Shown here in pieces: positions 1 to 64,000 of a stretch of 64,000 nt of DNA. The notes under the pieces were generated by a model. The model saw only the letters and a list, made by a program, of their open reading frames with translations, ran no database searches and had not been told where the DNA came from. The DNA is from Barnesiella viscericola DSM 18177. Its GTDB lineage: Bacteria > Bacteroidota > Bacteroidia > Bacteroidales > Barnesiellaceae. The DNA is taken from assembly GCF_000512915.1 (NCBI RefSeq), contig NZ_CP007034.1:1798001-1862000 (forward strand), written 5' to 3'. Position numbers and translations under genes: made by a program. Each line of letters starts with the position of its first letter. Positions within the stretch are counted from its first letter, which is position 1.

Positions 1-95
1 AGCCGATAGGCCTGGTCCGAATAGGTGTTGTAAAGAATGGTAAAAGCCAACTGGTTGCCCTGTTTTAACTGTATCGTTAAAGCGACGTCGTCCAT
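1..95 (-). CDS. RNA polymerase ECF sigma factor, N-terminal fragment (runs off the window)
   Basis: Reading leftward from the ATG at 93-95, 31 codons are visible before the window edge. They encode a start resembling sigma-70 region 2 of Bacteroidetes ECF factors: a short polar lead, then an AFxxLYxxYxxxxYRL pattern. ECF factors direct RNA polymerase to specific promoters and in this phylum often pair with anti-sigma/TonB regulators. Only the N-terminus is present, so subfamily and target cannot be given. The gene was identified from the raw sequence. Confidence 0.6.
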   Translation of the reverse strand, partial: MDDVALTIQLKQGNQLAFTILYNTYSDQAYR

Positions 96-214
96 TTTTA
101 TCGATTAAGAAAATCCTAGCACGTTGCAATATTCAAAAAAAATAATGAAATCACAAAACAATTTTGATGAATTTAGAGTTACAAATTGGGAGTGAAGCCT
201 CCTCAAAAAGGTCA

Positions 215-254
215 TAAAAAAAAGCTAAACAACCGACCAGCAGTTATTTAGCTT
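215..254 (-). terminator. Rho-independent terminator of tRNA-Leu
   Basis: On the minus strand, just after the tRNA, a 12-bp stem (222-233 with 243-254, one G-U pair) closes a 9-nt loop and is followed by a run of at least seven T (As at 215-221 on the + strand). Confidence 0.8.
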
Positions 255-258
255 CAAG

Positions 259-342
259 TACCCAGAGCCGGGATCGAACCGGCATGGAGGTTAATCCACT
301 GGTGTTTGAGACCAGCGCGTCTACCGATTCCGCCATCTGGGC
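259..342 (-). tRNA. tRNA-Leu (anticodon CAA)
   Basis: An 84-nt class II tRNA. The acceptor stem GCCCAGA pairs with TCTGGGT, leaving discriminator A. The anticodon stem CTGGT/ACCAG closes a 7-nt loop CTCAAAC with anticodon CAA, which reads UUG. The T arm carries GGTTCGATCCC. CCA is not encoded at the 3' end. It has its own promoter and a strong terminator, so it is probably a single-gene transcript. Confidence 0.95.
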
Positions 343-355
343 AGAAAAGACGTGG

Positions 356-387
356 CAAAGGTAAGGATTGATTTTGAATGCGCCAAA
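356..387 (-). promoter_or_regulatory. Promoter of tRNA-Leu
   Basis: On the minus strand, TTTG (387-384), 20 nt, then TACCTTTG (363-356). This is the Bacteroidetes -33/-7 arrangement and puts the transcript start a few bases before the tRNA. Confidence 0.8.
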
Positions 388-485
388 TAATCTCTGTTTT
401 TTTTCAAAAAAAGTTATTCTACACATCTTCCTAAGGAAAAATAAGTTACATTAGCGGAAGAATTAACATAAAAAATGGCACAATC

Positions 486-1562
486 ATGGAAAATCGATAT
501 TGTGTAATTATGGGAGGCGGCGTAGGAAGCCGTTTTTGGCCGTTCAGCCGCAATAGCAGACCGAAACAATTTCTCGATTTCTTCGGGATAGGGCGTTCGT
601 TGTTGCAAATGAGCTACGACCGTTTCGTGAAAATAATCCCCAAAGACCACATCTTCATCGTAACGAACGAAATCTATGTCGATGTGATTAAGGAGCAGCT
701 GCCCGAACTGCCCGAAGCCAATATCCTGCTGGAACCGGCCCGACGCAATACGGCCCCCTGCATTGCCTGGGCGGCTTATCACATACGGGCCATCAACCCC
801 AATGCCAACATTGTGGTAGCACCCTCCGACCACCTCATTCTCAAAGAAGAGGAGTTTGCCCGCTGCATCAATCTGGGGCTTGAATTCGTGGCCAAATATC
901 CGGCCTTGCTCACCTTGGGCATCAAACCCAACCGGCCCGAAACGGGATATGGCTACATACAGATAGGCGAAGATGCCGAAGGCGACATCAAGACGGTGAA
1001 GACCTTTACCGAAAAACCGAATCTCGAATTTGCCAAAATGTTTGTCGAAAGCGGCGAATTTTTCTGGAACTCGGGTATCTTTATCTGGAATGTACAGACC
1101 ATCATCAAGGCCTTCCAGCGCTTCTTGCCCGACATCTCCAACCGTTTCGAGGAGCACAACGAGGTATTCAACACACCGGCCGAACAGGCGTTTATCAACG
1201 ACAATTTTGCGGCCTGTCCCAATATCTCGATCGACTTCGGCATCATGGAGAAGGCGTCGAACGTATTCGTACTCTGCGCCGACTTCGGGTGGAGCGACCT
1301 GGGTTCGTGGAGCGCCTTGTATGACCACTCGCCCAAAAACAAGGACGGCAACGTGGCTCAGGGCTGCAAAACATTGCTCTACAATACAGCCAACAACGTG
1401 ATTGCCGTGAAAGGCGACAAGCTGGTGGTTGTCGAGGGCCTGAAAGATTATATCGTTGCCGAAGCCGACAATGTACTGCTCATCTGCCCCAAGAGCGAGG
1501 AACAAAAAATCAAACAGTTTGTCACCGATGCCAAGATGGCCTACGACGATACCTACATCTAA
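486..1562 (+). CDS. manC: Mannose-1-phosphate guanylyltransferase
   Basis: Makes GDP-mannose from mannose-1-phosphate and GTP, for capsule, O-antigen and fucose glycans. The 358-aa protein has the nucleotidyltransferase signature GGGVGSRFWPFSR (residues 10-22), PKQF at 26-29 and a FTEKP motif near residue 174. It matches the monofunctional cytosolic form and lacks the C-terminal phosphomannose isomerase cupin of ~470-aa bifunctional enzymes. It stands alone, with a terminator after it and deoC convergent downstream. No other capsule gene adjoins it, so it probably supplies GDP-mannose generally. Confidence 0.92.
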   Translation: MENRYCVIMGGGVGSRFWPFSRNSRPKQFLDFFGIGRSLLQMSYDRFVKIIPKDHIFIVTNEIYVDVIKEQLPELPEANILLEPARRNTAPCIAWAAYHIRAINPNANIVVAPSDHLILKEEEFARCINLGLEFVAKYPALLTLGIKPNRPETGYGYIQIGEDAEGDIKTVKTFTEKPNLEFAKMFVESGEFFWNSGIFIWNVQTIIKAFQRFLPDISNRFEEHNEVFNTPAEQAFINDNFAACPNISIDFGIMEKASNVFVLCADFGWSDLGSWSALYDHSPKNKDGNVAQGCKTLLYNTANNVIAVKGDKLVVVEGLKDYIVAEADNVLLICPKSEEQKIKQFVTDAKMAYDDTYI

Positions 1563-1594
1563 ACCCGTCGGCCAGTCGACCTCATCATTCAAGA

Positions 1595-1635
1595 TAAAAG
1601 AGAGGGCCGGAGAACAATCTCCGGCCCTCTCTTTA
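1595..1635. terminator. Bidirectional terminator between manC and deoC
   Basis: A perfect 15-bp stem (1599-1613 with 1618-1632) has a 4-nt ACAA loop, with A and T tracts on its flanks. It lies between the convergent stops of manC and deoC and can serve both. Confidence 0.85.
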
Positions 1636-1656
1636 TCACATTATTTTTTCGCACGC

Positions 1657-2550
1657 TTAAAAGAATTTCGTGGGTGTGCCCCAAATATCGGTGAGCAGAT
1701 TGTTGGCCAATCGACTGGCACCGATTCTGAAATGTTCGTTGTTGAGCCATTTCTCGCCCAGCACCTCTTTGACCACGCAATAATACTTCACGGCATCGAC
1801 CGTCGTCGAGATACCACCGGCAGGCTTGAACCCGATCATCGTGCCCGTCTGCTCGTAATATTCCTTGATGGCCTGACACATCACATAAGCGGCTTCGAGT
1901 GTGGCAGCCGGCTCGGTTTTGCCCGTCGAGGTCTTGATGAAATCGGCTCCCGAATAGATCGACAGCAACGAGGCTTTCTTCACGTTGGAGGCCGTCTTCA
2001 AGGCCCCCGATTCGAGAATCACTTTCAGGTGCGACTCCTTGCAGGCGTGCTTCAGTTCCTCGATCTCCTGGCACATCTCCTCATAGTTGCCAGCCAGGAA
2101 ATTGCCCACGTTGATGACAATATCGATCTCGTCGGCTCCATCGGCTACGGCGAGCGCCGTTTCGGCCACCTTCACCTCGGTAAAGGTCTGCGACGAGGGG
2201 AAACCGCCCGACACAGAGGCTATATTCACGGCCGACACGTCGAGATTGGCCCGAACGGTCCCGGCAAAATTGGGATACACGCAGATGGCAGCCACGTTGT
2301 CCATCTCGGGGTGCTCCTCCTCAAAATCGTTCACCCGCTTGGTCATACGGGTAATCGACTCGGTGTTGTCCTCGGTGTGCAATGACGTCAGGTCGATGCA
2401 GTGGAACAAAAACTTGTACACGTCGGGTGTACTGTTTGCGGCCAAATTGTCCCGAACGATTTTCTCTACGGCAGCCGCTACTTGGGCATCGTCCAAATCG
2501 GTATTGTACCGACTCAACATTTCTTCGTACTTGTCCAATTTATTATCCAT
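1657..2550 (-). CDS. deoC: Deoxyribose-phosphate aldolase
   Basis: Cleaves 2-deoxyribose-5-phosphate to glyceraldehyde-3-phosphate and acetaldehyde in deoxynucleoside salvage. This 297-aa TIM-barrel class I aldolase has the Schiff-base lysine K206 in DFIKTSTGK, a second active-site lysine K242 in GFKPAGG, and the acidic residue D143 in EIDIVIN. It is last in the leftward dtd-mazG-deoC unit, and its start overlaps the mazG stop by 8 nt, which implies translational coupling. Confidence 0.95.
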   Translation of the reverse strand: MDNKLDKYEEMLSRYNTDLDDAQVAAAVEKIVRDNLAANSTPDVYKFLFHCIDLTSLHTEDNTESITRMTKRVNDFEEEHPEMDNVAAICVYPNFAGTVRANLDVSAVNIASVSGGFPSSQTFTEVKVAETALAVADGADEIDIVINVGNFLAGNYEEMCQEIEELKHACKESHLKVILESGALKTASNVKKASLLSIYSGADFIKTSTGKTEPAATLEAAYVMCQAIKEYYEQTGTMIGFKPAGGISTTVDAVKYYCVVKEVLGEKWLNNEHFRIGASRLANNLLTDIWGTPTKFF

Positions 2551-2878
2551 GTTTGGTCAGTTTAGGATTATTGATATGTCTTGTTTTATCTCGATTGGTC
2601 TTCTTCTCGATATTCTTCTCAAAAGCGGCGGTCAAATCGACCCCCGTCTGATTGGCCAAGCAGAGCAGCACCCAGAAGACGTCGCAAAGTTCGTCCGACA
2701 GGTCGCTCTGTTCTTCCCCGGGCTTGAACGACTGTTCGCCATACCGGCGCGCAATGATGCGGGCCACCTCGCCCACCTCTTCGGTCAGGATAGCCATATT
2801 GGTCAACTCGCTGAAATATCTTACCCCGACACTCTTGATCCAGGCATCGACCTGCTCTTGTGCCTCTTTTATCGTCAT
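2543..2878 (-). CDS. MazG-like nucleotide pyrophosphohydrolase
   Basis: A 111-aa all-alpha NTP pyrophosphatase of the single-domain MazG type, expected to hydrolyse (d)NTPs to monophosphates plus pyrophosphate as house-cleaning. Metal-binding acidic motifs are visible: EExxE at 33-37 and DExxD at 62-66. The start chosen is MTIKEAQ, because the upstream in-frame ATG would reach into dtd and lacks family resemblance. It lies between dtd (5-nt gap) and deoC (overlap), so it is co-transcribed with both. Exact substrate unknown. Confidence 0.85.
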   Translation of the reverse strand: MTIKEAQEQVDAWIKSVGVRYFSELTNMAILTEEVGEVARIIARRYGEQSFKPGEEQSDLSDELCDVFWVLLCLANQTGVDLTAAFEKNIEKKTNRDKTRHINNPKLTKHG

Positions 2879-2883
2879 AATCT

Positions 2884-3336
2884 CTATTCCTTGTTTTTGG
2901 TATCCATACAAATCGTTACCGGGCCGTCGTTCACCAATTCTACCTGCATGTCGGCCCCGAAAACGCCCGTGGCGACCTGCCGCCCCACCTCCTCGGAGAA
3001 ACGCCGGCAGAAGGCCTCATACATAGGCACAGCCACCTCGTGACCGGCTGCCCGTATGTACGACGGACGGTTCCCCTTCTTGGTCGAAGCCAACAGCGTG
3101 AACTGGCTCACCACCATTGCTTCACCACCTATATCGAGCAGGGAGCGGTTCATCACCCCGTTTTCATCGTCAAAAATACGCAGGTTGGCACACTTCTTCA
3201 CCAGCCATTCGAGCTCCGAGAGCTCATCGCTCTCTTCGACTCCCAGCAAAATCAAAAGCCCTCGTCCGATAGCCGAATGCAACTCCCCGCCTATCGTTAC
3301 CGAAGCTCGCTTTACTCGTTGAACAACTACTCTCAT
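2884..3336 (-). CDS. dtd: D-aminoacyl-tRNA deacylase
   Basis: Hydrolyses D-amino acids mis-attached to tRNA, in the cytosol. The protein has 150 aa, the usual family length, with both active-site signatures: SQFTL at 77-81 and NxGPVT (NDGPVT) at 136-141. It is first in a three-gene leftward unit with mazG and deoC and has a good promoter about 100 bp upstream, separating it from uvrC. Confidence 0.95.
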   Translation of the reverse strand: MRVVVQRVKRASVTIGGELHSAIGRGLLILLGVEESDELSELEWLVKKCANLRIFDDENGVMNRSLLDIGGEAMVVSQFTLLASTKKGNRPSYIRAAGHEVAVPMYEAFCRRFSEEVGRQVATGVFGADMQVELVNDGPVTICMDTKNKE

Positions 3337-3433
3337 GAGATTCTTTCCGTTCTATCACATCGATGCCAATGCCCCACAGCCCCTTCCCCGACCAGCGGGA
3401 AAATCGGACACGGGAATCTCTCTGCATCAGCTA

Positions 3434-3464
3434 CAAAGATAATACAATCGACCGCAGAAACAAA
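3434..3464 (-). promoter_or_regulatory. Promoter of dtd-mazG-deoC
   Basis: On the minus strand, TTTG (3464-3461), 19 nt, TATCTTTG (3441-3434). It sits in the 233-bp uvrC-dtd gap. Nothing else is apparent in that gap. Confidence 0.75.
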
Positions 3465-3569
3465 TTTTATTTCTCTCCTCTCTCCGCAGCCCGTGAAGTC
3501 TCCGGGTCAGAATTGAAAAAGAGGCTCCTGTATAAAGTTATTAAATATTTGAATATCAGTATAATATAC

Positions 3570-5366
3570 TCATTTTAGGGATTCTTTGATAATCCGGGCC
3601 TTGGCCTCACCGATAACCGAAGCCAAATCGACTTCCGAAGCCTCTTTAATGCGCTTCACACTCCTGAAATGCGTCAGCAACGCATCTCGGGTTCTAGGGC
3701 CTATCCCGACAATGGAATCGAGGGCCGATTTCACCTGCCCCTTGCTCCGCTTGTTGCGGTGGAAAGTGATGCCGAACCGGTGGGCTTCGTCGCGCATGTG
3801 CTGGATTACCCGCAGCGATTCGGAGTTTTTATCAATATACAACGGCAAGGAATCGCCGGGAAAATAGATCTCCTCCAACCGCTTGGCAATACCCACAATG
3901 GGCACCTTGCCTCGCAAACCCAAGGCTTCGAGCGATTCCAGTGCCGCACTCAACTGCCCTTTGCCGCCATCGACGATAACAAGCTGGGGCAACTCCTCCC
4001 CTTCGTCGAGCAGACGCCGGTAACGACGATAGATAATCTCACGCATCGAAGCAAAGTCGTCGGGCCCCACTACGGTCTTAATATCGAAATGGCGATAATC
4101 CTTCTTCGAGGGTTTTCCCTTCTTGAAGACGACACACGAGGCCACCGGATTGGTGCCTTGTATATTGGAGTTGTCGAAGCACTCCATGTGCCACGGCAAT
4201 TCGGGCAATCTGAAATCTTGCTGTATGCGCGAGAGCACCCGCATGACCCGTTGCTCGGGATTCAACTTTTCATTCTGTTTCAGCCGGTCGATCTTGTACT
4301 GCTTTACATTCTGCTCCGAAACGGCCAACAACTTTTTCTTGTCGCCCCGTTGCGGAACCACAAATTCCAAATTGTCGAACCTCGACTCGGGCAAAAAGGG
4401 CACCAACGCCTCCTTGGCCTTGCTGCCGAATCGTGAACGCAGTTCGGCAATACCCAAAGAGAGTATTTCAGGTGCCGATTCATCGAGCTTTTTCTTATAC
4501 TCAATCGTAATACTTTGCACAATCGAACCCCCTCGTACGTGCATGTAATTGACAAAAGCCACCCCCTCGTCCTCGTCGTAGGAGAAGACATCGATTTCGT
4601 GCAAAGCCGGATTTACAATAACCGATTTGGCCTTGTATTTCTCGATTAAATCATACTTTTCCTTAATCGCCTGCGCCTCCTCGAAACGCAACTCGGCCGA
4701 GAGCTTCTGCATCTCCTCCAACAAGTGCCGGCTCAACTGGTGTATATCCCCATTGAGAATCTGCCGCACCTGTTCGATATAGCCGTCATACTCCTCCTCC
4801 GAAATCTTCCCTTCGCAGCACCCCTTGCAGTTTTTGATATGGTATTGCAGGCATACCCTGAACCGTTTTTTTGCGATGTTTTCGGGGGTAAGCGCATAGT
4901 TGCAGGTACGTATGGGATAGAGTTCGCGAATCAGTTCCAGCACGGTTTTGGCCAGATGCACATTGGCATACGGACCATAATATTTCGAGCCGTCGCGATA
5001 CACCTTACGGGTAAGGAATACCCGGGGGAAATGCTCACTGCGCAGGCAAATCCACGGATAGGTCTTGTCGTCTTTGAGTAAAACGTTATAGCGGGGCTTG
5101 TACTCCTTGATCAGACTGTTTTCAAGATGCAAGGCATCTTCCTCGGTCTTGACAACAATATATTGCAAGTCATAGATATTCTTGACCAGCATATTCGTCT
5201 TGGCCGAATCGTGCACCTTGTTGAAGTACGACGACACCCGGCGTTTCAAGTTCTTCGCCTTCCCCACATAAATAATCTTGCCCGTTTTGTCGAAGTATTG
5301 ATACACCCCGGGGGTATCCGGCAAAAGGGCAAGTTTATTCTTGATATTTTCGTTTTTCTCGGTCAA
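3570..5366 (-). CDS. uvrC: Excinuclease ABC subunit C
   Basis: Dual-incision nuclease of nucleotide excision repair; it cuts both sides of a lesion after loading by UvrAB. The 598-aa protein has the GIY-YIG domain at the N-terminus (GVY at 20-22, YVG at 34-36), a UVR helical motif around 205-235 (LRFEEAQAIKEKY), the RNase H-like endonuclease half with FDNSN and VDGGKGQ motifs, and a C-terminal helix-hairpin-helix pair (LDSIVGIGPRTRDALL). It follows apt by 6 nt, so is probably co-transcribed with mnmG-apt. Confidence 0.97.
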   Translation of the reverse strand: MTEKNENIKNKLALLPDTPGVYQYFDKTGKIIYVGKAKNLKRRVSSYFNKVHDSAKTNMLVKNIYDLQYIVVKTEEDALHLENSLIKEYKPRYNVLLKDDKTYPWICLRSEHFPRVFLTRKVYRDGSKYYGPYANVHLAKTVLELIRELYPIRTCNYALTPENIAKKRFRVCLQYHIKNCKGCCEGKISEEEYDGYIEQVRQILNGDIHQLSRHLLEEMQKLSAELRFEEAQAIKEKYDLIEKYKAKSVIVNPALHEIDVFSYDEDEGVAFVNYMHVRGGSIVQSITIEYKKKLDESAPEILSLGIAELRSRFGSKAKEALVPFLPESRFDNLEFVVPQRGDKKKLLAVSEQNVKQYKIDRLKQNEKLNPEQRVMRVLSRIQQDFRLPELPWHMECFDNSNIQGTNPVASCVVFKKGKPSKKDYRHFDIKTVVGPDDFASMREIIYRRYRRLLDEGEELPQLVIVDGGKGQLSAALESLEALGLRGKVPIVGIAKRLEEIYFPGDSLPLYIDKNSESLRVIQHMRDEAHRFGITFHRNKRSKGQVKSALDSIVGIGPRTRDALLTHFRSVKRIKEASEVDLASVIGEAKARIIKESLK

Positions 5367-5372
5367 TTCGTC

Positions 5373-5897
5373 TTAATATTTAATCAAGGCATCTACCTCT
5401 ACATCGGCAGGGAATACCTCACGGCCCTTCAAGAATTCCAGTTCGACCAGGAAGTTGACATAGACTTTTTTCGGATTAAACCGTTTTACCAGATTATATG
5501 CAGCCAACATGGTTCCACCCGTTGCCAGCAAATCGTCGTGCAGCAAGACCACGTCATCTTCGCACAGGGCATCTTTGTGAATCTCGATCACATCAACTCC
5601 ATACTCTTTGGTATAACTCTCCTGCCACGTCTCGGCCGGCAATTTCCCGGGCTTGCGCATAGGCACAAATCCGGCACCGATACGGGTAGCCACAATGGGA
5701 CCCATAATAAATCCGCGCGACTCGATACCTACCACCTTGGTAATACCCTTCTCGGCATACATGCGGGTGAGCATATCCGACAACTCCTTCAAGCAATCGG
5801 CATCTTTGAACACCGTAGTCAAGTCTCTAAATATAATCCCCTTTTGCGGGAAATCGACTACATCGCGAATCTTGCTTTTAATAATCTCTACACTCAT
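5373..5897 (-). CDS. apt: Adenine phosphoribosyltransferase
   Basis: Salvages adenine to AMP using PRPP. The 174-aa protein has the PRPP-binding loop VVLLHDDLLATGGT (about residues 115-128) and the FRDLTTVF segment typical of APRT near residue 24. It lies between mnmG (72-nt gap that holds parS) and uvrC (6-nt gap) in a leftward housekeeping run. Confidence 0.96.
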   Translation of the reverse strand: MSVEIIKSKIRDVVDFPQKGIIFRDLTTVFKDADCLKELSDMLTRMYAEKGITKVVGIESRGFIMGPIVATRIGAGFVPMRKPGKLPAETWQESYTKEYGVDVIEIHKDALCEDDVVLLHDDLLATGGTMLAAYNLVKRFNPKKVYVNFLVELEFLKGREVFPADVEVDALIKY

Positions 5898-5953
5898 TTC
5901 TATTCTTGTTTTTTGTTTGTTTTCTCCTTTTGTAGAAAGGCTTTTGGTCGTTT

Positions 5954-5969
5954 TGTTTCACGTGAAACA
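5954..5969. other. parS: parS centromere-like site
   Basis: The exact 16-bp palindrome TGTTTCACGTGAAACA matches the conserved ParB-binding parS consensus. It directly abuts the mnmG stop codon (5970-5972) in the mnmG-apt gap. parS sites cluster near oriC, and this one is about 33 kb from the origin proposed here. I noticed no second copy, but did not search exhaustively. Confidence 0.9.
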
Positions 5970-7844
5970 TTAGCGACCGCAAAGCAACAATAAGATGTTT
6001 ATATCGCTCGGCGAGATGCCCGGAATGCGCGAAGCCTGCGCAATGGTTTCGGGGTCTATCTTCTCCAATTTCTGACGGGCCTCAGTCGACAAGGCATGCA
6101 GTTCACTATACTTGAACTTACCCCGTATGCGAATATGTTCCAACCGGGCAATCTTTTCGGCAATCATCTTTTCACGATCGATATAGCCCTGGTATTTCAT
6201 CTTTATCTCGGCAGCCTCGACAATCTCCTCCCGACGGTTTTTGATGGAATCCATCTCCCGTTTCAAGGCCGGAACCAGCTGCGAGAGTTGTTCCAAATCG
6301 AGTTGCGGGCGCAAAACGAGGTCGATTAACCGCACACCCTGTTTCAACGGTGTGGTACCCAACGCCTCCAATCCGGCATTGATATAGGCCGGTTTTATCG
6401 AATAGTGTTCGGCAAAATGGATTAAATGAGCTACCCTGTCCTTCTTCTCCTTCCACAAATCATATCGGTCTTGTTTGGCCAATCCCAGCTGATAGGAGCG
6501 CTCGGTCAACCGCATGTCGGCATCGTCCTGCCGCAGCAGAATGCGATATTCGGCCCGCGAGGTGAACATACGATAGGGCTCGTCGACCCCCTTGGTAACC
6601 AGGTCGTCGATGAGAACGCCGATATAGGCTTCGTCGCGCCCCAGCGTAAACGGCTCGCCTCCGTGACAGTTGATATGGGCGTTGATACCGGCCACAAGCC
6701 CCTGCCCTCCGGCCTCTTCATATCCGGTCGTACCGTTTATCTGTCCGGCGAAAAAGAGGTTGGCAATCCGTTTGGTTTCGAGGTTGTGATTCAACTGCGT
6801 GGGATCGAAATAGTCATACTCAATGGCATATCCGGGGCGATAGATGCGCACATCGCGCAAGGCCGGGATTGCCTGCAAAGCCCTCACCTGCACATCGAGC
6901 GGGAGCGACGAGGAGAAACCGTTGAGATAGTACTCCTGGGTCGTCTCTCCTTCGGGTTCGAGGAAGAGCTGATGCTCGGTTTTATCGGGGAAAGTGACAA
7001 TTTTGGTTTCGATACTGGGGCAATAGCGAGGCCCTATACTCTGTATCTGCCCGTTGTAAAGCGGCGAATCGGGCAGTCCGGCACGCAAGATGTCGTGAAC
7101 CTGCTCGTTGGTATAGATGGTCCAGCAACTGCGCTGCTTCAACGGACGGGGTGTGAAATCGAGGAACGAGAACTTGTGAAAATCGTTATCGCCCTGCTGC
7201 TCGGCAGCCTCATCGAAGTGAATGCTGCGGCCGTCGATACGCACCGGTGTACCCGTCTTCATGCGTCCGGCGGTAAAACCCAACGATACCAATTGCTCGG
7301 TGATTCCGTATGAAGCAGGCTCCGAAATACGACCTCCCCGCAGCTTCGTGCGTCCGATGTGCATCAGTCCGTTCATGAAGGTACCCGTCGTGAGCACCAC
7401 ACACTTGGCCGTAAAGGTCACATTCATGGCCGTTACCACACCCGCAACCCGTCCGTCTTTTACAAGAATCTGATTTACAGAATCTTGCCACATATACAGG
7501 TTATCAGTATTCTCGATTATCGAGCGCCAGGTAGTGATGAACTTGGCGCGGTCGCTCTGCGACCGGGGACTCCACATGGCGGGCCCCTTCGAGCGGTTCA
7601 GCATTCTGAATTGTATGGCTGTCTTATCGGTCACAATTCCCATGAAACCGCCCAAAGCGTCGATTTCGCGAACAATCTGCCCCTTGGCAATTCCACCTAC
7701 GGCAGGATTGCAACTCATCTGGGCTATCTTGTTCATATCCATAGTGATAAGCAGCGTCTTCGAGCCTAAGTTGGCCGACGCGCATGCCGCTTCGCAACCG
7801 GCATGACCTGCACCCACTACGATTACATCATAATTAAAATCCAT
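5970..7844 (-). CDS. mnmG: tRNA uridine-5-carboxymethylaminomethyl modification enzyme, FAD subunit
   Basis: With MnmE, makes cmnm5U at the wobble position of certain tRNAs using FAD, glycine and methylene-THF. The 624-aa protein has the FAD Rossmann motif VGAGHAGCEAA at 10-20, the CNPAVGGIAKGQ signature near 45-56, and an ETGYEEAGGQGL-like segment where the FAD site is completed (here TTGYEEAGGQGL). It is downstream of ybeY and upstream of apt. parS overlaps the very end of its transcript. Confidence 0.97.
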   Translation of the reverse strand: MDFNYDVIVVGAGHAGCEAACASANLGSKTLLITMDMNKIAQMSCNPAVGGIAKGQIVREIDALGGFMGIVTDKTAIQFRMLNRSKGPAMWSPRSQSDRAKFITTWRSIIENTDNLYMWQDSVNQILVKDGRVAGVVTAMNVTFTAKCVVLTTGTFMNGLMHIGRTKLRGGRISEPASYGITEQLVSLGFTAGRMKTGTPVRIDGRSIHFDEAAEQQGDNDFHKFSFLDFTPRPLKQRSCWTIYTNEQVHDILRAGLPDSPLYNGQIQSIGPRYCPSIETKIVTFPDKTEHQLFLEPEGETTQEYYLNGFSSSLPLDVQVRALQAIPALRDVRIYRPGYAIEYDYFDPTQLNHNLETKRIANLFFAGQINGTTGYEEAGGQGLVAGINAHINCHGGEPFTLGRDEAYIGVLIDDLVTKGVDEPYRMFTSRAEYRILLRQDDADMRLTERSYQLGLAKQDRYDLWKEKKDRVAHLIHFAEHYSIKPAYINAGLEALGTTPLKQGVRLIDLVLRPQLDLEQLSQLVPALKREMDSIKNRREEIVEAAEIKMKYQGYIDREKMIAEKIARLEHIRIRGKFKYSELHALSTEARQKLEKIDPETIAQASRIPGISPSDINILLLLCGR

Positions 7845-7918
7845 TGTATCTTATCTCTCCATGACTGGTGCGGGAAAAGGCATGTCCCTTCCCCACCCCT
7901 GGTCACTTTTATACTCGA

Positions 7919-8332
7919 TTATCTCAATTTCAGAGCCTCGTCCTCGCAACGAGTCATCGCCTCGCGTTCACCCGGACCTTTGTCGTTGATTCCGCACAAA
8001 TGCAGAATGCCGTGAATGATGATGCGATGGAGCTCCTCGTCGTAGTCGGTTCCAAACTGTTCGGCATTGGAACGGACCGTGTCCACGCTGATAAATATAT
8101 CGCCGCTTATCTTGTCGCCCTCGGTATAGTCGAAGGTGATTACATCGGTATAATAGTCATGCTGCAAATAGGTGCGGTTCACTTCGAGAATCTTCTCGTC
8201 GGAGCAAAAAATGTAGGCAATGTCACCACATCTTTTCCCATAGCCCGAAGCGACCCGACGTATCCAGTCAGTCGTCTCTCTCTTTTTGATCGCCGGCATC
8301 TTGACATCTTCGGCAAAATAACTCACAGCCAT
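7919..8332 (-). CDS. ybeY: Endoribonuclease YbeY (rRNA maturation)
   Basis: Metal-dependent single-strand endoribonuclease in 16S rRNA 3'-end maturation and ribosome quality control. 137 aa from the MAVSYF start, chosen because the promoter's predicted transcript start (about 8352) lies downstream of the longer reading frame's start. The active-site motif reads HGILHLCGINDK: the first two metal-ligand histidines are present, but the third histidine of the usual HGxLHLxGxxH is Asp. As I recall, this is common in Bacteroidetes. First gene of the ybeY-mnmG-apt-uvrC run. Confidence 0.92.
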   Translation of the reverse strand: MAVSYFAEDVKMPAIKKRETTDWIRRVASGYGKRCGDIAYIFCSDEKILEVNRTYLQHDYYTDVITFDYTEGDKISGDIFISVDTVRSNAEQFGTDYDEELHRIIIHGILHLCGINDKGPGEREAMTRCEDEALKLR

Positions 8333-8357
8333 AACAATTCGCTTTATAATACCGCTA

Positions 8358-8388
8358 CAAAGATAGTGCAAACCACGGGTAGAAACAA
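8358..8388 (-). promoter_or_regulatory. Promoter of ybeY
   Basis: On the minus strand, TTG (8388-8386), 20 nt, TATCTTTG (8365-8358). It lies just after the stop of the SpmA/B-type gene and fixes the ybeY start at 8332. Confidence 0.75.
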
Positions 8389-8394
8389 GTTTAT

Positions 8395-9627
8395 TTATTT
8401 GAAGAAGAAATAGGAGACCGTAATGGCCGAGATGGCTCCTATCACATCGGCCAGCAGCGCATACCCCACGGCATAGCGGGTCTTGCGCACCCCTACGCTG
8501 CCGAAGTAGACGGCCAGGATATAGAAGGTGGTATCGGTCGAACCCTGTACGGTACAGGCGACACGACCCACAAACGAATCGACACCATAGGAGGACATGG
8601 CATCGACCATCATTCCGCGCGAGCCGCTACCACTCAGCGACTTCATCAGCGCCGTGGGCAAGGCGCCCACAAACTCGGTGTCGATACCCAGCCACCCGAA
8701 GAAGGCGGCAAAGCCGTCGACGATATAATCCATCGCGCCCGAGGCCCGGAATATCGCGATGGCTACCAGAATAGCCACCAGGTAGGGAATAATCATCACC
8801 GACGTCTTGAATCCCTCCTTGGCCCCCTCGATAAAGGCGTCGTAGACGTTGATGCGCTTCACGAGTCCCGAGACGATAAAGACGACGATTATCGTAAACA
8901 GAATGCTGTTGGCGGCAAAGGCCGAATAGGTCGAAATCTTATCCTCGGGCAGCGACGAGAAGTAGTAGAACACCCCGCCCACAAAGGCCGTGAGACCCAG
9001 CCCCCACAGCAGAATCACCCGGTCGAAGATGTTGATGCGCTGCTTGATGCAGAGGGCCAGCAGCCCCACAAAGGTGGCCATGAAGGTGGCTATGAGAATA
9101 GGCAGAAAAACGTCGGAGGGATTGGCCGCACCCATCTGTGCCCGATAGGTCATCACCCCGATGGGTATGAGCGTCAACCCCGAAGCGTTCAGCACCAGAA
9201 ACATCAGCATCGCGTCGGTAGCCGTGTCTTTCTTGGGATTCAGCTCCTGCAACTCGTTCATCGCCTTCAACCCCAGCGGGGTGGCGGCATTGTCGAGCCC
9301 CAGCATGTTGGCCGATACATTCATGAACATCGAACCCAGCGCCGGGTGCCCCTTGGGTACCCCCGGGAAGAGCCGCGTGAAGAGCGGACTGATCAATCGC
9401 GACAGAACGGCAATCATGCCGCCCCGCTCGCCTATCTTCATCAATCCGAGCCAAAGGGTGAGCACGCCCGTCAACCCCAACGAAATATCAAAGGCGTTGC
9501 GGGCCGACGCAAACGAAGCATTCATGATGTCGGTCCAAATCGCCGTATTGCCATACACCACGGTCTGAACCACCGCCACCACAAAGGCGATGACAAAGAA
9601 AGCAATCCAGATGTAGTTAAGAACCAT
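8395..9627 (-). CDS. SpmA/SpmB fusion, nucleoside-recognition (Gate) membrane protein
   Basis: 410-aa multi-pass inner-membrane protein. The N-terminal half resembles SpmA (FDISLGLTGVLTLWLGLMKIGE; SANMLGLDNAATPLGLKAM) and the C-terminal half SpmB (about residues 230-410, with a second nucleoside-recognition domain). In Bacillus the two are separate genes needed for spore core dehydration; Bacteroidetes do not sporulate, so the role here is unknown, perhaps transport. Well separated from neighbours and probably a single-gene unit. Confidence 0.85.
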   Translation of the reverse strand: MVLNYIWIAFFVIAFVVAVVQTVVYGNTAIWTDIMNASFASARNAFDISLGLTGVLTLWLGLMKIGERGGMIAVLSRLISPLFTRLFPGVPKGHPALGSMFMNVSANMLGLDNAATPLGLKAMNELQELNPKKDTATDAMLMFLVLNASGLTLIPIGVMTYRAQMGAANPSDVFLPILIATFMATFVGLLALCIKQRINIFDRVILLWGLGLTAFVGGVFYYFSSLPEDKISTYSAFAANSILFTIIVVFIVSGLVKRINVYDAFIEGAKEGFKTSVMIIPYLVAILVAIAIFRASGAMDYIVDGFAAFFGWLGIDTEFVGALPTALMKSLSGSGSRGMMVDAMSSYGVDSFVGRVACTVQGSTDTTFYILAVYFGSVGVRKTRYAVGYALLADVIGAISAITVSYFFFK

Positions 9628-9989
9628 ACGACTGTCTTTGGATTTTTCGTTTCACGAAACAAAAATAGTAAATTTAAAGAAATCGCCCCCGTTTCTCCCC
9701 CAAAAAAGGAAAGGAGTCTGCACGCCGGTACCCGCCGTTCTATTTCGTCGGCTTACCTATGCCGTCAAAAATCAATTCATTTAATTATATATCAATATAT
9801 TATCTCGTTTTTATCCTCGTGAGAATCGCATATTTCATCTCATTCGGCCACCTATGCGTAAATTTTTCAGCCAAAAAGTCTCATTTTAACAATTCAAAAC
9901 ATTGTTATCACAATAGTTTTACCATACAATTAATTTCAAAAATTGGGTCGCTCAAAATATTTGCTACCTTTGTCCAAAATCGAAAAGTC
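9628..9989. other. 362-bp intergenic region, divergent promoters only
   Basis: AT-rich. A weak minus-strand -7 element TATTTTTG (9667-9660) could serve the SpmA/B gene, and a good + promoter lies at the right end. A partial hairpin-like GTTTCACGAAAC at about 9650 is not parS. I see no gene or repeat. Confidence 0.6.
9943..9972 (+). promoter_or_regulatory. Promoter of the AlkD-like gene
   Basis: TTG (9943-9945), 19 nt, TACCTTTG (9965-9972). The ATG follows at 9990, giving a very short leader. Confidence 0.75.
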
Positions 9990-10691
9990 ATGCACACGGC
10001 CCAAGAGATAGAAAAAGCCATGCGAACGGTCGCCAACCCCGAAAAGATAAAAATCCTATCGGGCTTCTTCAAAACCGGAAAAGGGGAGTATGGCGAAAAC
10101 GACATCTTCATCGGTGTCCCGGTACCTGTCACCCGAGCCATCGCCAAGAGCCACCGCGACACTCCGCTCGCCGAACTGGTGCAACTGCTGCACAGCCCGG
10201 TACACGAGTTGCGCATGGCTGCCCTCCTGTGCATGGTCGAACAGTTTAAGCACGCCGACGACAATCAGAGGACAGTCCTGTATGAAACCTACCTGGCTCA
10301 TACCGATTGCATCAACAACTGGGATCTGGTAGACCTCACGGCCGCTCAAATCGTGGGAGCCTATCTCGAACACCGCGACCACGCCCCACTCTACCGGCTG
10401 GCTCAAAGCAAGCTGCTGTGGGAGCAGCGCATCGCCATCGTCGCCACCTGGCAATGGATTCGACGGGGTCACTTCGACGACACCCTCGCACTGGCCGACC
10501 TGCTGCTCCATCACGACCACGACCTGATACGCAAAGCCACAGGCTGGATGCTACGCGAGGTGGGCAAGAAGGACAAGGCCCGCCTGTGCCAGTTCCTCGA
10601 CAGCCGATACCGAGACATGCCGCGCACGACCCTGCGCTATGCCATCGAGCGGTTCTCCCCCGAGGAGCGCCAACACTATATGCAGAGGTAA
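9990..10691 (+). CDS. DNA alkylation repair protein (AlkD-like HEAT-repeat glycosylase)
   Basis: 233 aa, all-helical HEAT-like repeat protein of the AlkD/AlkC family, expected to excise alkylated bases (N3- or N7-alkylpurines). Supporting segments are the helical pairs ELRMAALLCMVEQ, NWDLVDLTAAQIVG (the family's conserved NWDLVD stretch, about residues 109-114), KATGWMLREVGK and PRTTLRYAIERF at the C-terminus. The start is set by the promoter ending at 9972. A single gene, with a leftward glycosyltransferase convergent downstream. Confidence 0.9.
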   Translation: MHTAQEIEKAMRTVANPEKIKILSGFFKTGKGEYGENDIFIGVPVPVTRAIAKSHRDTPLAELVQLLHSPVHELRMAALLCMVEQFKHADDNQRTVLYETYLAHTDCINNWDLVDLTAAQIVGAYLEHRDHAPLYRLAQSKLLWEQRIAIVATWQWIRRGHFDDTLALADLLLHHDHDLIRKATGWMLREVGKKDKARLCQFLDSRYRDMPRTTLRYAIERFSPEERQHYMQR

Positions 10692-10818
10692 ACACCGACA
10701 GGTACGACAAAGGCCCTCGACAGGAGTCGTCTCCATCGATTCACCTATCTACCATCTCTTAACCTATTTTATAAAAAGGGAATATAGCGCGCTATTTTCT
10801 TGCGGATATTCGACGAGG

Positions 10819-11985
10819 TCAGGTCTGTACAAAACGCTCCTCGCTCGACGACGCGCTATCGTCGAAACATTTCAGGTACACGGCATTCATCTCATCGGCC
10901 AGCCGTTTCGGGTCGAAGCGCACCACATAAGCCTTGCCGGCCTCAATCATCTCCCGGCGCAAGTCGGCATCGCTCAACACCCGCTTCATGGCCGCAGCCA
11001 TACCGGCCACATCGTCGGGATCGACATAGAGCGAACGTGGACCTCCCGCCTCTTCGAGACACGAACCCGTGGCAGCAATCACCGGCACTCCGGCCGAGAG
11101 CGCCTCGACAATGGGGATACCGAACCCCTCGAAACGCGACGGATAGACAAAGGCCTCGGCCATGTGATACAACACCGGCAGGTCGCCGAATTTCAGGTTG
11201 TGAATCATATGTATCCGATCGCTCAGCCCGTGAGCCTCGATATAGGCCTTCACCTCATCGGCATAGGCCGTACTCTTGCCCACAGCCACCAGATGAACAT
11301 TGCCCAACTGCTCGACGGCCTTTACCGCCAGCAGCAGGTTCTTGCGCTCCTCGATGGTGCCTACACTCAAAATAAATTGATCGGGCAGGTGGTAGGCCTC
11401 CCGCACACGTGCCTTGGCCTCGGCCGATACAGGCTGGGCAAAAACCGGGTCGCACCCTTGATACACCACATCGATCTTGTCGGGCGAGATGCCGTAGAAC
11501 TTCACGATGTCGCGCTTGGTACACTCGCTCACCGCCACAATGCGGTCGGACTTGCGACAGGCATACCGAAACTTGTAATTATAGATGATGCGATCCAGCC
11601 AGTGATAGTATTGCGGATAACGCAGGAAAATCAAGTCGTGAATGGTCACCACGCTGCGTATCCCCGTGCGGTGAATCCCCACGGGCAACTCATTGCTCAG
11701 TCCGTGGTACAACTGGACCCCGTCCTGCAACAGACCGCGTTTGATAAAGAAGGTGCGCCACAGAGCCTTGCAACGTTTCATCAGGAAGGAGTGCGGCTGT
11801 ATCGAAGCCACATTCTTGTGCTTCAACAGGGAGTCATACAACGCATTCTTGCATTTCTTGGGAATGTACATTCGGTACTTGTGCTCGTTGCCATACGTAG
11901 CCATCGTCTCTACCATGAATCGGCTGTAATTGCCCAGCCCGGTAAAGTTGGCGTTAGCTCTCTTTGCATCAAATCCTATAATCAT
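10819..11985 (-). CDS. Glycosyltransferase, GT4 type (GT-B fold)
   Basis: 388 aa with the Glycos_transf_1 donor domain in the C-terminal half: SVGTIEERKN (phosphate loop), YPSRFEGFGIPIVEALSAG (the EX7E motif) and VPVIAATGSCLEEAG. The N-terminal acceptor domain contains GLGNYSRFM and SVVTIHDLIFLRYP, common in GT4 mannosyl- or glucosyltransferases. Probably transfers a nucleotide sugar in surface glycan synthesis; donor and acceptor are not predictable. Isolated, without other polysaccharide genes beside it. Confidence 0.88.
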   Translation of the reverse strand: MIIGFDAKRANANFTGLGNYSRFMVETMATYGNEHKYRMYIPKKCKNALYDSLLKHKNVASIQPHSFLMKRCKALWRTFFIKRGLLQDGVQLYHGLSNELPVGIHRTGIRSVVTIHDLIFLRYPQYYHWLDRIIYNYKFRYACRKSDRIVAVSECTKRDIVKFYGISPDKIDVVYQGCDPVFAQPVSAEAKARVREAYHLPDQFILSVGTIEERKNLLLAVKAVEQLGNVHLVAVGKSTAYADEVKAYIEAHGLSDRIHMIHNLKFGDLPVLYHMAEAFVYPSRFEGFGIPIVEALSAGVPVIAATGSCLEEAGGPRSLYVDPDDVAGMAAAMKRVLSDADLRREMIEAGKAYVVRFDPKRLADEMNAVYLKCFDDSASSSEERFVQT

Positions 11986-12305
11986 TCCTTCAAATACAAT
12001 TTACGATATACATTAGAATAGATGAATCATGCAGCGGTTTTGCTGCATGATGCTTAAAATTTTTCATTATTTCCCATATATCCCAGGAACAAAGGGAATA
12101 AAGCACTCATTTCTATAACGTTATTAACGTCATTTCCCCCTATTCGGTTTCCCTGTTTTTTCGTTTCGTCCCGAGGGAAGGCCCTCACGGTCAACTATTC
12201 TACACAGAATCTGCGTGCAAAGGTACATTTTGTTGCAATTATTTCTATCTTTGTGCAAACAAAAATGGGGTGCACCCCCCGTATTTCCCCCAAAAAGAAA
12301 GAGAG
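11986..12305. other. 320-bp divergent intergenic region
   Basis: Lies between the leftward glycosyltransferase and rightward nadB. It holds the nadB -7 element and a minus-strand TACCTTTG (12224-12217) that could begin a leftward transcript. I see no ORF or repeat. Confidence 0.6.
12246..12253 (+). promoter_or_regulatory. -7 element of nadB promoter
   Basis: TATCTTTG 52 nt before the chosen ATG; no clear TTTG -33 element at the right distance. Confidence 0.55.
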
Positions 12306-13889
12306 ATGATACAAAAATTCGACTTTTTAATCATCGGTTCCGGTATCGCCGGAATGAGTTATGCCCTCAAAGTGGCTCACAAAGGAAAAGTAGCCCTCAT
12401 TTGCAAAACCGAACTGGAAGAGGCCAATACATTTTTTGCACAAGGTGGCGTAGCCTCGGTAACCAACACCCTGGTAGATAACTTCGAGAAACATATCGAA
12501 GACACCATGATCGCCGGCGACTGGCTCAGCGACCGCGCCGCTGTCGAGAAGGTGGTACGGGAAGCCCCCTCGCAAATCAAACAACTCATCGAGTGGGGTG
12601 TCGAGTTCGATAAAAACGAAAAAGGCGAGTTCGACCTGCATCGCGAAGGCGGCCACTCCGAGTTCCGTATCCTCCACCACAAGGACAACACCGGTGCCGA
12701 GATTCAGGACAGCCTCATCAAGGCGGTCAAACAGCACCCCAATATCACCATCTTCGAGAAACATTTTGCCATCGAAATCATCACGCAGCACCACCTGGGG
12801 GTAACCGTCACACGGCAGACTCCCGACATCGAGTGCTACGGTGCCTATGTGCTCGACCTCAATACGGGCAAGGTAGATACCTTCCTCTCCAAAGTGACCC
12901 TCATGGCCACCGGTGGTGTAGGCGCCATCTACCAGACCACCACCAACCCGCTTGTAGCTACCGGCGACGGCATCGCCATGGTCTACCGCGCCAAGGGTAC
13001 CGTCAAGGACATGGAGTTTATCCAGTTCCACCCCACGGCCCTCTACCACCCCGGCGACCGCCCCTCGTTCCTCATTACCGAGGCCATGCGCGGATACGGT
13101 GCCGTGTTGCGTACGCTCGACGGCAAGGAGTTCATGCAGAAGTACGACCCGCGGCTCTCGCTGGCACCCCGCGACATCGTGGCCCGCGCCATCGACAACG
13201 AAATGAAGAACCGGGGCGAAGACCACGTCTACCTCGACGTGACCCACAAAGACCCCGAGGAGACCAAGAAACACTTCCCCAACATCTACGAGAAGTGCCT
13301 CAGCCTGGGTATCGACATCACCCGCGACTACATACCCGTAGCTCCAGCCGCCCACTACCTGTGCGGCGGTATCAAGGTCGACCTGGACGCCCGCTCCTCC
13401 ATCAACCGGCTCTATGCCGTGGGCGAATGCTCCTGCACCGGCTTGCACGGCGGTAACCGACTGGCCTCCAACTCGCTTATCGAAGCCGTGGTCTATGCCG
13501 ACGCCGCAGCCAAGCACAGCCTCAAAGTCATCGACAACTACTCTTATCAGGAGAACATTCCCGAGTGGAACGACGAGGGTACCGTGGAGCCCGAAGAGAT
13601 GGTGCTCATCACGCAAAGTGTCAAGGAGGTGGGCCAAATCATGAGTACCTATGTGGGTATCGTCCGCTCCAACCTGCGGCTCAAACGCGCCTGGGACCGC
13701 CTTGATATCCTCTATGAGGAGACCGAGGACCTCTTCAAACGCAGCAAAGCCTCGAAAGAGATTTGCGAGTTGCGCAACATGATCAACACCGGCTATCTGG
13801 TGATGCGTCAGGCCATGGACCGCAAGGAGAGTCGAGGGCTACACTACAACATCGACTATCCTCACCCCGACTTTATTCCCCACAAGTAA
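12306..13889 (+). CDS. nadB: L-aspartate oxidase
   Basis: Oxidises L-aspartate to iminoaspartate, the first step of de novo NAD synthesis; NadA (37634-38623) uses the product. 527 aa, flavoprotein of the SdhA/FrdA family: FAD Rossmann motif IGSGIAGMSYAL near the N-terminus, FFAQGGVAS, and the C-terminal GLHGGNRLASNSLIEA motif. Start chosen at MIQKFDF, just before the Rossmann strand and downstream of the promoter. Unlike many bacteria, nadB and nadA are 24 kb apart on opposite strands. Confidence 0.95.
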   Translation: MIQKFDFLIIGSGIAGMSYALKVAHKGKVALICKTELEEANTFFAQGGVASVTNTLVDNFEKHIEDTMIAGDWLSDRAAVEKVVREAPSQIKQLIEWGVEFDKNEKGEFDLHREGGHSEFRILHHKDNTGAEIQDSLIKAVKQHPNITIFEKHFAIEIITQHHLGVTVTRQTPDIECYGAYVLDLNTGKVDTFLSKVTLMATGGVGAIYQTTTNPLVATGDGIAMVYRAKGTVKDMEFIQFHPTALYHPGDRPSFLITEAMRGYGAVLRTLDGKEFMQKYDPRLSLAPRDIVARAIDNEMKNRGEDHVYLDVTHKDPEETKKHFPNIYEKCLSLGIDITRDYIPVAPAAHYLCGGIKVDLDARSSINRLYAVGECSCTGLHGGNRLASNSLIEAVVYADAAAKHSLKVIDNYSYQENIPEWNDEGTVEPEEMVLITQSVKEVGQIMSTYVGIVRSNLRLKRAWDRLDILYEETEDLFKRSKASKEICELRNMINTGYLVMRQAMDRKESRGLHYNIDYPHPDFIPHK

Positions 13890-13947
13890 GAAATCCTCGG
13901 CGGCTCTACCACCGGCTCAATAGGAGAACCGTATTCTTTCCAACCAT

Positions 13948-13986
13948 CAGCCCCTCAAAAGTCAGACCGTAACTTTTGGGGGGCTG
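13948..13986. terminator. Long hairpin after nadB, possible terminator
   Basis: A 15-bp stem (13948-13962 with 13972-13986, one G-T pair) with a 9-nt loop. It has no T tract on either side, so termination function is uncertain; it could also protect the nadB mRNA 3' end. Confidence 0.45.
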
Positions 13987-14069
13987 CTCAAACAGGGCTG
14001 CGGAGCCCGATTACTCTCCCCGACTCGCAAGAGCTCTTTTCCTCGAAAACCCTCATAAAAGATAAGTTC

Positions 14070-16208
14070 ATGAAGAATCGATTCCTCTCGGTCGCCCTGT
14101 CGACCCTCGTGATGACAACACTTTCAACCAGTTGCAACCAAGTGAAAAAGATAGAACATCTACCCTACCCCGAAGCCGAACGCGGCAACGTGACCGACAA
14201 CTACTTCGGGACCGAAGTGGCCGACCCCTACCGTTGGCTCGAAGACGATAACTCGGCCGCCACAGCCGCCTGGGTGAAGGCCGAAAACGAAGTGACCTTC
14301 GACTACCTGTCGAAGATTCCTTTCCGCCAGGCCATCAAGGAGCGGCTTACCCAACTGTGGAACTACCCCAAGGAGAGCGCTCCCTCGAAAAAGGGCGACT
14401 GGCTCTACTACTCGCGCAACGACGGCTTGCAGAATCAGGACGTCATCTACCGGCGCGCCAATCCCGAGGCTACGCCCGAGGTATTCCTCGACCCCAACCG
14501 CCTGTCGGACGACGGAACGGTAGCGCTGACCGCCACCTCGTTCTCGAAAGACGGTAAATATTTCGCCTTCTCCGCCGCAGCCTCGGGCTCGGACTGGATC
14601 GAAATCCGCGTCATGGAGACCGCCACCAAACGGTTGCTCGACGACAGCATCAAGTGGGTCAAATTCTCGGGAGCCGTCTGGTCGCCCGACGGCCAAGGCT
14701 TCTATTACAGCGGATACGAAGCCCCCAAGAAAGGGATATACTCGGCCAAGAACGAATATCAGAAGGTGTACTATCACCGGATAGGGACACCCCAAAGTGC
14801 CGACCGAATCGTCTATGCCGACCCGCAACACCCGCTGCGCTACTTCTCGGCCTGGGAGAGCGACGACAGCCGCTGGATTTTCGTCTCGTCGTCAGAGGGA
14901 ACCTCGGGCAGCGAGATTCTCTACAAACGCAAGGAAGCCCCGAAGTTCGAGGTGCTGCTCAAAGGATTTGACCACGACTACAACATTGTCGATTGCAGCG
15001 ACGACCAACTCTATGTCCGCTCCAACGAAGGGGCCGAAAACTACAACCTCATCAAAATCGACCTCAACGACCCCTCGAAGCGCGAGGTGGTGATTCCCGA
15101 GAAGGAGACCCTGCTCGAAAGCGTGCAGGCTGCCGGCGGCCGCCTGACGGCCATCTACCTCGAAGATGCCCAGAACAAGGTCTACCAATATACCCCCGAC
15201 GGCACCCTCGTGCGTGAGGTGGAGCTCCCGGGCATCGGTACCGTCGACGGTTTCGACGGCGAGAAAGAGGATACCCGCCTCTACTACTCGATTACCACCT
15301 TCACGGCCCCCGCAACCATCTATGCGTTCGACATCGAGAGCGGCCAGTCGACCCTCTACTTCCGCCCCGAGGTGGCCTTCAACCCCGACGATTTCACTAC
15401 CGAGCAGATATTCTTCACCAGTAAGGACGGCACGCGTGTACCCATGTTCGTCTCGTATAAGAAAGGGTTGAAACTCAACGGTAACAACCCCTGCTACCTC
15501 TACGGATACGGCGGTTTCCAAATCAGCCTCACCCCCTCGTTCAGCCCCTCGTCGATCATGTTCATGGAGCAGGGCGGCGTGTATGTGTTCGTCACGCTGC
15601 GCGGAGGGCTCGAATATGGCGAGAAATGGCACAAGGCCGGCATGCTCGAAAACAAACAGAACGTATTCGACGACTTCATCTCGGCCGCCCAATACCTCAT
15701 CGACAACCGATACACCTCGTCGAAGAAACTGGCCATTGCCGGCGGCTCGAACGGCGGTCTGCTGGTGGGAGCCTGCGAGGTGCAACGTCCCGACCTCTTC
15801 GCCGTGTGTCTGCCCAGCGTAGGGGTGATGGACATGCTCCGCTACCACAAGTTCACCATCGGCTGGGGCTGGGTGGTAGAGTACGGTTCGAGCGACGACC
15901 CCGAACAGTTCAAGTACATCTACAAATACTCGCCGCTGCACAACATCAAGAAGGGCGAGAAATATCCCGCCACACTCATCACCACGGCCGACCACGACGA
16001 CCGGGTAGTCCCTGCCCACTCGTTCAAGTTTGCCGCGCAGATGCAGTATGCCCAGGCAGGCAGTGCCCCGATATTGATACGCATCGAAACGAAGGCCGGG
16101 CACGGAGCCGGCAAACCCATCTCGAAACGCATCGACGAGGCTACCGACTGCTACTCGTTCCTCTTCCAGAACACGGGTACACCCTACAAGCCTGTCCATC
16201 AAAAGTAG
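14070..16208 (+). CDS. Prolyl oligopeptidase family (S9A) peptidase, probable lipoprotein
   Basis: 712-aa serine peptidase predicted to cleave after proline in short peptides. An N-terminal signal ends in a Bacteroidetes-style lipobox (LSTSC, Cys about residue 22). Then come the PYPEAERGNVTDNYFG start of the S9A fold, a beta-propeller (about 80-420) and an alpha/beta hydrolase domain. The catalytic triad is visible: Ser in GGSNGG, Asp in DDRVVP, His in KAGHGAG. Anchored in the envelope, it would degrade periplasmic peptides. Single gene with a strong terminator. Confidence 0.93.
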   Translation: MKNRFLSVALSTLVMTTLSTSCNQVKKIEHLPYPEAERGNVTDNYFGTEVADPYRWLEDDNSAATAAWVKAENEVTFDYLSKIPFRQAIKERLTQLWNYPKESAPSKKGDWLYYSRNDGLQNQDVIYRRANPEATPEVFLDPNRLSDDGTVALTATSFSKDGKYFAFSAAASGSDWIEIRVMETATKRLLDDSIKWVKFSGAVWSPDGQGFYYSGYEAPKKGIYSAKNEYQKVYYHRIGTPQSADRIVYADPQHPLRYFSAWESDDSRWIFVSSSEGTSGSEILYKRKEAPKFEVLLKGFDHDYNIVDCSDDQLYVRSNEGAENYNLIKIDLNDPSKREVVIPEKETLLESVQAAGGRLTAIYLEDAQNKVYQYTPDGTLVREVELPGIGTVDGFDGEKEDTRLYYSITTFTAPATIYAFDIESGQSTLYFRPEVAFNPDDFTTEQIFFTSKDGTRVPMFVSYKKGLKLNGNNPCYLYGYGGFQISLTPSFSPSSIMFMEQGGVYVFVTLRGGLEYGEKWHKAGMLENKQNVFDDFISAAQYLIDNRYTSSKKLAIAGGSNGGLLVGACEVQRPDLFAVCLPSVGVMDMLRYHKFTIGWGWVVEYGSSDDPEQFKYIYKYSPLHNIKKGEKYPATLITTADHDDRVVPAHSFKFAAQMQYAQAGSAPILIRIETKAGHGAGKPISKRIDEATDCYSFLFQNTGTPYKPVHQK

Positions 16209-16233
16209 GTCGGCAAATTCATGTTGCAATCGA

Positions 16234-16272
16234 TAAAAAAAGAGTCTGGCACGGGGCCAGACTCTTTTTTGT
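16234..16272 (+). terminator. Rho-independent terminator after the S9 peptidase gene
   Basis: A 15-bp stem (16236-16250 with 16256-16270) has a 5-nt loop, with A and T tracts forming the base of the stem. Confidence 0.9.
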
Positions 16273-16405
16273 TTCTCCCCCGGCCACAAGCCTTCTCCCC
16301 CAACGGCAAAAAAGAGAAACACAATCCCCCTCTTAATCTTATCCCTCACTCCCGTGAACCTTTTTCACCGCCGACTGTTCTTACTGTACAAAAACATCTG
16401 CCATT

Positions 16406-16981
16406 ATGAAATCGATTCAAGGAACCCAAACCGAACAAAACCTGCTGAAAGCCTTTGCCGGTGAATCGCAGGCCCGCAACCGCTATACCCTCTTTGCCCA
16501 GAAGGCACGGGAAGAGGGCTATGAACAGATAAGTGCCGTCTTTGCCGAGACGGCCGACCAGGAGCTGGCACACGCCACCCGATTCTTCAAGTTCCTGCAA
16601 GGGGGTATGGTAAGCATCACCGCCGAATATCCGGCCGGACGCATAGGAAACACGGCCGAGAATCTGCTCGAAGCCGCCCAGGGCGAACTGCTCGAATGGA
16701 GCGACCTCTACAACAACTTTGAACAGGCGGCCGTCGACGAGGGTTTCAAAGAGGTGGCCGCCGCCTTCAAGATGATTGCCCAGGTCGAGAACTTCCACGA
16801 ATGGCGCTACCGCAAACTGCTCGAACGGCTCCAAAACGACACGGTATTCAAACGCGAGAAGACTATTCGCTGGCAATGCCGCAACTGCGGCTACATCTAC
16901 GAAGGCACCGTGGCACCGGCCCGCTGCCCGGCCTGCCTCGAACCGCGCGCCTTCTTCGAGCCTGCCCGCGACAACTATTGA
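16406..16981 (+). CDS. Rubrerythrin
   Basis: Peroxide-reducing non-haem iron protein protecting anaerobes from oxidative stress. 191 aa: an N-terminal ferritin-like di-iron domain (GESQARNRYTLFAQKA; later QVENFHEWRYRKLL with ExxH) and a C-terminal rubredoxin-like domain with two CxxC pairs (WQCRNCGYIYEG and ARCPACLEPR). It is monocistronic, between two terminator-like hairpins; a short GC-rich hairpin at 17021-17039 separates it from the convergent DUF2851 gene. Confidence 0.95.
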   Translation: MKSIQGTQTEQNLLKAFAGESQARNRYTLFAQKAREEGYEQISAVFAETADQELAHATRFFKFLQGGMVSITAEYPAGRIGNTAENLLEAAQGELLEWSDLYNNFEQAAVDEGFKEVAAAFKMIAQVENFHEWRYRKLLERLQNDTVFKREKTIRWQCRNCGYIYEGTVAPARCPACLEPRAFFEPARDNY

Positions 16982-17069
16982 ACAAAACTATCTATCTTTT
17001 CATACGACCCTGCCCGTGGTCGGCGACACCCCGTCGCCGTCACGGGTTTCTCTTTACCCGGCCGCACCC

Positions 17070-18353
17070 CTACCGCTTCATGGCCGAGCGCGAAAGCAAC
17101 TTGTGCCCGATGCGGCAATAGAGGCACTTGTGAGCCTGACAATAGGCATTGTTCAGCTGAATCACCGCCTGGCTCTCCAACGCATTGGTCACCCCGATAC
17201 CCATCTCGGCGAAACGCCGCACAATCGAGTTCTTCTCGGGACGCAACGATTCGAGCAACACCATGGCCCGGTCGGCCATCGCCTCGTTGCCCGTGCGCAG
17301 CCCACAGGCATAAAGCAGCGGGGCCACCGTGTTAATCAGCACAATATCGACAGCCCCCTCGCCCAGCACCGCGGGCGACTCGGGCGAGGTATGGCCGAAC
17401 AGGTAATGGGTGGTCCAGTAGCCGGTGAGCTCGGCCTTGAAAATGGAGCGGAGCTCCTCGATGTCGGTCGCCTCGCAGATACGTGAAAACAGGTTGAATC
17501 CCCGGTGTATGTACTGGGCCAGCAGGGCGATGCGTCGGTGAGGGAAATTGGCCGGACGCAGCCGGAAGAACTTCCAGCTGTCGCGATTGATGGGGGTCAG
17601 CCCGAACTTGTTGCGCAGGAAGGCATACTCGCTTGTCAGCCGGGCGTAATAGTCGTCGCCCGCGCACTCCCCCTCGACCAGCAGACCCGCCTGCCCGAAG
17701 AGGAAAGCCTCGACCTGAGGCAACGAGTCGGCATGCTTTTGCATAAAGAGCAGCGGCAAACTGCGGGCCAACCGCTCGAAGGCATCGCCATTAATGCCGA
17801 ATCCCAGGCTGCGGGCCAGCGAGATGTAGCATACCTCCTCCCAACTGCCCCGGTAGAGTTCGAGCCAGTCGTACAGCCGTTGCGCCTTGGCCTGCAACCG
17901 CTCGATGGCCAGCGACGAGACCCAGTCGGCCAGCACCACCGGATCGAAATCGCCGATATAGCGAGCACACGACTGCGACGCCGAGTGGGCGACCAGCGCC
18001 TCGTAGTCGGCCCGGAACGTGGGCGAACACGACAGCACCAGCGTAGGAATAGCCTCACCGTTGGTGCGGCACACCTGGGCATCGGCCACCTCGACCACAT
18101 GCAGCACCACCGAGTCGTAAGCCGGGTCTAGGTGGTGGTTATGGCGCCGCCAGTCCGAAGCCCTCCGGTGTATCTCCACATTACCCGCCCACACACAGTC
18201 GTCGACCCCGATTTTGGCGTTGAAAAAATCGGGCCCCGAGTCGGTATTCAACCGACCCACGTCGATAATTCGCAACCGTCGACCATCGACCGTCGTCAAT
18301 TTCGACGAGTCGAAGAGCCGGTGTTGCCACACATATTGCATCAGTTTTTCCAT
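17070..18353 (-). CDS. DUF2851 family protein
   Basis: 427-aa cytosolic protein of a family conserved in Bacteroidetes and without assigned function. It starts MEKLMQYVWQHRLFDSSKL and contains GRLNTDSGPDFFNAKIGVD and WAGNVEIHRRASDW; NxDSGPDFxNA with the EIHxxxSDW stretch gives a nuclease-like acidic/histidine pattern. The C-terminus carries paired cysteines (about 405-416, CxxxHKCLYC). No signal peptide. Divergent from the dapB operon, with 277 bp between. Confidence 0.8.
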   Translation of the reverse strand: MEKLMQYVWQHRLFDSSKLTTVDGRRLRIIDVGRLNTDSGPDFFNAKIGVDDCVWAGNVEIHRRASDWRRHNHHLDPAYDSVVLHVVEVADAQVCRTNGEAIPTLVLSCSPTFRADYEALVAHSASQSCARYIGDFDPVVLADWVSSLAIERLQAKAQRLYDWLELYRGSWEEVCYISLARSLGFGINGDAFERLARSLPLLFMQKHADSLPQVEAFLFGQAGLLVEGECAGDDYYARLTSEYAFLRNKFGLTPINRDSWKFFRLRPANFPHRRIALLAQYIHRGFNLFSRICEATDIEELRSIFKAELTGYWTTHYLFGHTSPESPAVLGEGAVDIVLINTVAPLLYACGLRTGNEAMADRAMVLLESLRPEKNSIVRRFAEMGIGVTNALESQAVIQLNNAYCQAHKCLYCRIGHKLLSRSAMKR

Positions 18354-18436
18354 AAACCGCTAATCCCTTTTCTATCCTCCAAGCAGACAAGAAGCTGTTC
18401 GGCAGCGTCAAATTTGTTAAAATCGTGAATTTTCAC

Positions 18437-18467
18437 TTGCCTCGGCTCACACCTTTCACTATCTTTG
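18437..18467 (+). promoter_or_regulatory. dapB operon promoter, upstream copy
   Basis: TTG (18437-18439), 20 nt, TATCTTTG (18460-18467). The segment before the -7 is a near copy of that in the downstream promoter. Confidence 0.7.
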
Positions 18468-18518
18468 TAGAAGATAGGAGGCGGCTCGGCCTTGTCAAAC
18501 TTGAAAACATCGTTTTCG

Positions 18519-18550
18519 TTTGCCACTGCTCTCGCCTTTCACTATCTTTG
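18519..18550 (+). promoter_or_regulatory. dapB operon promoter, downstream copy
   Basis: TTTG (18519-18522), 20 nt, TATCTTTG (18543-18550). It shares CCTTTCACTATCTTTG exactly with the copy 83 bp upstream and gives an approximately 75-nt leader before dapB. Confidence 0.75.
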
Positions 18551-18630
18551 CGTGTTGCATATGTGCAAATTAAACCAACCTTGTTGAATAAACGGGTACA
18601 ACCCGAGATGTTTTATAACAGAAGATAGAT

Positions 18631-19350
18631 ATGAAAATAGCACTGATCGGATATGGAAAGATGGGACATGCCATCGAAGAGATAGCGCTGTCCCGCGGAC
18701 ATGAGATTGTTTGTCGCATCGACAAGGACAACCAGGAAGATTTCGACTCGCCTCAATTCAAGAGCGCCGATGTGGCCATCGAATTCACGGCTCCTACCGT
18801 GGCCCTGGGCAACTACCGCCGGGCCTTCGCAGCCGGAGTGCCCGTGGTATCGGGGACAACGGGGTGGCTCGAACACCTGCCCGAGGTAAAGGCTGCCTGC
18901 GAAGCGGGACAGACCTTCTTCTACGCCTCCAATTTCAGCCTGGGTGTGAACATCTTCTTTGCCGTCAACAAATACCTGGCCGGCATCATGAACCACTTCC
19001 CCCAATACTCGGTGAGCCTCGAAGAGATTCACCACGTACACAAGCTCGACCACCCCAGCGGCACAGCCATCACACTGGCCGAGGACATCATCGCCCAGCT
19101 CGACTCGAAACATTCGTGGACCGAGAACCTGCCCGCCCCGGCCGACGCCATTCCCGTCGTAGCCCGTCGTGAAGGCGAGGTACCCGGTACCCACACCATC
19201 ACCTACGACAGCGAGGTCGACACGATACGCATCACCCACGAGGCCAAGAGCCGCAAGGGATTTGCCCTGGGAGCCGTCATCGCTGCCGAGTTCACGGTGG
19301 GTAAGAAAGGTTTCCTCACCATGCAAGACCTCTTCTCGTTCCTCAAATAA
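18631..19350 (+). CDS. dapB: 4-hydroxy-tetrahydrodipicolinate reductase
   Basis: NAD(P)H-dependent step of the diaminopimelate/lysine pathway, feeding peptidoglycan. 239 aa with N-terminal GYGKMGHAI dinucleotide motif (residues 7-15), FSLGVNIF, and the catalytic stretch EEIHHVHKLDHPSGTA (about 132-147) holding the active-site His pair, Lys and substrate-binding SGT. First gene of a unit dapB-lepB-lepB-like-wbqC-like with gaps of 9 nt, 3 nt and a 4-nt overlap. Confidence 0.96.
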   Translation: MKIALIGYGKMGHAIEEIALSRGHEIVCRIDKDNQEDFDSPQFKSADVAIEFTAPTVALGNYRRAFAAGVPVVSGTTGWLEHLPEVKAACEAGQTFFYASNFSLGVNIFFAVNKYLAGIMNHFPQYSVSLEEIHHVHKLDHPSGTAITLAEDIIAQLDSKHSWTENLPAPADAIPVVARREGEVPGTHTITYDSEVDTIRITHEAKSRKGFALGAVIAAEFTVGKKGFLTMQDLFSFLK

Positions 19351-19359
19351 CACATCGTC

Positions 19360-20808
19360 ATGGATCAAAAAACGCCCTCGAAATACAGCCTCGCCGAACG
19401 GCTGAAACGGGTCAAGAAGACCCGCTGGATACGATTCTCGATCGTAGCCCTGCTCTACATCGGTTGGACCATCTGGCTCAACAACTACTACGTGTTGTTC
19501 GGGCTCCTGCTCCTCATCGACATCTACCTCACCCAGTACATTCCCTGGGGCTGGTGGAAAACGAGCAAGAACCGCACCGTGCGGGCCGTCATGGAGTGGG
19601 TCGACGCCATCGTCTATGCCCTGGTTCTGGTCTATTTTATCTTTATCTTCATCTTCCAGAACTACCAGATACCCTCGTCGTCGCTCGAGAAGTCGATGCT
19701 CGTGGGCGACTATCTGCTGGTAAGCAAAATGAGCTACGGCCCCCGCGTGCCCAACACGCCGCTGCACTTCCCGCTGGCCCAACACACCCTGCCCCTCATC
19801 AATACCAAATCGTATATCGAGTGGCCGCAATGGGGTTACCACCGGCTGAAAGGATTCGGACAGGTAGAGCGCAACGACATCGTGGTCTTCAACTTCCCGG
19901 CCGGCGATACCGTAGCCGTGAAACAGCCCAACCCCGACTACTACACCCTCTGTTTCCTCGAAGGGCGCGAAGCCGTGCACCGCAACAAGGCACTCTATGG
20001 CGACATCGTCTACCGTCCCGTAGACCGTCGCGAAAACTATGTGAAACGTTGCGTGGGTCTGCCCGGCGATACATTCAGCATCGTCAACAACGACATCTAC
20101 ATCGACGGAGTGAAACAGCCACGCCCCAAAAACATGCAGCTCAACTACCTGGTCAAGACCAGCGGCCGATACCTCACCAACAGCGACTTCGAGCGGTGGG
20201 GCATCAGCGTCGACGACCGCATACCCCTCGACGTGTCGAGTGTCAACGCCCGCATCAACCTATCGAGCTGGGGCATCACGTCGAACCCCGACGGCAGCAT
20301 GAACCCCGTCTACGAGCTCCCCTTGACGCAGGCCATGATCGACCAGATGAAGAAGGACTCGTCAATCGAGCAGATTGTGAGCGAACCCGGATTCCTGGGC
20401 GGACAGACCTACCCGCTCGTGGCCTCGAACACCTGGACCCGCTCGGACTACGGACCCGTGTGGATTCCCAAGAAGGGAGCCACCCTCAAACTCACGCTCG
20501 ACAACCTGCCCATCTACGAGCGGCCCATCGCTGCCTACGAGCACAACGACCTGCAAGTGAAAGACGGCAAAATCTACATCAACGGAGTGGAGACCGACTC
20601 CTACACCTTCAAGATGGACTACTACATGATGCTGGGCGACAACCGCGACAAGTCGGCCGACAGCCGCTACTGGGGCTTCGTGCCCGAAGACCACATCGTG
20701 GGCAAACCCATGTTTGTATTCCTTTCGCTCGACAAAGACAAAGGTCTGTTCAGCGGCAAGATTCGGTTCAACCGCATGTTCAGGTCGGTAGACAGCCTCG
20801 TCAACTAA
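19360..20808 (+). CDS. lepB: Signal peptidase I (active form)
   Basis: Cleaves Sec signal peptides at the outer face of the inner membrane. 482 aa, longer than the E. coli enzyme (324 aa), with large insertions. Membrane segments lie at about 24-60 and 78-100. Box B reads PSSSLEKSM with nucleophile Ser108; box D reads YVKRCVGLPGD with general-base Lys229; box E GDNRDKSADSR is near the C-terminus. All catalytic residues are present, so this is the working enzyme of the pair. Confidence 0.95.
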   Translation: MDQKTPSKYSLAERLKRVKKTRWIRFSIVALLYIGWTIWLNNYYVLFGLLLLIDIYLTQYIPWGWWKTSKNRTVRAVMEWVDAIVYALVLVYFIFIFIFQNYQIPSSSLEKSMLVGDYLLVSKMSYGPRVPNTPLHFPLAQHTLPLINTKSYIEWPQWGYHRLKGFGQVERNDIVVFNFPAGDTVAVKQPNPDYYTLCFLEGREAVHRNKALYGDIVYRPVDRRENYVKRCVGLPGDTFSIVNNDIYIDGVKQPRPKNMQLNYLVKTSGRYLTNSDFERWGISVDDRIPLDVSSVNARINLSSWGITSNPDGSMNPVYELPLTQAMIDQMKKDSSIEQIVSEPGFLGGQTYPLVASNTWTRSDYGPVWIPKKGATLKLTLDNLPIYERPIAAYEHNDLQVKDGKIYINGVETDSYTFKMDYYMMLGDNRDKSADSRYWGFVPEDHIVGKPMFVFLSLDKDKGLFSGKIRFNRMFRSVDSLVN

Positions 20809-20811
20809 ACG

Positions 20812-21705
20812 ATGAAAAGAGAGACCATACGCACGATTCTTGTCACGATAATCCTCATTATCGGGGGCGTGTGGGCTATCCGCTTTTTTGTCGTCGAGCC
20901 CTACCGTGTGCCGTCCGGACAGATGGAGAATACGCTCCTGCCGGGCGACCAGTTGTGGGTCGACAAATGGTCGCTGCGCTGGGGCAACCGCACCCCCGCC
21001 TACCGCGACCTGCTGGTCTTCGAGCTGCCCCCGCTCCTGCAAACCCAAACGGCTGTGACCGAGGTGGGCGTGGCCCGCTGCATAGGTCTGCCGGGCGACA
21101 CGATTCGCAGCACCGGAAACCAGCTGTTCATCAACCGCAGGGCTGTGGCACAACCCCCGCTTATCCTCGAAGCCTACCTCTCGCCCGACTCGATGTGCAA
21201 CGACGTCAACCGCACCCTGCGGCACAACGGAGTTCAATTGGTCGAACAGGGCAGCGTGGGGAGCAACCGGCTGCTGTTTCTCTCGCGATACGACTACGAG
21301 AAGGTGCGCAAGATGTTGGCTCCCGACTCGCTGCTCTACCCGGTGTTTCTCCAACGCGACCGCTACGAAATCGTCCTCCCCGCACGGGGCGAATCGATAC
21401 GGGTCACCCCGCAAAATGCCAAGTGGTTGGCCCACCTGCTCAACGAGTATGAAAACTGCCCCGTCACCTGCCGTGATGGAAAAATCTACAAAGAAGGGCA
21501 CGAGGTGACCCGCTGCCGCCTCACCCGCGACTACTACTGGGTTGTGGGTGACAACCGGGCTGGCCTGGCCGACTCGCGCACGTTCGGCCCCCTGCCCCAC
21601 AGCCTGCTCATCGGAAAAGGGCTGTGGATAGGCTATTCGCGCGATGTGCAAAAACCCTTCTGGCAATCGTTCCGCACCGACCGTTTCCTGACAAGACCGC
21701 TATGA
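20812..21705 (+). CDS. Signal peptidase I paralogue lacking catalytic Ser and Lys
   Basis: 297 aa with one N-terminal membrane segment (about 8-28) and the S26 fold. Box B reads PSGQMENTLLPGD, with Gln37 where the nucleophilic Ser should be. Box D reads VARCIGLPGD, with Ala88 in place of the general-base Lys. Box E GDNRAGLADSR (246 onward) is kept. The codons are unambiguous: CAG at the Ser position and GCC at the Lys position. By homology it cannot use the Ser/Lys dyad, so a non-catalytic role such as binding pre-proteins or partnering LepB is inferred. Starts 3 nt after lepB and overlaps the next gene by 4 nt. Confidence 0.88.
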   Translation: MKRETIRTILVTIILIIGGVWAIRFFVVEPYRVPSGQMENTLLPGDQLWVDKWSLRWGNRTPAYRDLLVFELPPLLQTQTAVTEVGVARCIGLPGDTIRSTGNQLFINRRAVAQPPLILEAYLSPDSMCNDVNRTLRHNGVQLVEQGSVGSNRLLFLSRYDYEKVRKMLAPDSLLYPVFLQRDRYEIVLPARGESIRVTPQNAKWLAHLLNEYENCPVTCRDGKIYKEGHEVTRCRLTRDYYWVVGDNRAGLADSRTFGPLPHSLLIGKGLWIGYSRDVQKPFWQSFRTDRFLTRPL

Positions 21706-22328
21706 CCACCGCCTACCTCTCCACCGCCTATTTCGCCCCGGTATCCTACTACATGGCTCTGCTGGCCTACGACCGCATCGTCATCGAGCAGTGGTGCAAC
21801 TACACCAAGCAGACCTACCGCAACCGCTGCCACATAGCCGGTGCCAACGGCGTTCTGTCGCTTTCGGTTCCCGTGGTCAAACCCGACACACTCAAATGCC
21901 CCACCCGCGACATTCGCATCTCCGACCACGGCGAGTGGCGCCACCTGCACTGGAATGCCATCGCCTCGGCCTACGGGTCGTCGCCCTTCTTCGAATACTA
22001 CCAGGACTACATTCGCCCCTTTTTCGAGAAGCGTTATACGTTCCTGTTCGACTTTAACGAGGCCATACGCCGAACTATCTGCAATCTCATCGGCATCGAC
22101 CCGCAGGTGGAGTTTACCGACCACTATGCCCAACCGGCTCCCGGCGAAACCGACCTGCGCGAAGCCATACACCCCAAGCACGAACTGGCGTCCACCTGCC
22201 CCTCGATACATCTCAAACCCTACTATCAGGTATTTGCCTCGAAATATGGATTCCTGCCCGACCTCAGCATTCTCGACCTCGTGATGAACATGGGCCCCGA
22301 ATCGATTCTTATCCTCAAAGATTCATAA
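21702..22328 (+). CDS. WbqC-like family protein
   Basis: 208 aa, matching the WbqC-like family: an N-terminal LSTAYFAPVSYYMALLAYDRIVIEQWCNY-type start, then YRNRCHIAGANG, LSVPV and HWNAIASAYGSSPFFEYY. WbqC family members occur in O-antigen loci and beside other genes; their chemistry is unsettled (amino-sugar acylation or nucleotide-sugar modification has been suggested). The ATG overlaps the signal peptidase paralogue stop (ATGA), so the two are translationally coupled. Confidence 0.85.
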   Translation: MTTAYLSTAYFAPVSYYMALLAYDRIVIEQWCNYTKQTYRNRCHIAGANGVLSLSVPVVKPDTLKCPTRDIRISDHGEWRHLHWNAIASAYGSSPFFEYYQDYIRPFFEKRYTFLFDFNEAIRRTICNLIGIDPQVEFTDHYAQPAPGETDLREAIHPKHELASTCPSIHLKPYYQVFASKYGFLPDLSILDLVMNMGPESILILKDS

Positions 22329-22358
22329 GAATTTACCCTTAAAGGCTTCATTATCGCC

Positions 22359-22375
22359 TATCTTTGCTATCTTTG
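22359..22375 (+). promoter_or_regulatory. Doubled -7 element before cysE
   Basis: Two copies of TATCTTTG occur 9 nt apart (22359-22366 and 22368-22375). No clear TTTG -33 element lies at the usual spacing for either. Confidence 0.55.
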
Positions 22376-22390
22376 TACCCAAATTACAAT

Positions 22391-22458
22391 AGGCTGCCCT
22401 CACACCTTGATTTCGGTGTACCCACCTCGGTAACAGGCAGCTCTATCGTGCGCCTGTC
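22391..22458 (+). promoter_or_regulatory. Structured 5' leader of cysE, candidate cis-regulatory RNA
   Basis: The cysE leader can fold as a three-way junction: outer stem GGCTGCC (22392-22398) with GGCAGCT (22436-22442), inner hairpins ACACC/GGTGT (22402-22406 with 22415-22419) and TACC/GGTA (22419-22422 with 22429-22432). An alternative stem ACAGGC (22433-22438) with GCCTGT (22452-22457) uses part of the outer stem, so the two are mutually exclusive. The fold was found by eye; conservation is unknown. Confidence 0.35.
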
Positions 22459-22475
22459 AAATACTTAACATTCTC

Positions 22476-23378
22476 ATGAGCAGCTATAAATACGCCGAAA
22501 ATCTGGAAGAGACAGTCAAGAAACTCTCCGATTTCCATTCACTCGAAGAGTTGCACCACCAAAGTTGCAAGGGAGAGGTTCTCCCCTCGGGACAGCAACT
22601 GCGAGAACTCATCTCCTTGTGCCGTTCGCTCATCTTTCCCGGCTTCTACGGTTCACCCGACGTGAGCGACAAAAACCTGCTCTACCACACCGGCATCAAC
22701 ACCGAGAAACTGTTCGACCTGCTGGTACAGCAAATCTCGGCGGGACTCCTGTTTGCCACCAACGACCCCGTCCTTCACAACGACCCGAACCAACTTGAAG
22801 AACTGGCCGAACAGAGGGCGGTCGAATTCATCTCCTACCTGCCCGAGATGCGACGGGTACTCTCGACCGACGTCACCGCCATGTACAACGGCGACCCCGC
22901 CGCCCAAAGCAAAGCCGAAGTCATCTTGTGCTACCCCGCCATACGGGCCATCTGCAACTACCGCATCGCCCACAAGCTGCTCACGCTGGGCGTGCCCCTC
23001 ATTCCCCGCATCATCACCGAGATGGCCCACTCCGAAACAGGCATCGACATACACCCCGCAGCTACCATCGGCGAATACTTTGCCATCGACCACGGCACAG
23101 GTGTCGTCATCGGGGCCACCTCGATCATCGGCAACCGGGTGAAACTCTACCAGGGTGTCACGCTCGGGGCCCGCAGCTTCCCCCTCGACGAGCACAACAA
23201 CCCCATCAAGGGAATAGCCCGTCACCCCATCATCGAGGACGATGTAATCATCTACTCCAACGCCACGATACTGGGGCGCATCACCATCGGCAAAGGGGCT
23301 GTCATCGGCGGTAACATCTGGGTGACCGAGAATGTGGCTCCCGGCGAACGACTGGTACAAGCCAAAGCCAAACAATAA
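22476..23378 (+). CDS. cysE: Serine O-acetyltransferase
   Basis: Acetylates L-serine with acetyl-CoA, the committing step of cysteine synthesis. 300 aa: helical N-terminal domain (about 1-180), then left-handed beta-helix hexapeptide repeats (about 185-285) with GIDIHPAATIGEYFAIDHGTGVVIGAT, where the catalytic His and Asp lie, and YQGVTLGARSFP. The short C-terminus lacks the long tail used for cysteine synthase binding in some CysE. Preceded by a structured leader; 24 nt before the methyltransferase gene. Confidence 0.93.
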   Translation: MSSYKYAENLEETVKKLSDFHSLEELHHQSCKGEVLPSGQQLRELISLCRSLIFPGFYGSPDVSDKNLLYHTGINTEKLFDLLVQQISAGLLFATNDPVLHNDPNQLEELAEQRAVEFISYLPEMRRVLSTDVTAMYNGDPAAQSKAEVILCYPAIRAICNYRIAHKLLTLGVPLIPRIITEMAHSETGIDIHPAATIGEYFAIDHGTGVVIGATSIIGNRVKLYQGVTLGARSFPLDEHNNPIKGIARHPIIEDDVIIYSNATILGRITIGKGAVIGGNIWVTENVAPGERLVQAKAKQ

Positions 23379-23402
23379 GAAACACTACAATACACACGAG
23401 TC

Positions 23403-24944
23403 GTGAACACCGAAAAATTTGAAATCGTAGCCAAAACGTTCCAGGGTCTCGAAGATGTCCTGGCCGAAGAGATCAGACAACTCGGAGGTGAAAACGTGGA
23501 GACGGGACGCCGCATGGTCTCCTTCCAGGGCGACAAAACCCTGCTCTACAAAGCCAATCTGGCTTGCCGCACTGCCCTGAGAATACTCAAACCCATCTAC
23601 AAGTTCGAAGCCGCAGACCCCGACGAGGTTTATGAAAAGATGAAGGCTTTCCCGTGGGAGACGCTGCTCTCGCCCGAGACCACCTTCTCGATCGACTCGG
23701 TCACCTACTCCGACAGCTTCAAACACTCCAAATTTGTCACCTACCGGGCCAAAGACGCCATAGCCGACTACTTCATGGAGAAGAGCGGCAAACGTCCCTC
23801 GGTGCGCCTCAACGGGGCCGAGGTGGTGCTCAACCTGCACATCGCGCAAATGAGCTGTACCCTCTCGCTCGACAGTTCGGGCGAGTCGCTCCACAAGCGG
23901 GGCTACCGTGTGGGACAGACCGAGGCGCCCATCAACGAGGTGCTGGCGGCCGGCATGATACTCAAAACCGGCTGGCACGGCGAGAAAGACCTTATCGACC
24001 CCATGTGCGGCTCGGGTACCATTCTCATCGAAGCCGCCCTCATCGCTACCAATACCTATCCCGGCATCTTCCGCAAGAGCTTTGCCTTCGAGCGGTGGAA
24101 AGACTTCGACGAAGAGCTTTTCGAGACACTCTACAACGACGACAGCCACGAACGCGAATTTACTCACCGCATATACGGCAGCGACATCTCGCCCCGGGCT
24201 ATCGACATTGCCACCCAGAACATCAAGAGTGCAGGCGTGTCGAAATACATCGACCTCAAAATCATGCCCTTCCAGCGGTATGAATCGGCACCCTCGCCCG
24301 AAGGCATTCTCATCACCAACCCGCCTTATGGCGAACGCCTCACGTCGAGCGACCTGCTGGGGCTCTACGAGTCGATAGGCAACCGGCTGAAACATGTGTT
24401 CAAGGGCTACGAGGCCTGGATCATCAGCTACCATAAGGAGTGTTTCGACCGGATAGGACTGAAACCTTCGGCCAGAATCGAACTCATGAACGGAGCTCTC
24501 GAATGCGAATTCCGCAAATACGAAATCTTCGACGGCCGCTACAAGGAGTTCAAAGGCGAAGGCCACAACCTCGACAAGCGGTACGATGCGCCCCACCGTC
24601 GCGCCTCACACAACCCGGCTCCCTACAACCAGCGCAAGGGTTATGAGGGGCGTCACGACGAACGGCCCCGCCGTGACGAACGGCCGAGAGGCGACGAACG
24701 CCCCTGGCGCGGAGAGAAACCTTGGCGCGGAGAGCGGTCGGAACGACCCGCATCGCGCCCGTCGACCCCCTTCAAAGGAAAGTCCTTTGAACGTCGCGAC
24801 CGCTTCAATCCCGAGGGTGAGAAACCGCATCGCCTGCACGGCGACGAGGCTTTCCGCAAATTCGTCACCTTCAAGCAACCCTCCATCAAACCCAACGACG
24901 AGACCACAAAACCTCATCAAGAGGAGACCGATAAAAAAGATTAA
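23403..24944 (+). CDS. THUMP-domain rRNA methyltransferase (RlmL-type) with basic C-terminal tail
   Basis: Probable 23S rRNA N2-guanine methyltransferase. 513 aa: N-terminal ferredoxin-like/THUMP region (about 1-155, FQGLEDVLAEEIRQLG), SAM-binding Rossmann domain with DPMCGSGTILIEAALIA (about 199-215), and catalytic motif NPPYGER (about 305-311). Residues from about 390 on are a low-complexity tail of DERPR/RGERP-type repeats, absent from the compact family fold and likely RNA-binding. GTG start, as no upstream ATG fits. Probably co-transcribed with cysE and purD (18-nt gap). Confidence 0.87.
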   Translation: MNTEKFEIVAKTFQGLEDVLAEEIRQLGGENVETGRRMVSFQGDKTLLYKANLACRTALRILKPIYKFEAADPDEVYEKMKAFPWETLLSPETTFSIDSVTYSDSFKHSKFVTYRAKDAIADYFMEKSGKRPSVRLNGAEVVLNLHIAQMSCTLSLDSSGESLHKRGYRVGQTEAPINEVLAAGMILKTGWHGEKDLIDPMCGSGTILIEAALIATNTYPGIFRKSFAFERWKDFDEELFETLYNDDSHEREFTHRIYGSDISPRAIDIATQNIKSAGVSKYIDLKIMPFQRYESAPSPEGILITNPPYGERLTSSDLLGLYESIGNRLKHVFKGYEAWIISYHKECFDRIGLKPSARIELMNGALECEFRKYEIFDGRYKEFKGEGHNLDKRYDAPHRRASHNPAPYNQRKGYEGRHDERPRRDERPRGDERPWRGEKPWRGERSERPASRPSTPFKGKSFERRDRFNPEGEKPHRLHGDEAFRKFVTFKQPSIKPNDETTKPHQEETDKKD

Positions 24945-24962
24945 CCCTAAAAAACGACTGTC

Positions 24963-26231
24963 ATGAATATACTGCTGTTAGGCTCGGGAGGTCGCGAATG
25001 CGCCCTGGCCTGGAAAATAAAACAAAGTCCCAAAACCGACCGTCTCTACATCGCTCCCGGTAATGCCGGAACAGCCTCGATCGGTACCAACGTGGAAATC
25101 TCGGCTACCGACTTCGACGCACTCGGCCGGTTTGCCTTCGAGAATCGGGTCGACATGGTGGTCGTAGGTCCCGAAGACCCCCTGGTAAAAGGCATATACG
25201 ACTATTTCAACGACCACGACGAGCTGAAACATATCCCCGTCATCGGTCCCTCGAAAGAGGGTGCCCGCCTCGAAGGCAGCAAGGAGTTTGCCAAAGGCTT
25301 CATGATGCGTCACCACATTCCCACGGCCCGTTACCAAAGTTTCACCCGCGAGAACCTCGACGCCGCATACGCCTTCCTCGAAACCCTCAAAGCCCCCTAT
25401 GTGCTCAAAGCCGACGGCCTGGCTGCCGGTAAAGGGGTGCTCATCATCGACAACCTGCAAGAGGCCAAAGCGGAGTTGAAACAGATGCTCGATGGTATGT
25501 TCGGCAGTGCCAGTGAAACCGTGGTCATCGAAGAGTTCCTCTCGGGTATCGAATGCTCCGTATTCGTACTCACCGACGGCAACGATTACCGCATACTCCC
25601 CGTGGCCAAGGACTACAAGCGTATAGGCGAAGGCGATACCGGTCTCAACACCGGTGGCATGGGTGCCGTTTCGCCCGTACCTTTTGCCGACGCTGCCTTC
25701 ATGCAGAAGGTCGAAGAGCGCATCGTCAAACCTACAATCGAGGGGTTGAAAGCCGAGAATATCACCTACAAGGGATTTATCTTCCTGGGGCTCATCAACG
25801 TGGGTGGCGAACCGATGGTTATCGAATATAACGTGCGCATGGGCGACCCCGAAACCGAGGTGGTGATGCTGCGCATTCAGTCCGACCTGGTCGACCTGCT
25901 CGAAGGGGTGGCCCAAGGCAATCTGCGCGAAAGAGAACTCGTCGAGGATCCCCGCAGTGCCGTTACCGTGATGCTGGTATCGGGCGGCTATCCCGGCCAC
26001 TACGAGAAAGGAAAGGAGATTACGGGGCTCGACCGGGTGACCGAGAGCATTCCGTTCCACGCCGGGACCGCCTTCAAGGAGGGTAAAATCGTTACCAACG
26101 GCGGCCGCGTCATCGCCCTCAGCTCCTATGGAGCCACCAAGGAGGAGGCTCTTGCCCACTCGTTCAAGAGCGCCCAGGTGGTCTCGTTTGAAGGTAAATA
26201 TTTCCGCTCCGACATCGGGGCCGACCTCTAA
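24963..26231 (+). CDS. purD: Phosphoribosylamine--glycine ligase
   Basis: ATP-dependent formation of GAR, the second step of purine synthesis. 422 aa with the N-domain start [18 protein letters not shown], the ATP-grasp segment [16 protein letters not shown] (about 139-154), and the family signature [14 protein letters not shown] (about 292-305) with metal-binding Asp/Glu. 18 nt after the methyltransferase gene and 8 nt before a membrane protein gene, so within a rightward run. Confidence 0.96.
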
Positions 26232-26239
26232 CCTCGGTC

Positions 26240-27214
26240 ATGAGTCTGAAACTGTTCATCAGTGGTAAATACCTGTCGGTCGGGTGGATAATCCTCTACC
26301 TGGCCGGCATCTACCTGACCGGTCATTCAACGGCACAACCGACGGGCGAACCCTGTACCGGACTGCTCGCCCCCGGAGCCGGACAATGGCTTGCCCCTAC
26401 CCTGCTCAACCGGCTGCTCAACGCCCTGTTCGTACTCGTGGGCGGTGTGTTGCTGTTGCGCATCAACAACCGTTTCTCTCTCATTCAGAGGCATACCCTG
26501 CTGCCGTTCCTCTTCTTCCTGCTTTTCGAGCTGGTCTCACCCTCGCTCACCCTGCTGGGCGACGGCAACGTGACAGCCGTGGTGTTGCTGCTCTTGTGTA
26601 TCCTCTTCTTCCATGCCTACCAGTCGGAAAAGGCCCAACCCGCCTTTCTCATCATGTTTATCCTGGCACTGTGCACGGTGTTCTGCACCCGCTATATCTA
26701 CTACGTGCCGCTGTTTCTCATTGGGTTCGCCCAAATGCGATGCCTCTCCATCAAGTCGCTTTTGGGAGCGCTTGTCGGCTTGATTACCCCCTTCTGGATC
26801 GGAGTTGGCCTCGATTGGATACCCGCCTCGCAACTGACCCGGCTTCAGCCCGATTTCGATCTCACCATACCCCAGTTCATACCTTATGACAACCCACAAC
26901 TCTGGATTGTCGTTTTAACGGCTTTACTGGGACTTTTCTCGGGCACAACCATGCTCTACTCCACTTTCAACGAAAAACGTCAGATACGGGCTTATAATGG
27001 CTTTACAAACCTGCTCTCGGTCTATGCAGCCCTCCTGCTCATAGTCGACTACCGCAACTACACCCTCTACCTGCCCGTACTCAATGCAGCGGTAGCCATG
27101 CAGGCGGCCAGTTTCTTCACCAATAATGGCGAGAAAAAACCGGCGGTCATCTCGTTTTATCTTGTACTTACCCTTTATATCACATTGTTCATATGGAATT
27201 TATTGCCAGCCTGA
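26240..27214 (+). CDS. Multi-pass membrane protein of unknown function
   Basis: 324 aa, almost wholly hydrophobic, with roughly nine to ten predicted membrane helices (for example 14-30, 60-75, 86-105, 116-130, 138-160). I recognise no catalytic motif. The size and pattern fit a conserved Bacteroidetes hypothetical membrane protein following purD. Its end overlaps the next gene by 22 nt, so the two are translationally linked and may work together. Confidence 0.7.
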   Translation: MSLKLFISGKYLSVGWIILYLAGIYLTGHSTAQPTGEPCTGLLAPGAGQWLAPTLLNRLLNALFVLVGGVLLLRINNRFSLIQRHTLLPFLFFLLFELVSPSLTLLGDGNVTAVVLLLLCILFFHAYQSEKAQPAFLIMFILALCTVFCTRYIYYVPLFLIGFAQMRCLSIKSLLGALVGLITPFWIGVGLDWIPASQLTRLQPDFDLTIPQFIPYDNPQLWIVVLTALLGLFSGTTMLYSTFNEKRQIRAYNGFTNLLSVYAALLLIVDYRNYTLYLPVLNAAVAMQAASFFTNNGEKKPAVISFYLVLTLYITLFIWNLLPA

Positions 27215-27663
27215 GCGAATGGGGATACCTGGGACTCTTTATCGCAGCCTTCCTGGCCGGTAGCATCATACCGTTCAGTTCCGAAGTGGTACTGGGATTG
27301 CTGCTGGTTGCCGGATACGACCCGTGGGGCTGTGTGATTTCGGCTACCCTGGGCAACTGGCTGGGTGGGGTGACCTGCTACTACATAGGTTATCTGGGAA
27401 AAACCGAATGGATTCACACCTATCTGAAAATGCCCGAGGAGAAACTGGCCAAGATGCAGCACTTTCTCAAAGGCAAAGGCTCGCTCTTCGGCTTCTTTGT
27501 CTTTATACCCGTCATCGGCGACATCATGATTGTGGCCCTCGGCCTGATGCGTGCCAACCCCATTGGCACGCTGCTCTCGATGATGGCCGGCAAATTCTCG
27601 CGTTACTATCTGGTGATTATCGGGGTCAACTACTTGAAGGATTGGTTCCCCAATCTCTTCTGA
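27193..27663 (+). CDS. YqaA-like VTT/DedA-family membrane protein
   Basis: 156 aa, four or so membrane segments. It starts LSEWGYLGLFIAAFLAGSIIPFSSEVVL and contains GYDPWGCVISATLGNWLGGVTCYYIGYLGK and FIPVIGDIMIVALGLMR, a pattern typical of small VTT/SNARE-associated (YqaA) proteins. DedA/VTT relatives flip or carry polyprenyl phosphate and lipids; the specific role of the YqaA branch is unknown. Overlaps the upstream membrane gene by 22 nt. Convergent with the Nudix gene 22 nt beyond. Confidence 0.8.
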   Translation: MEFIASLSEWGYLGLFIAAFLAGSIIPFSSEVVLGLLLVAGYDPWGCVISATLGNWLGGVTCYYIGYLGKTEWIHTYLKMPEEKLAKMQHFLKGKGSLFGFFVFIPVIGDIMIVALGLMRANPIGTLLSMMAGKFSRYYLVIIGVNYLKDWFPNLF

Positions 27664-27685
27664 CACGCCAGTTCTTAATCAATAA

Positions 27686-28225
27686 TCAGTCGGCACGCCA
27701 GCAACTGTCGTCGTCCAACAGGCGAGTAATGGCCTGTCGCATGGACTGGAAGGCAAACTCGTCGGGGTGAATCGCTTCACGCGATAGCCAGAAGCACGAT
27801 GCCACATCGTCGTGCGGGGTAAGGTGGTCAAGGGGCTCATCGCTCCGGCATAGGAAAAAGAGGTCCATCGTGTGTACGTCGAAACCCGAATAGCGATAGA
27901 TATTGGGATATGAAAACAGATAACGCATCGACCGGGGTTTCCACCCTATCTCCTCCGAGAGCTCCCGCACGACAGCCTCCTCGGCCGTTTCGCCACACTC
28001 GGTAAATCCACCCGGTAAATCGAGCATTCCACGCGATGGTTCAAAAGCCCGACGACACACCAGCAACCGCGACCTATGATCCATGACAAAGGCCGCCACC
28101 GACGCCTTGGGATTGAGATAATAGACAAAACCGCAATCTTCGCAACGCTTCGACGAAGCGTCGTTCTCGACAAACCGATGCGACCCGCACCGGGGACAAT
28201 AGGCAAACAGATGAAGCGGGTGCAT
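27686..28225 (-). CDS. Nudix hydrolase with N-terminal zinc ribbon
   Basis: 179 aa. A zinc ribbon with two CxxC pairs (CPRC at 10-13, CEDC near 29-32) precedes a Nudix domain with a complete Nudix box (GGFTECGETAEEAVVRELSEE, given by its key residues G, E, REL and EE). The layout resembles the C-terminal half of NudC-type NADH pyrophosphatases. Substrate (NADH, ADP-ribose or another nucleoside diphosphate) cannot be told. 17 nt downstream of the PorZ-like gene, in the rdgB-porZ-nudix run. Confidence 0.88.
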   Translation of the reverse strand: MHPLHLFAYCPRCGSHRFVENDASSKRCEDCGFVYYLNPKASVAAFVMDHRSRLLVCRRAFEPSRGMLDLPGGFTECGETAEEAVVRELSEEIGWKPRSMRYLFSYPNIYRYSGFDVHTMDLFFLCRSDEPLDHLTPHDDVASCFWLSREAIHPDEFAFQSMRQAITRLLDDDSCWRAD

Positions 28226-28242
28226 TCTCTTCCCGATTATGT

Positions 28243-30618
28243 TTAGTTGACTACCAGAATCTTGGTCACTACACCCGATTGTTTACCCGTAGTCGTCGAC
28301 GAGGCAAAGACCAGATAGACGCCGGTCTTCACCCGGTTACCCTTGCGGTCGCGACCGTCCCACGAAATCTGTCCACCGTTGGAATAGCTCTCGAAAAACA
28401 GGTTCCCGGCTACATCGGTAATCTTGACCAGACTGTTGTCCATCAAACCGGTAACCGATATCCACCCTTCATAGTCGGGACGCACCGGGTTGGGAAAAGC
28501 GTAAACGCTGCTGTAATCTTCCGAAGCCTGCACGGCATCGGAACGATAGGCAGCCAGTCCGTTGGTCGTTCCCACATAAGCCACACCCGTAACCGGATCG
28601 ACAACCACCTCGGTTACCCGATTCGAGGGTAACTGACTGTTCTCGGTCGTGAAATGTTCCAATATCTCCGAGCCGTCACTACTTACTACATAGAGCCCCG
28701 ATTCGGTAGTGCCTATCCATTTGCGATTGGCACCATCGACAAAGATGTCGGTAATCTCGATATTTTGCAGCAGATAGTCGGCATTGTCGGTACCGTCGTT
28801 ACGGGCTATTTTGATACGCGTACAACGAAAATTGTCGTTGAACACATTGTTGGGGTTTGTTATCACGATAGGTCCCGATGAAGTTCCTATCCATATCTGT
28901 CCGTTATTATCCTCGGCAATACAGGTATAGTAACTGGGATCGAATGTCTTATTGTCCTGGTCGGTAAATGAGTTGAAACTTTTTGTTTTGTCGTCGGCCG
29001 TCGTATTGTAAGTACCTTTGTCGTCAAATGCAAAAATCAATCCTCCCCAAGACCCTTTGACTACCCATTTAGCCGTGGAATGTTTAGGTATAAGCAACTT
29101 GGCATATTTATTATTCGCAATCTCGGGATAGTCAAACTGATACCAGTCATCTTTGGTAATCTCATCGGTAGATATCGATTGTTTTTCTCTAGGCAACATG
29201 CAGAGAGAAGGAGTACCCTTCGGTACCACCCACAAGTTCTTATCATCATCAAATTCCACACAAGGAACACTTATGGCCCAATTAAGCGTAAAAGGCGAAT
29301 TCAGATGCGTGTAATGTCCCACACACTCATTTCCCTTGATCTTATACATGCCTTCAAACCAAGTTCCCACATAAAACGTATTTGGGTCATCGGGATCAAA
29401 TGCCAGGTTATAGCTCGAACAGAGATATTTACCATGCTTGTTATTCACTAAAGGGGTTTCTCCCACATCAAGTACCGACCAATCGCCCTGGTCCAACACG
29501 CTTATGTGTGTCCTCACATACTGATTTTCGGTTCCTATGCGCGGTCCCGAATTGCTCACATACAATTTGTTATCATGAATAACCAGATTCCAAGGATCTG
29601 AGACATTCAGCGTATTGGCCAAAAAGGGTTCCTTCAACATGACTACCTGATTATTCTCCATTTTGAAATGACACAATCCCTGCTCACCCAATGCCCATAT
29701 GGACTTGTCTTTTTCATACGACGAAGTCTCTACATTGACCAGATACTCCGACTTATTCTGGAAATTGAAAACATCACCAATCTGCAAGGCACCATTCACA
29801 ATTTCGGGTTTACAGAAAGCTACATAGGCCAATCCTCTAAGAATAAAACTATCATAATATCTTTCAACACTACGAACGCCCATGTTCAAAGTACCTAACA
29901 AAGGTAACCCTTCGCTTTCCATATCATAGAAATAAAGAACACCATTTTGAGAATAGAACAAATACTTATCATTAAACGGCTCTAAATCATATATTGTATA
30001 TCCCGATACTCTACTTAAAATTTTCCAGTTTGCCAGATTATATTTAACCGCATCTTTATCGATGTAGTAGATAACTTCACCCGACAACATAAAACAATAT
30101 TTATTGCTCGCTCCTATCAGATTTACTTTTTGTCCATAATTATACGATTCACTCACCTCGTATTTTTCATCGTTCAAGACAACTATTCCAAAATCGGTTG
30201 CCAAATAAATATGATTGTCATAAAAGTTCACATCATTAATTGTCTTTGATGCAGTCATGATGGCATTCTTGATATCCGGTATGTTATAAACCTTTCCATC
30301 GTCGTACAGAATATCAATGTTCGCATTGGAATATATCACAACCAGATAATTTTTATCATAATTGTAATAGATATTCGATACCCCGGTATCACTCAGTTTA
30401 TTGTTTTTATTATAGCCCTCTAACTCCTCGGTAACTTTATCGAAACTGAACAGAGAAATACCCGACACGAAATAGACTCGCTCCTCGGTATCCACTACCT
30501 TGACAGGATCGCCTATCGAAGAGTAGATTTGCCAGTTACCCACGGCCAGTTGTGCCCGAATCAAACACAGGCAAGACAATGCGATGATAGTTATTAATGC
30601 TAATATCCTCTTTGACAT
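28243..30618 (-). CDS. porZ: PorZ-like beta-propeller protein with T9SS-type C-terminal domain
   Basis: 791 aa. A signal peptide (about 1-22) is followed by two beta-propeller domains with repeated Trp/Gly-rich blades (IWIGTSSGPIVITN; KWIGTTESGLYVVSSDG; VAYVGTTNGLAAY), and a type A sorting-like domain at the C-terminus (YAFPNPVRPDYEG... to the end, with GVYLV and VTKILVVN). In Porphyromonas gingivalis PorZ, of about the same size, is a surface component of the type IX attachment complex. Homologues also occur in species without a full T9SS. The N-terminal half is AT-richer. 9 nt after rdgB. Confidence 0.78.
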   Translation of the reverse strand: MSKRILALITIIALSCLCLIRAQLAVGNWQIYSSIGDPVKVVDTEERVYFVSGISLFSFDKVTEELEGYNKNNKLSDTGVSNIYYNYDKNYLVVIYSNANIDILYDDGKVYNIPDIKNAIMTASKTINDVNFYDNHIYLATDFGIVVLNDEKYEVSESYNYGQKVNLIGASNKYCFMLSGEVIYYIDKDAVKYNLANWKILSRVSGYTIYDLEPFNDKYLFYSQNGVLYFYDMESEGLPLLGTLNMGVRSVERYYDSFILRGLAYVAFCKPEIVNGALQIGDVFNFQNKSEYLVNVETSSYEKDKSIWALGEQGLCHFKMENNQVVMLKEPFLANTLNVSDPWNLVIHDNKLYVSNSGPRIGTENQYVRTHISVLDQGDWSVLDVGETPLVNNKHGKYLCSSYNLAFDPDDPNTFYVGTWFEGMYKIKGNECVGHYTHLNSPFTLNWAISVPCVEFDDDKNLWVVPKGTPSLCMLPREKQSISTDEITKDDWYQFDYPEIANNKYAKLLIPKHSTAKWVVKGSWGGLIFAFDDKGTYNTTADDKTKSFNSFTDQDNKTFDPSYYTCIAEDNNGQIWIGTSSGPIVITNPNNVFNDNFRCTRIKIARNDGTDNADYLLQNIEITDIFVDGANRKWIGTTESGLYVVSSDGSEILEHFTTENSQLPSNRVTEVVVDPVTGVAYVGTTNGLAAYRSDAVQASEDYSSVYAFPNPVRPDYEGWISVTGLMDNSLVKITDVAGNLFFESYSNGGQISWDGRDRKGNRVKTGVYLVFASSTTTGKQSGVVTKILVVN

Positions 30619-30627
30619 ATCGATCGA

Positions 30628-31209
30628 TTATAAAGTATTTAAAAACTCCGACAATTTTTTCACGGCCTTCGCCCGATGACTGATTTTATTCTTCTCCTCT
30701 TCCCCCATTTGGGCAAAAGTCTCTTCATACCCTTCGGGCACAAATACCGAGTCGTAACCAAACCCCGATGTTCCTCGACGCTCTTCTATAATTCGCCCGG
30801 CTATCTCTCCATAGAAAAGATGTTCTTTGCCTCCTAAAATCAACGCTATGCAGGTGACAAAACTTGCCTTACGATTGGTATTATCACCCAAATTGAACAG
30901 TAACTTGTCGATATTACGCTCCGAATTGGCAGGTTCTCCCGCATACCGGGCCGAATAGACACCCGGCTCTCCATGCAATGCCTCTACCAGCAGACCCGTA
31001 TCGTCGGCAAAACAGTCGTATTCATATTTTTCTTTCACATAACGAGCTTTTTGCAGGGCATTCCCCTCAAACGTATCGGCCGTTTCAGGTATGTCATCGT
31101 GACACGCTATATCGTTCAAACTGAGTATCTCTATCTTGTCTCCAACTATGGCTGTTATCTCTTCCAGTTTATGTTTATTATTTGTGGCAAAAACCAGTTT
31201 CCTTTTCAT
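30628..31209 (-). CDS. rdgB: dITP/XTP pyrophosphatase (non-canonical purine NTPase)
   Basis: Removes dITP, ITP and XTP from the nucleotide pool. 193 aa, standard Ham1/RdgB length. The start [17 protein letters not shown] carries the substrate-binding T/SxNxxK motif, [26 protein letters not shown] is the catalytic stretch (Asp about 69), and [12 protein letters not shown] plus SHRAKA near the C-terminus complete the active site. First gene of the leftward rdgB-porZ-nudix unit. Confidence 0.95.
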
Positions 31210-31219
31210 TTTTTATTTC

Positions 31220-31227
31220 TATCTTTG
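31220..31227 (+). promoter_or_regulatory. -7 element, rightward, upstream of the phosphoethanolamine transferase gene
   Basis: TATCTTTG about 88 nt before the ATG at 31315; no clear TTG -33. It faces the rdgB promoter, so the two 5' leaders would overlap. Confidence 0.5.
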
Positions 31228-31302
31228 CATTTGCTAATGCAAAATCATCACCTTTTCAACGAATATATAAAAAGCCGTCAATCGTCTTTAATATCATCTT
31301 TA

Positions 31303-31310
31303 CAAAGATA
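31303..31310 (-). promoter_or_regulatory. -7 element, leftward, upstream of rdgB
   Basis: Minus-strand TATCTTTG (31310-31303), 94 nt before the rdgB start, immediately 5' of the divergent gene's ATG; no clear -33. Confidence 0.5.
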
Positions 31311-31314
31311 AAGA

Positions 31315-32838
31315 ATGAAGAAAATATCTGAAATTATTAACGTAAAACTTTATGTTTTAATTGCATTATTAGCCCTTTTTTATGGCTTTGCCTTTATCTT
31401 GTCCGACTTTTACGACTCACCTTTCGACAGTATATATGACTTGCTGATTCTCTCTTTACAATGGGCAGTGGTAGTTGCTGCTACCTTCGGATTTCTTTAT
31501 CTCATCGTCCTCAACAAGTATGTTTTTGCCATACTCTTTCCCATACTTACCGTCAGTTGCAGCATTCTCGCTTACATGAGATATGCCCTGCAAATATCGC
31601 TCACCCCCATGCTCATCGACCTGGCTTTTGTTAATGATGCAAGAACCTGGTTTGAAAATTTCAATCTGCAATTACTCCTCTGGATTGTTTTTTCTTTGGC
31701 TATTTCAATAGGCTGTGTGTTCTACCGTTGGAAATACATCAAAGTTCAATACCCTGTTCTACACCTATTTATTGCCGTTTGCATCATTTTACTGACCAAC
31801 AGCTGGTCATTCAAAAGACCTGTTTCACAACGCATTCCTTACGTTATTTATTATAGCATAAAAGATTACTTGGACAGTAGGAAGATTATACAAGAGAACC
31901 GAGAGACCTTCATAAAAAACGATGCTTATACCTCTGTCGACTCTCTTAACGTAGTACTTGTTCTGGGGGAATCATTACGTGCCGACCACCTTGCCTTGAA
32001 CGGATACACGAGAAATACAACTCCCTTCCTGTCCCGTGATTCCAACGTTATATCCTACCCTCACATCTACACCATTCCATACTATACGCACACCAGCATT
32101 CCCCACCTGCTCACCCGGGCCGACAGCATTTCGCCCGACAGAGCCTATGAAGAGGAGTCGTTCATCTCTCTTTTCAAACAAGCCGGGTATAAAACCTGCT
32201 GGATTGCCAATCAAGAGTCGGTACCTACTTACGTCTATTTCATGAACGAATGCGATACACTCATTTATGTGAATGGAGGAAAATCACTTTATATCTTCGA
32301 CAAATGGTTGGACGGTGATTTACTACCCGACTATCGAAATGCTCTCGATCCTGAAAATCCTAAAACACTCACCATTCTACACACCATAGGATCTCACTGG
32401 TGGTACAATGCACACTACCCCGATTCGTTTGAAATCTTCAAACCCGTGATAAAAAGTCGGGTAATAAAAACAAATACCCAGGAAGAGATGATCAACTCCT
32501 ACGACAATACGATTCTTTACACCGACTTTGTCATTCACCAGTTTATCAATGAACTCAAAGAGCGATGTGCCATACTCTTCTACATCTCGGACCACGGAGA
32601 ATCTTTGGGAGAAAATGGATATTATCTGCATGGAGAAGACCGCCCCGAATTACATAATCCGGCCTGTTTCATCTGGTACTCCACAGCCTATCAAAAAAGA
32701 TTTCCCGAACGGATAGAACAGTTGAAACAACACCGAAACGACCGGTATCTGACCGATTTCCTATTTCATACAATTCTCGATGCGGCCAGCATCGAGACAT
32801 CTTACAAGAACAAACAGTTAAGCCTTATCAATCCATAG
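31315..32838 (+). CDS. Phosphoethanolamine transferase (EptA-like, sulfatase fold)
   Basis: 507 aa: about five N-terminal membrane helices (14-34, 45-65, 68-88, 110-135, 141-160), then a periplasmic sulfatase-type domain. The metal/nucleophile motif LGESLRADHLALNGYTRNTTPFL has Ser where MCR/EptA enzymes carry Thr. Metal ligands recur in YISDHGESLGENGYYLHG. Likely adds phosphoethanolamine to lipid A or surface glycan, raising resistance to cationic peptides; the acceptor is not determinable. AT-richer than neighbours and followed 4 nt later by an acyltransferase gene. Confidence 0.85.
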   Translation: MKKISEIINVKLYVLIALLALFYGFAFILSDFYDSPFDSIYDLLILSLQWAVVVAATFGFLYLIVLNKYVFAILFPILTVSCSILAYMRYALQISLTPMLIDLAFVNDARTWFENFNLQLLLWIVFSLAISIGCVFYRWKYIKVQYPVLHLFIAVCIILLTNSWSFKRPVSQRIPYVIYYSIKDYLDSRKIIQENRETFIKNDAYTSVDSLNVVLVLGESLRADHLALNGYTRNTTPFLSRDSNVISYPHIYTIPYYTHTSIPHLLTRADSISPDRAYEEESFISLFKQAGYKTCWIANQESVPTYVYFMNECDTLIYVNGGKSLYIFDKWLDGDLLPDYRNALDPENPKTLTILHTIGSHWWYNAHYPDSFEIFKPVIKSRVIKTNTQEEMINSYDNTILYTDFVIHQFINELKERCAILFYISDHGESLGENGYYLHGEDRPELHNPACFIWYSTAYQKRFPERIEQLKQHRNDRYLTDFLFHTILDAASIETSYKNKQLSLINP

Positions 32839-32842
32839 CCGT

Positions 32843-33852
32843 ATGAAACGATTCATCTGGATAGACTATGCCAAATCAATAGGTATATATTTTGTAGTAT
32901 TGGGACATACCCATCTATATACTCCACTGAGCAATGTCATCTATACATGGCTCATGCCTGTATTTTTCTTCATATCGGGGTATCTCTTCTCTTTTGAAAA
33001 AACACTTCACTCAAAACTTTTGCCTGGAAAAGATTCAAAAGCCTGCTGATACCCTATCTTTGGATAAACTTAATCACCTATCTGTTCTGGCTTTTCGTAG
33101 GACGAAAATTTGGCGATGACTCCAACCTGGACATCTGCTGGTATTCCCCCCTCATCAATACGCTACTGGGAAACGGGAAACAGATGATACACAATATTCC
33201 CACGTGGTTCTACATCTGTCTGTACGGCCTGGAAATGTTTTATTACATATTCTTCAAGCACGTTAAAAAAAGATATATAGGACTAATTATCTTGATTATA
33301 GCAGGATATCTCAACTATACTTTCAACCCTTATGTATTACCTTTCAGTCTCAATACCGCACTGGTAGGCATGATATTCTATGGTTTCGGATATGAACTTA
33401 AAAATCGAAAATACATATTCAAATCCAACATCATCTACATCATATTCTCCCTATTACTGATCATCGTCGTAGCCCATTTCAACGGAAGAATAAACATGTA
33501 TAAAAACTATTATGGCAATTATCCCCTTTTCCTGGTAGGAGCTTTCAGCGGAATCTACCTGATAGCCACTTTATCTACCTTATTATCAAATATCTTCAAA
33601 GAGAGAAAATGGATTACTTATGTTTCAAAAAATACAATTATAATCAGTGGATTTCACCTGCTCATGTTCTCTTTTATGAAAGGCTTCCTGGTATTTGTTC
33701 TACACATTCCCATTGCATTTCTCTATGAGAAAATACTTATCAATGTTCTTTTCGCAGCCGTGAGCCTCGTTTTATGCCTGCCTGTCGCTTACATAATCAA
33801 CCGTTACGTTCCCTTTATCGTCGGAAAGAAAAAAAGCCCGCTACGGGGCTAA
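32843..33852 (+). pseudogene. Acyltransferase family 3 gene with a frameshift
   Basis: The first frame (32843-33049) starts with the family N-terminus FIWIDYAKSIGIYFVVLGHTH (catalytic-type Asp/His) and PVFFFISGYLFSFEKTL, then stops after 68 aa. The natural continuation is in the -1 frame from about 33007 (FAWKRFKSLLIPYLWINLI) and runs to 33852 with the remaining membrane helices. One missing base near the AAAA or TTTT runs at about 33010-33022 explains this. Such enzymes O-acylate surface sugars or lipids. Could be a true mutation, phase variation or a sequencing error. Confidence 0.8.
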
Positions 33853-33854
33853 TT

Positions 33855-34724
33855 TCAAGTCTTTATCTTGTCGAAACCTTCGCCATACACACCCACAACG
33901 TTCGATTGCGATATAAAGGCCTTGGGATCGATCGATTTGATCAACCGGAATATCTTGACCGACTCATTTCGCTTGGCCAGAATCATCAGCACCTTCTTGG
34001 GTTGCTTGGAATACCAGCCCATACCTTCTATCACGGTGACTCCACGATGTATATCCTGGTTGACGTGTGTGGCTATCTCTTCATACTTGTCCGACAAAAT
34101 CAATATCTGCACCGACTGTCGCTTACCGTTGATGACCATATCCATCGTGTAGCTCATCACACCCATCACCACATAACCGAAAATCATCTTCTCTATGCTG
34201 TGAAACAGTACGTACGAGCTGGCGATAATCAGGAAGTCGATATACATCATCATCTTGGCAAACGAAATATTCTTGTATTTGTTGACAATGGCGGCTATGA
34301 TATCGGTTCCTCCCGTACTGCCGTTCGATACAAAGACCAATCCTACCCCCACACCACACAAGATACCTCCGATAATGGCCGACATGAAAGGCTGCTCATC
34401 GATCAGTGGATTGGGTATGAACCGGGGTAATATTCCCAGGAAAAACGAACACATGAACACACTGAAAATCGTGCGTACAAAGAATTTCAACCCCAATATT
34501 TTGATAGCGGCCAACAGCAATACCACGTTAATGGTAAAATAAGAGGCCGATACCGGTATATTGGTTCCATAGTATATCAAGGCCGCTATACCGGTCACAC
34601 CACCGGTAGTAATTTCGTTGGGCAGCAAAAATCCTACCCAACCCAGCGCATACAACAATAAGCCGAATATGATGACCATGTAGTCTTTTACGGCATACAA
34701 CACACTGTTAAAAGGCAATCGCAT
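33855..34724 (-). CDS. YitT family membrane protein
   Basis: 289 aa: five membrane helices with the family pattern (GLLLYALGWVGFLLPNEITTGGVTGIAALI; GGILCGVGVGLVFVSNGSTGGTDIIA) and a cytosolic C-terminal DUF2179 domain (about 215-285, VIEGMGWYSKQPKKVLMILAKRNE). The function of YitT proteins is unproven; transport is suspected. Downstream of leuS in the same direction, 94 nt away, with a terminator between. Confidence 0.9.
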   Translation of the reverse strand: MRLPFNSVLYAVKDYMVIIFGLLLYALGWVGFLLPNEITTGGVTGIAALIYYGTNIPVSASYFTINVVLLLAAIKILGLKFFVRTIFSVFMCSFFLGILPRFIPNPLIDEQPFMSAIIGGILCGVGVGLVFVSNGSTGGTDIIAAIVNKYKNISFAKMMMYIDFLIIASSYVLFHSIEKMIFGYVVMGVMSYTMDMVINGKRQSVQILILSDKYEEIATHVNQDIHRGVTVIEGMGWYSKQPKKVLMILAKRNESVKIFRLIKSIDPKAFISQSNVVGVYGEGFDKIKT

Positions 34725-34780
34725 ACTACTACTCTTTTTCTATCTATGACTGTTATTTTTCAAGGTATTACTAAAAAAAG

Positions 34781-34813
34781 TATCCATGTTTGTGTCGTTC
34801 ACAAACATGGATA
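34781..34813 (-). terminator. Rho-independent terminator after leuS
   Basis: A 14-bp stem (34781-34794 with 34800-34813) with a 5-nt loop. On the minus strand it is followed by a run of seven T (34774-34780). Lies 5 nt past the leuS stop. Confidence 0.9.
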
Positions 34814-34818
34814 TTCTA

Positions 34819-37590
34819 TCAAATCACTACGTTTACAATCTTGTTGGGTACCACGATAATCTTTTTGGGTGTTTTTCCTTCGAGCCATCGGGCCGACGAT
34901 TCATGGTTAAGTACCATCTGCTCTATCTCCTCACGCGGAGTACCGGCTTTGATTTCGAGACTGAAACGGGCCTTGCCGTTGAACGAGATGGCATAGGTAA
35001 CGACATCTTCTTTCAGATACTCTTCGTTCCACTCGGGCCACTGGGCATCGCATACCGTGTGGTCGTGACCCAACTCGTGCCACAACTCCTCGCTGATGTG
35101 CGGGGCAAAGGGTGCCAACAGAACTACAATCTTCTCGAGCATCTGCTTGTTGCGCGATTTGAGAGCCGTCAGTTCGTTTACACAAATCATGAAGGCACTT
35201 ATCGAGGTGTTGTAGGAGAAGTTCTCCACGTCCCACGAAATCTTCTTGATGAGCTTGTGTACCGATTTCAACTCCTCCTTCGTAGGCTCACCCTCTTTTA
35301 CAGCCAGACTGTTGCCCTGGTAGAAGAGATTCCACAGCTTTTTCAGGAAACGGTGCACACCGTCTATGCCGTTGGTATCCCACGGTTTGCTCTGTTCGAT
35401 AGGTCCCAGGAACATTTCATACAGACGCAACGTATCGGCTCCGTATTTCTCGACAATATCGTCGGGGTTCACCACATTGAACATCGATTTCGACATCTTC
35501 TCCACAGCCCAGCCGCAGATGTATCGACCGTCGTCTTCCAAGATGAACTCGGCCGTAGCAAACTCGGGACGCCATTTCTTGAAGGCCTCTATATCGAGTA
35601 CGTCGTTGCTCACGATGTTTACATCGACATGAATCGGAGTCGTATCATACTCCTTTTTCTTGTTGAGCGAAACAAACGTATTGGTGTCCTTGATACGATA
35701 GACAAAGTTGGAACGACCCTGTATCATACCCTGGTTTATCAGTTTCTTGAAGGGTTCGTCCTCGCAAACCACCCCTCTATCGAAGAGGAACTTGTTCCAG
35801 AAACGGCTGTAAATGAGGTGTCCCGTAGCGTGCTCGGTACCTCCTATGTAGAGGTCGACATTACGCCAGTACTCGTCGTTCTCCTTCGATACCAGAGCCT
35901 TGTCGTTGTGGGGGTCCATATAGCGCAAGTAGTAGGCCGACGACCCTGCGAAACCAGGCATCGTGCACAGTTCCAACGGATAGTGATCTTCCGTCTTCCA
36001 GTTCTTGGCGCGACCCAGCGGAGGTTCGCCGCTCTCGGTAGGCAGGAATTTGTCTACCTCGGGCAACTTCAACGGCAATTTGCTCTCGTCGAGCATATAA
36101 GGCATTCCATCTTTATAATAGACGGGGAAAGGTTCGCCCCAGTAACGCTGGCGGCTGAATATGGCATCGCGCAGACGATAGTTCACCTTCACACGACCTA
36201 TCCCCTTCTCCTTGATAAATTTCTTGGTAGCAGCGATAGCCTCCTTGACCTCCATACCGTTCAGGTCGAGGCCGTTTCCACACGAGTTGATCATCTTACC
36301 CTCCTTGGCGTCGAAGCTCTCCTCCGATACATCGCAACCTTCGATCAACGGAATGATAGGCAGATTGAAATGTTTGGCAAAGGCATAGTCGCGACTGTCG
36401 TGAGCCGGCACGGCCATGATGGCACCCGTACCGTAACCGGCCAATACATAATCACTCACATAGATGGGAATGTGCTTGTTGTTGAGAGGATTGATGGCAT
36501 AGGCTCCGGTAAACACACCCGTCACGCTGCGGTCCATGAGGCGCTCGCGCTCGGTGCGGTGCTTGATGCTGTCGAGGTATTGGTCAACCGCCTCTTTCTG
36601 TTCGGGGGTTACTACCTGCTTCACATATTCGCTCTCGGGAGCCAAAACCATGAAGGTGACACCAAATACGGTATCGGCACGTGTCGTAAAGATGGTAAAT
36701 TCGACGTCCGAATCAACCACCTTGAACTGCATCTCAGCACCTTCCGAACGGCCTATCCAGTTCTTCTGTGTCTCTTTGAGCGAATCGGTCCAGTCTATTT
36801 TATCGAGTCCGTCGAGCAGACGTTGGGCATAGGCCGATACCCGAAGGCACCATTGACGCATCACCTTTTGCTCTACGGGATAACCGCCGCGTATCGATAC
36901 CCCTTCGCTCACCTCGTCGTTGGCCAACACCGTACCCAACTTCGGACACCAGTTTACCATCGTGTCGCCCAGGTAGGCGATGCGGTAGTTCATCAATACC
37001 GTCTGTTGCTCTTTTTCGTTCTTGGCCTTCCACTCGTCGGCCGTGAACGAAAGCTCTTCACTGCAAGCGGCATTCAACCCTTCGGTACCTCTCGTCTCAA
37101 AAGCCTTTACCAGCTCTTCGACAGGGCGAGCCTGCTGCTTGTCGTTGTCGTAGTAGCTGTTGAACATCTGGATAAAAGCCCATTGCGTCCATTTGTAATA
37201 CTTGGGATCGCAGGTGCGTATCTCGCGGCTCCAGTCATAACAGAAACCTATCTTGTCCAATTGCTCGCGATAGCGGTTGATATTCTTTTCGGTCGTGATG
37301 GCCGGGTGCTGACCCGTCTGTATGGCATATTGTTCGGCCGGAAGTCCGTAAGCGTCGTAACCCATGGGGTGAAGTACATTGAATCCTTTCAGACGCTTGT
37401 AGCGGGAATAGATGTCAGAAGCGATATACCCCAGCGGGTGACCTACGTGCAGACCTGCGCCCGAAGGGTAGGGGAACATATCCAATACGTAGTACTTGGG
37501 TTTCTCCTTGTTTTCTGTCACCTGGTAGATGTGATTCTCTTTCCAGTACTTCTGCCACTTTTTCTCTATTTCTTTGAAATTATATTCCAT
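34819..37590 (-). CDS. leuS: Leucyl-tRNA synthetase
   Basis: Charges tRNA-Leu. 923 aa, class Ia. HIGH-type motif in [16 protein letters not shown] (about 42-57), KMSKS motif in [12 protein letters not shown], large CP1 editing insertion (about 220-420, with [15 protein letters not shown]), and a C-terminal anticodon-binding and tail region. Start chosen at [12 protein letters not shown], the family's usual beginning, three codons inside the longest frame. It follows nadA by 43 nt and is closed by a strong terminator. Confidence 0.98.
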
Positions 37591-37633
37591 GATGAACAAT
37601 ATGATAGCTAAAATTTTTGGATTACTCTTTTTT

Positions 37634-38623
37634 TTAAATTCCCAGCGAAGCCGATATGTCGAGCATGCGTCGTATGGGTTTGATGGCCTCTCGGGCTATG
37701 GCTTCGTCGACCACAATCTCAGGTAACTCGTATTTGAGGGTGTTGTACAACTTCTTCATCGTGTTCAACCGCATGAAGTTGCATTCGCTGCAACCGCAGG
37801 TGCTGTCGTCGGGAGGTGCCGGGATAAACTCCTTGTCGGGATTGTTTTTCTTCATCTCGTGCAGAATACCCGATTCGGTAGCCACAATGAAGCGTTTGCA
37901 ATCCGACTGGGTGGCGAAGCGCAACAAGGCTGCCGTCGAACCCACCTTGTCGGCAACAAGCAGAATATCGCGCTTGCACTCGGGGTGAGCCAGCAACAGG
38001 GCATCGGGATACTGTTTTTTCAACGCCACGATCTTCTCGAGCGAGAATTGCGAATGCACATGACAGGCACCGTCCCACAACAACATGTGGCGACCCGTCA
38101 CGCCGTTGATGTAATTTCCCAGGTTCTTGTCGGGACCGAATATGAGCTTTTCATCGGCCGGGAAGCTCTCGACAATCTGTTTGGCGTTCGACGAGGTGAC
38201 TACCACATCGGTGTGGGCCTTCACGGCAGCCGAGGTGTTCACATAGGAGATTACCTTGTAGCCGGGGTGCTGTTTCACAAACTCGGCAAAGGCATCGGCT
38301 GGACAACTGTCGGCCAACGAGCAACCGGCATTTAGGTCGGGTATCAACACTTTCTTGTCGGGACAGATGATCTTGGCCGTCTCGCCCATGAAGTGTACAC
38401 CGCAAAGCACCAGTATCGAAGCATCTGTCTTGGCCGCCCATTGGGCCAGAGCCAACGAATCGCCCACGTAATCGGCAATATCCTGTATATCGCCCGACTG
38501 GTAGTAGTGAGCCAGCACAACGGCATTCTTCTCTCGTTTCATCTTCTCGATTTCGGCTACCAAGTCTACACCCTCGGGAACGGGCATATCCACATAACCT
38601 TTTGAGATATCTACATCGAACAT
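37634..38623 (-). CDS. nadA: Quinolinate synthase A
   Basis: Condenses iminoaspartate with dihydroxyacetone phosphate to quinolinate; partner of NadB. 329 aa with three pseudo-repeated domains and the three cysteines expected to hold the [4Fe-4S] cluster: in [26 protein letters not shown] and [11 protein letters not shown] (the last with the CxxCxxC-like cluster motif). Also [20 protein letters not shown], the substrate-binding start. Leftward, transcribed away from the origin, and likely read through into leuS. Confidence 0.96.
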
Positions 38624-39122
38624 ATATATATTCCTTTTTATTTTTTAATTTAAAATCTTTATTGTTGATGATAATAGGGTGTTGATAGCAAGGATAACTT
38701 CTTGTTAAAAGAGTTGCTTTTTATCTTATCAACCTTTTGTTCGGGGTTATCGAGGTGTTGTCAACGACATTATATTTTTATAATGAGTAGCTTAACCTCT
38801 CTATCAACGCCTTGTTTACAATCTGCAAAGTTAATAACTTTATTCTATTTGTATGATTGATAAATAGATATTTTAAGGTGGATATAACAACTAAAAACTC
38901 GTGGCTTTATTATTTGCATTTTGAGGATAAGGGGTTGTATAGGTATAATATTTTGATTTCAAAATTTTGAACCTCTTTTTATACATCATTTTTATAACGT
39001 ATTATCCACACTTGTCCACACACTTATTCACGATGGTGTTTACAGGGTAGGGAATAAGTATGTAAATTGACTTTGTCGGCTGTATGTATTATCTTTGTCA
39101 ATGCTTGTAAAGAGAGTTGTTT
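38624..39122. other. oriC: Left half of the putative replication origin (oriC-A)
   Basis: 499 bp, AT-rich, no ORF. A perfect DnaA box TTATCCACA (39002-39010) is followed by close variants TTGTCCACA (39012-39020) and TTATTCACG (39024-39032), all rightward. Weaker TTATCAAC-type elements lie at 38680, 38726, 38758 and 38801. An AT-rich stretch (38940-39000) precedes the boxes. GC skew of the + strand changes sign here. It also holds a leftward nadA -7 (TAACTTTG, 38833-38826) and the promoter of the TrmH-like gene. Confidence 0.75.
39067..39097 (+). promoter_or_regulatory. Promoter of the TrmH-family gene
   Basis: TTG (39067-39069), 20 nt, TATCTTTG (39090-39097), with the ATG at 39123. Confidence 0.7.
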
Positions 39123-39653
39123 ATGAAGAAAAAGAGTATTCTTGACTTGCACAGAGTTTCGCAAGAGGAGTTTAAGCATCTTGAAAAGATACCGTTAGTG
39201 GTCGTACTGGACAACGTACGCAGCTTGAACAACATCGGGTCGGTATTCCGCACGGCAGATGCTTTCAAAGTCGACTGTATATACCTGTGCGGTATTACGG
39301 CCACTCCTCCTCATACCGATATACACAAGACCGCTCTGGGAGCCGAGGATAGCGTCGATTGGATTTATGAGTCAGATACCTGTACCGTTGTTGATAAGTT
39401 GTTGGCTGCCGGTTACGAGGTCTATGCCATCGAGCAGGTGGAGGGGAGTATCAGCCTCACCGACATCGAGTTGGATAAACATAAACGGTATGCCGTTGTC
39501 TTGGGTAACGAGGTGAAGGGTGTTCAACAGTCGGTGGTTGACAAGTGTACGGGAAGCATCGAGATACCCCAATTCGGTACCAAACACTCGTTGAATGTGT
39601 CGGTAACGGCCGGTCTGGTAATTTGGGATTTTTTCAAGCAGTTGGGATTATAG
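39123..39653 (+). CDS. TrmH/SpoU-family RNA 2'-O-methyltransferase
   Basis: 176 aa SPOUT-class methyltransferase, the single-domain form. The three family motifs are visible: LDNVRSLNNIGSVFRTADAF (motif 1, about 31-50), YAVVLGNEVKGVQQSVVDKC (motif 2) and IEIPQFGTKHSLNVSVTAGLVIWDF (motif 3). Probably methylates a tRNA or rRNA ribose; target not predictable. It lies between the two DnaA-box regions, and its stop overlaps the convergent DUF4294 stop by 6 nt. Confidence 0.9.
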   Translation: MKKKSILDLHRVSQEEFKHLEKIPLVVVLDNVRSLNNIGSVFRTADAFKVDCIYLCGITATPPHTDIHKTALGAEDSVDWIYESDTCTVVDKLLAAGYEVYAIEQVEGSISLTDIELDKHKRYAVVLGNEVKGVQQSVVDKCTGSIEIPQFGTKHSLNVSVTAGLVIWDFFKQLGL

Positions 39654-40250
39654 CGAACCCTGTTCGACCAGAATGCAGATGCGTTCGATAGTCTTGTCCT
39701 TGCCCTCGGGCTGCCAGTCGGTTTTGAGCGAAGCGCCGAACATCTTGCCAAAGAATTGCCAGAAGTTGGCTCTGAAACTGCCCAGAAATGCCTTTATCAA
39801 CTCATAGGACGACTGGTTACACTCTCTGTTAATCAACTTGATAAGCATCTTTCCCTGCGAAAGGGTAAACTTTTTCAACACCGGTTTATATTGGTGGAAA
39901 ACCTCTTTTTCCATGCGTTTCATGTGTTCCTCGCGGGCTTTGTCGTCGGGCAGAGTCTCCATATATTCATAAGTCTCGATAAAGATGGCATAAATCAGTT
40001 TGGCATAGGGTAGGGTCTTTTTCACATCGCGCACTGTCTTCCAGTAAAATTTCTCCTGCTTTTTGTTTTTGAATTTCTCGGGCGGGAATACATAGAAGGT
40101 ACGCAGGCCAATCATCGGTACCGTGTCGTTGTCGATGATGACCCGGTAGAAATGTTTATAGGCCGGGTGTTCTTCCTGGAATACCTGGGCCCGCAAACCC
40201 GGAACTGCCAGAAAGAGAAAAAGAAACAATATGAATAATCCTCTCTTCAT
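39648..40250 (-). CDS. DUF4294 domain protein, exported
   Basis: 200 aa from MKRGLFILF. A clear Sec signal peptide (about 1-21, ending GLRA) is followed by the DUF4294 region: YRVIIDNDTVPMIGLRTFYVFPPEKFKNKKQEKFYWKTVRDVKKTLPYAKLI, then basic helical segments. Family conserved in Bacteroidetes with no known function; periplasmic. The fact that it sits inside the origin region may be only positional. Overlaps the TrmH-like stop by 6 nt. Confidence 0.85.
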   Translation of the reverse strand: MKRGLFILFLFLFLAVPGLRAQVFQEEHPAYKHFYRVIIDNDTVPMIGLRTFYVFPPEKFKNKKQEKFYWKTVRDVKKTLPYAKLIYAIFIETYEYMETLPDDKAREEHMKRMEKEVFHQYKPVLKKFTLSQGKMLIKLINRECNQSSYELIKAFLGSFRANFWQFFGKMFGASLKTDWQPEGKDKTIERICILVEQGSL

Positions 40251-40690
40251 CGGGTACAAATGTAAACCATTCGATTTTCCGACGACTATTTTTTTGCAAT
40301 AATTATAATATTCACCGTTGTTGATAGCCTGTGTCGATAAATGGTAGATAAATGGTGAATAGATGTGTTTATTTTATGTGAATATATTAGTAATCAATAA
40401 TTTATTTTTTGTTGATAAACTCAGATTCATTTACGTTTTTTAGTTTGAAATCTTGTGGATAAGCTGTTGGTATAGATTTGATGAGAGTTTTTTTCTTCTA
40501 TTATTTTATCAGGAGTGGACAAAGTGTGAATAAAATTGTTTAATAGATAATTAAAACAGTGATATATAGAATAATTATAAAATATTCACAGCATGTGAAT
40601 AACGATAAAAAACGATATAGATTTTCATAAAATTCATGGTTGGATAATCCATAAACCCTACCTTTGTAGCATCGAAAAAGAATTTTTGTT
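40251..40690. other. oriC: Right half of the putative replication origin (oriC-B)
   Basis: 440 bp, strongly AT-rich, no ORF. Perfect DnaA boxes in leftward orientation: TGTGGATAA (40454-40462), TGTGAATAA (40525-40533) and TGTGAATAA (40594-40602). Near matches: TGTTGATAA (40410-40418), TGTCGATAA (40332-40340), TGTGAATAT (40377-40385), and one opposed ATATTCACA (40582-40590). From here rightward the + strand is G-rich. The radical SAM promoter lies at the right edge. Confidence 0.75.
40640..40666 (+). promoter_or_regulatory. Promoter of the radical SAM gene
   Basis: TACCTTTG at 40659-40666, 25 nt before the ATG; a TTG lies at 40640-40642, 16 nt upstream, closer than the usual 19-20. Confidence 0.5.
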
Positions 40691-41470
40691 ATGCAGACGG
40701 TATTATTTCATGAAATTATTTACGGGCCGGTGCACAGCCGTCGTCTGGGTATATCGTTGGGTGTCAACTTGCTGCCTACCGACGGCAAGATCTGTTCGTT
40801 TGATTGTGTCTATTGCGAGTGCGGATACAATGCACAGGGGGCGGGCAAGAGCGGTTTGCCCTCGGCCGACCAGGTGGAAGAGGTGTTGAAAACCCGTTTA
40901 CAGGCCATGCACGCTGCGGGCGAGAAGCTCGATGTGATTACCTTTGCCGGGAATGGCGAGCCTACGTTGCACCCTCAGTTCGAGAAGATCATAGATACCA
41001 CGCTCTACCTGCGCGACCACTACTATCCCGAAGCTAAAATCAGCGTGCTCTCCAATGCCACCCGCATTCATGACGAGTCTGTATTCCGGGCATTGAACCG
41101 CGTAGACAACAATATACTCAAACTCGATTCGCTCCGCCCCGAGACGGTGGCTTTGATTGATCAACCCAACGACCCTCACTATGATGTGAACCGGGTAGTG
41201 TGCGACTTGCGGCGCTTCTCTGGCAATGTGATTGTGCAGACCATGTTCCTGCGGGGCTGGCACAACGGACAACGCATCGACAATACCGTCGAGGAGGAGC
41301 TCTCGCCCTGGTTGGAGGCATTACAATACATTTCGCCGCGTTCGGTCATGATTTATACCATCGACCGCAAAACGCCCGAAGAGGCGCTCGAAAAGGTCTC
41401 TCGCGAAGAGTTGGAGCAGATAGCCTCCCGGGTGCGCGAGTTGGGTATCGCCGTTTCGGTTTCGGCCTGA
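40691..41470 (+). CDS. Radical SAM protein
   Basis: 259 aa. The [4Fe-4S]/SAM motif is CSFDCVYCECG (CX3CX2C, about residues 35-45), preceded by GPVHSRRLGISLGVNLLP. A GEPT segment (FAGNGEPTLHP, about 88-98) contacts SAM. The layout matches the COG0731-type family found in many anaerobes; the substrate is unknown. A single gene, closed by a long shared terminator. Confidence 0.88.
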   Translation: MQTVLFHEIIYGPVHSRRLGISLGVNLLPTDGKICSFDCVYCECGYNAQGAGKSGLPSADQVEEVLKTRLQAMHAAGEKLDVITFAGNGEPTLHPQFEKIIDTTLYLRDHYYPEAKISVLSNATRIHDESVFRALNRVDNNILKLDSLRPETVALIDQPNDPHYDVNRVVCDLRRFSGNVIVQTMFLRGWHNGQRIDNTVEEELSPWLEALQYISPRSVMIYTIDRKTPEEALEKVSREELEQIASRVRELGIAVSVSA

Positions 41471-41508
41471 TTAGATTTTCAAGGTAAGGATTACAGTTGA
41501 TATAAACA

Positions 41509-41543
41509 GAACCCCCGGTGCAAAGCGATTGCACCGGGGGTTC
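41509..41543. terminator. Bidirectional terminator between the radical SAM and LRR genes
   Basis: A perfect 15-bp stem (41509-41523 with 41529-41543) with a 5-nt AGCGA loop, between convergent stops. Confidence 0.8.
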
Positions 41544-41567
41544 TTGTGTAGGGACGAAAGGGGAGTG

Positions 41568-44519
41568 TTATTTCACAACCACCTTTTTGCTTTGTGTCGA
41601 GCTTGCGTTATGAACTTTTACTATATAGATACCTTGGTTAAGGTCGAGGTCGCGTTGGTTGATTACACGGCCTTCCCACACGAGGCTGCCGCTGGTGGTG
41701 TAGACTTGGGCCTGGGCCTCTTCGGCTTCGATTTTAAGTACACCGGGTTGGCTCCATACCTTCACGCCGTTGGTCTCTGTCTCGTCGATGCCCGATGCGT
41801 CGGCAAATTCGGCCGTTACTACCGAAGCCATCTTCACTACAAACGAATTGTTGCTTATGGCTACACCGTTGACCCATGCGTTTCTCAAAGCGTAACCTTC
41901 GTCGGGCAGGGCGGTGACAGTCACAGTCGTGTTCTTGGCCACCTTGTCGCCCGAGTTCACCACCTGGTTGTCGGCGTTGCGCAGTTCCAGTGAACCGTTC
42001 TCCGAGGGTTCGATGGTGATGTAGGCCACGTCGCAACCGCTACCGTCGCCATCGATAGAGGGTTTCCAGCCTTTTTTCGAGGCGATGGAGGTCTCGCTGG
42101 TTTCGGCTTCGTTAGCCTTGTCGCTGATACCGGCTATGAAGAGATTGACATTTGTCGGTGTGGTGGCACAAACCGGCAGGTGGTAGAAAAGGTCGTTGAG
42201 TTCACAGGCTGTCATGCCGTTGTCGGCACATTGGAGGTAATTGAGTTTCGTGTTGCTTGACAGGTCGATGGGGTCGAGCTGGTTGCCGTCGCAGAAGAGA
42301 CGTTCGAGCTCGGTGTTGGCCGAGAGGTCGAGCGTGGTGAGCTGGTTGTTCGAGCAGGTGAGCCGCACCAGCTGGGTGTTGTGGTTCACGTTGAGGGTGG
42401 TCAATCCTATGCTGCTGCATTGTAACTCTTGCAAGTTGGTGAGCATGCTCACGTCGATCGAGCCCAGTTGCGAGTTGTTTTGCACGTCGAGCAACATCAG
42501 TTGGGTATTGTTGGACAGGTTGATGGACGAGAGTGAGTTATTCTTGACAACAGCCTCTTCGAGTTCGGGATTGTGCGACAGGTCGAGCGAAGCCAATTCG
42601 CAGTTGTAACAGGTGAGCGAGAAGAGCTTCGGGTTGTTCGAGAGGTCGAGCGTACCGATTTCGTTATAGGAGCAGTTGAGTTTGGTCAGTTCGGGGTTGT
42701 TCGAGAGGTCGAGTGTGGTGATGTAGTTCCAATAGCAGTCGAGAGTAGCCAGTGTAGCGTTGTGGGTTACGTCGAGCGAAGTCAGTTCGTTTTTCGAGCA
42801 GTCGAAGTAGTCGATTAAACCGCTTATTTTTACGGTTGTCCCTTTGGAATTACCTTTGAGGCGTGCAATCGATTCGTTGTCGATAATGATGGTCTCTATC
42901 TCGCCGTTACCCCAGTCGATCTCCACTTCGGTTTCGGGGTCGATACCGCTTATGCCAAACGAGAGGGGAGTGTTGTTCTTTACCCCTATGGCAATGTAGT
43001 TGTTGTCGGCTATGGGGACGAATACGGCTGCCACGGTTACATTTTCGGTAGCGACGAATATGTTACCGTTGATGCGTTGGCCGTTTACTTCGTAGTAGCG
43101 TACCTGGTAACCTTCGGCCGTCGAGGCGGTGATATAGGTAGGTACACCCGATTCGAGCGTGTTGTTTTCCACAGCGTGCAGTTCGTGTGAAACCAGGTCG
43201 GGTTGCGAGAGGGTGAAGGTACCCATCTCCGAGGGTATGAGGGTAGCCGTTACCGTGCCGCAGGTGGCGCTGCCGTCGCCCGTTACATCGACAGTCCATT
43301 TCAATTCGGTAGCAAGCGAGGTGTCGCTGGTCTCGGCGTTGCTGCCTTCGAGCCAGAGATTGGTGTTGGGACTGGTCTTTTCCAGACCTGAGAGTGTCTG
43401 GTACATGTAGTTGAGGCTGCACGGGGTCATACCGGCATTGTTGCGAATATCGATGGTGTTGATACCCTGGTTGTAGTAGAAATCGAGAAAGGTGAAGCGG
43501 TTGTTTTGTCCCCAGAATTTTTGCAGATAGTTGTTCTGGCTCAAATCGATTTCGGTCAGTTGGTTGTTACCGCATTTGAGCGATTTCAATCGGGGCATGT
43601 TCGATACGTTCAACTTGGTCAGCTGGTTACCGTCGCACGACAGATTGGTGATGTTGCCGTTGGCCGAGAGGTCGAGGCTCTTTATCTGGTTGTTGCTGCA
43701 CACCAGGTCCATCAGCTCCGTATTGATAAATACGTTCAGCTCGGTCAGGTAGTTGTCGTTGCAGTAGAGTTTTTCGAGTTTTTCGTTTTTGGTCAGGTCG
43801 AGCGATTGAATATAGTTGTAACGCACATCGAGCTGTTGCAGTTCGGGCAGGTTGGTCACATCGATCTCCATCAGGGAGTTACCCTCCAAGTTGACGTAAT
43901 AGAGGTTGGGGCAACCCGAGAGGTCGATGGCACTCAAATCGTTGTTATAGGCCGTAATCGATTCCAGAGCACCGCCTTCGCTGGGGAGTAAGATGGTGGT
44001 GATGGCACCCCGGTCGTCGGGATCAGATGAGTCGGTTTTATCGTGCCGGCAGTCGAGGATTCTCAGTTTTTTGTGTTCCAACAGGTTCAGGAACATCAGC
44101 TTGGGATTGTTGTAGCAGTTGAGGGTTTCGAGATTCAGTGCACCCGAAATATCGAGATTGGTACGTTCTATCTCGTTGTTGTAGCAATCGAGGGTGGTCA
44201 ATTCGGGTTCGTTGACAATCGAAATCGAGGTAATGTGCGATTCGGAGCAGTCGAACGAACGCATGGGCGAGAGTATCCGTATCGTGTCACCCACCTGGGT
44301 GCCGCTTATGTTACGTGTAATCATACCGTCTACGATGTATTCTTTTTGAACACTGTCACCCCAATCGACGATTACTTTACCGTCCGATGCCACCGGGGTG
44401 GGGTAGAGCGTGATGTTGCTACCCGGCTCGAGCGAGGTGGTAAGTTTGATTTCACTCCATGCCGTCGATACGCCCGAGGCGAGGCACAAAGCAAACAAGA
44501 AAGTTGTAAATTTTTTCAT
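41568..44519 (-). CDS. Secreted leucine-rich-repeat protein, internally duplicated, with T9SS-type C-terminal domain
   Basis: 983 aa with a signal peptide (1-about 20). It is two copies of one ~480-aa unit: a DWG-start domain (52 and 535), an LRR array with LxxLxCxxNxLxxLDLSxN repeats of 21-22 residues (about 100-350 and 570-770), a TSxTSxA linker (398 and 808), and an InlB-like strand domain (about 430-505 and 830-905). The final ~70 residues (QAQVYTTSGSLVWEG, GIYIVKVH, KKVVVK) fit a type A sorting domain. Probably a surface binding protein. Downstream of the TPR-HTH regulator on the same strand. Confidence 0.85.
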   Translation of the reverse strand: MKKFTTFLFALCLASGVSTAWSEIKLTTSLEPGSNITLYPTPVASDGKVIVDWGDSVQKEYIVDGMITRNISGTQVGDTIRILSPMRSFDCSESHITSISIVNEPELTTLDCYNNEIERTNLDISGALNLETLNCYNNPKLMFLNLLEHKKLRILDCRHDKTDSSDPDDRGAITTILLPSEGGALESITAYNNDLSAIDLSGCPNLYYVNLEGNSLMEIDVTNLPELQQLDVRYNYIQSLDLTKNEKLEKLYCNDNYLTELNVFINTELMDLVCSNNQIKSLDLSANGNITNLSCDGNQLTKLNVSNMPRLKSLKCGNNQLTEIDLSQNNYLQKFWGQNNRFTFLDFYYNQGINTIDIRNNAGMTPCSLNYMYQTLSGLEKTSPNTNLWLEGSNAETSDTSLATELKWTVDVTGDGSATCGTVTATLIPSEMGTFTLSQPDLVSHELHAVENNTLESGVPTYITASTAEGYQVRYYEVNGQRINGNIFVATENVTVAAVFVPIADNNYIAIGVKNNTPLSFGISGIDPETEVEIDWGNGEIETIIIDNESIARLKGNSKGTTVKISGLIDYFDCSKNELTSLDVTHNATLATLDCYWNYITTLDLSNNPELTKLNCSYNEIGTLDLSNNPKLFSLTCYNCELASLDLSHNPELEEAVVKNNSLSSINLSNNTQLMLLDVQNNSQLGSIDVSMLTNLQELQCSSIGLTTLNVNHNTQLVRLTCSNNQLTTLDLSANTELERLFCDGNQLDPIDLSSNTKLNYLQCADNGMTACELNDLFYHLPVCATTPTNVNLFIAGISDKANEAETSETSIASKKGWKPSIDGDGSGCDVAYITIEPSENGSLELRNADNQVVNSGDKVAKNTTVTVTALPDEGYALRNAWVNGVAISNNSFVVKMASVVTAEFADASGIDETETNGVKVWSQPGVLKIEAEEAQAQVYTTSGSLVWEGRVINQRDLDLNQGIYIVKVHNASSTQSKKVVVK

Positions 44520-44684
44520 ACGATTTGTTTTGTTTTTGTCTTCAACGTGGATTATAACTTCCGAAATGAAATTTTATAATACAAAATTGAGGAAAAAACA
44601 GCAGAATAACAACAGTCGAAGCGTTGCTATTTATAAAGAAAATAGTATTGATTATCAAATGATTATAAATTAAAACGTTGCAAT

Positions 44685-46085
44685 TTAACGTTTTGAAAGA
44701 TTTTCTTCACCCAAAATGACGGTGCCCAAACCCTGTTCCAAAAAGTTTTCGGGTATTTTTTTTCGGATACGGGTACGTTGCGAACGAATGGTCTCGTTGC
44801 TGATGCCCCGGCAGGTTGCACACTCCCGGGTCGAGAAGCCCAACTGAATCAGGGCGCACAGAAATGCATCGTTTCCCGTAAGCGGCACTACGTTGGAGAG
44901 CTGTTTCAAGTAGGGGTCGAACGCCTTGACCACCAGGGTTTGAAACTGTTTTTGCTCATCGTAGCTGAGCGACTCTTTTCCCGAACTTATCTTCGGGTAC
45001 CAGAGCGAGTAGGCGGGGGTGGCCTTGAAGTCGCGGCTGCACCCTTCGCCGACCTTGCGAATGATGTCGATAAGCTGCAATTCGCGGCTCTCGTTCTCCT
45101 GGGCCCGGGCCTCCTGTTTCTTCCATTTGTGAGCAAACAACTGTTCGTTGCGGCGTCTTAAATGACGACGGTAGAAGAGGAATACCGCCACCGAGAGCAG
45201 CAGCACCGCCACCACGCATATCGTTATGGCAACGAGGAGGCGCGTGTGGCTTTTCTCTTTCAGGTCAGCGGTGATGCGCAGATGTTCCTGACGGTCTATC
45301 TGGTGGGATACGGCCGAATTTTCAATCGAGTCGGAGAGTCGGTAGGCCTCTTGCAGGTAACGATATTTGAGCGAGTCGGCAATGCCCGCCTCTTCGGGCA
45401 GGTCGGCCAGTTTGAAATAGGCCGAAGCCTTCACCGAGGTCTCCCGGCTGTGGCTGGCCTGTTCGAGGTAGAAGAGAGCCGAATCGTATTGCATCTGCAA
45501 GGCAAAGAGCTGTCCCCGTACGGCATAGTTGCGCAGGCGTTTCACTTCGTCGCGAGTAAGCGACAGGGCTCGGGCGTTGCAGGCTAAGGCTTTATCGATG
45601 TTGCTTTGCTGTTTGTAGGCACTGGCCAGGTTGTTGTAGACCGACGATTGTTCCTCCTGGTTCTTGATCTGGTTGAAGAATTGGAGCGGTTTTTCAAAGT
45701 AGAACAGCACGCTGTCGCGGTCTTTGTAGAGAAAATGATATTTGCCCAATCCCCGATAGGCGTGCGAAAGGTTGCTTTTGTCGTCGAGACCCTGCGACAC
45801 CACCACGGCTTGCTGGTAGCTGTCACAGGCCGTTTCGTAGAGGTTGTGGTCCAGCAGCAGGTCGCCCAACCGGTTGTATATATCACCCTGCAAGGTATCG
45901 TTTGGCGCCTTGTCCAGTTGTTTAAGAGCCTGATGGTAGAGGATTATGGCCGAATCGGGTATATGACGTTCTTCCATCTCCACGCCTTGCCGATAGAGTT
46001 TTTGGGCTTGTTCGGAGTGGTATTGGTTGCATGAGACCGATAAAAGTACGATACATAATATGACAAATAAAACCGCTCTCCGCAT
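44685..46085 (-). CDS. Membrane-anchored TPR protein with C-terminal HTH
   Basis: 466 aa. An N-terminal lipoprotein-like signal (LSVSC, Cys about 19), a periplasmic TPR array (about 25-270, such as GDIYNRLGDLLLDHNLYETA), a single membrane helix (about 281-305), and a cytosolic part ending in a helix-turn-helix (LGFSTRECATCRGISNETIRSQRTRIRKKI). The layout fits Bacteroidetes one-component regulators that sense outside and bind DNA inside. 165 nt upstream of the LRR gene and likely its regulator, by position only. Confidence 0.8.
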   Translation of the reverse strand: MRRAVLFVILCIVLLSVSCNQYHSEQAQKLYRQGVEMEERHIPDSAIILYHQALKQLDKAPNDTLQGDIYNRLGDLLLDHNLYETACDSYQQAVVVSQGLDDKSNLSHAYRGLGKYHFLYKDRDSVLFYFEKPLQFFNQIKNQEEQSSVYNNLASAYKQQSNIDKALACNARALSLTRDEVKRLRNYAVRGQLFALQMQYDSALFYLEQASHSRETSVKASAYFKLADLPEEAGIADSLKYRYLQEAYRLSDSIENSAVSHQIDRQEHLRITADLKEKSHTRLLVAITICVVAVLLLSVAVFLFYRRHLRRRNEQLFAHKWKKQEARAQENESRELQLIDIIRKVGEGCSRDFKATPAYSLWYPKISSGKESLSYDEQKQFQTLVVKAFDPYLKQLSNVVPLTGNDAFLCALIQLGFSTRECATCRGISNETIRSQRTRIRKKIPENFLEQGLGTVILGEENLSKR

Positions 46086-46105
46086 GATTCTGGCAAATAA
46101 TGAGC

Positions 46106-46113
46106 CAAAGATA
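46106..46113 (-). promoter_or_regulatory. -7 element of the TPR-HTH regulator gene
   Basis: Minus-strand TATCTTTG (46113-46106), 20 nt before the ATG at 46085; no clear TTG -33. Confidence 0.5.
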
Positions 46114-46181
46114 CAAATAATTCGTTATTTTGAAATGTTATTTTCTCGATTAGCGACATCTTGTACAGGAGAAGATATATA

Positions 46182-46219
46182 AAGACAAACCCGGGAGAAG
46201 CCTCTCCCGGGTTTGTCTT
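46182..46219 (-). terminator. Terminator-like hairpin after the sdh/frd operon
   Basis: A perfect 17-bp stem (46182-46198 with 46203-46219) with a 4-nt loop, 21 nt past the sdhB stop. Only a short T-rich stretch follows on the minus strand, but the stem is strong. Confidence 0.8.
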
Positions 46220-46239
46220 GGTGTATGAAAGTCTCTTGA

Positions 46240-46995
46240 TTAGTCTTTCAGTTTGGCGCAGATGAACTCACGGTTCAAGCGGGCGATGTTGGTGAGCGAG
46301 ATGTTCTTGGGGCACTCGGCAGCGCAGGCACCGGTGTTGGTGCAGTTACCGAATCCCAGTTCGTCCATCTTGGCTACCATGGCACGAGCACGGGCGGCAG
46401 CCTCTACGCGGCCTTGCGGCAGCAGGGCATACTGGCTAACCTTGGCCGATACGAAGAGCATGGCCGAACCGTTCTTGCAGGCAGCAACGCAGGCACCGCA
46501 ACCGATACAGGTAGCCGAGTCCATAGCCTCGTCGGCAGCCTCTTTCGAGATGGGAATTGCGTTGGCGTCTTGTGCACCACCCGTGTTGATCGAGATATAA
46601 CCACCGGCTTGTTGGATTTTGTCGAAGGCACGACGGTCTACCATCAGGTCGCGGATTACGGGGAAGCCGGCCGAACGCCACGGCTCAACCGTGATTACGT
46701 CGCCATCGTTGAACTTACGCATGTGCAACTGGCAGGTCGTTACGCTGGTGTCGGGTCCGTGGGGGTGTCCGTTGATATAGAGCGAGCACATGCCGCAGAT
46801 ACCTTCGCGGCAGTCGTGATCGAAAACTACGGGCTCTTTGCCCTCGTTGATGAGTTGCTCGTTGAGCAAGTCGAGCATTTCGAGGAAAGAGCTGTCGGTA
46901 GATACACCGTTGAGTTTATAAGTCTCAAATCTACCTTTTTCTTTGGGACCTTTTTGGCGCCAAATTCTGAGTGTTATATTGATTGTTTTTTCCAT
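46240..46995 (-). CDS. sdhB: Succinate dehydrogenase/fumarate reductase iron-sulfur subunit
   Basis: 251 aa, carrying electrons between the flavoprotein and the membrane cytochrome. A [2Fe-2S] ferredoxin-like N-domain has [18 protein letters not shown] (about 62-79). The C-domain carries the [4Fe-4S] motif [16 protein letters not shown] (about 158-173) and the second cluster motif [15 protein letters not shown]. In anaerobic Bacteroidetes the complex works mainly as menaquinol:fumarate reductase, yielding succinate. Last gene of the sdhC-sdhA-sdhB operon (43-nt gap). Confidence 0.96.
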
Positions 46996-47038
46996 AACTT
47001 TATCGTGTTATACCGGAATTAAACGGCGATTAGACAAA

Positions 47039-49060
47039 TTATTTCTTGTAGTTACGTTGTTGAACCTTGATAGCCTCGTATTTCAGTTCTTCCTTCAATA
47101 GTTCGGGCTTTTTATCTTCGCCTTGGTATTTCCAGCAGCTTACATACATAAAGTGTTCGTCGTCACGTTTAGCCTCTCCGTCTTCGGTTTGATACTCTTC
47201 ACGGAAGTGGCCACCACAAGACTCTTCGCGGTTGAGAGCGTCGAGAGCCATCAACTTGCCTATTTCGAGGAAGTCCTCTACGCGCAGAGCCTTTTCGAGC
47301 TCCACGTTCAGCGTATTGGCTTCGCCCGGGATACGTACGTTGGTGTAGAATTCCTTCTTCACCTCGTCGATTTTCTTGAGTGCGGTTTCGAGTCCGGCTT
47401 TGTTACGACCCATACCTACATACTCGACCATGATGTGGCCCAGCTCTTTGTGAATCGAGTCAACCGAACGTTTACCCTTGATGTTCATCAGTCGGGCGAT
47501 ACGGGCCTTGACAGCCTTTTCGGCCTCTACGAACTCGGGCAGGTCGGTCGAGAAGCGGGGAACCTGAATCTGGTCGGAGAGGTAGTTCTGAATCGTGTAG
47601 GGCAATACGAAGTAACCGTCGGCCAAACCTTGCATCAGAGCCGATGCACCCAGACGGTTGGCACCGTGGTCCGAGAAGTTGGCTTCGCCGATGGCGAACA
47701 GACCGGGGATAGAGGTCATCAACTCATAGTCTACCCAGATACCTCCCATCGTGTAGTGCGATGCGGGATAGATCATCATAGGCGTTTCGTAGGGGTTCTG
47801 GTCTACGATCTTCTCGTACATCTGGAACAGGTTGCCGTAGCGGCTGGCCACAGCCTCTTTACCTTTCTTTTGGATAGCAGCAGCTTCGCCTCCCAGTTTT
47901 TCGATTTCGTGGTGGTCGAGACCTTGGATAGCCTGTTTACCCAGACGCTCGATACTCTCTTTGAAGTCGAGGTATACGGCATAACCCGAGGGACTTACAC
48001 CATAACCGGCGTCGCAACGCTCTTTGGCGGCACGCGAAGCCACGTCGCGGGGCACGAGGTTACCGAATGCCGGATAACGACGTTCCAGGTAGTAGTCGCG
48101 GTCTTCTTCCTTGATATCGGTCGGTTTCAGTTTGCCGGCGCGGATAGCGGCAGCATCTTCTTTCTTTTTGGGAACCCAGATACGACCGTCATTACGCAGC
48201 GACTCCGACATCAGCGTCAGTTTCGATTGGAACTCGCCGTGTACCGGGATACAGGTAGGGTGAATCTGAGCATAGGCGGGGTTGGCAAAGTAGGCACCCT
48301 TGTGGTAGCACTGTACGGCTACCGAACCGTTCGATGCCATGGCGTTGGTCGAGAGGAAGTATACGTTACCGTATCCACCGGTGGCGATAACCACGGCGTG
48401 AGCGGCAAAGCGTTCGATTTCACCGGTCACTAGGTTGCGGGCAATGATACCGCGGGCACGGCCGTCGATGATGACGAGGTCGAGCATTTCGTAGCGGGTA
48501 TATTGTTTTACGGTACCTTTCTTTACCTGACGGTTGAGGGCGGCGTAGGCGCCGAGCAGCAGCTGTTGTCCCGTTTGACCTTTGGCGTAGAAGGTACGCG
48601 ATACCTGGGCACCGCCAAACGAACGGTTGGCCAACTGGCCGCCGTATTCACGGGCGAAAGGTACGCCTTGTGCCACGCATTGGTCGATGATGTTGTTCGA
48701 TACCTCGGCCAGACGATAAACGTTAGCCTCGCGGGCACGGTAGTCACCACCCTTGATGGTATCGTAGAAGAGACGGTATACCGAGTCACCGTCGTTCTGA
48801 TAGTTTTTGGCAGCGTTGATACCGCCTTGTGCGGCAATCGAGTGAGCACGACGGGGCGAATCCTGAATGCAGAAGTTCAGCACGTTGAATCCCAGCTCGC
48901 CTAGCGTAGCGGCAGCCGAGCCACCGGCCAGACCCGTACCTACGACGATGATGTCGAGACGACGTTTATTGGCCGGGTTCACCAATTTTTGGTGAGCTTT
49001 ATAATTGGTCCACTTTTCAGCCAAGGGGCCTTCGGGTATTTTAGAATCTATTGTAGCCAT
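47039..49060 (-). CDS. sdhA: Succinate dehydrogenase/fumarate reductase flavoprotein subunit
   Basis: 673 aa with covalent-FAD motif [14 protein letters not shown] (His about 92), N-terminal dinucleotide motif [20 protein letters not shown], and substrate-site segments ADGYFVLPY and [18 protein letters not shown]. The size fits the long Bacteroidetes/epsilonproteobacterial type. Flanked by sdhC upstream (50-nt gap) and sdhB downstream. On the cytosolic side of the inner membrane. Confidence 0.96.
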
Positions 49061-49110
49061 AACAATTTTTTTTCTTTGAAATGAATAGTTGGTTTATGAA
49101 TAGGGCTGTT

Positions 49111-49785
49111 TTAGCAGCAGGTCAGGCTCATTACATAGAACGAGATGGCCACTACGATAAAGCCCAGGCAGATGATGGTTGCGAAAATGTTGGAGATGCA
49201 TTTCCAGCGGTTGAACCATACGTGATTGTTGATACCCAGAGTTTGGATAGCGCTCCAGAATCCGTGGGTGAGGTGGAACCACAAAGCTACAAACCAAATG
49301 AGGTAAAGCACTACGTAAACCGGATTGCTGAACGTCTGTTGTATCAGCGCGATACCATCTTGGGGATTTACACCGGGCATGTGACCCAGAATCTCATTGA
49401 GCTGCATCTTGTACCAGAAGTTGAAGAGGTGCAACGCCAAGCCCAGCAAGACGATGATACCCAGCACGAGCATGTTCTGCGAGGCCCATTCTACGGTTTG
49501 CGGACGTGTGTTGACCAGATAGCGGTCGTTACCACGGGCTTTCCGGTTTTGCAAGGTCAGCCAGAAGGCGTAGATGATGTGAATCACAGCTCCGGCGGCG
49601 ATGATGACAGTTCCTATCAGAGCATACCAGTTAGCTCCCAGGAATTCGCATACTGCATTGTAGCCGTCGTGGCTGATTAACGCCACTAAGTTCATACACA
49701 TGTGAAACGTTAAAAATAGGACGAGAAAGAGTCCTGTCACACTCATGACTACTTTTCGCCCTATGGACGAGTTACTTAACCACAT
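49111..49785 (-). CDS. sdhC: Succinate dehydrogenase/fumarate reductase cytochrome b subunit
   Basis: 224 aa with five membrane helices in the pattern of the di-haem cytochrome b of the B-type (Wolinella-like) enzyme. It starts WLSNSSIGRKVVMSVTGLFLVLFLTFHMCMNLVAL, with haem-ligand His in TFHMCMN, in GAVIHIIYAFWL, in GLALHLFNFWYK and in LWFHLTHGFWSAIQ. It anchors SdhAB and exchanges electrons with menaquinone. First gene of the operon. Confidence 0.95.
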   Translation of the reverse strand: MWLSNSSIGRKVVMSVTGLFLVLFLTFHMCMNLVALISHDGYNAVCEFLGANWYALIGTVIIAAGAVIHIIYAFWLTLQNRKARGNDRYLVNTRPQTVEWASQNMLVLGIIVLLGLALHLFNFWYKMQLNEILGHMPGVNPQDGIALIQQTFSNPVYVVLYLIWFVALWFHLTHGFWSAIQTLGINNHVWFNRWKCISNIFATIICLGFIVVAISFYVMSLTCC

Positions 49786-49844
49786 AGGATTTGAATTTAA
49801 GTTATTATTTGTTGTAAATAAAAATTAGGCAAACTTACACCATG

Positions 49845-49875
49845 CAAAAGTAAATGAAGTAAGCGGAATATACAA
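49845..49875 (-). promoter_or_regulatory. Promoter of the sdhCAB operon
   Basis: On the minus strand, TTG (49875-49873), 20 nt, TACTTTTG (49852-49845), about 60 nt before sdhC. Confidence 0.7.
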
Positions 49876-49973
49876 GTTAATAAGGAAATATTTCTTTAAT
49901 GTATAGTCGCTTGGACTTCATGGATTTGAAATGATAAAGAACATAAAACCACCTGTTTTTATCAAAATATCCC

Positions 49974-49981
49974 TATCTTTG
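49974..49981 (+). promoter_or_regulatory. -7 element of the thioredoxin-like lipoprotein gene
   Basis: TATCTTTG, 24 nt before the ATG at 50006; the -33 is weak (CTG at 49953-49955). Confidence 0.6.
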
Positions 49982-50005
49982 TCCCACTATCAATTTACAA
50001 TGTAT

Positions 50006-51085
50006 ATGAAAAATAGGAATTTTTTTCTGCTGGTGACCGTTGCCGCTGCAACGCTTGCCTCGTGTAACAATCATGCGTCGTACACGATCGACGGTACGGT
50101 GTCCGACTCGACCTTGAACGGCAATACGGTTTACCTCACCGATATGGCTTCGAATACTGTTCTCGACAGTGCGGTAATCGCCGATAACAAGTTCCAGTTC
50201 ACGGGTAAGGCCGATACCACTTTCATTGCAACATTGCAGTCTCGTCCCTATCGCATGCACTTGATCGTGGAGAATGGCAACATCTCGGTCGAGATGGGTG
50301 AATCTGACAAACTCTCGGGTACTCCCTTGAACGACGAAATGTCTACCTTCATGAGTGCTATCGATTCGTTGAACAATCTCTTCATAGCCAAACAACAAGA
50401 GATTGTGGCAAAAGGTTTGTCGGGCGAGGAGGCTGCCGCTGCCTGGAATGAGGTACAGGCCGGCCTGATGGGTGAAGCCAATAAGGTGCGGTCGAAATAT
50501 TTTGACCGCAACAATAACAATGCCGTGGGTGCCTGGATTTTGGCTAACTGGGGTTTGGCTCCCGAACAACTCGACTCGGTTATCAATCTCTCGGGCGATG
50601 TGCTCAAAGCCAATCCGCTGGTGAAAGAGATGCTGAAACAACTGGAAATGTTGAAAAAGACGGCCGTAGGTCAGATGTTTACCGACTTTACCGTCGAGCA
50701 ACCCGACGGCACGAAGGTTTCGCTCTCCGACTATGTGGGCAAGGGCCGTTATGTGCTGGTCGATTTCTGGGCTTCGTGGTGCGGTCCCTGCCGTCGTGAG
50801 ATTCCCAACATCAAGGAGCTTTACGACAAATACCACGACAAGGGTCTCGATGTGCTGGGTGTAGCCGTTTGGGATAAACCCGAGGATACGCAAAAGGCTA
50901 TCGAAGAGATGCAGGTTGTTTGGCCGCAGATTATCAATGCCCAGCATATTCCTACCGATCTCTACGGTATTCAGGGCATTCCTCACATCATCTTGTTTGC
51001 TCCCGACGGTACCATCGCTGCTCGCGACCTGCGCGAAGAGGCTATGAAGGAGAAGGTTACCGAGGTGATGACCGCCAAGAAGTAA
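50006..51085 (+). CDS. Thioredoxin-like (TlpA/AhpC-TSA) lipoprotein with N-terminal DUF4369
   Basis: 359 aa. A lipoprotein signal MKNRNFFLLVTVAAATLASC (lipobox LASC), a beta-rich DUF4369 domain (about 25-120, with NTVYLTDMASNTVLDSAVI), a helical linker, and a C-terminal thioredoxin fold with active-site WCGPC in FWASWCGPCRRE (about 255-266) and cis-Pro in IQGIPHIIL. Probably reduces or oxidises envelope thiols. The start is either 50006 or the ATG two codons upstream (50000). Single gene with a terminator. Confidence 0.9.
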   Translation: MKNRNFFLLVTVAAATLASCNNHASYTIDGTVSDSTLNGNTVYLTDMASNTVLDSAVIADNKFQFTGKADTTFIATLQSRPYRMHLIVENGNISVEMGESDKLSGTPLNDEMSTFMSAIDSLNNLFIAKQQEIVAKGLSGEEAAAAWNEVQAGLMGEANKVRSKYFDRNNNNAVGAWILANWGLAPEQLDSVINLSGDVLKANPLVKEMLKQLEMLKKTAVGQMFTDFTVEQPDGTKVSLSDYVGKGRYVLVDFWASWCGPCRREIPNIKELYDKYHDKGLDVLGVAVWDKPEDTQKAIEEMQVVWPQIINAQHIPTDLYGIQGIPHIILFAPDGTIAARDLREEAMKEKVTEVMTAKK

Positions 51086-51117
51086 TAGAGGTTGCGTTAC
51101 CGCAGACACGATATGAC

Positions 51118-51160
51118 AGAGAGTCTGCCGGGCCTGAGTCCCGGTGGACTCTCTTGTTTT
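51118..51160 (+). terminator. Rho-independent terminator after the thioredoxin-like gene
   Basis: A two-part stem (51118-51125 with 51147-51154; 51128-51132 with 51140-51144), followed by TTGTTTTT. Confidence 0.85.
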
Positions 51161-51219
51161 TGGAGGGGGAGGGATATAAACAAAAACGAGCAGCGGGGTT
51201 ACCGTTGCTCGTCCTTGTG

Positions 51220-51290
51220 TTGGCTTACCAGGATTCGAACCTAGACAAACAGAACCAAAACCTGTTGTGCTGCCATTACACCATAAGCCA
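51220..51290 (-). tRNA. tRNA-Gln (anticodon TTG)
   Basis: 71 nt. The acceptor TGGCTTA pairs with TAAGCCA, leaving discriminator A. The anticodon stem ACAGG/TCTGT (one G-U pair) closes the loop TTTTGGT with anticodon TTG. The T arm carries GGTTCGAATCC. CCA is not encoded. Own promoter upstream. Confidence 0.95.
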
Positions 51291-51329
51291 AACTTCATTG
51301 CTTTGAGGTCTCAATCCTCAAAAGCGAGG

Positions 51330-51361
51330 CAAAGATAATGTGTTTTTACGGCTTTGCCAAA
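51330..51361 (-). promoter_or_regulatory. Promoter of tRNA-Gln
   Basis: On the minus strand, TTTG (51361-51358), 20 nt, TATCTTTG (51337-51330). It lies between tyrS and the tRNA and partly overlaps the last bases before the tyrS stop. Confidence 0.8.
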
Positions 51362-51372
51362 TTTTGAACGAA

Positions 51373-52665
51373 TTATTTTGCGATAAGCAGGTAATAATTC
51401 TTTTTGCCCCGCTGTACGATGATGTATTTGTCGTTCAGCAGGTAGCTGCCATCAATCTTGGTATCGGGAGCGGTGAGTTTCTCTTTGTTGATGGATACGC
51501 CGCCGCCCTGGGTCAGTTTGCGCATTTCGCCTTTCGAGGGGAATACGCCGGCCATCTCGGTGGTGAGCTCGATGGCCGATACACCAGCCAGCAGGGCGTC
51601 GCGCGAGATTTCAAACTGGGGCACACCTTCAAACACGGCCAGCAGCGTATCCTCGTCGAGCTTGTGCAGTTGCTCCGAGGTGGAGTTGCCGAAGAGGATA
51701 TTCGAGGCTTCGACGGCTGCGTCGTAGTCGGCTTGCGAGTGAACCATGACGGTAACCTCGCGGGCCAGCCGTTTTTGCAGCACGCGCAGGTGGGGAGCCT
51801 GGTCGTGTTCGGCGATGAGGGCTTCGATCTCCTCGCGCGAAATCGAGGTGAATATCTTGATGTAGCGCTTGGCGTCCTCGTCGCTCACGTTGAGCCAGAA
51901 CTGGTAGAACTTGTAGGGCGAGGTGTAGCGGGCGTCGAGCCATACGTTGCCCGATTCGGTCTTGCCGAATTTCGTACCGTCGGCCTTGGTCACCAGCGGG
52001 CAGGTGAGGGCGAACACTTCGCCGCCGTTGGTGCGGCGTATCAATTCGGCACCAGTGGTGATGTTGCCCCATTGGTCCGAGCCGCCCAGTTGCAACTTGC
52101 AGTTTTTCGTTTCGTAGAGGTGCAGGAAATCGTAACCTTGCAACAATTGATAGGTAAATTCGGTGAAGGAGAGTCCGTCGCGCGCCTCGCCGTTGAGTCG
52201 CTTTTGAACCGAATCTTTCGCCATCATGTAGTTGACGGTGATATGCTTGCCTACGGTGCGGGCGAAATCGAGGAAAGTAAAGTCCTTCATCCAATCATAG
52301 TTGTTCACCAGTTCGGCATGGTTGGGAGCGTCCGATTCGAAATCGAGGAACTTGCTCAACTGCTTTTTGATGCATTCCTGATTGTGACGCAGAGTCTCCT
52401 CGTCGAGCAGGTTGCGTTCTTGCGATTTACCCGAAGGGTCGCCAATCATGCCGGTAGCACCTCCTACGAGAGCCAGGGGCTTGTGCCCGCAGCGTTGGAA
52501 ATGTCGCAGCATCATCACGCCGCACAAGTGACCTATGTGAAGGGAATCGGCCGTGGGGTCAAAACCCAAGTAGGCTGTAACCATTTCTTTTTCAAGGAGT
52601 TCTTCTGTGCCAGGCATCATGGTGTGTACCATTCCGCGCCATTTGAGTTCTTCTACAAAATTCAT
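51373..52665 (-). CDS. tyrS: Tyrosyl-tRNA synthetase
   Basis: Charges tRNA-Tyr. 430 aa, class Ic, TyrRS-alpha type. The HIGH motif is in [10 protein letters not shown] (about 37-46), the KMSKS equivalent is KFGKT in [13 protein letters not shown] (about 231-243), with tyrosine-site [11 protein letters not shown]-terminal S4 RNA-binding domain (about 355-425, [10 protein letters not shown]) follows. It has its own promoter; in relatives I recall it following the rnpA-yidD-tatD block, here separated from it by upxY. Confidence 0.97.
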
Positions 52666-52778
52666 CGAATGAAAACTTAATTAAGTGTTTGTTTGTTATT
52701 CTGTCGCAGAGATAGAGATTGTTGTGACGCCCCTATTTGCGCCCGATTTATCCGAACCTCCTGGTTCTGCGGTAGCTG

Positions 52779-52810
52779 CAAAATTACGACTCTTTATCGA
52801 AAGAACCAAT
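52779..52810 (-). promoter_or_regulatory. Promoter of tyrS
   Basis: On the minus strand, TTG (52810-52808), 21 nt, TAATTTTG (52786-52779), about 110 nt before the tyrS start. Confidence 0.55.
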
Positions 52811-52897
52811 TTTCATGTCGAAATAACAAAAAATAAGAGGCGGCCGTTTGTTTTTTTGTAAATCTCACTTATTATATTATTATGAAATGTTTTTCAT

Positions 52898-52905
52898 TAA
52901 CTTTG
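52898..52905 (+). promoter_or_regulatory. -7 element of the upxY-like gene
   Basis: TAACTTTG, 26 nt before the ATG; no good -33. The short leader leaves little room for a long antitermination target before the gene. Confidence 0.5.
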
Positions 52906-52930
52906 TGCCAATCGATTTTTAATACGGGTT

Positions 52931-53470
52931 ATGGACAGTAATGAAACCGATCTCAAGTGGTTTGCCATTCGGGTAACATATAGCCGGGAGATGGCATTAA
53001 AAGGGTATCTCGACCAGTGTGGGATAGAGTCGTTCATTCCTATGCATTATAAAGAGTTTATCAAAAGGGAACGTAAGGTGAGAAAATTGGTCCCTGTGAT
53101 TCACAATCTGGTATTCGTGCGGTTGAATCGGGAGAAGATGGACGAAATCAAAGCGGATATTTCGCTCAAAATTCCTATTCGTTATATCATGAATCGGGAG
53201 AGACGCGAGCCGCTCGTTGTTCCCGACCGGCAGATGTACAGTTTCATTGCCGTAGCCGGGGCTTACAATGAGCAGGTGGTCTATCTCGACTCCAATGTGC
53301 TCTCGTTGCGCGAGGGCGACCGGGTGCGCATCACCGGTGGGGTCTTTGCCGGGGTCGAAGGTGTATTCCTCCGCATCAAGGGCGACCGTCGGGTCGTCGT
53401 CTCCATCGAGGGTGTGATGGCCGTAGCCACGGCATTTGTTCACCCCTCTCTGATTGAGCGGGTCTCTTGA
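52931..53470 (+). CDS. UpxY-family transcription antiterminator (NusG-like)
   Basis: 179 aa. N-terminal NGN domain (WFAIRVTYSREMALKGYLDQCGIESFIPMHYKEF, about 10-43; LVFVRLNREKM) and C-terminal KOW domain (LREGDRVRITGGVFAGVEGVFLRIKG, about 125-150). UpxY proteins prevent early termination of long capsular polysaccharide transcripts in Bacteroides and are usually the first gene of the locus. Here no polysaccharide gene follows; the next gene is convergent 7 nt away. So it is an orphan: it either acts on a distant locus or is a relic. Confidence 0.85.
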   Translation: MDSNETDLKWFAIRVTYSREMALKGYLDQCGIESFIPMHYKEFIKRERKVRKLVPVIHNLVFVRLNREKMDEIKADISLKIPIRYIMNRERREPLVVPDRQMYSFIAVAGAYNEQVVYLDSNVLSLREGDRVRITGGVFAGVEGVFLRIKGDRRVVVSIEGVMAVATAFVHPSLIERVS

Positions 53471-53477
53471 CCGGTTC

Positions 53478-54344
53478 TCAGGAACGGTGGGAGGCTTTTT
53501 CCAAAGGAAATGTGTGGGCAATGTTGCGGGCGATCGACCGGTGCAGCCGGTGGGTCGGCAGGTTGCGTATGTGGGCTGCCTTGCGGTAGAGCTTGTCGAT
53601 GGGCATGTTCCCCTCGTCGGTTTCGAGGAAGAGGCGGTCGAGGGGGACCGATTTCAAGGTTTCGTGGTTGTAGTACTCACCGAACGAGAGGTAGAGCCCC
53701 TCGCGCAGCAGTTGTGCCGCCGTCTCGGGTTTCCCTCTGAATCCGTGGATAATCCACGGTTGTGCAGGTTTGCGGGCCTTGTGTATGCGAATGATGTCGT
53801 CGTAGGCCTTTACGGCATGAATGATGAGAGGTTTGTGCCACTGTTCCGAGAGGTGAATGTGTTTCTCGAAATAGAGTATCTGGGTCTCGTAGCTCACCCC
53901 GCTTTTGAGTTTGTCGAGACCCGTTTCGCCAATGGCCACCACCTGCTTGTGCTGTACGGCGGCTTCGAGTTGCGACAGTACACCCTTTGATTTGTCGGAG
54001 AGGTCCCAGGGGTGAAGTCCTACCGAGTAGTACCGGCCCGGCTGGGGGCGAAACTCCTCGGGGGTGGTGCTGATGATGGCCCCGTAGCGGTCGTGATGGG
54101 TGTGAATGTCGGTAGGGAACTTGGGTGGAACCGGGTCGTATCCGCTGCCTCCCCAGGGGTGGCAGCTCAGCAGGCGTCGGGTGGCCAGCCACAACCCTTT
54201 GAAGGGGCCGTGTATCTCTATGGCGTCGATGGCATATTGTGAGCAGGTGGGCACGTAGCGGCACGAGGGCGGGAGCATGGGCGAGATGACAGCCTTGTAG
54301 AAACGGATAGGCCACACGAGCAGGGCCGACAACACTCTTTTCAT
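53478..54344 (-). CDS. YidD-TatD fusion: membrane insertion factor joined to a metal hydrolase
   Basis: 288 aa in one frame. Residues 1-about 75 form a complete YidD ([39 protein letters not shown]), which helps YidC insert membrane proteins. Residues about 78-288 are a short TatD-type DNase domain with metal ligands HTH ([10 protein letters not shown]), Glu in AIGETGLDK, His in IIHAVKAYD and [10 protein letters not shown], and Asp in LETDEGN. The two are usually separate proteins. The start is the ATG 4 nt past the rnpA stop. Co-transcribed with rnpA and hemD. Confidence 0.85.
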
Positions 54345-54348
54345 GGCC

Positions 54349-54750
54349 TTATGACTCGGAGGTTTCTTGGGGTTCGGTTTTTTTGACCAGCCGTTCCAGC
54401 GCCTCGACCATCTTCTGTTCAATGAAATGGAAGTCGTTCAGGTTCTTGTCGAGGTAGAGGAAAGCCAGATGCATCGACTGGTTGCGCCGGGCCATCGGCT
54501 CGGTCAGTATCTCCTTGTGCAGGCGGTAGGCTTCGCGAATGCGACGGCGCAGGTAGACCCGTTTGACGGCGCGTTTGAAATTGCGCTTGGGGATATTGAT
54601 GAAAAACTGCGGGGGGTCGGCCGTGCTGTCGTCGATGCGGTAGACGATGCGCAGGGGATAGACGATGAAGGCGCTACCCTCGGCAAACAGTCGGTTGATG
54701 GCTGTTCGGCTACATAGTTTTTCGCTTTTGGGCAGGCTGTGTTCGTTCAT
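54349..54750 (-). CDS. rnpA: Ribonuclease P protein component
   Basis: Protein subunit that helps the RNase P RNA cleave tRNA 5' leaders. 133 aa from [12 protein letters not shown]; the longer frame start lacks family resemblance. Shows [18 protein letters not shown] at the N-terminus, and the basic RNR-type helix [22 protein letters not shown] (about 67-88) that binds the RNA. In most bacteria rnpA pairs with rpmH near the origin; here it is in the DUF4271-hemD-rnpA-yidD/tatD unit, about 14 kb from the proposed origin. Confidence 0.92.
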
Positions 54751-54833
54751 CGTGTGTTTGCAAATAAACCTCATAAGCGCCTCTTTTCGGTAAAAGACGA
54801 TTATGAGGTTTGTGGGTTGAATTGAAAAAGATG

Positions 54834-55583
54834 TTATTTCTTTTTGCTCTGTTCTTTCAGGAAGAGATCCAGTGCGGCCGTCATCGACGGAGCTCCGGGC
54901 GAGGGGGCTTCGAGGTCGAGGCGCAGACCTGCATCACGCACGGCTTGTGCCGTGGTGGGACCGAAGCAGCCGATTTTGATGTCGCCCTGCTCAAATTCGG
55001 GGAAGTTCTTCAAGAGCGACTTGATTCCCGAAGGGCTGAAGAAGATGAGCATGTCGTAGTCAAAGGGTTCGCCCTCTTCAAAATCGTTGCTCACGGTGCG
55101 ATACATGATGGCCCGTGTATAGTTGATGTTGTGTTTCTCCAATACGGTGGTCTGTTCTTTGTGGACATCGGATACCGGGAAGAGGAATTTCTCACCGGCG
55201 TGTTTCAGCAACGACGGAACCAGATCGTCCAGTTTGCCCGAATTTCCGAAGAAAATCTTGCGTTTGCGGTAGACGATGTATTTTTGCAAATAGAGGGCAA
55301 TGGCCTCGGTGGTACAGAAGTATTTCATCGTTTCGGGTATCGTGACGCGCAACTCTTCGCACAGGCGGAAGAAGTGGTCGATGGCGGTACGGGCCGTGAA
55401 AATAACAGCTGTATATTCCGGTATGGAAATCTTCTGTTGTCTGAACTCTTTCGAGGTCAGACCCTCTACCTTGATAAAGGGACGGAATACGATATTGACT
55501 CCATATCGCTCGGCAATATCGTAATAAGGCGATTTTTCGGAACTCGGCTTAGGCTGAGAAACAAGAATTTTCTTAATTTTCAA
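54834..55583 (-). CDS. hemD: Uroporphyrinogen-III synthase
   Basis: Cyclises hydroxymethylbilane to uroporphyrinogen III in haem/sirohaem synthesis. 249 aa, two-lobed HemD fold with low but typical similarity: KKILVSQPKPSSEKSPYYDIAERYGVNIVFRPF at the start, IIFTARTAIDHFFRLCEEL, YTRAIMYRTVSNDFEEGE and DMLIFFSPSGIKSLLKNFPEF in the second lobe, and IGCFGPTTAQAVRDAGLRLD. Overlaps the DUF4271 stop by 4 nt. Confidence 0.85.
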   Translation of the reverse strand: MKIKKILVSQPKPSSEKSPYYDIAERYGVNIVFRPFIKVEGLTSKEFRQQKISIPEYTAVIFTARTAIDHFFRLCEELRVTIPETMKYFCTTEAIALYLQKYIVYRKRKIFFGNSGKLDDLVPSLLKHAGEKFLFPVSDVHKEQTTVLEKHNINYTRAIMYRTVSNDFEEGEPFDYDMLIFFSPSGIKSLLKNFPEFEQGDIKIGCFGPTTAQAVRDAGLRLDLEAPSPGAPSMTAALDLFLKEQSKKK

Positions 55584-56479
55584 AGCTGCTGTAATTTTAG
55601 TTCGACAAAATTGTATATCAATACACTCGATTTATATACCCAAAACAGGGGTGTAATTTCGAGGGCACAAAAGTACACAATAAAATAGAATAAATCTAAT
55701 ATATTGCGGTAAAAAATCTTAAACCCTTTATAAATAAATAAGATACGGGAAATCACGTAGATGGCTGCCGCCACGACCAGCAGGGTGGATCGCCATTGGG
55801 GTATGAATATGGTCAGCAAAACCGGCACGGCGATAGGCAGGCTGATGATGGCGTTGATGGAGATGAAACTCTCTACCCATTTGCGGGTGTGGGCGGCATC
55901 GGTAAAGAGCAGGCCAAGCCCTCGGTAGAGCCATTTTTGCAACAGGTAGTAGAGTGCGGCGATGAGCGTGCCGCAGCAGACTCCTGTCCCTATCGATACA
56001 CCCGGGGAGGGTAGGGTTTGCAACAGGAATTGATACAGGCAGAAGCCCTCCGAGACGAAAGTCATGCACAGCAGGACAGCCCGCAGTTGAGTCTCACGTA
56101 CGGTGGAGTCGTCGAAGAGACTTTGTCGCTCCCTCACGTTGAGTACGCTGCTGAAAATCTCGCCCAGAAACCGGGTTCCTTTTTTAAAGGTGAAGGCAAA
56201 GAGCAGGAATACCACCATCACAATGCTCACCAGCAACGAGTTGTTGGTGGGGCTGTCGGGCATGGGGGCCGCGTCGAACCCTTCGGGTATGGCGATAATC
56301 GTCTCCTGCAAGTCTTTGAGGGGGTCGCTTTCGCGAAGGGGGGTGCTGCGTTCAAATCCGTGGATATACTGGGGCACGAATACCGCAGAGCTGTCGCTCG
56401 TCGACCGCACGACGACGCTGTCGGTCACCTGGACGGTGTCGGCGGCAAGGGCGTGTGTGGAAGCAACAGGGCTGGGCAT
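55580..56479 (-). CDS. DUF4271 membrane protein
   Basis: 299 aa with a hydrophilic N-terminal third (about 1-85, possibly periplasmic) and about six membrane helices after it (for example 88-105, 140-160, 170-190, 215-235, 240-258, 270-290). Matches the Bacteroidetes DUF4271 family, which regularly precedes hemD; function unknown. Ends with a 4-nt overlap with hemD, so translation is coupled. It begins 13 nt after the LOG-family gene stop. Confidence 0.82.
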   Translation of the reverse strand: MPSPVASTHALAADTVQVTDSVVVRSTSDSSAVFVPQYIHGFERSTPLRESDPLKDLQETIIAIPEGFDAAPMPDSPTNNSLLVSIVMVVFLLFAFTFKKGTRFLGEIFSSVLNVRERQSLFDDSTVRETQLRAVLLCMTFVSEGFCLYQFLLQTLPSPGVSIGTGVCCGTLIAALYYLLQKWLYRGLGLLFTDAAHTRKWVESFISINAIISLPIAVPVLLTIFIPQWRSTLLVVAAAIYVISRILFIYKGFKIFYRNILDLFYFIVYFCALEITPLFWVYKSSVLIYNFVELKLQQL

Positions 56480-56492
56480 GGCGGGTATGGAT

Positions 56493-57080
56493 TTAGATGG
56501 CGGCTATTTTGCGAATGCTGGGGTCCCAGGCGGGAGCCTGTTCGATGGCGTCGATCGCCTCTTGGGGCGTTTGGGCCACCAGCCACATGCGTTCGTGTTC
56601 ACGACGCATGAAATTCTCGTCGATGGCTTTGTGCAACATCTCGATGAGGGGGTCGTAATACCCGTCGGTATTGAGTATGACAATGGGGTTAAGGAAGAGC
56701 CCCAGTTGTTTCCAGGTGATAATCTCGAAGAGCTCTTCAAAGGTGCCGCAGCCGCCGGGCAGGGCGATGACGGCGTCGGCCTCCTGCGCCATGCGTTCCT
56801 TGCGTTCGTGCATGTCGGCCGTCACGATGGTTTGGGTCAAATCCGGGTGGCACCACCCCTCGTCGATCATGAATCGGGGAATTACCCCCATCACCTCGCC
56901 ACCGTGGGCCAGCACACTGTCGGCCAGGGTCCCCATGAGCCCCTGGTTGCCGGCACCGCATACGCACCGCATGCCTTTTTGGGCGAGCAGTTGCCCGATT
57001 TCACGGGCAGCCTCGAAGTAGTCGGGGTTTATTTTGGAACTCGATGCGCAGTAGACGCATACCGATTTTATCTTTTTCAT
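56493..57080 (-). CDS. LOG-family protein (TIGR00730, Rossmann fold)
   Basis: 195 aa from MKKIKSVCVYCASSS. Contains the family signature PGGCGTFEELFEIITWKQLG (about 107-126) with the catalytic Arg/Glu set near RKERM. LOG proteins hydrolyse nucleoside monophosphates to free base and ribose-5-phosphate (the cytokinin-type reaction in plants); a purine or pyrimidine NMP N-glycosidase is likely here. Older annotations as lysine decarboxylase are not supported. First of the run leading to DUF4271-hemD-rnpA. Confidence 0.9.
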   Translation of the reverse strand: MKKIKSVCVYCASSSKINPDYFEAAREIGQLLAQKGMRCVCGAGNQGLMGTLADSVLAHGGEVMGVIPRFMIDEGWCHPDLTQTIVTADMHERKERMAQEADAVIALPGGCGTFEELFEIITWKQLGLFLNPIVILNTDGYYDPLIEMLHKAIDENFMRREHERMWLVAQTPQEAIDAIEQAPAWDPSIRKIAAI

Positions 57081-57102
57081 TGCCACCAGTTTGAATTGGC
57101 TG

Positions 57103-57110
57103 CAAAGGTA
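57103..57110 (-). promoter_or_regulatory. -7 element of the LOG-DUF4271-hemD run
   Basis: Minus-strand TACCTTTG (57110-57103), 22 nt before the ATG at 57080; -33 not clear. Confidence 0.55.
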
Positions 57111-57151
57111 ACGCTTTTTTTTGAAAGAAGGAGCGTTTGCGAGCCTCTGCT

Positions 57152-58162
57152 TTACAGCCAGTGGTGCTGGCGGTACCACTTCACACATTCGTTTACGCCG
57201 CGTTCGAGGCTGTATTGCGGCTCGAATCCCAGTTCGTTGCGGGCATCGGTAGTGTCGCATATCCAGTTGCGCTGTTTCATGATGCGGAACTTGTCGCGGT
57301 TCAGCGTGCTGGTCTTGCCCAGCAGAGCGGCCCCCTTCTCGGCGATGACCGAGACGAGCCACAAGCCTGCTATGGGAATCTTCACCGGGATTACCCAGCG
57401 TCGCCCCAGAGCCGTGGCTACGTAGCGGCGGAACTGTGACGAGGTGTAGGCCCTCCCTTCGGAGAGGAAGTAGCCCCGGCGGGTCACTCCCCGGTCGATG
57501 GCCTTGAAGATGGCCTGCACCAGGTCCTTGACGTAGATGAAGGTGATGAGTTGCGGCTTGAATCCCACGATGAAGTCGAAGCCGTATTTGATGCTCTTCA
57601 TCATCAGATAGTAGTCCCTTTCGTAGGGGCCGTACACCCCGGTGGGGCGCATCACCACATAGGGAAATCCCGGCAGCGATTGCAGGTGCTGCTCGGCTTT
57701 CAGCTTGCTCATGCCGTAGCGCGTGTTGGGGTGGGGGGTATCGGTGGGGCGTATGGGGGTAAAGTTCTTTTCGTCGCCCACCCCCCAGGCTCCCAGGCTG
57801 CTCATGAGGATAAACTGCCGGGGCACCATGTCGGCGGCGATGAGCGCTTCGGTGAAATGCTTGACAAACCCGTAGTTGATGCGGTCGAAATCGTCGGGGT
57901 TCTTGCACTTGGTCACCCCCAGGTTGTGAATGATGTAGTCCCACTTGCCATACTCCTCTTTGTGTTGCCGCAGTTGTTCGACCAGCACCTGGGGATTGGC
58001 GTAGTTGAAGTCGATGAAGCGGATAGCCGGGTCGGTGAGATGGGCGCGCGAGGTGGTTTTGCGCACTCCCGCCCAAGTTTCGTATCCGCGCGACAGCGCC
58101 TCTTCGACAATGAAGCCGCCGATGAAGCCGCCGGCGCCGGTAATGAGTATGCGAGTAGTCAT
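57152..58162 (-). CDS. NAD-dependent epimerase/dehydratase (extended SDR)
   Basis: 336 aa from MTTRILITGAGGFIG. N-terminal NAD(P) motif GAGGFIGGFI (about 8-17), active-site YGMSKLKAEQ (YxxxK, about 168-172), and MSSLGAWGVG. The extended C-terminal region fits sugar-nucleotide or steroid-type SDRs. The substrate is unknown; UDP-sugar processing or a sterol/fatty-acid intermediate are options. It stands alone between the LOG gene (leftward) and the divergent DUF2723 gene. Confidence 0.88.
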   Translation of the reverse strand: MTTRILITGAGGFIGGFIVEEALSRGYETWAGVRKTTSRAHLTDPAIRFIDFNYANPQVLVEQLRQHKEEYGKWDYIIHNLGVTKCKNPDDFDRINYGFVKHFTEALIAADMVPRQFILMSSLGAWGVGDEKNFTPIRPTDTPHPNTRYGMSKLKAEQHLQSLPGFPYVVMRPTGVYGPYERDYYLMMKSIKYGFDFIVGFKPQLITFIYVKDLVQAIFKAIDRGVTRRGYFLSEGRAYTSSQFRRYVATALGRRWVIPVKIPIAGLWLVSVIAEKGAALLGKTSTLNRDKFRIMKQRNWICDTTDARNELGFEPQYSLERGVNECVKWYRQHHWL

Positions 58163-58296
58163 GGGTTCTTGTAATTTGCCGGGTAAAAGTACGAAGAAAC
58201 CGGCTAAATCGTGGCGGTGAATCGGCGATTTTGTGAAATAGGCGCGATAAATTATTATAAAAAGTTTATAATGAGGGGAGATTAACAATCTTTCAT

Positions 58297-58304
58297 TATC
58301 TTTG
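58297..58304 (+). promoter_or_regulatory. -7 element of the DUF2723 gene
   Basis: TATCTTTG, 127 nt before the ATG at 58432; no clear -33. The rest of the 269-bp gap shows nothing else. Confidence 0.5.
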
Positions 58305-58431
58305 CCGGGTGTATGAAACAGCTAAGAACACTCGGCTTCCTCGGTAAACTGTCTTCGGCTTTTCCCGGGGTTGTTTTCGTGTAGTGGGTTTATGGTTTCA
58401 ATCTCCTGAAAATAAAGACAAACTAAGTATA

Positions 58432-61400
58432 ATGAAACGGTACAAATTAGTGAACAATGTGTTGGGCTGGGTAGTCTTTGTCGTGGCAGCGATTACCTAT
58501 ATCCTGACTTTGGAGTCGACCGCCAGTTTCTGGGACTGCGGTGAATTTATAGCATCGGGATATAAACTCGAAGTGGGGCACCCGCCGGGAAATCCCATTT
58601 TCATGTTGACGGCCCGCTTCTTTGCCAACTTTGCCTCTTCGCCTTCCGAGGTAGCCTACATGGTCAACCTCATGTCGGGTCTGTTGAGTGCCGCCACCAT
58701 CTTGCTGCTGTTCTGGACTATTACCCGTCTGGCTCAGAAGGTGGTATTGCGCGAGGGCGAGACGGTCGATACCATGTCGCTCGGGCAGATGATTGCCATC
58801 TTGGGTTGCGGCGTGGTAGGAGCCTTGGCCTATGCGTGGTCCGACACCTTCTGGTTCTCGGCCGTAGAAGGTGAGGTGTATGCCTACTCCTCCTTCTGCA
58901 CGGCACTGGTCTTTTGGCTTATCCTCAAATGGGAAAGCGTGGCCGACGAGCCTCACGCCAACCGCTACATCATACTCATTGCCTACATCATCGGTGTATC
59001 CATCGCGGTACACCTGCTCAACTTGCTCTGTATCCCCGCCATCGTGCTGGTATATTACTATCGCAAGTTCAAGAATACCAACCTGAAAGGCTCTATCATC
59101 GCCCTGCTGCTCTCGTTCGTGCTCATCGTGCTGTTGCTTTATGGACTGGTGCCCGGCTTCGTCGAGGTAGCCAGCTGGGTGGAGTTGCTCTTTGTCAACG
59201 TCTTCCACCTGCCTTTCAACAGCGGTGTGGTATTCTATTTCTTCCTGATTGTGGGAGTCATCGTCTGGGCCATCTATGAGACCTATGCGCAGCGCAGCGA
59301 AAAGTTGATGAAGATTTCGTTCTTCATCAGCATCGTGCTGGTGGGTATTCCCTTTATCGGCGACGGTTATGTGATAGGTATTATCCTCTCGCTGGCCCTG
59401 GCCTACTACCTCTTCTTCTCGCGTCGAAAGACCTCGGTGGTAGCCATGAACACCATTCTGCTGTCGCTGTTCGTGATCTTTATCGGTTACTCGTCGTATG
59501 CGCTGATTCTGATACGTTCGACGGCCAACACGCCGATGGATCAGAACTCGCCCGAGGATATTTTCAGCCTGAGCGGTTACCTCAACCGCGAGCAATATGG
59601 CGACCGTCCGCTCTTCTACGGGCAGACCTTCCCGGCCGAAATCGCTCGCGATGCCAACGGTACGGCTCTGTCGACCAAAGGAAAACCCATTTGGAAAAAG
59701 AAACTGAAATCGTCGCCCGACGATCCCGACCAATACATCATTACCGGGTATAACGAGCAGTACAAGTACCAACCCGAGTTGTGCATGCTCTTCCCCCGCA
59801 TGTACAGCGATAGGGCTGAACACATCTCGGCCTACAAGGAGTGGACCAAATTCAAGGGTCGTCCCGTGCAGGTGACCACCTCCGAAGGGACGAAGACGGT
59901 GATGAAGCCTACCTTCGGCGAGAACCTCGCCTTCTTCCTTGATTACCAGCTCAACTACATGTACTGGCGCTACTTCATGTGGAACTTTGCCGGCCGGCAG
60001 AACGACATACAGGGTCATGGCGAGGTACAGAACGGTAACTGGATAAGCGGCTTCAACTTCATCGACAAGCACCTGGCCGGCGACCAGACGAACCTGCCCG
60101 ACGACTTGAAGAATAACGGTGGCCACAACGTCTTCTACATGTTGCCGCTCCTGCTCGGTCTCATCGGACTCTTCTTCCAGGCCTTCTCGGGCAAGAAGGG
60201 TATCGAGAGCTTCTGGGTTACCTTCTTCCTCTTCTTCATGACCGGTATCGCCATTGTCATCTACCTGAACCAGACGCCCTATCAGCCGCGTGAGCGCGAC
60301 TACGCCTATGCAGGCTCCTTCTATGCCTTTGCCATTTGGATCGGGTTGGGTGTTGCCGCCATCTGGCGCGGGCTCAACTACCTGGCCAAGACGACCGACG
60401 AGAAACCCAAAGCCACGGTAACGGCCGCGATAGCTTCGCTGCTGTGTCTGTGCGTACCCTTGCAGATGGTGAGCCAGACATGGGACGACCACGACCGTTC
60501 GGGCCGCTACGTCTGCCGCGACTTCGGTATGAACTACCTGTCGAGTGTCGATGAGAACGCCATTCTCTTCACCAACGGCGACAACGATACCTTCCCCTTG
60601 TGGTATGTGCAGGAGGTCGAGGGCTATCGCACCGACGTGCGGGTGTGCAACCTCTCCTATTTGCAGACCGACTGGTATATCGACCAGATGAAGCGTCCCG
60701 CCTATGAATCGGCTCCGCTGCCCATCTCGGCCGACGAGTCGAAATATGCCTACGACGTGCGCTCCTATAATTACGTAATCAACCGGGTGGCCGATTCGAT
60801 TTCGGTCGGCGATGCCTTGGAGTATCTGTATAGCGATGAGGCCTGGACTAAAGATGTGCCGGGTTATGGTGCACTCAATCACCTGCCCACCAACAAGCTC
60901 TATATTCCGGTCGATGCCGATGCCGCGGTTGCTTCGGGCACCGTACCTCCCGAGTTGAAAGACAGCATCGTCTCGCGCATCGCCCCCAATCTGGGCAGCA
61001 AGCAGGGATTCACCATGAGCGAAATTGCCTCGCTCGACATCATCAACACCAATGCCCAGCAGGGCTGGAAGCGCCCGATCTATTTTGCCGTGACCGTGGG
61101 TAGCAGCTACTACCTGGGACTCGAAGACTATTTCTCGCGCACGGGTCTGGCCTATCAGGTGGTACCGTTGAAAGGTGTCAACAACAATATCAACACCGAC
61201 AAGATGTATGACAACATGGTCAACCGCTTCCGCTGGGGTGGTATCGACCAGGCCACGAAAGAGCACCCCCTGTATCTCGACGAGAATGTGCGCCGCATGT
61301 GCAATACCATTCGCATGATGTTTGCCGACCTGGTTGAGCAGCTTATTGTCGAGGGCAAGAACGAGAAGGCTCTCACCGCTCTGAATCTCATTGTCGAGAA

Positions 61401-61689
61401 GATACCGGGCTGGCAGGTTACCCATGACCTGACGTCGGTCTCCTTCGGACAGTCCTATCTCGAATTGGGTGAGAAAGCGAAGGGCGAGGCTCTGTTGAGC
61501 GAGATTTTTGACACCTCGGCCAGCTACCTCAACTGGTATAAGGATCTCACGCCGGGACAACTCCGATCGGTGGGCAGCGATTACCAGAAACATCTCTACA
61601 TCGTCCACATGATCAACGAATTGTGTACGGTCTACGGACTCCCCGACTTGCAAAAGAAAATCGGCGACCGGTTCGCTATTCAAGAGTAA
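58432..61689 (+). CDS. DUF2723 protein: large GT-C-type membrane glycosyltransferase candidate
   Basis: 1085 aa. The N-terminal half has about a dozen membrane helices with the DUF2723 start: STASFWDCGEFIASGYKLEVGHPPGNPIFML, where the D/E near the first loop mimics the acidic catalytic residue of PMT/GT-C enzymes. The C-terminal half is soluble (ENAILFTNGDNDTFPLWYVQEVEG; KRPIYFAVTVG) and ends in helical repeats. The family is widespread in Bacteroidetes and suspected of protein or lipid glycosylation; donor and target unknown. Start at MKRYKLV, 16 codons inside the longest frame. Strong terminator behind. Confidence 0.85.
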   Translation: MKRYKLVNNVLGWVVFVVAAITYILTLESTASFWDCGEFIASGYKLEVGHPPGNPIFMLTARFFANFASSPSEVAYMVNLMSGLLSAATILLLFWTITRLAQKVVLREGETVDTMSLGQMIAILGCGVVGALAYAWSDTFWFSAVEGEVYAYSSFCTALVFWLILKWESVADEPHANRYIILIAYIIGVSIAVHLLNLLCIPAIVLVYYYRKFKNTNLKGSIIALLLSFVLIVLLLYGLVPGFVEVASWVELLFVNVFHLPFNSGVVFYFFLIVGVIVWAIYETYAQRSEKLMKISFFISIVLVGIPFIGDGYVIGIILSLALAYYLFFSRRKTSVVAMNTILLSLFVIFIGYSSYALILIRSTANTPMDQNSPEDIFSLSGYLNREQYGDRPLFYGQTFPAEIARDANGTALSTKGKPIWKKKLKSSPDDPDQYIITGYNEQYKYQPELCMLFPRMYSDRAEHISAYKEWTKFKGRPVQVTTSEGTKTVMKPTFGENLAFFLDYQLNYMYWRYFMWNFAGRQNDIQGHGEVQNGNWISGFNFIDKHLAGDQTNLPDDLKNNGGHNVFYMLPLLLGLIGLFFQAFSGKKGIESFWVTFFLFFMTGIAIVIYLNQTPYQPRERDYAYAGSFYAFAIWIGLGVAAIWRGLNYLAKTTDEKPKATVTAAIASLLCLCVPLQMVSQTWDDHDRSGRYVCRDFGMNYLSSVDENAILFTNGDNDTFPLWYVQEVEGYRTDVRVCNLSYLQTDWYIDQMKRPAYESAPLPISADESKYAYDVRSYNYVINRVADSISVGDALEYLYSDEAWTKDVPGYGALNHLPTNKLYIPVDADAAVASGTVPPELKDSIVSRIAPNLGSKQGFTMSEIASLDIINTNAQQGWKRPIYFAVTVGSSYYLGLEDYFSRTGLAYQVVPLKGVNNNINTDKMYDNMVNRFRWGGIDQATKEHPLYLDENVRRMCNTIRMMFADLVEQLIVEGKNEKALTALNLIVEKIPGWQVTHDLTSVSFGQSYLELGEKAKGEALLSEIFDTSASYLNWYKDLTPGQLRSVGSDYQKHLYIVHMINELCTVYGLPDLQKKIGDRFAIQE

Positions 61690-61704
61690 TGAAATGAATT
61701 GTTT

Positions 61705-61754
61705 TCGGGAGAGTGTCGGGAAACCTGTTTTACCGATTCTCTCCCGAGTTTTTT
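61705..61754 (+). terminator. Rho-independent terminator after the DUF2723 gene
   Basis: A 9-bp stem (61705-61713 with 61739-61747) with an inner TCGG/CCGA pair, followed by GTTTTTTC. Confidence 0.85.
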
Positions 61755-61769
61755 CAAGTATACCAGGTT

Positions 61770-62378
61770 ATGTTTATAGAGCAACCCCCGTTTTTTTACC
61801 GCATGTTGTTTCCCGAGACCATCTGGCGTATCCCGGGCGAAGAAAAGACCGTCTACCTCACGTTTGACGACGGCCCCATACCCCAAGTGACCCCGTGGGT
61901 GCTCGACGTTCTCGACTATTATGCGGTAAAAGCCACCTTCTTCTGTGTGGGCGATAACGTGGCCCGCAATCCCAACCTCTTTCAGGAGTTGCGGCGCAGG
62001 GGGCATCAGGTGGGCAACCACACGATGAATCACGTGCAGGGCATGTCCATGCCCCCCGAGAAGTATGTGCGCAATGTGCTCAATGCCCACGACCTCATTC
62101 AGAGCCGACTTTTCCGTCCGCCTCACGGCCACATGCTGCCGGGACAGGCCAAGCTGTTGAAAAAGGATTTCAGCATCATCATGTGGGACGTGGTGACTCG
62201 TGATTACAGCAACAAACTCACCGGCGAGCAGGTGTTCGGCAACGTGAAGCGTTATGCCCGCAACGGCTCTATCATCGTGTTTCACGACTCGATCAAGGCC
62301 GAGCGTAACCTGCACTACGCCCTGCCGAGAACCATAAACTGGTTGCGAGAAAATGGATTCCTCTTCCGCACCCTTTGA
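61770..62378 (+). CDS. Polysaccharide deacetylase (NodB-type)
   Basis: 202 aa. Catalytic motif TFDDGP (about 31-36), zinc ligands in NHTMNHV (about 87-93), and later RPPHGH and IIVFHD motifs, all five family motifs present. Deacetylates N-acetylated sugars, such as peptidoglycan GlcNAc or a surface glycan. It has no clear signal peptide from the chosen ATG (MFIEQPP); the N-terminus may be a weak anchor. Overlaps the queG start by 26 nt. Confidence 0.9.
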   Translation: MFIEQPPFFYRMLFPETIWRIPGEEKTVYLTFDDGPIPQVTPWVLDVLDYYAVKATFFCVGDNVARNPNLFQELRRRGHQVGNHTMNHVQGMSMPPEKYVRNVLNAHDLIQSRLFRPPHGHMLPGQAKLLKKDFSIIMWDVVTRDYSNKLTGEQVFGNVKRYARNGSIIVFHDSIKAERNLHYALPRTINWLRENGFLFRTL

Positions 62379-63297
62379 GTGGAAAGAACAGATTCGTAGC
62401 GAAGCCCTGCGGTTGGGATTCGATGCGTGTGGCTTCGCATGTGCGGACGAGGTGGATAGTCAGTCACGTGACGCCTACCGCCGTTGGCTCGACGAGGGAA
62501 AGCAGGCTCAGATGGACTATCTGGGCAACTACCTCGACTTGCGCGACAATCCAGCCCTCCTCTATCCCGGAGCCCGCACCGTGATTTGTGTGGCGCTCAA
62601 CTACTATCCTGCGCGGGTCCAACCCCGCGAGAATCCCCAATTTGCCTATTATGCCTATGGCCTCGACTATCACGAGGTGATGCGCGAGAAGTTGCGCCGG
62701 CTCGCTGCTTTCGTCACCACCCTCTCGGGCGACCCGGGGCGGGTATGTTGCGATACGGCACCCCTGCGGGAGCGTTATTGGGCCGTGCAGGCCGGGCTGG
62801 GCTTTATTGGGAAGAATGCCCAGTTGATTATTCCCGGCAAAGGTTCCTATTTCTTTCTGGGTGAATTGCTTACCACGCTCGCCTTACCCCCCGATACACC
62901 ATTGACCAATCGTTGCGGCGATTGTTCGCTCTGCCGGGAGCACTGCCCCACGGGAGCCCTTTCGCAGCCGGGACAGGTCGATGCCCGCCTCTGCATCTCA
63001 TGCCAGACCATCGAAAACCGGGGCGAGATACCCCCCGAGGTGGCTGCACAGATGGGCAATCGGGTCTATGGTTGCGACACCTGCCAGCAGAGTTGTCCCT
63101 GGAATCGGGCCGCTACTCCTTCGACTCACCCCGAGTTTGCCCCTTCCGATGAATTTCTTGCCCTCGATGCCGTCCGTTTCGAGGCGATGACCCCTGCCGA
63201 TTTTAACCGTATATTCCGCCATTCGGCAGTGCGCCGGGCCAAATATGCCGGGCTCATGCGTAACTTCATAGTGTGGAAAAAGAACCGGGAGCAATAA
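62353..63297 (+). CDS. queG: Epoxyqueuosine reductase
   Basis: Last step of queuosine synthesis in tRNA: reduces epoxyqueuosine using cobalamin and two [4Fe-4S] clusters. 314 aa, with a cobalamin-binding N-domain (AQMDYLGNYLDLRDNPALLYPGARTVI; GLGFIGKNAQLI) and a ferredoxin-like segment: CGDCSLCREHCPTGAL (about 194-209), CISCQTIENRG and GCDTCQQSCPWNR. Overlaps the deacetylase gene end. Both clusters complete. Confidence 0.95.
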   Translation: MDSSSAPFEWKEQIRSEALRLGFDACGFACADEVDSQSRDAYRRWLDEGKQAQMDYLGNYLDLRDNPALLYPGARTVICVALNYYPARVQPRENPQFAYYAYGLDYHEVMREKLRRLAAFVTTLSGDPGRVCCDTAPLRERYWAVQAGLGFIGKNAQLIIPGKGSYFFLGELLTTLALPPDTPLTNRCGDCSLCREHCPTGALSQPGQVDARLCISCQTIENRGEIPPEVAAQMGNRVYGCDTCQQSCPWNRAATPSTHPEFAPSDEFLALDAVRFEAMTPADFNRIFRHSAVRRAKYAGLMRNFIVWKKNREQ

Positions 63298-63394
63298 GCG
63301 AATTGATGTAAAAAGATAGCTACCAGGGGGCTTCGCATCGGTTTTCCTTCCTTTTTGTATACAGGCCAGCAGCTCTCGTCTCCTTGGAAGAGGT

Positions 63395-63434
63395 ATAAAA
63401 AGAGCGAGGGTCTCACGGTTGGTGAAACCCTCGC
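63395..63434 (-). terminator. Terminator after nagB
   Basis: A stem of about 12 bp with one mismatch (63404-63416 with 63422-63434) and a 5-nt loop. On the minus strand it is followed by TCTTTTTAT. Confidence 0.75.
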
Positions 63435-63469
63435 TATGCGGTTCGAAAGATTTCGGCTTTCGAGAGAGA

Positions 63470-64000
63470 TTACTTCAGCAGGCTCTCGGGGTCGAGATTG
63501 TTCTTCTCGATATCCAGGAAATATTTGTACGTACCCACTTTCAGTTCGGCCGTAGCGGCATCGTCGCACACGATGATGCTCTTGGGGTGCATTTGCAGGG
63601 CCGTGATGGTCCACATCTGCGAAACGCCACCCTCTACACCCTGTTGCAGGGCACGGGCCTTGTTGTGACCGTTGACGATGATGAGCACGTGGCGCGCCGA
63701 CATCACGGTACCTACACCCACGGTGAGCGCCGTTTTGGGCACGAGGTTGGTGTCGCCGCCGAAGAAACGCGAATTGGCGATAATCGTGTCTTGGGTCAGC
63801 GTTTTCACGCGGGTGCGCGAGGTGAGCGACGAGCCCGGTTCGTTGAAGGCAATGTGACCGTCGGGACCTACGCCGCCGAGGAACAGCTCGATACCGCCGT
63901 ACGAAGCGATTTTGGCCTCGTAGCGGGCGCACTCCTCTTCGGGGTTGGCGGCATTGCCGTTGAGAATATTCACGTTCTCGGGACGAATGTCGATGTGCGA
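63470..64000 (-). CDS. nagB: Glucosamine-6-phosphate deaminase, C-terminal part (continues beyond the window)
   Basis: 177 codons to the stop are visible; the reading frame stays open to the right edge (preceded by HIDIRPENV), so the N-terminus is outside. Contains the catalytic/substrate stretch [19 protein letters not shown] (Asp and His of NagB; D141/H143 in E. coli) and [24 protein letters not shown] near the allosteric/substrate site. Converts glucosamine-6-phosphate to fructose-6-phosphate and ammonia for amino-sugar use. Flanked by its own terminator. Confidence 0.93.

Follow-up and report, generated by a model that had tools for sequence, protein, structure and literature searches.

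The locus lies in a 64,000-nucleotide stretch of the Barnesiella viscericola DSM 18177 chromosome (hereafter the window), which spans bases 1,798,001-1,862,000 of a 3,076,856-bp genome assembled as one contig. Two gene-free gaps enclose two small genes here. The left gap, IGR1 (38,624-39,122; 29% G+C), separates nadA (37,634-38,623, minus strand; PF02445, E=2.5e-120) from a gene for a SpoU/TrmH-type RNA methyltransferase (39,123-39,653, plus strand; PF00588, E=1.6e-32). The right gap, IGR2 (40,251-40,690; 26% G+C), separates a DUF4294 gene (39,648-40,250, minus strand; PF14127, E=2.6e-60) from a radical-SAM gene (40,691-41,470, plus strand; PF04055, E=1.3e-9). Each gap is flanked by divergent genes, and the spacing between the two is about 1.1 kb. 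Both carry DnaA boxes, and the coordinates that the first-pass annotation had given for two AT-rich, box-bearing stretches around a pair of small genes proved exact. Rfam reported no structured RNA at either gap, its only matches in the window being two tRNAs. The wider surroundings include a PorZ-like type IX secretion protein gene (28,243-30,618) on one side and, on the other, a gene for a large leucine-rich-repeat / InlB B-repeat surface-type protein (41,568-44,519).

The region from 38.5 to 40.6 kb contains ten sites that differ from TTATCCACA at no more than one position; those at 39,002 (plus strand) and 40,454 (minus strand) are exact. Eight of the ten fall in the gaps, and the other two are inside nadA (38,586) and the methyltransferase gene (39,389). 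In IGR1, three tandem boxes point rightward on the plus strand at 39,002-39,032 (starts 39,002, 39,012 and 39,024, with 0, 1 and 2 mismatches, respectively), and the left-gap alignment places a tandem array near this position across families, with its letters altered. IGR2 holds an array of one orientation on the minus strand at 40,319-40,602, with starts at 40,319, 40,332, 40,377, 40,410, 40,454, 40,525 and 40,594. The densest one-strand cluster of the motif TATNNACA has 8 sites per 450 bp here (7 of them in the right gap), as compared with a maximum of 3 in 1.2 Mb of sampled genome. Clusters of one-mismatch boxes reach 5 per 450 bp on the right and 4 on the left (one inside nadA), again against a maximum of 3 in the genome sample. 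The clustering of DnaA boxes at both gaps is beyond chance.

A DUF4294 gene was present in 52 of the 60 genomes searched, our own included. Thirty DUF4294 loci were fetched, nine from the genus (B. viscericola among them) and 21 from outside it. The order nadA, gap, methyltransferase gene, DUF4294 gene is present in all nine genus members, where the adjacency of DUF4294 follows from the retrieval of loci by that family, and the radical-SAM gene comes next in seven. For L069 and L071, in which the radical-SAM gene was not found adjacent, the right-hand limit of IGR2 was assigned manually. Summed over these nine genomes, which are related and so do not provide independent counts, boxes with at most one mismatch number 13 on the plus strand and 2 on the minus strand in the left gap (shuffle means 0.5 and 0.9), and 4 and 29 in the right gap (shuffle means 0.3 and 1.5). 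The boxes of the two halves therefore face each other, as had been claimed from the single genome. On the minus strand of the nine right gaps, TATNNACA occurs 62 times (4 to 9 per genome) against 6.6 ± 2.5 in shuffles, and all 44 pairs of these sites no more than 45 bp apart are separated by 11-13, 22-24, 33-35 or 44-45 bp. Across the genus, box positions are constant while their letters drift, the pattern expected of a binding-site array under selection. Outside the genus, nadA and the methyltransferase gene were present in the 1.5-kb flanks of 3 of the 21 DUF4294 loci (L062, L066 and L083), so DUF4294 alone is no origin marker.

GC skew was sampled in 60 stretches of 20 kb, which together with the window cover 41% of the chromosome. 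Of the 30 stretches between 0.31 and 1.80 Mb, 27 had negative skew, and of the 30 on the other arc (1.86 Mb across position zero to 0.28 Mb), 28 had positive skew, a 30/30 split that was placed at the observed turning points. Interpolated from this 41%, the cumulative minimum lies at 1,836 kb and the maximum at 272 kb, almost opposite, with arcs of 1.56 and 1.51 Mb between them. Within the window, cumulative GC skew bottoms out at base 38,657, inside the AT-rich end of the left gap; for keto skew, the window's minimum is at 34,732, outside that gap. The skew minimum thus bears out the earlier proposal of a chromosomal origin at this place (1,836,624-1,838,690 in genome coordinates), and a check for a cumulative minimum elsewhere, set beforehand, returned this one on the 41% of the chromosome covered.

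The first-pass annotation had also described the skew as independent of gene strand. The switch is indeed chromosome-wide, but gene strand contributes to skew besides origin position, so this description is only partly right. To the left of the origin, plus-strand skew is -0.115 over plus-strand genes and -0.098 over minus-strand genes; to the right, the values are +0.016 and +0.091, and third codon positions of the plus-strand genes there still have a negative skew (-0.098). An example of G-richness that had been placed at 58.8 kb did not hold, since the skew of the window's last 6 kb (58-64 kb) is near zero. As a separate observation on gene orientation, 18 of the 28 ORFs of at least 150 aa to the left of the origin (window positions 1-38,700) are on the plus strand, that is, against the fork, and genes near the origin are consequently not mainly co-oriented with replication.

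The genome contains a single perfect copy of parS, TGTTTCACGTGAAACA, at window positions 5,954-5,969. A phosphoribosyltransferase gene and gidA/mnmG flank it, and its distance to the origin is 33 kb; gidA is the classic oriC neighbor in E. coli. When up to two mismatches are allowed, six other parS-like places appear in the genome, each with two mismatches, and at this threshold the reversed pattern used as a control matches 22 places versus 7 for the real pattern. The dnaA gene begins the contig (Bac_DnaA at C1:690-1175), about 1.24 Mb from the origin around the circle. A dnaA-proximal origin was considered and rejected, the first 20 kb of the contig having five scattered one-mismatch boxes and no cluster. 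In PMC10197239, the origins of a gut consortium of 12 strains, two of them Bacteroidetes, were placed by this parS consensus, GC skew and coverage, and were noted not to coincide systematically with dnaA.

Eight methyltransferase query sequences yielded 80 named Bacteroidales-type loci, the best 80 of at least 591, and so a set biased to close relatives. In 32 of these 80 best-scoring loci, nadA is divergently adjacent to the methyltransferase gene; L110, with only 213 bp upstream, is too short to show nadA. Skew was compared at loci with no less than 5 kb of sequence on either side, which included 25 of the 32 nadA-adjacent loci and 31 of the 48 others. The right-minus-left difference averaged 0.089 with nadA adjacent (22/25 positive; 13/25 negative on the left and positive on the right) and 0.028 without it (20/31 and 9/31), and was larger with nadA adjacent than without (Mann-Whitney p=0.005). 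A further search matched 172 of 299 genomes. Among 21 relatives hand-picked from the best-scoring matches, 19 have nadA adjoining the methyltransferase gene; in G111, which scored about equally high and was inspected separately, nadA is not beside it. Two genomes from other families have a skew switch at the locus. In G165, which has the full gene order, skew is negative at 3 of 4 distances to the left of the methyltransferase gene (+0.008 at -600 kb) and positive at 5 of 5 sampled distances to the right, and in G124, from a third family and with nadA adjacent, it is negative at 5 of 5 places on the left and positive at 4 of 5 on the right. The trmH-like gene alone was tried as an origin marker and rejected, as the single-contig genomes G111, G193, G240, G242 and G250 had no clean switch at it (G193 and G242 were negative to the left of the gene at 3 of 4 and 4 of 4 places, and mixed or near zero to the right). 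In these five genomes, where nadA adjacency is absent, the origin is probably at another address.

We are highly confident in predicting that the B. viscericola locus is the chromosome's DnaA-dependent oriC, because of the skew minimum, the box enrichment and its strand segregation, the lone perfect parS nearby, and the skew switch at the same nadA/trmH gap in two other families (G165 and G124). It could be argued instead that there is no origin here, and that two AT-rich divergent promoter regions, chance box matches and a local change of skew combine to imitate one; both gaps do lie between divergent genes, and divergent promoters are AT-rich anyway. With a skew that is chromosome-wide and a strand-segregated box enrichment far above shuffles over nine genomes, in addition to parS and the switch in the other families, we regard this explanation as extremely improbable.

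Box counts among the relatives were made for each gap. In the 32 nadA-adjacent loci, the left gaps hold 51 near-consensus boxes versus 5.9 expected (29 plus and 22 minus versus 2.3 and 3.6), and the 18 right gaps among these loci that could be measured hold 9 versus 1.6. Over 34 measured right gaps, TATNNACA occurs 45 times on the minus strand versus 9.3 and 19 times on the plus strand versus 5.9. Six loci (L095, L146, L232, L233, L234 and L238, of which L146 is titled Phocaeicola) contribute 29 of the 45 minus-strand sites, and among the 12 measured loci titled Bacteroides, Mediterranea or Phocaeicola, 10 carry no more than one such site. The phased one-strand array of the right gap is strong in the genus and patchy elsewhere. 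We consider it likely that the left gap, between nadA and the trmH-like gene, is a conserved oriC core. IGR1 is probably the older part of the origin, and IGR2, which faces it, seems to be an addition made by the lineage.

Scoring of duplex stability on 50-mers by the nearest-neighbor method identified an AT-rich, easily melted element adjoining the predicted DnaA boxes. The two gaps contain three of the window's four least stable 50-mers. The second least stable of all (38,623-38,672), with only 0.017% of genome-sample windows less stable, marks a candidate DNA-unwinding tract at 38,624-38,672, and we think it reasonably probable that opening takes place at this nadA edge of IGR1. Strands could alternatively open in IGR2, with IGR1 as the accessory half: the least stable (40,535-40,584) and third least stable (40,368-40,417) 50-mers of the window are both there, with the phased array adjoining. 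However, the GC-skew minimum is at 38,657, and IGR2 boxes are patchy outside the genus whereas IGR1 boxes are widespread, which makes opening in IGR2 improbable in our estimation.

A conserved minus-strand element, GATGATNATANNCTGTTGATAG as read on the plus strand, occupies 38,667-38,688 beside the candidate tract. It comprises a degenerate box, CTATCAACA, a 4-bp spacer and trio-like repeats directed toward the AT-rich tract, and a possible second, weaker tandem box, TTATCCTTG (38,689-38,697, minus strand; three mismatches to the consensus), adjoins the CTATCAACA box. An alignment of 26 left gaps from several families has the same succession on the minus strand toward nadA, namely CTATCAACA box, 4-bp spacer, ATTATCATC-like triplets and AT-rich tract. 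With up to 4 mismatches in 19 positions, GATGATNATANNCTGTTGATAG was found in 42 of 57 left gaps of relatives (deduplicated from 60) versus 3 of 1140 shuffles, a count that is partly circular because the consensus came from the 26 aligned gaps, most or all of which are among the 57. At up to three mismatches, the element has one match in its own genome. Its use as a genome-wide origin finder was rejected, since among 13 single-contig genomes it picked the nadA/trmH gap only in our own and in G165; in the remaining 11 it had matches with two to three mismatches or none, which are not readable as origins.

The arrangement invites comparison with the basal unwinding system, which consists of a DnaA box, a spacer and DnaA-trios (PMC8287927, PMC6669920). 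The criterion applied for such a system was that three or more 3'-NAN-5' triplets occur no further than 16 bp from a DnaA box. Points of likeness are the degenerate and possibly tandem box, the short spacer, the mid-A triplets and the AT-rich tract. In contrast to the known system, the triplets here are 3'-TAG-5' and not 3'-GAT-5', and a strict scan lacked strand preference. That scan (box with at most two mismatches, spacer of 3-5, at least three NTN) matched 23 of the 57 left gaps on the expected strand and 25 of the 57 on the other, with shuffle means of 6.1 and 9.6. In the window, three triplets follow CTATCAACA after 4 bp, in a scan that matches both strands alike over the 57 gaps. DnaA-trios called by the strict scan were rejected as a strand-specific signal and kept as a hint only, and for the same reason we treat the element as a candidate. 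In E. coli, the side on which the DUE lies gives the reference for an R1-type box. By that comparison, the orientation of the box relative to the tract here would match a DUE-proximal R1-type box as described in PMC5043019.

Chromosomal position, box enrichment, strand segregation, genus conservation and low duplex stability were all obtained by computation, and from them we infer DnaA binding, the opening site, looping and a role for IGR2. Taken as a whole, we lean slightly toward a model in which a DnaA-dependent oriC opens at IGR1, with IGR2 looped in and raising or timing initiation. DnaA would bind IGR1, where the reversed degenerate boxes at the nadA edge would steer strand opening to the AT-rich tract (about 38,624-38,672). 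DnaA would also coat IGR2, a phased array of one orientation, and the two complexes, with their boxes facing, would touch by looping out both small genes. The IGR2 complex would then raise or time initiation at IGR1. Looping around these two genes may be possible by analogy with B. subtilis and H. pylori, which loop out dnaA.

The original label of a bipartite origin holds for the layout, in that two clusters are present and are kept in the genus, and we find it plausible. IGR1 alone looks complete and is the more widely conserved half, however, so cooperation between IGR1 and IGR2 is something that we only infer, and we put its chances at about even. Not far behind the bipartite model is a one-part origin, in which IGR1 alone would be oriC and IGR2 an accessory DnaA-binding cluster with a role in DnaA titration or in control of the DUF4294 and radical-SAM promoters. 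In IGR1 there are an AT-rich tract, adjoining reversed boxes and outward boxes at the far end; the gap is partly alignable across families, most Bacteroides-like relatives retain it with few boxes in their IGR2, and the window's GC-skew minimum is inside it. Yet in the genus the IGR2 boxes are more numerous and better phased than those of IGR1, and IGR2 lies only 1.1 kb off and faces IGR1, a closeness and an orientation that titration sites would not need. We therefore hold the one-part origin to be a serious but lesser possibility. A more specific form of the bipartite model, an origin unconnected with the position of dnaA in which an old Bacteroidales core at nadA/trmH was joined by one lineage's helically phased, facing array beyond two unrelated genes and two opposed DnaA filaments meet by looping these genes out, falls a little short of an even chance in our judgment.

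In B. subtilis and H. pylori, which have bipartite origins, dnaA lies between the halves (PMC8235120, PMC5043019) and is reported to be looped out as the clusters join (PMC8235120). The B. viscericola locus is like these origins in having two DnaA-box clusters at gene-length spacing and, in one or both clusters, an AT-rich stretch that is a candidate for unwinding; unlike them, it has SpoU and DUF4294 genes between the halves and dnaA about 1.24 Mb away. For Prevotella intermedia and other Bacteroidetes, a predicted oriC far from dnaA is described in PMC4755523 (DoriC/Ori-Finder). The predicted oriC of P. intermedia, compared here by that description, likewise combines a skew transition with DnaA boxes at a distance from dnaA, but it is a single 476-bp locus, whereas B. 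viscericola has a second, facing array 1.1 kb away. It had been suggested that the layout was undescribed for the group. Remoteness of the origin from dnaA in Bacteroidetes is in fact already known (PMC4755523, PMC10197239). Among the matches listed by full-text searches of the open literature, there was neither a nadA-linked origin nor a pair of facing arrays in the group, and no experimental dissection of a Bacteroidota origin.

Numbering from dnaA is common among genomes of the group (our own contig, Prevotella intermedia and Porphyromonas gingivalis), and dnaA is not the origin here. A recurring address at the nadA/trmH-like gap, with a recognizable core element, would let peak-to-trough growth methods locate the origin in many draft genomes. 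It would likewise reveal whether a bipartite origin can evolve when dnaA is not located between the two halves.

One further feature of IGR1 concerns transcription. The genus alignment of the left gap contains TAACTTTG on the minus strand at 38,826-38,833, which we take to be the -7 element of a likely nadA promoter, after the Bacteroidales promoter motif. The block around this putative promoter (38,826-38,900) is nearly invariant across the genus. From its position, nadA would have a leader of about 200 nt that crosses the candidate unwinding tract, and nadA transcription could affect origin opening.
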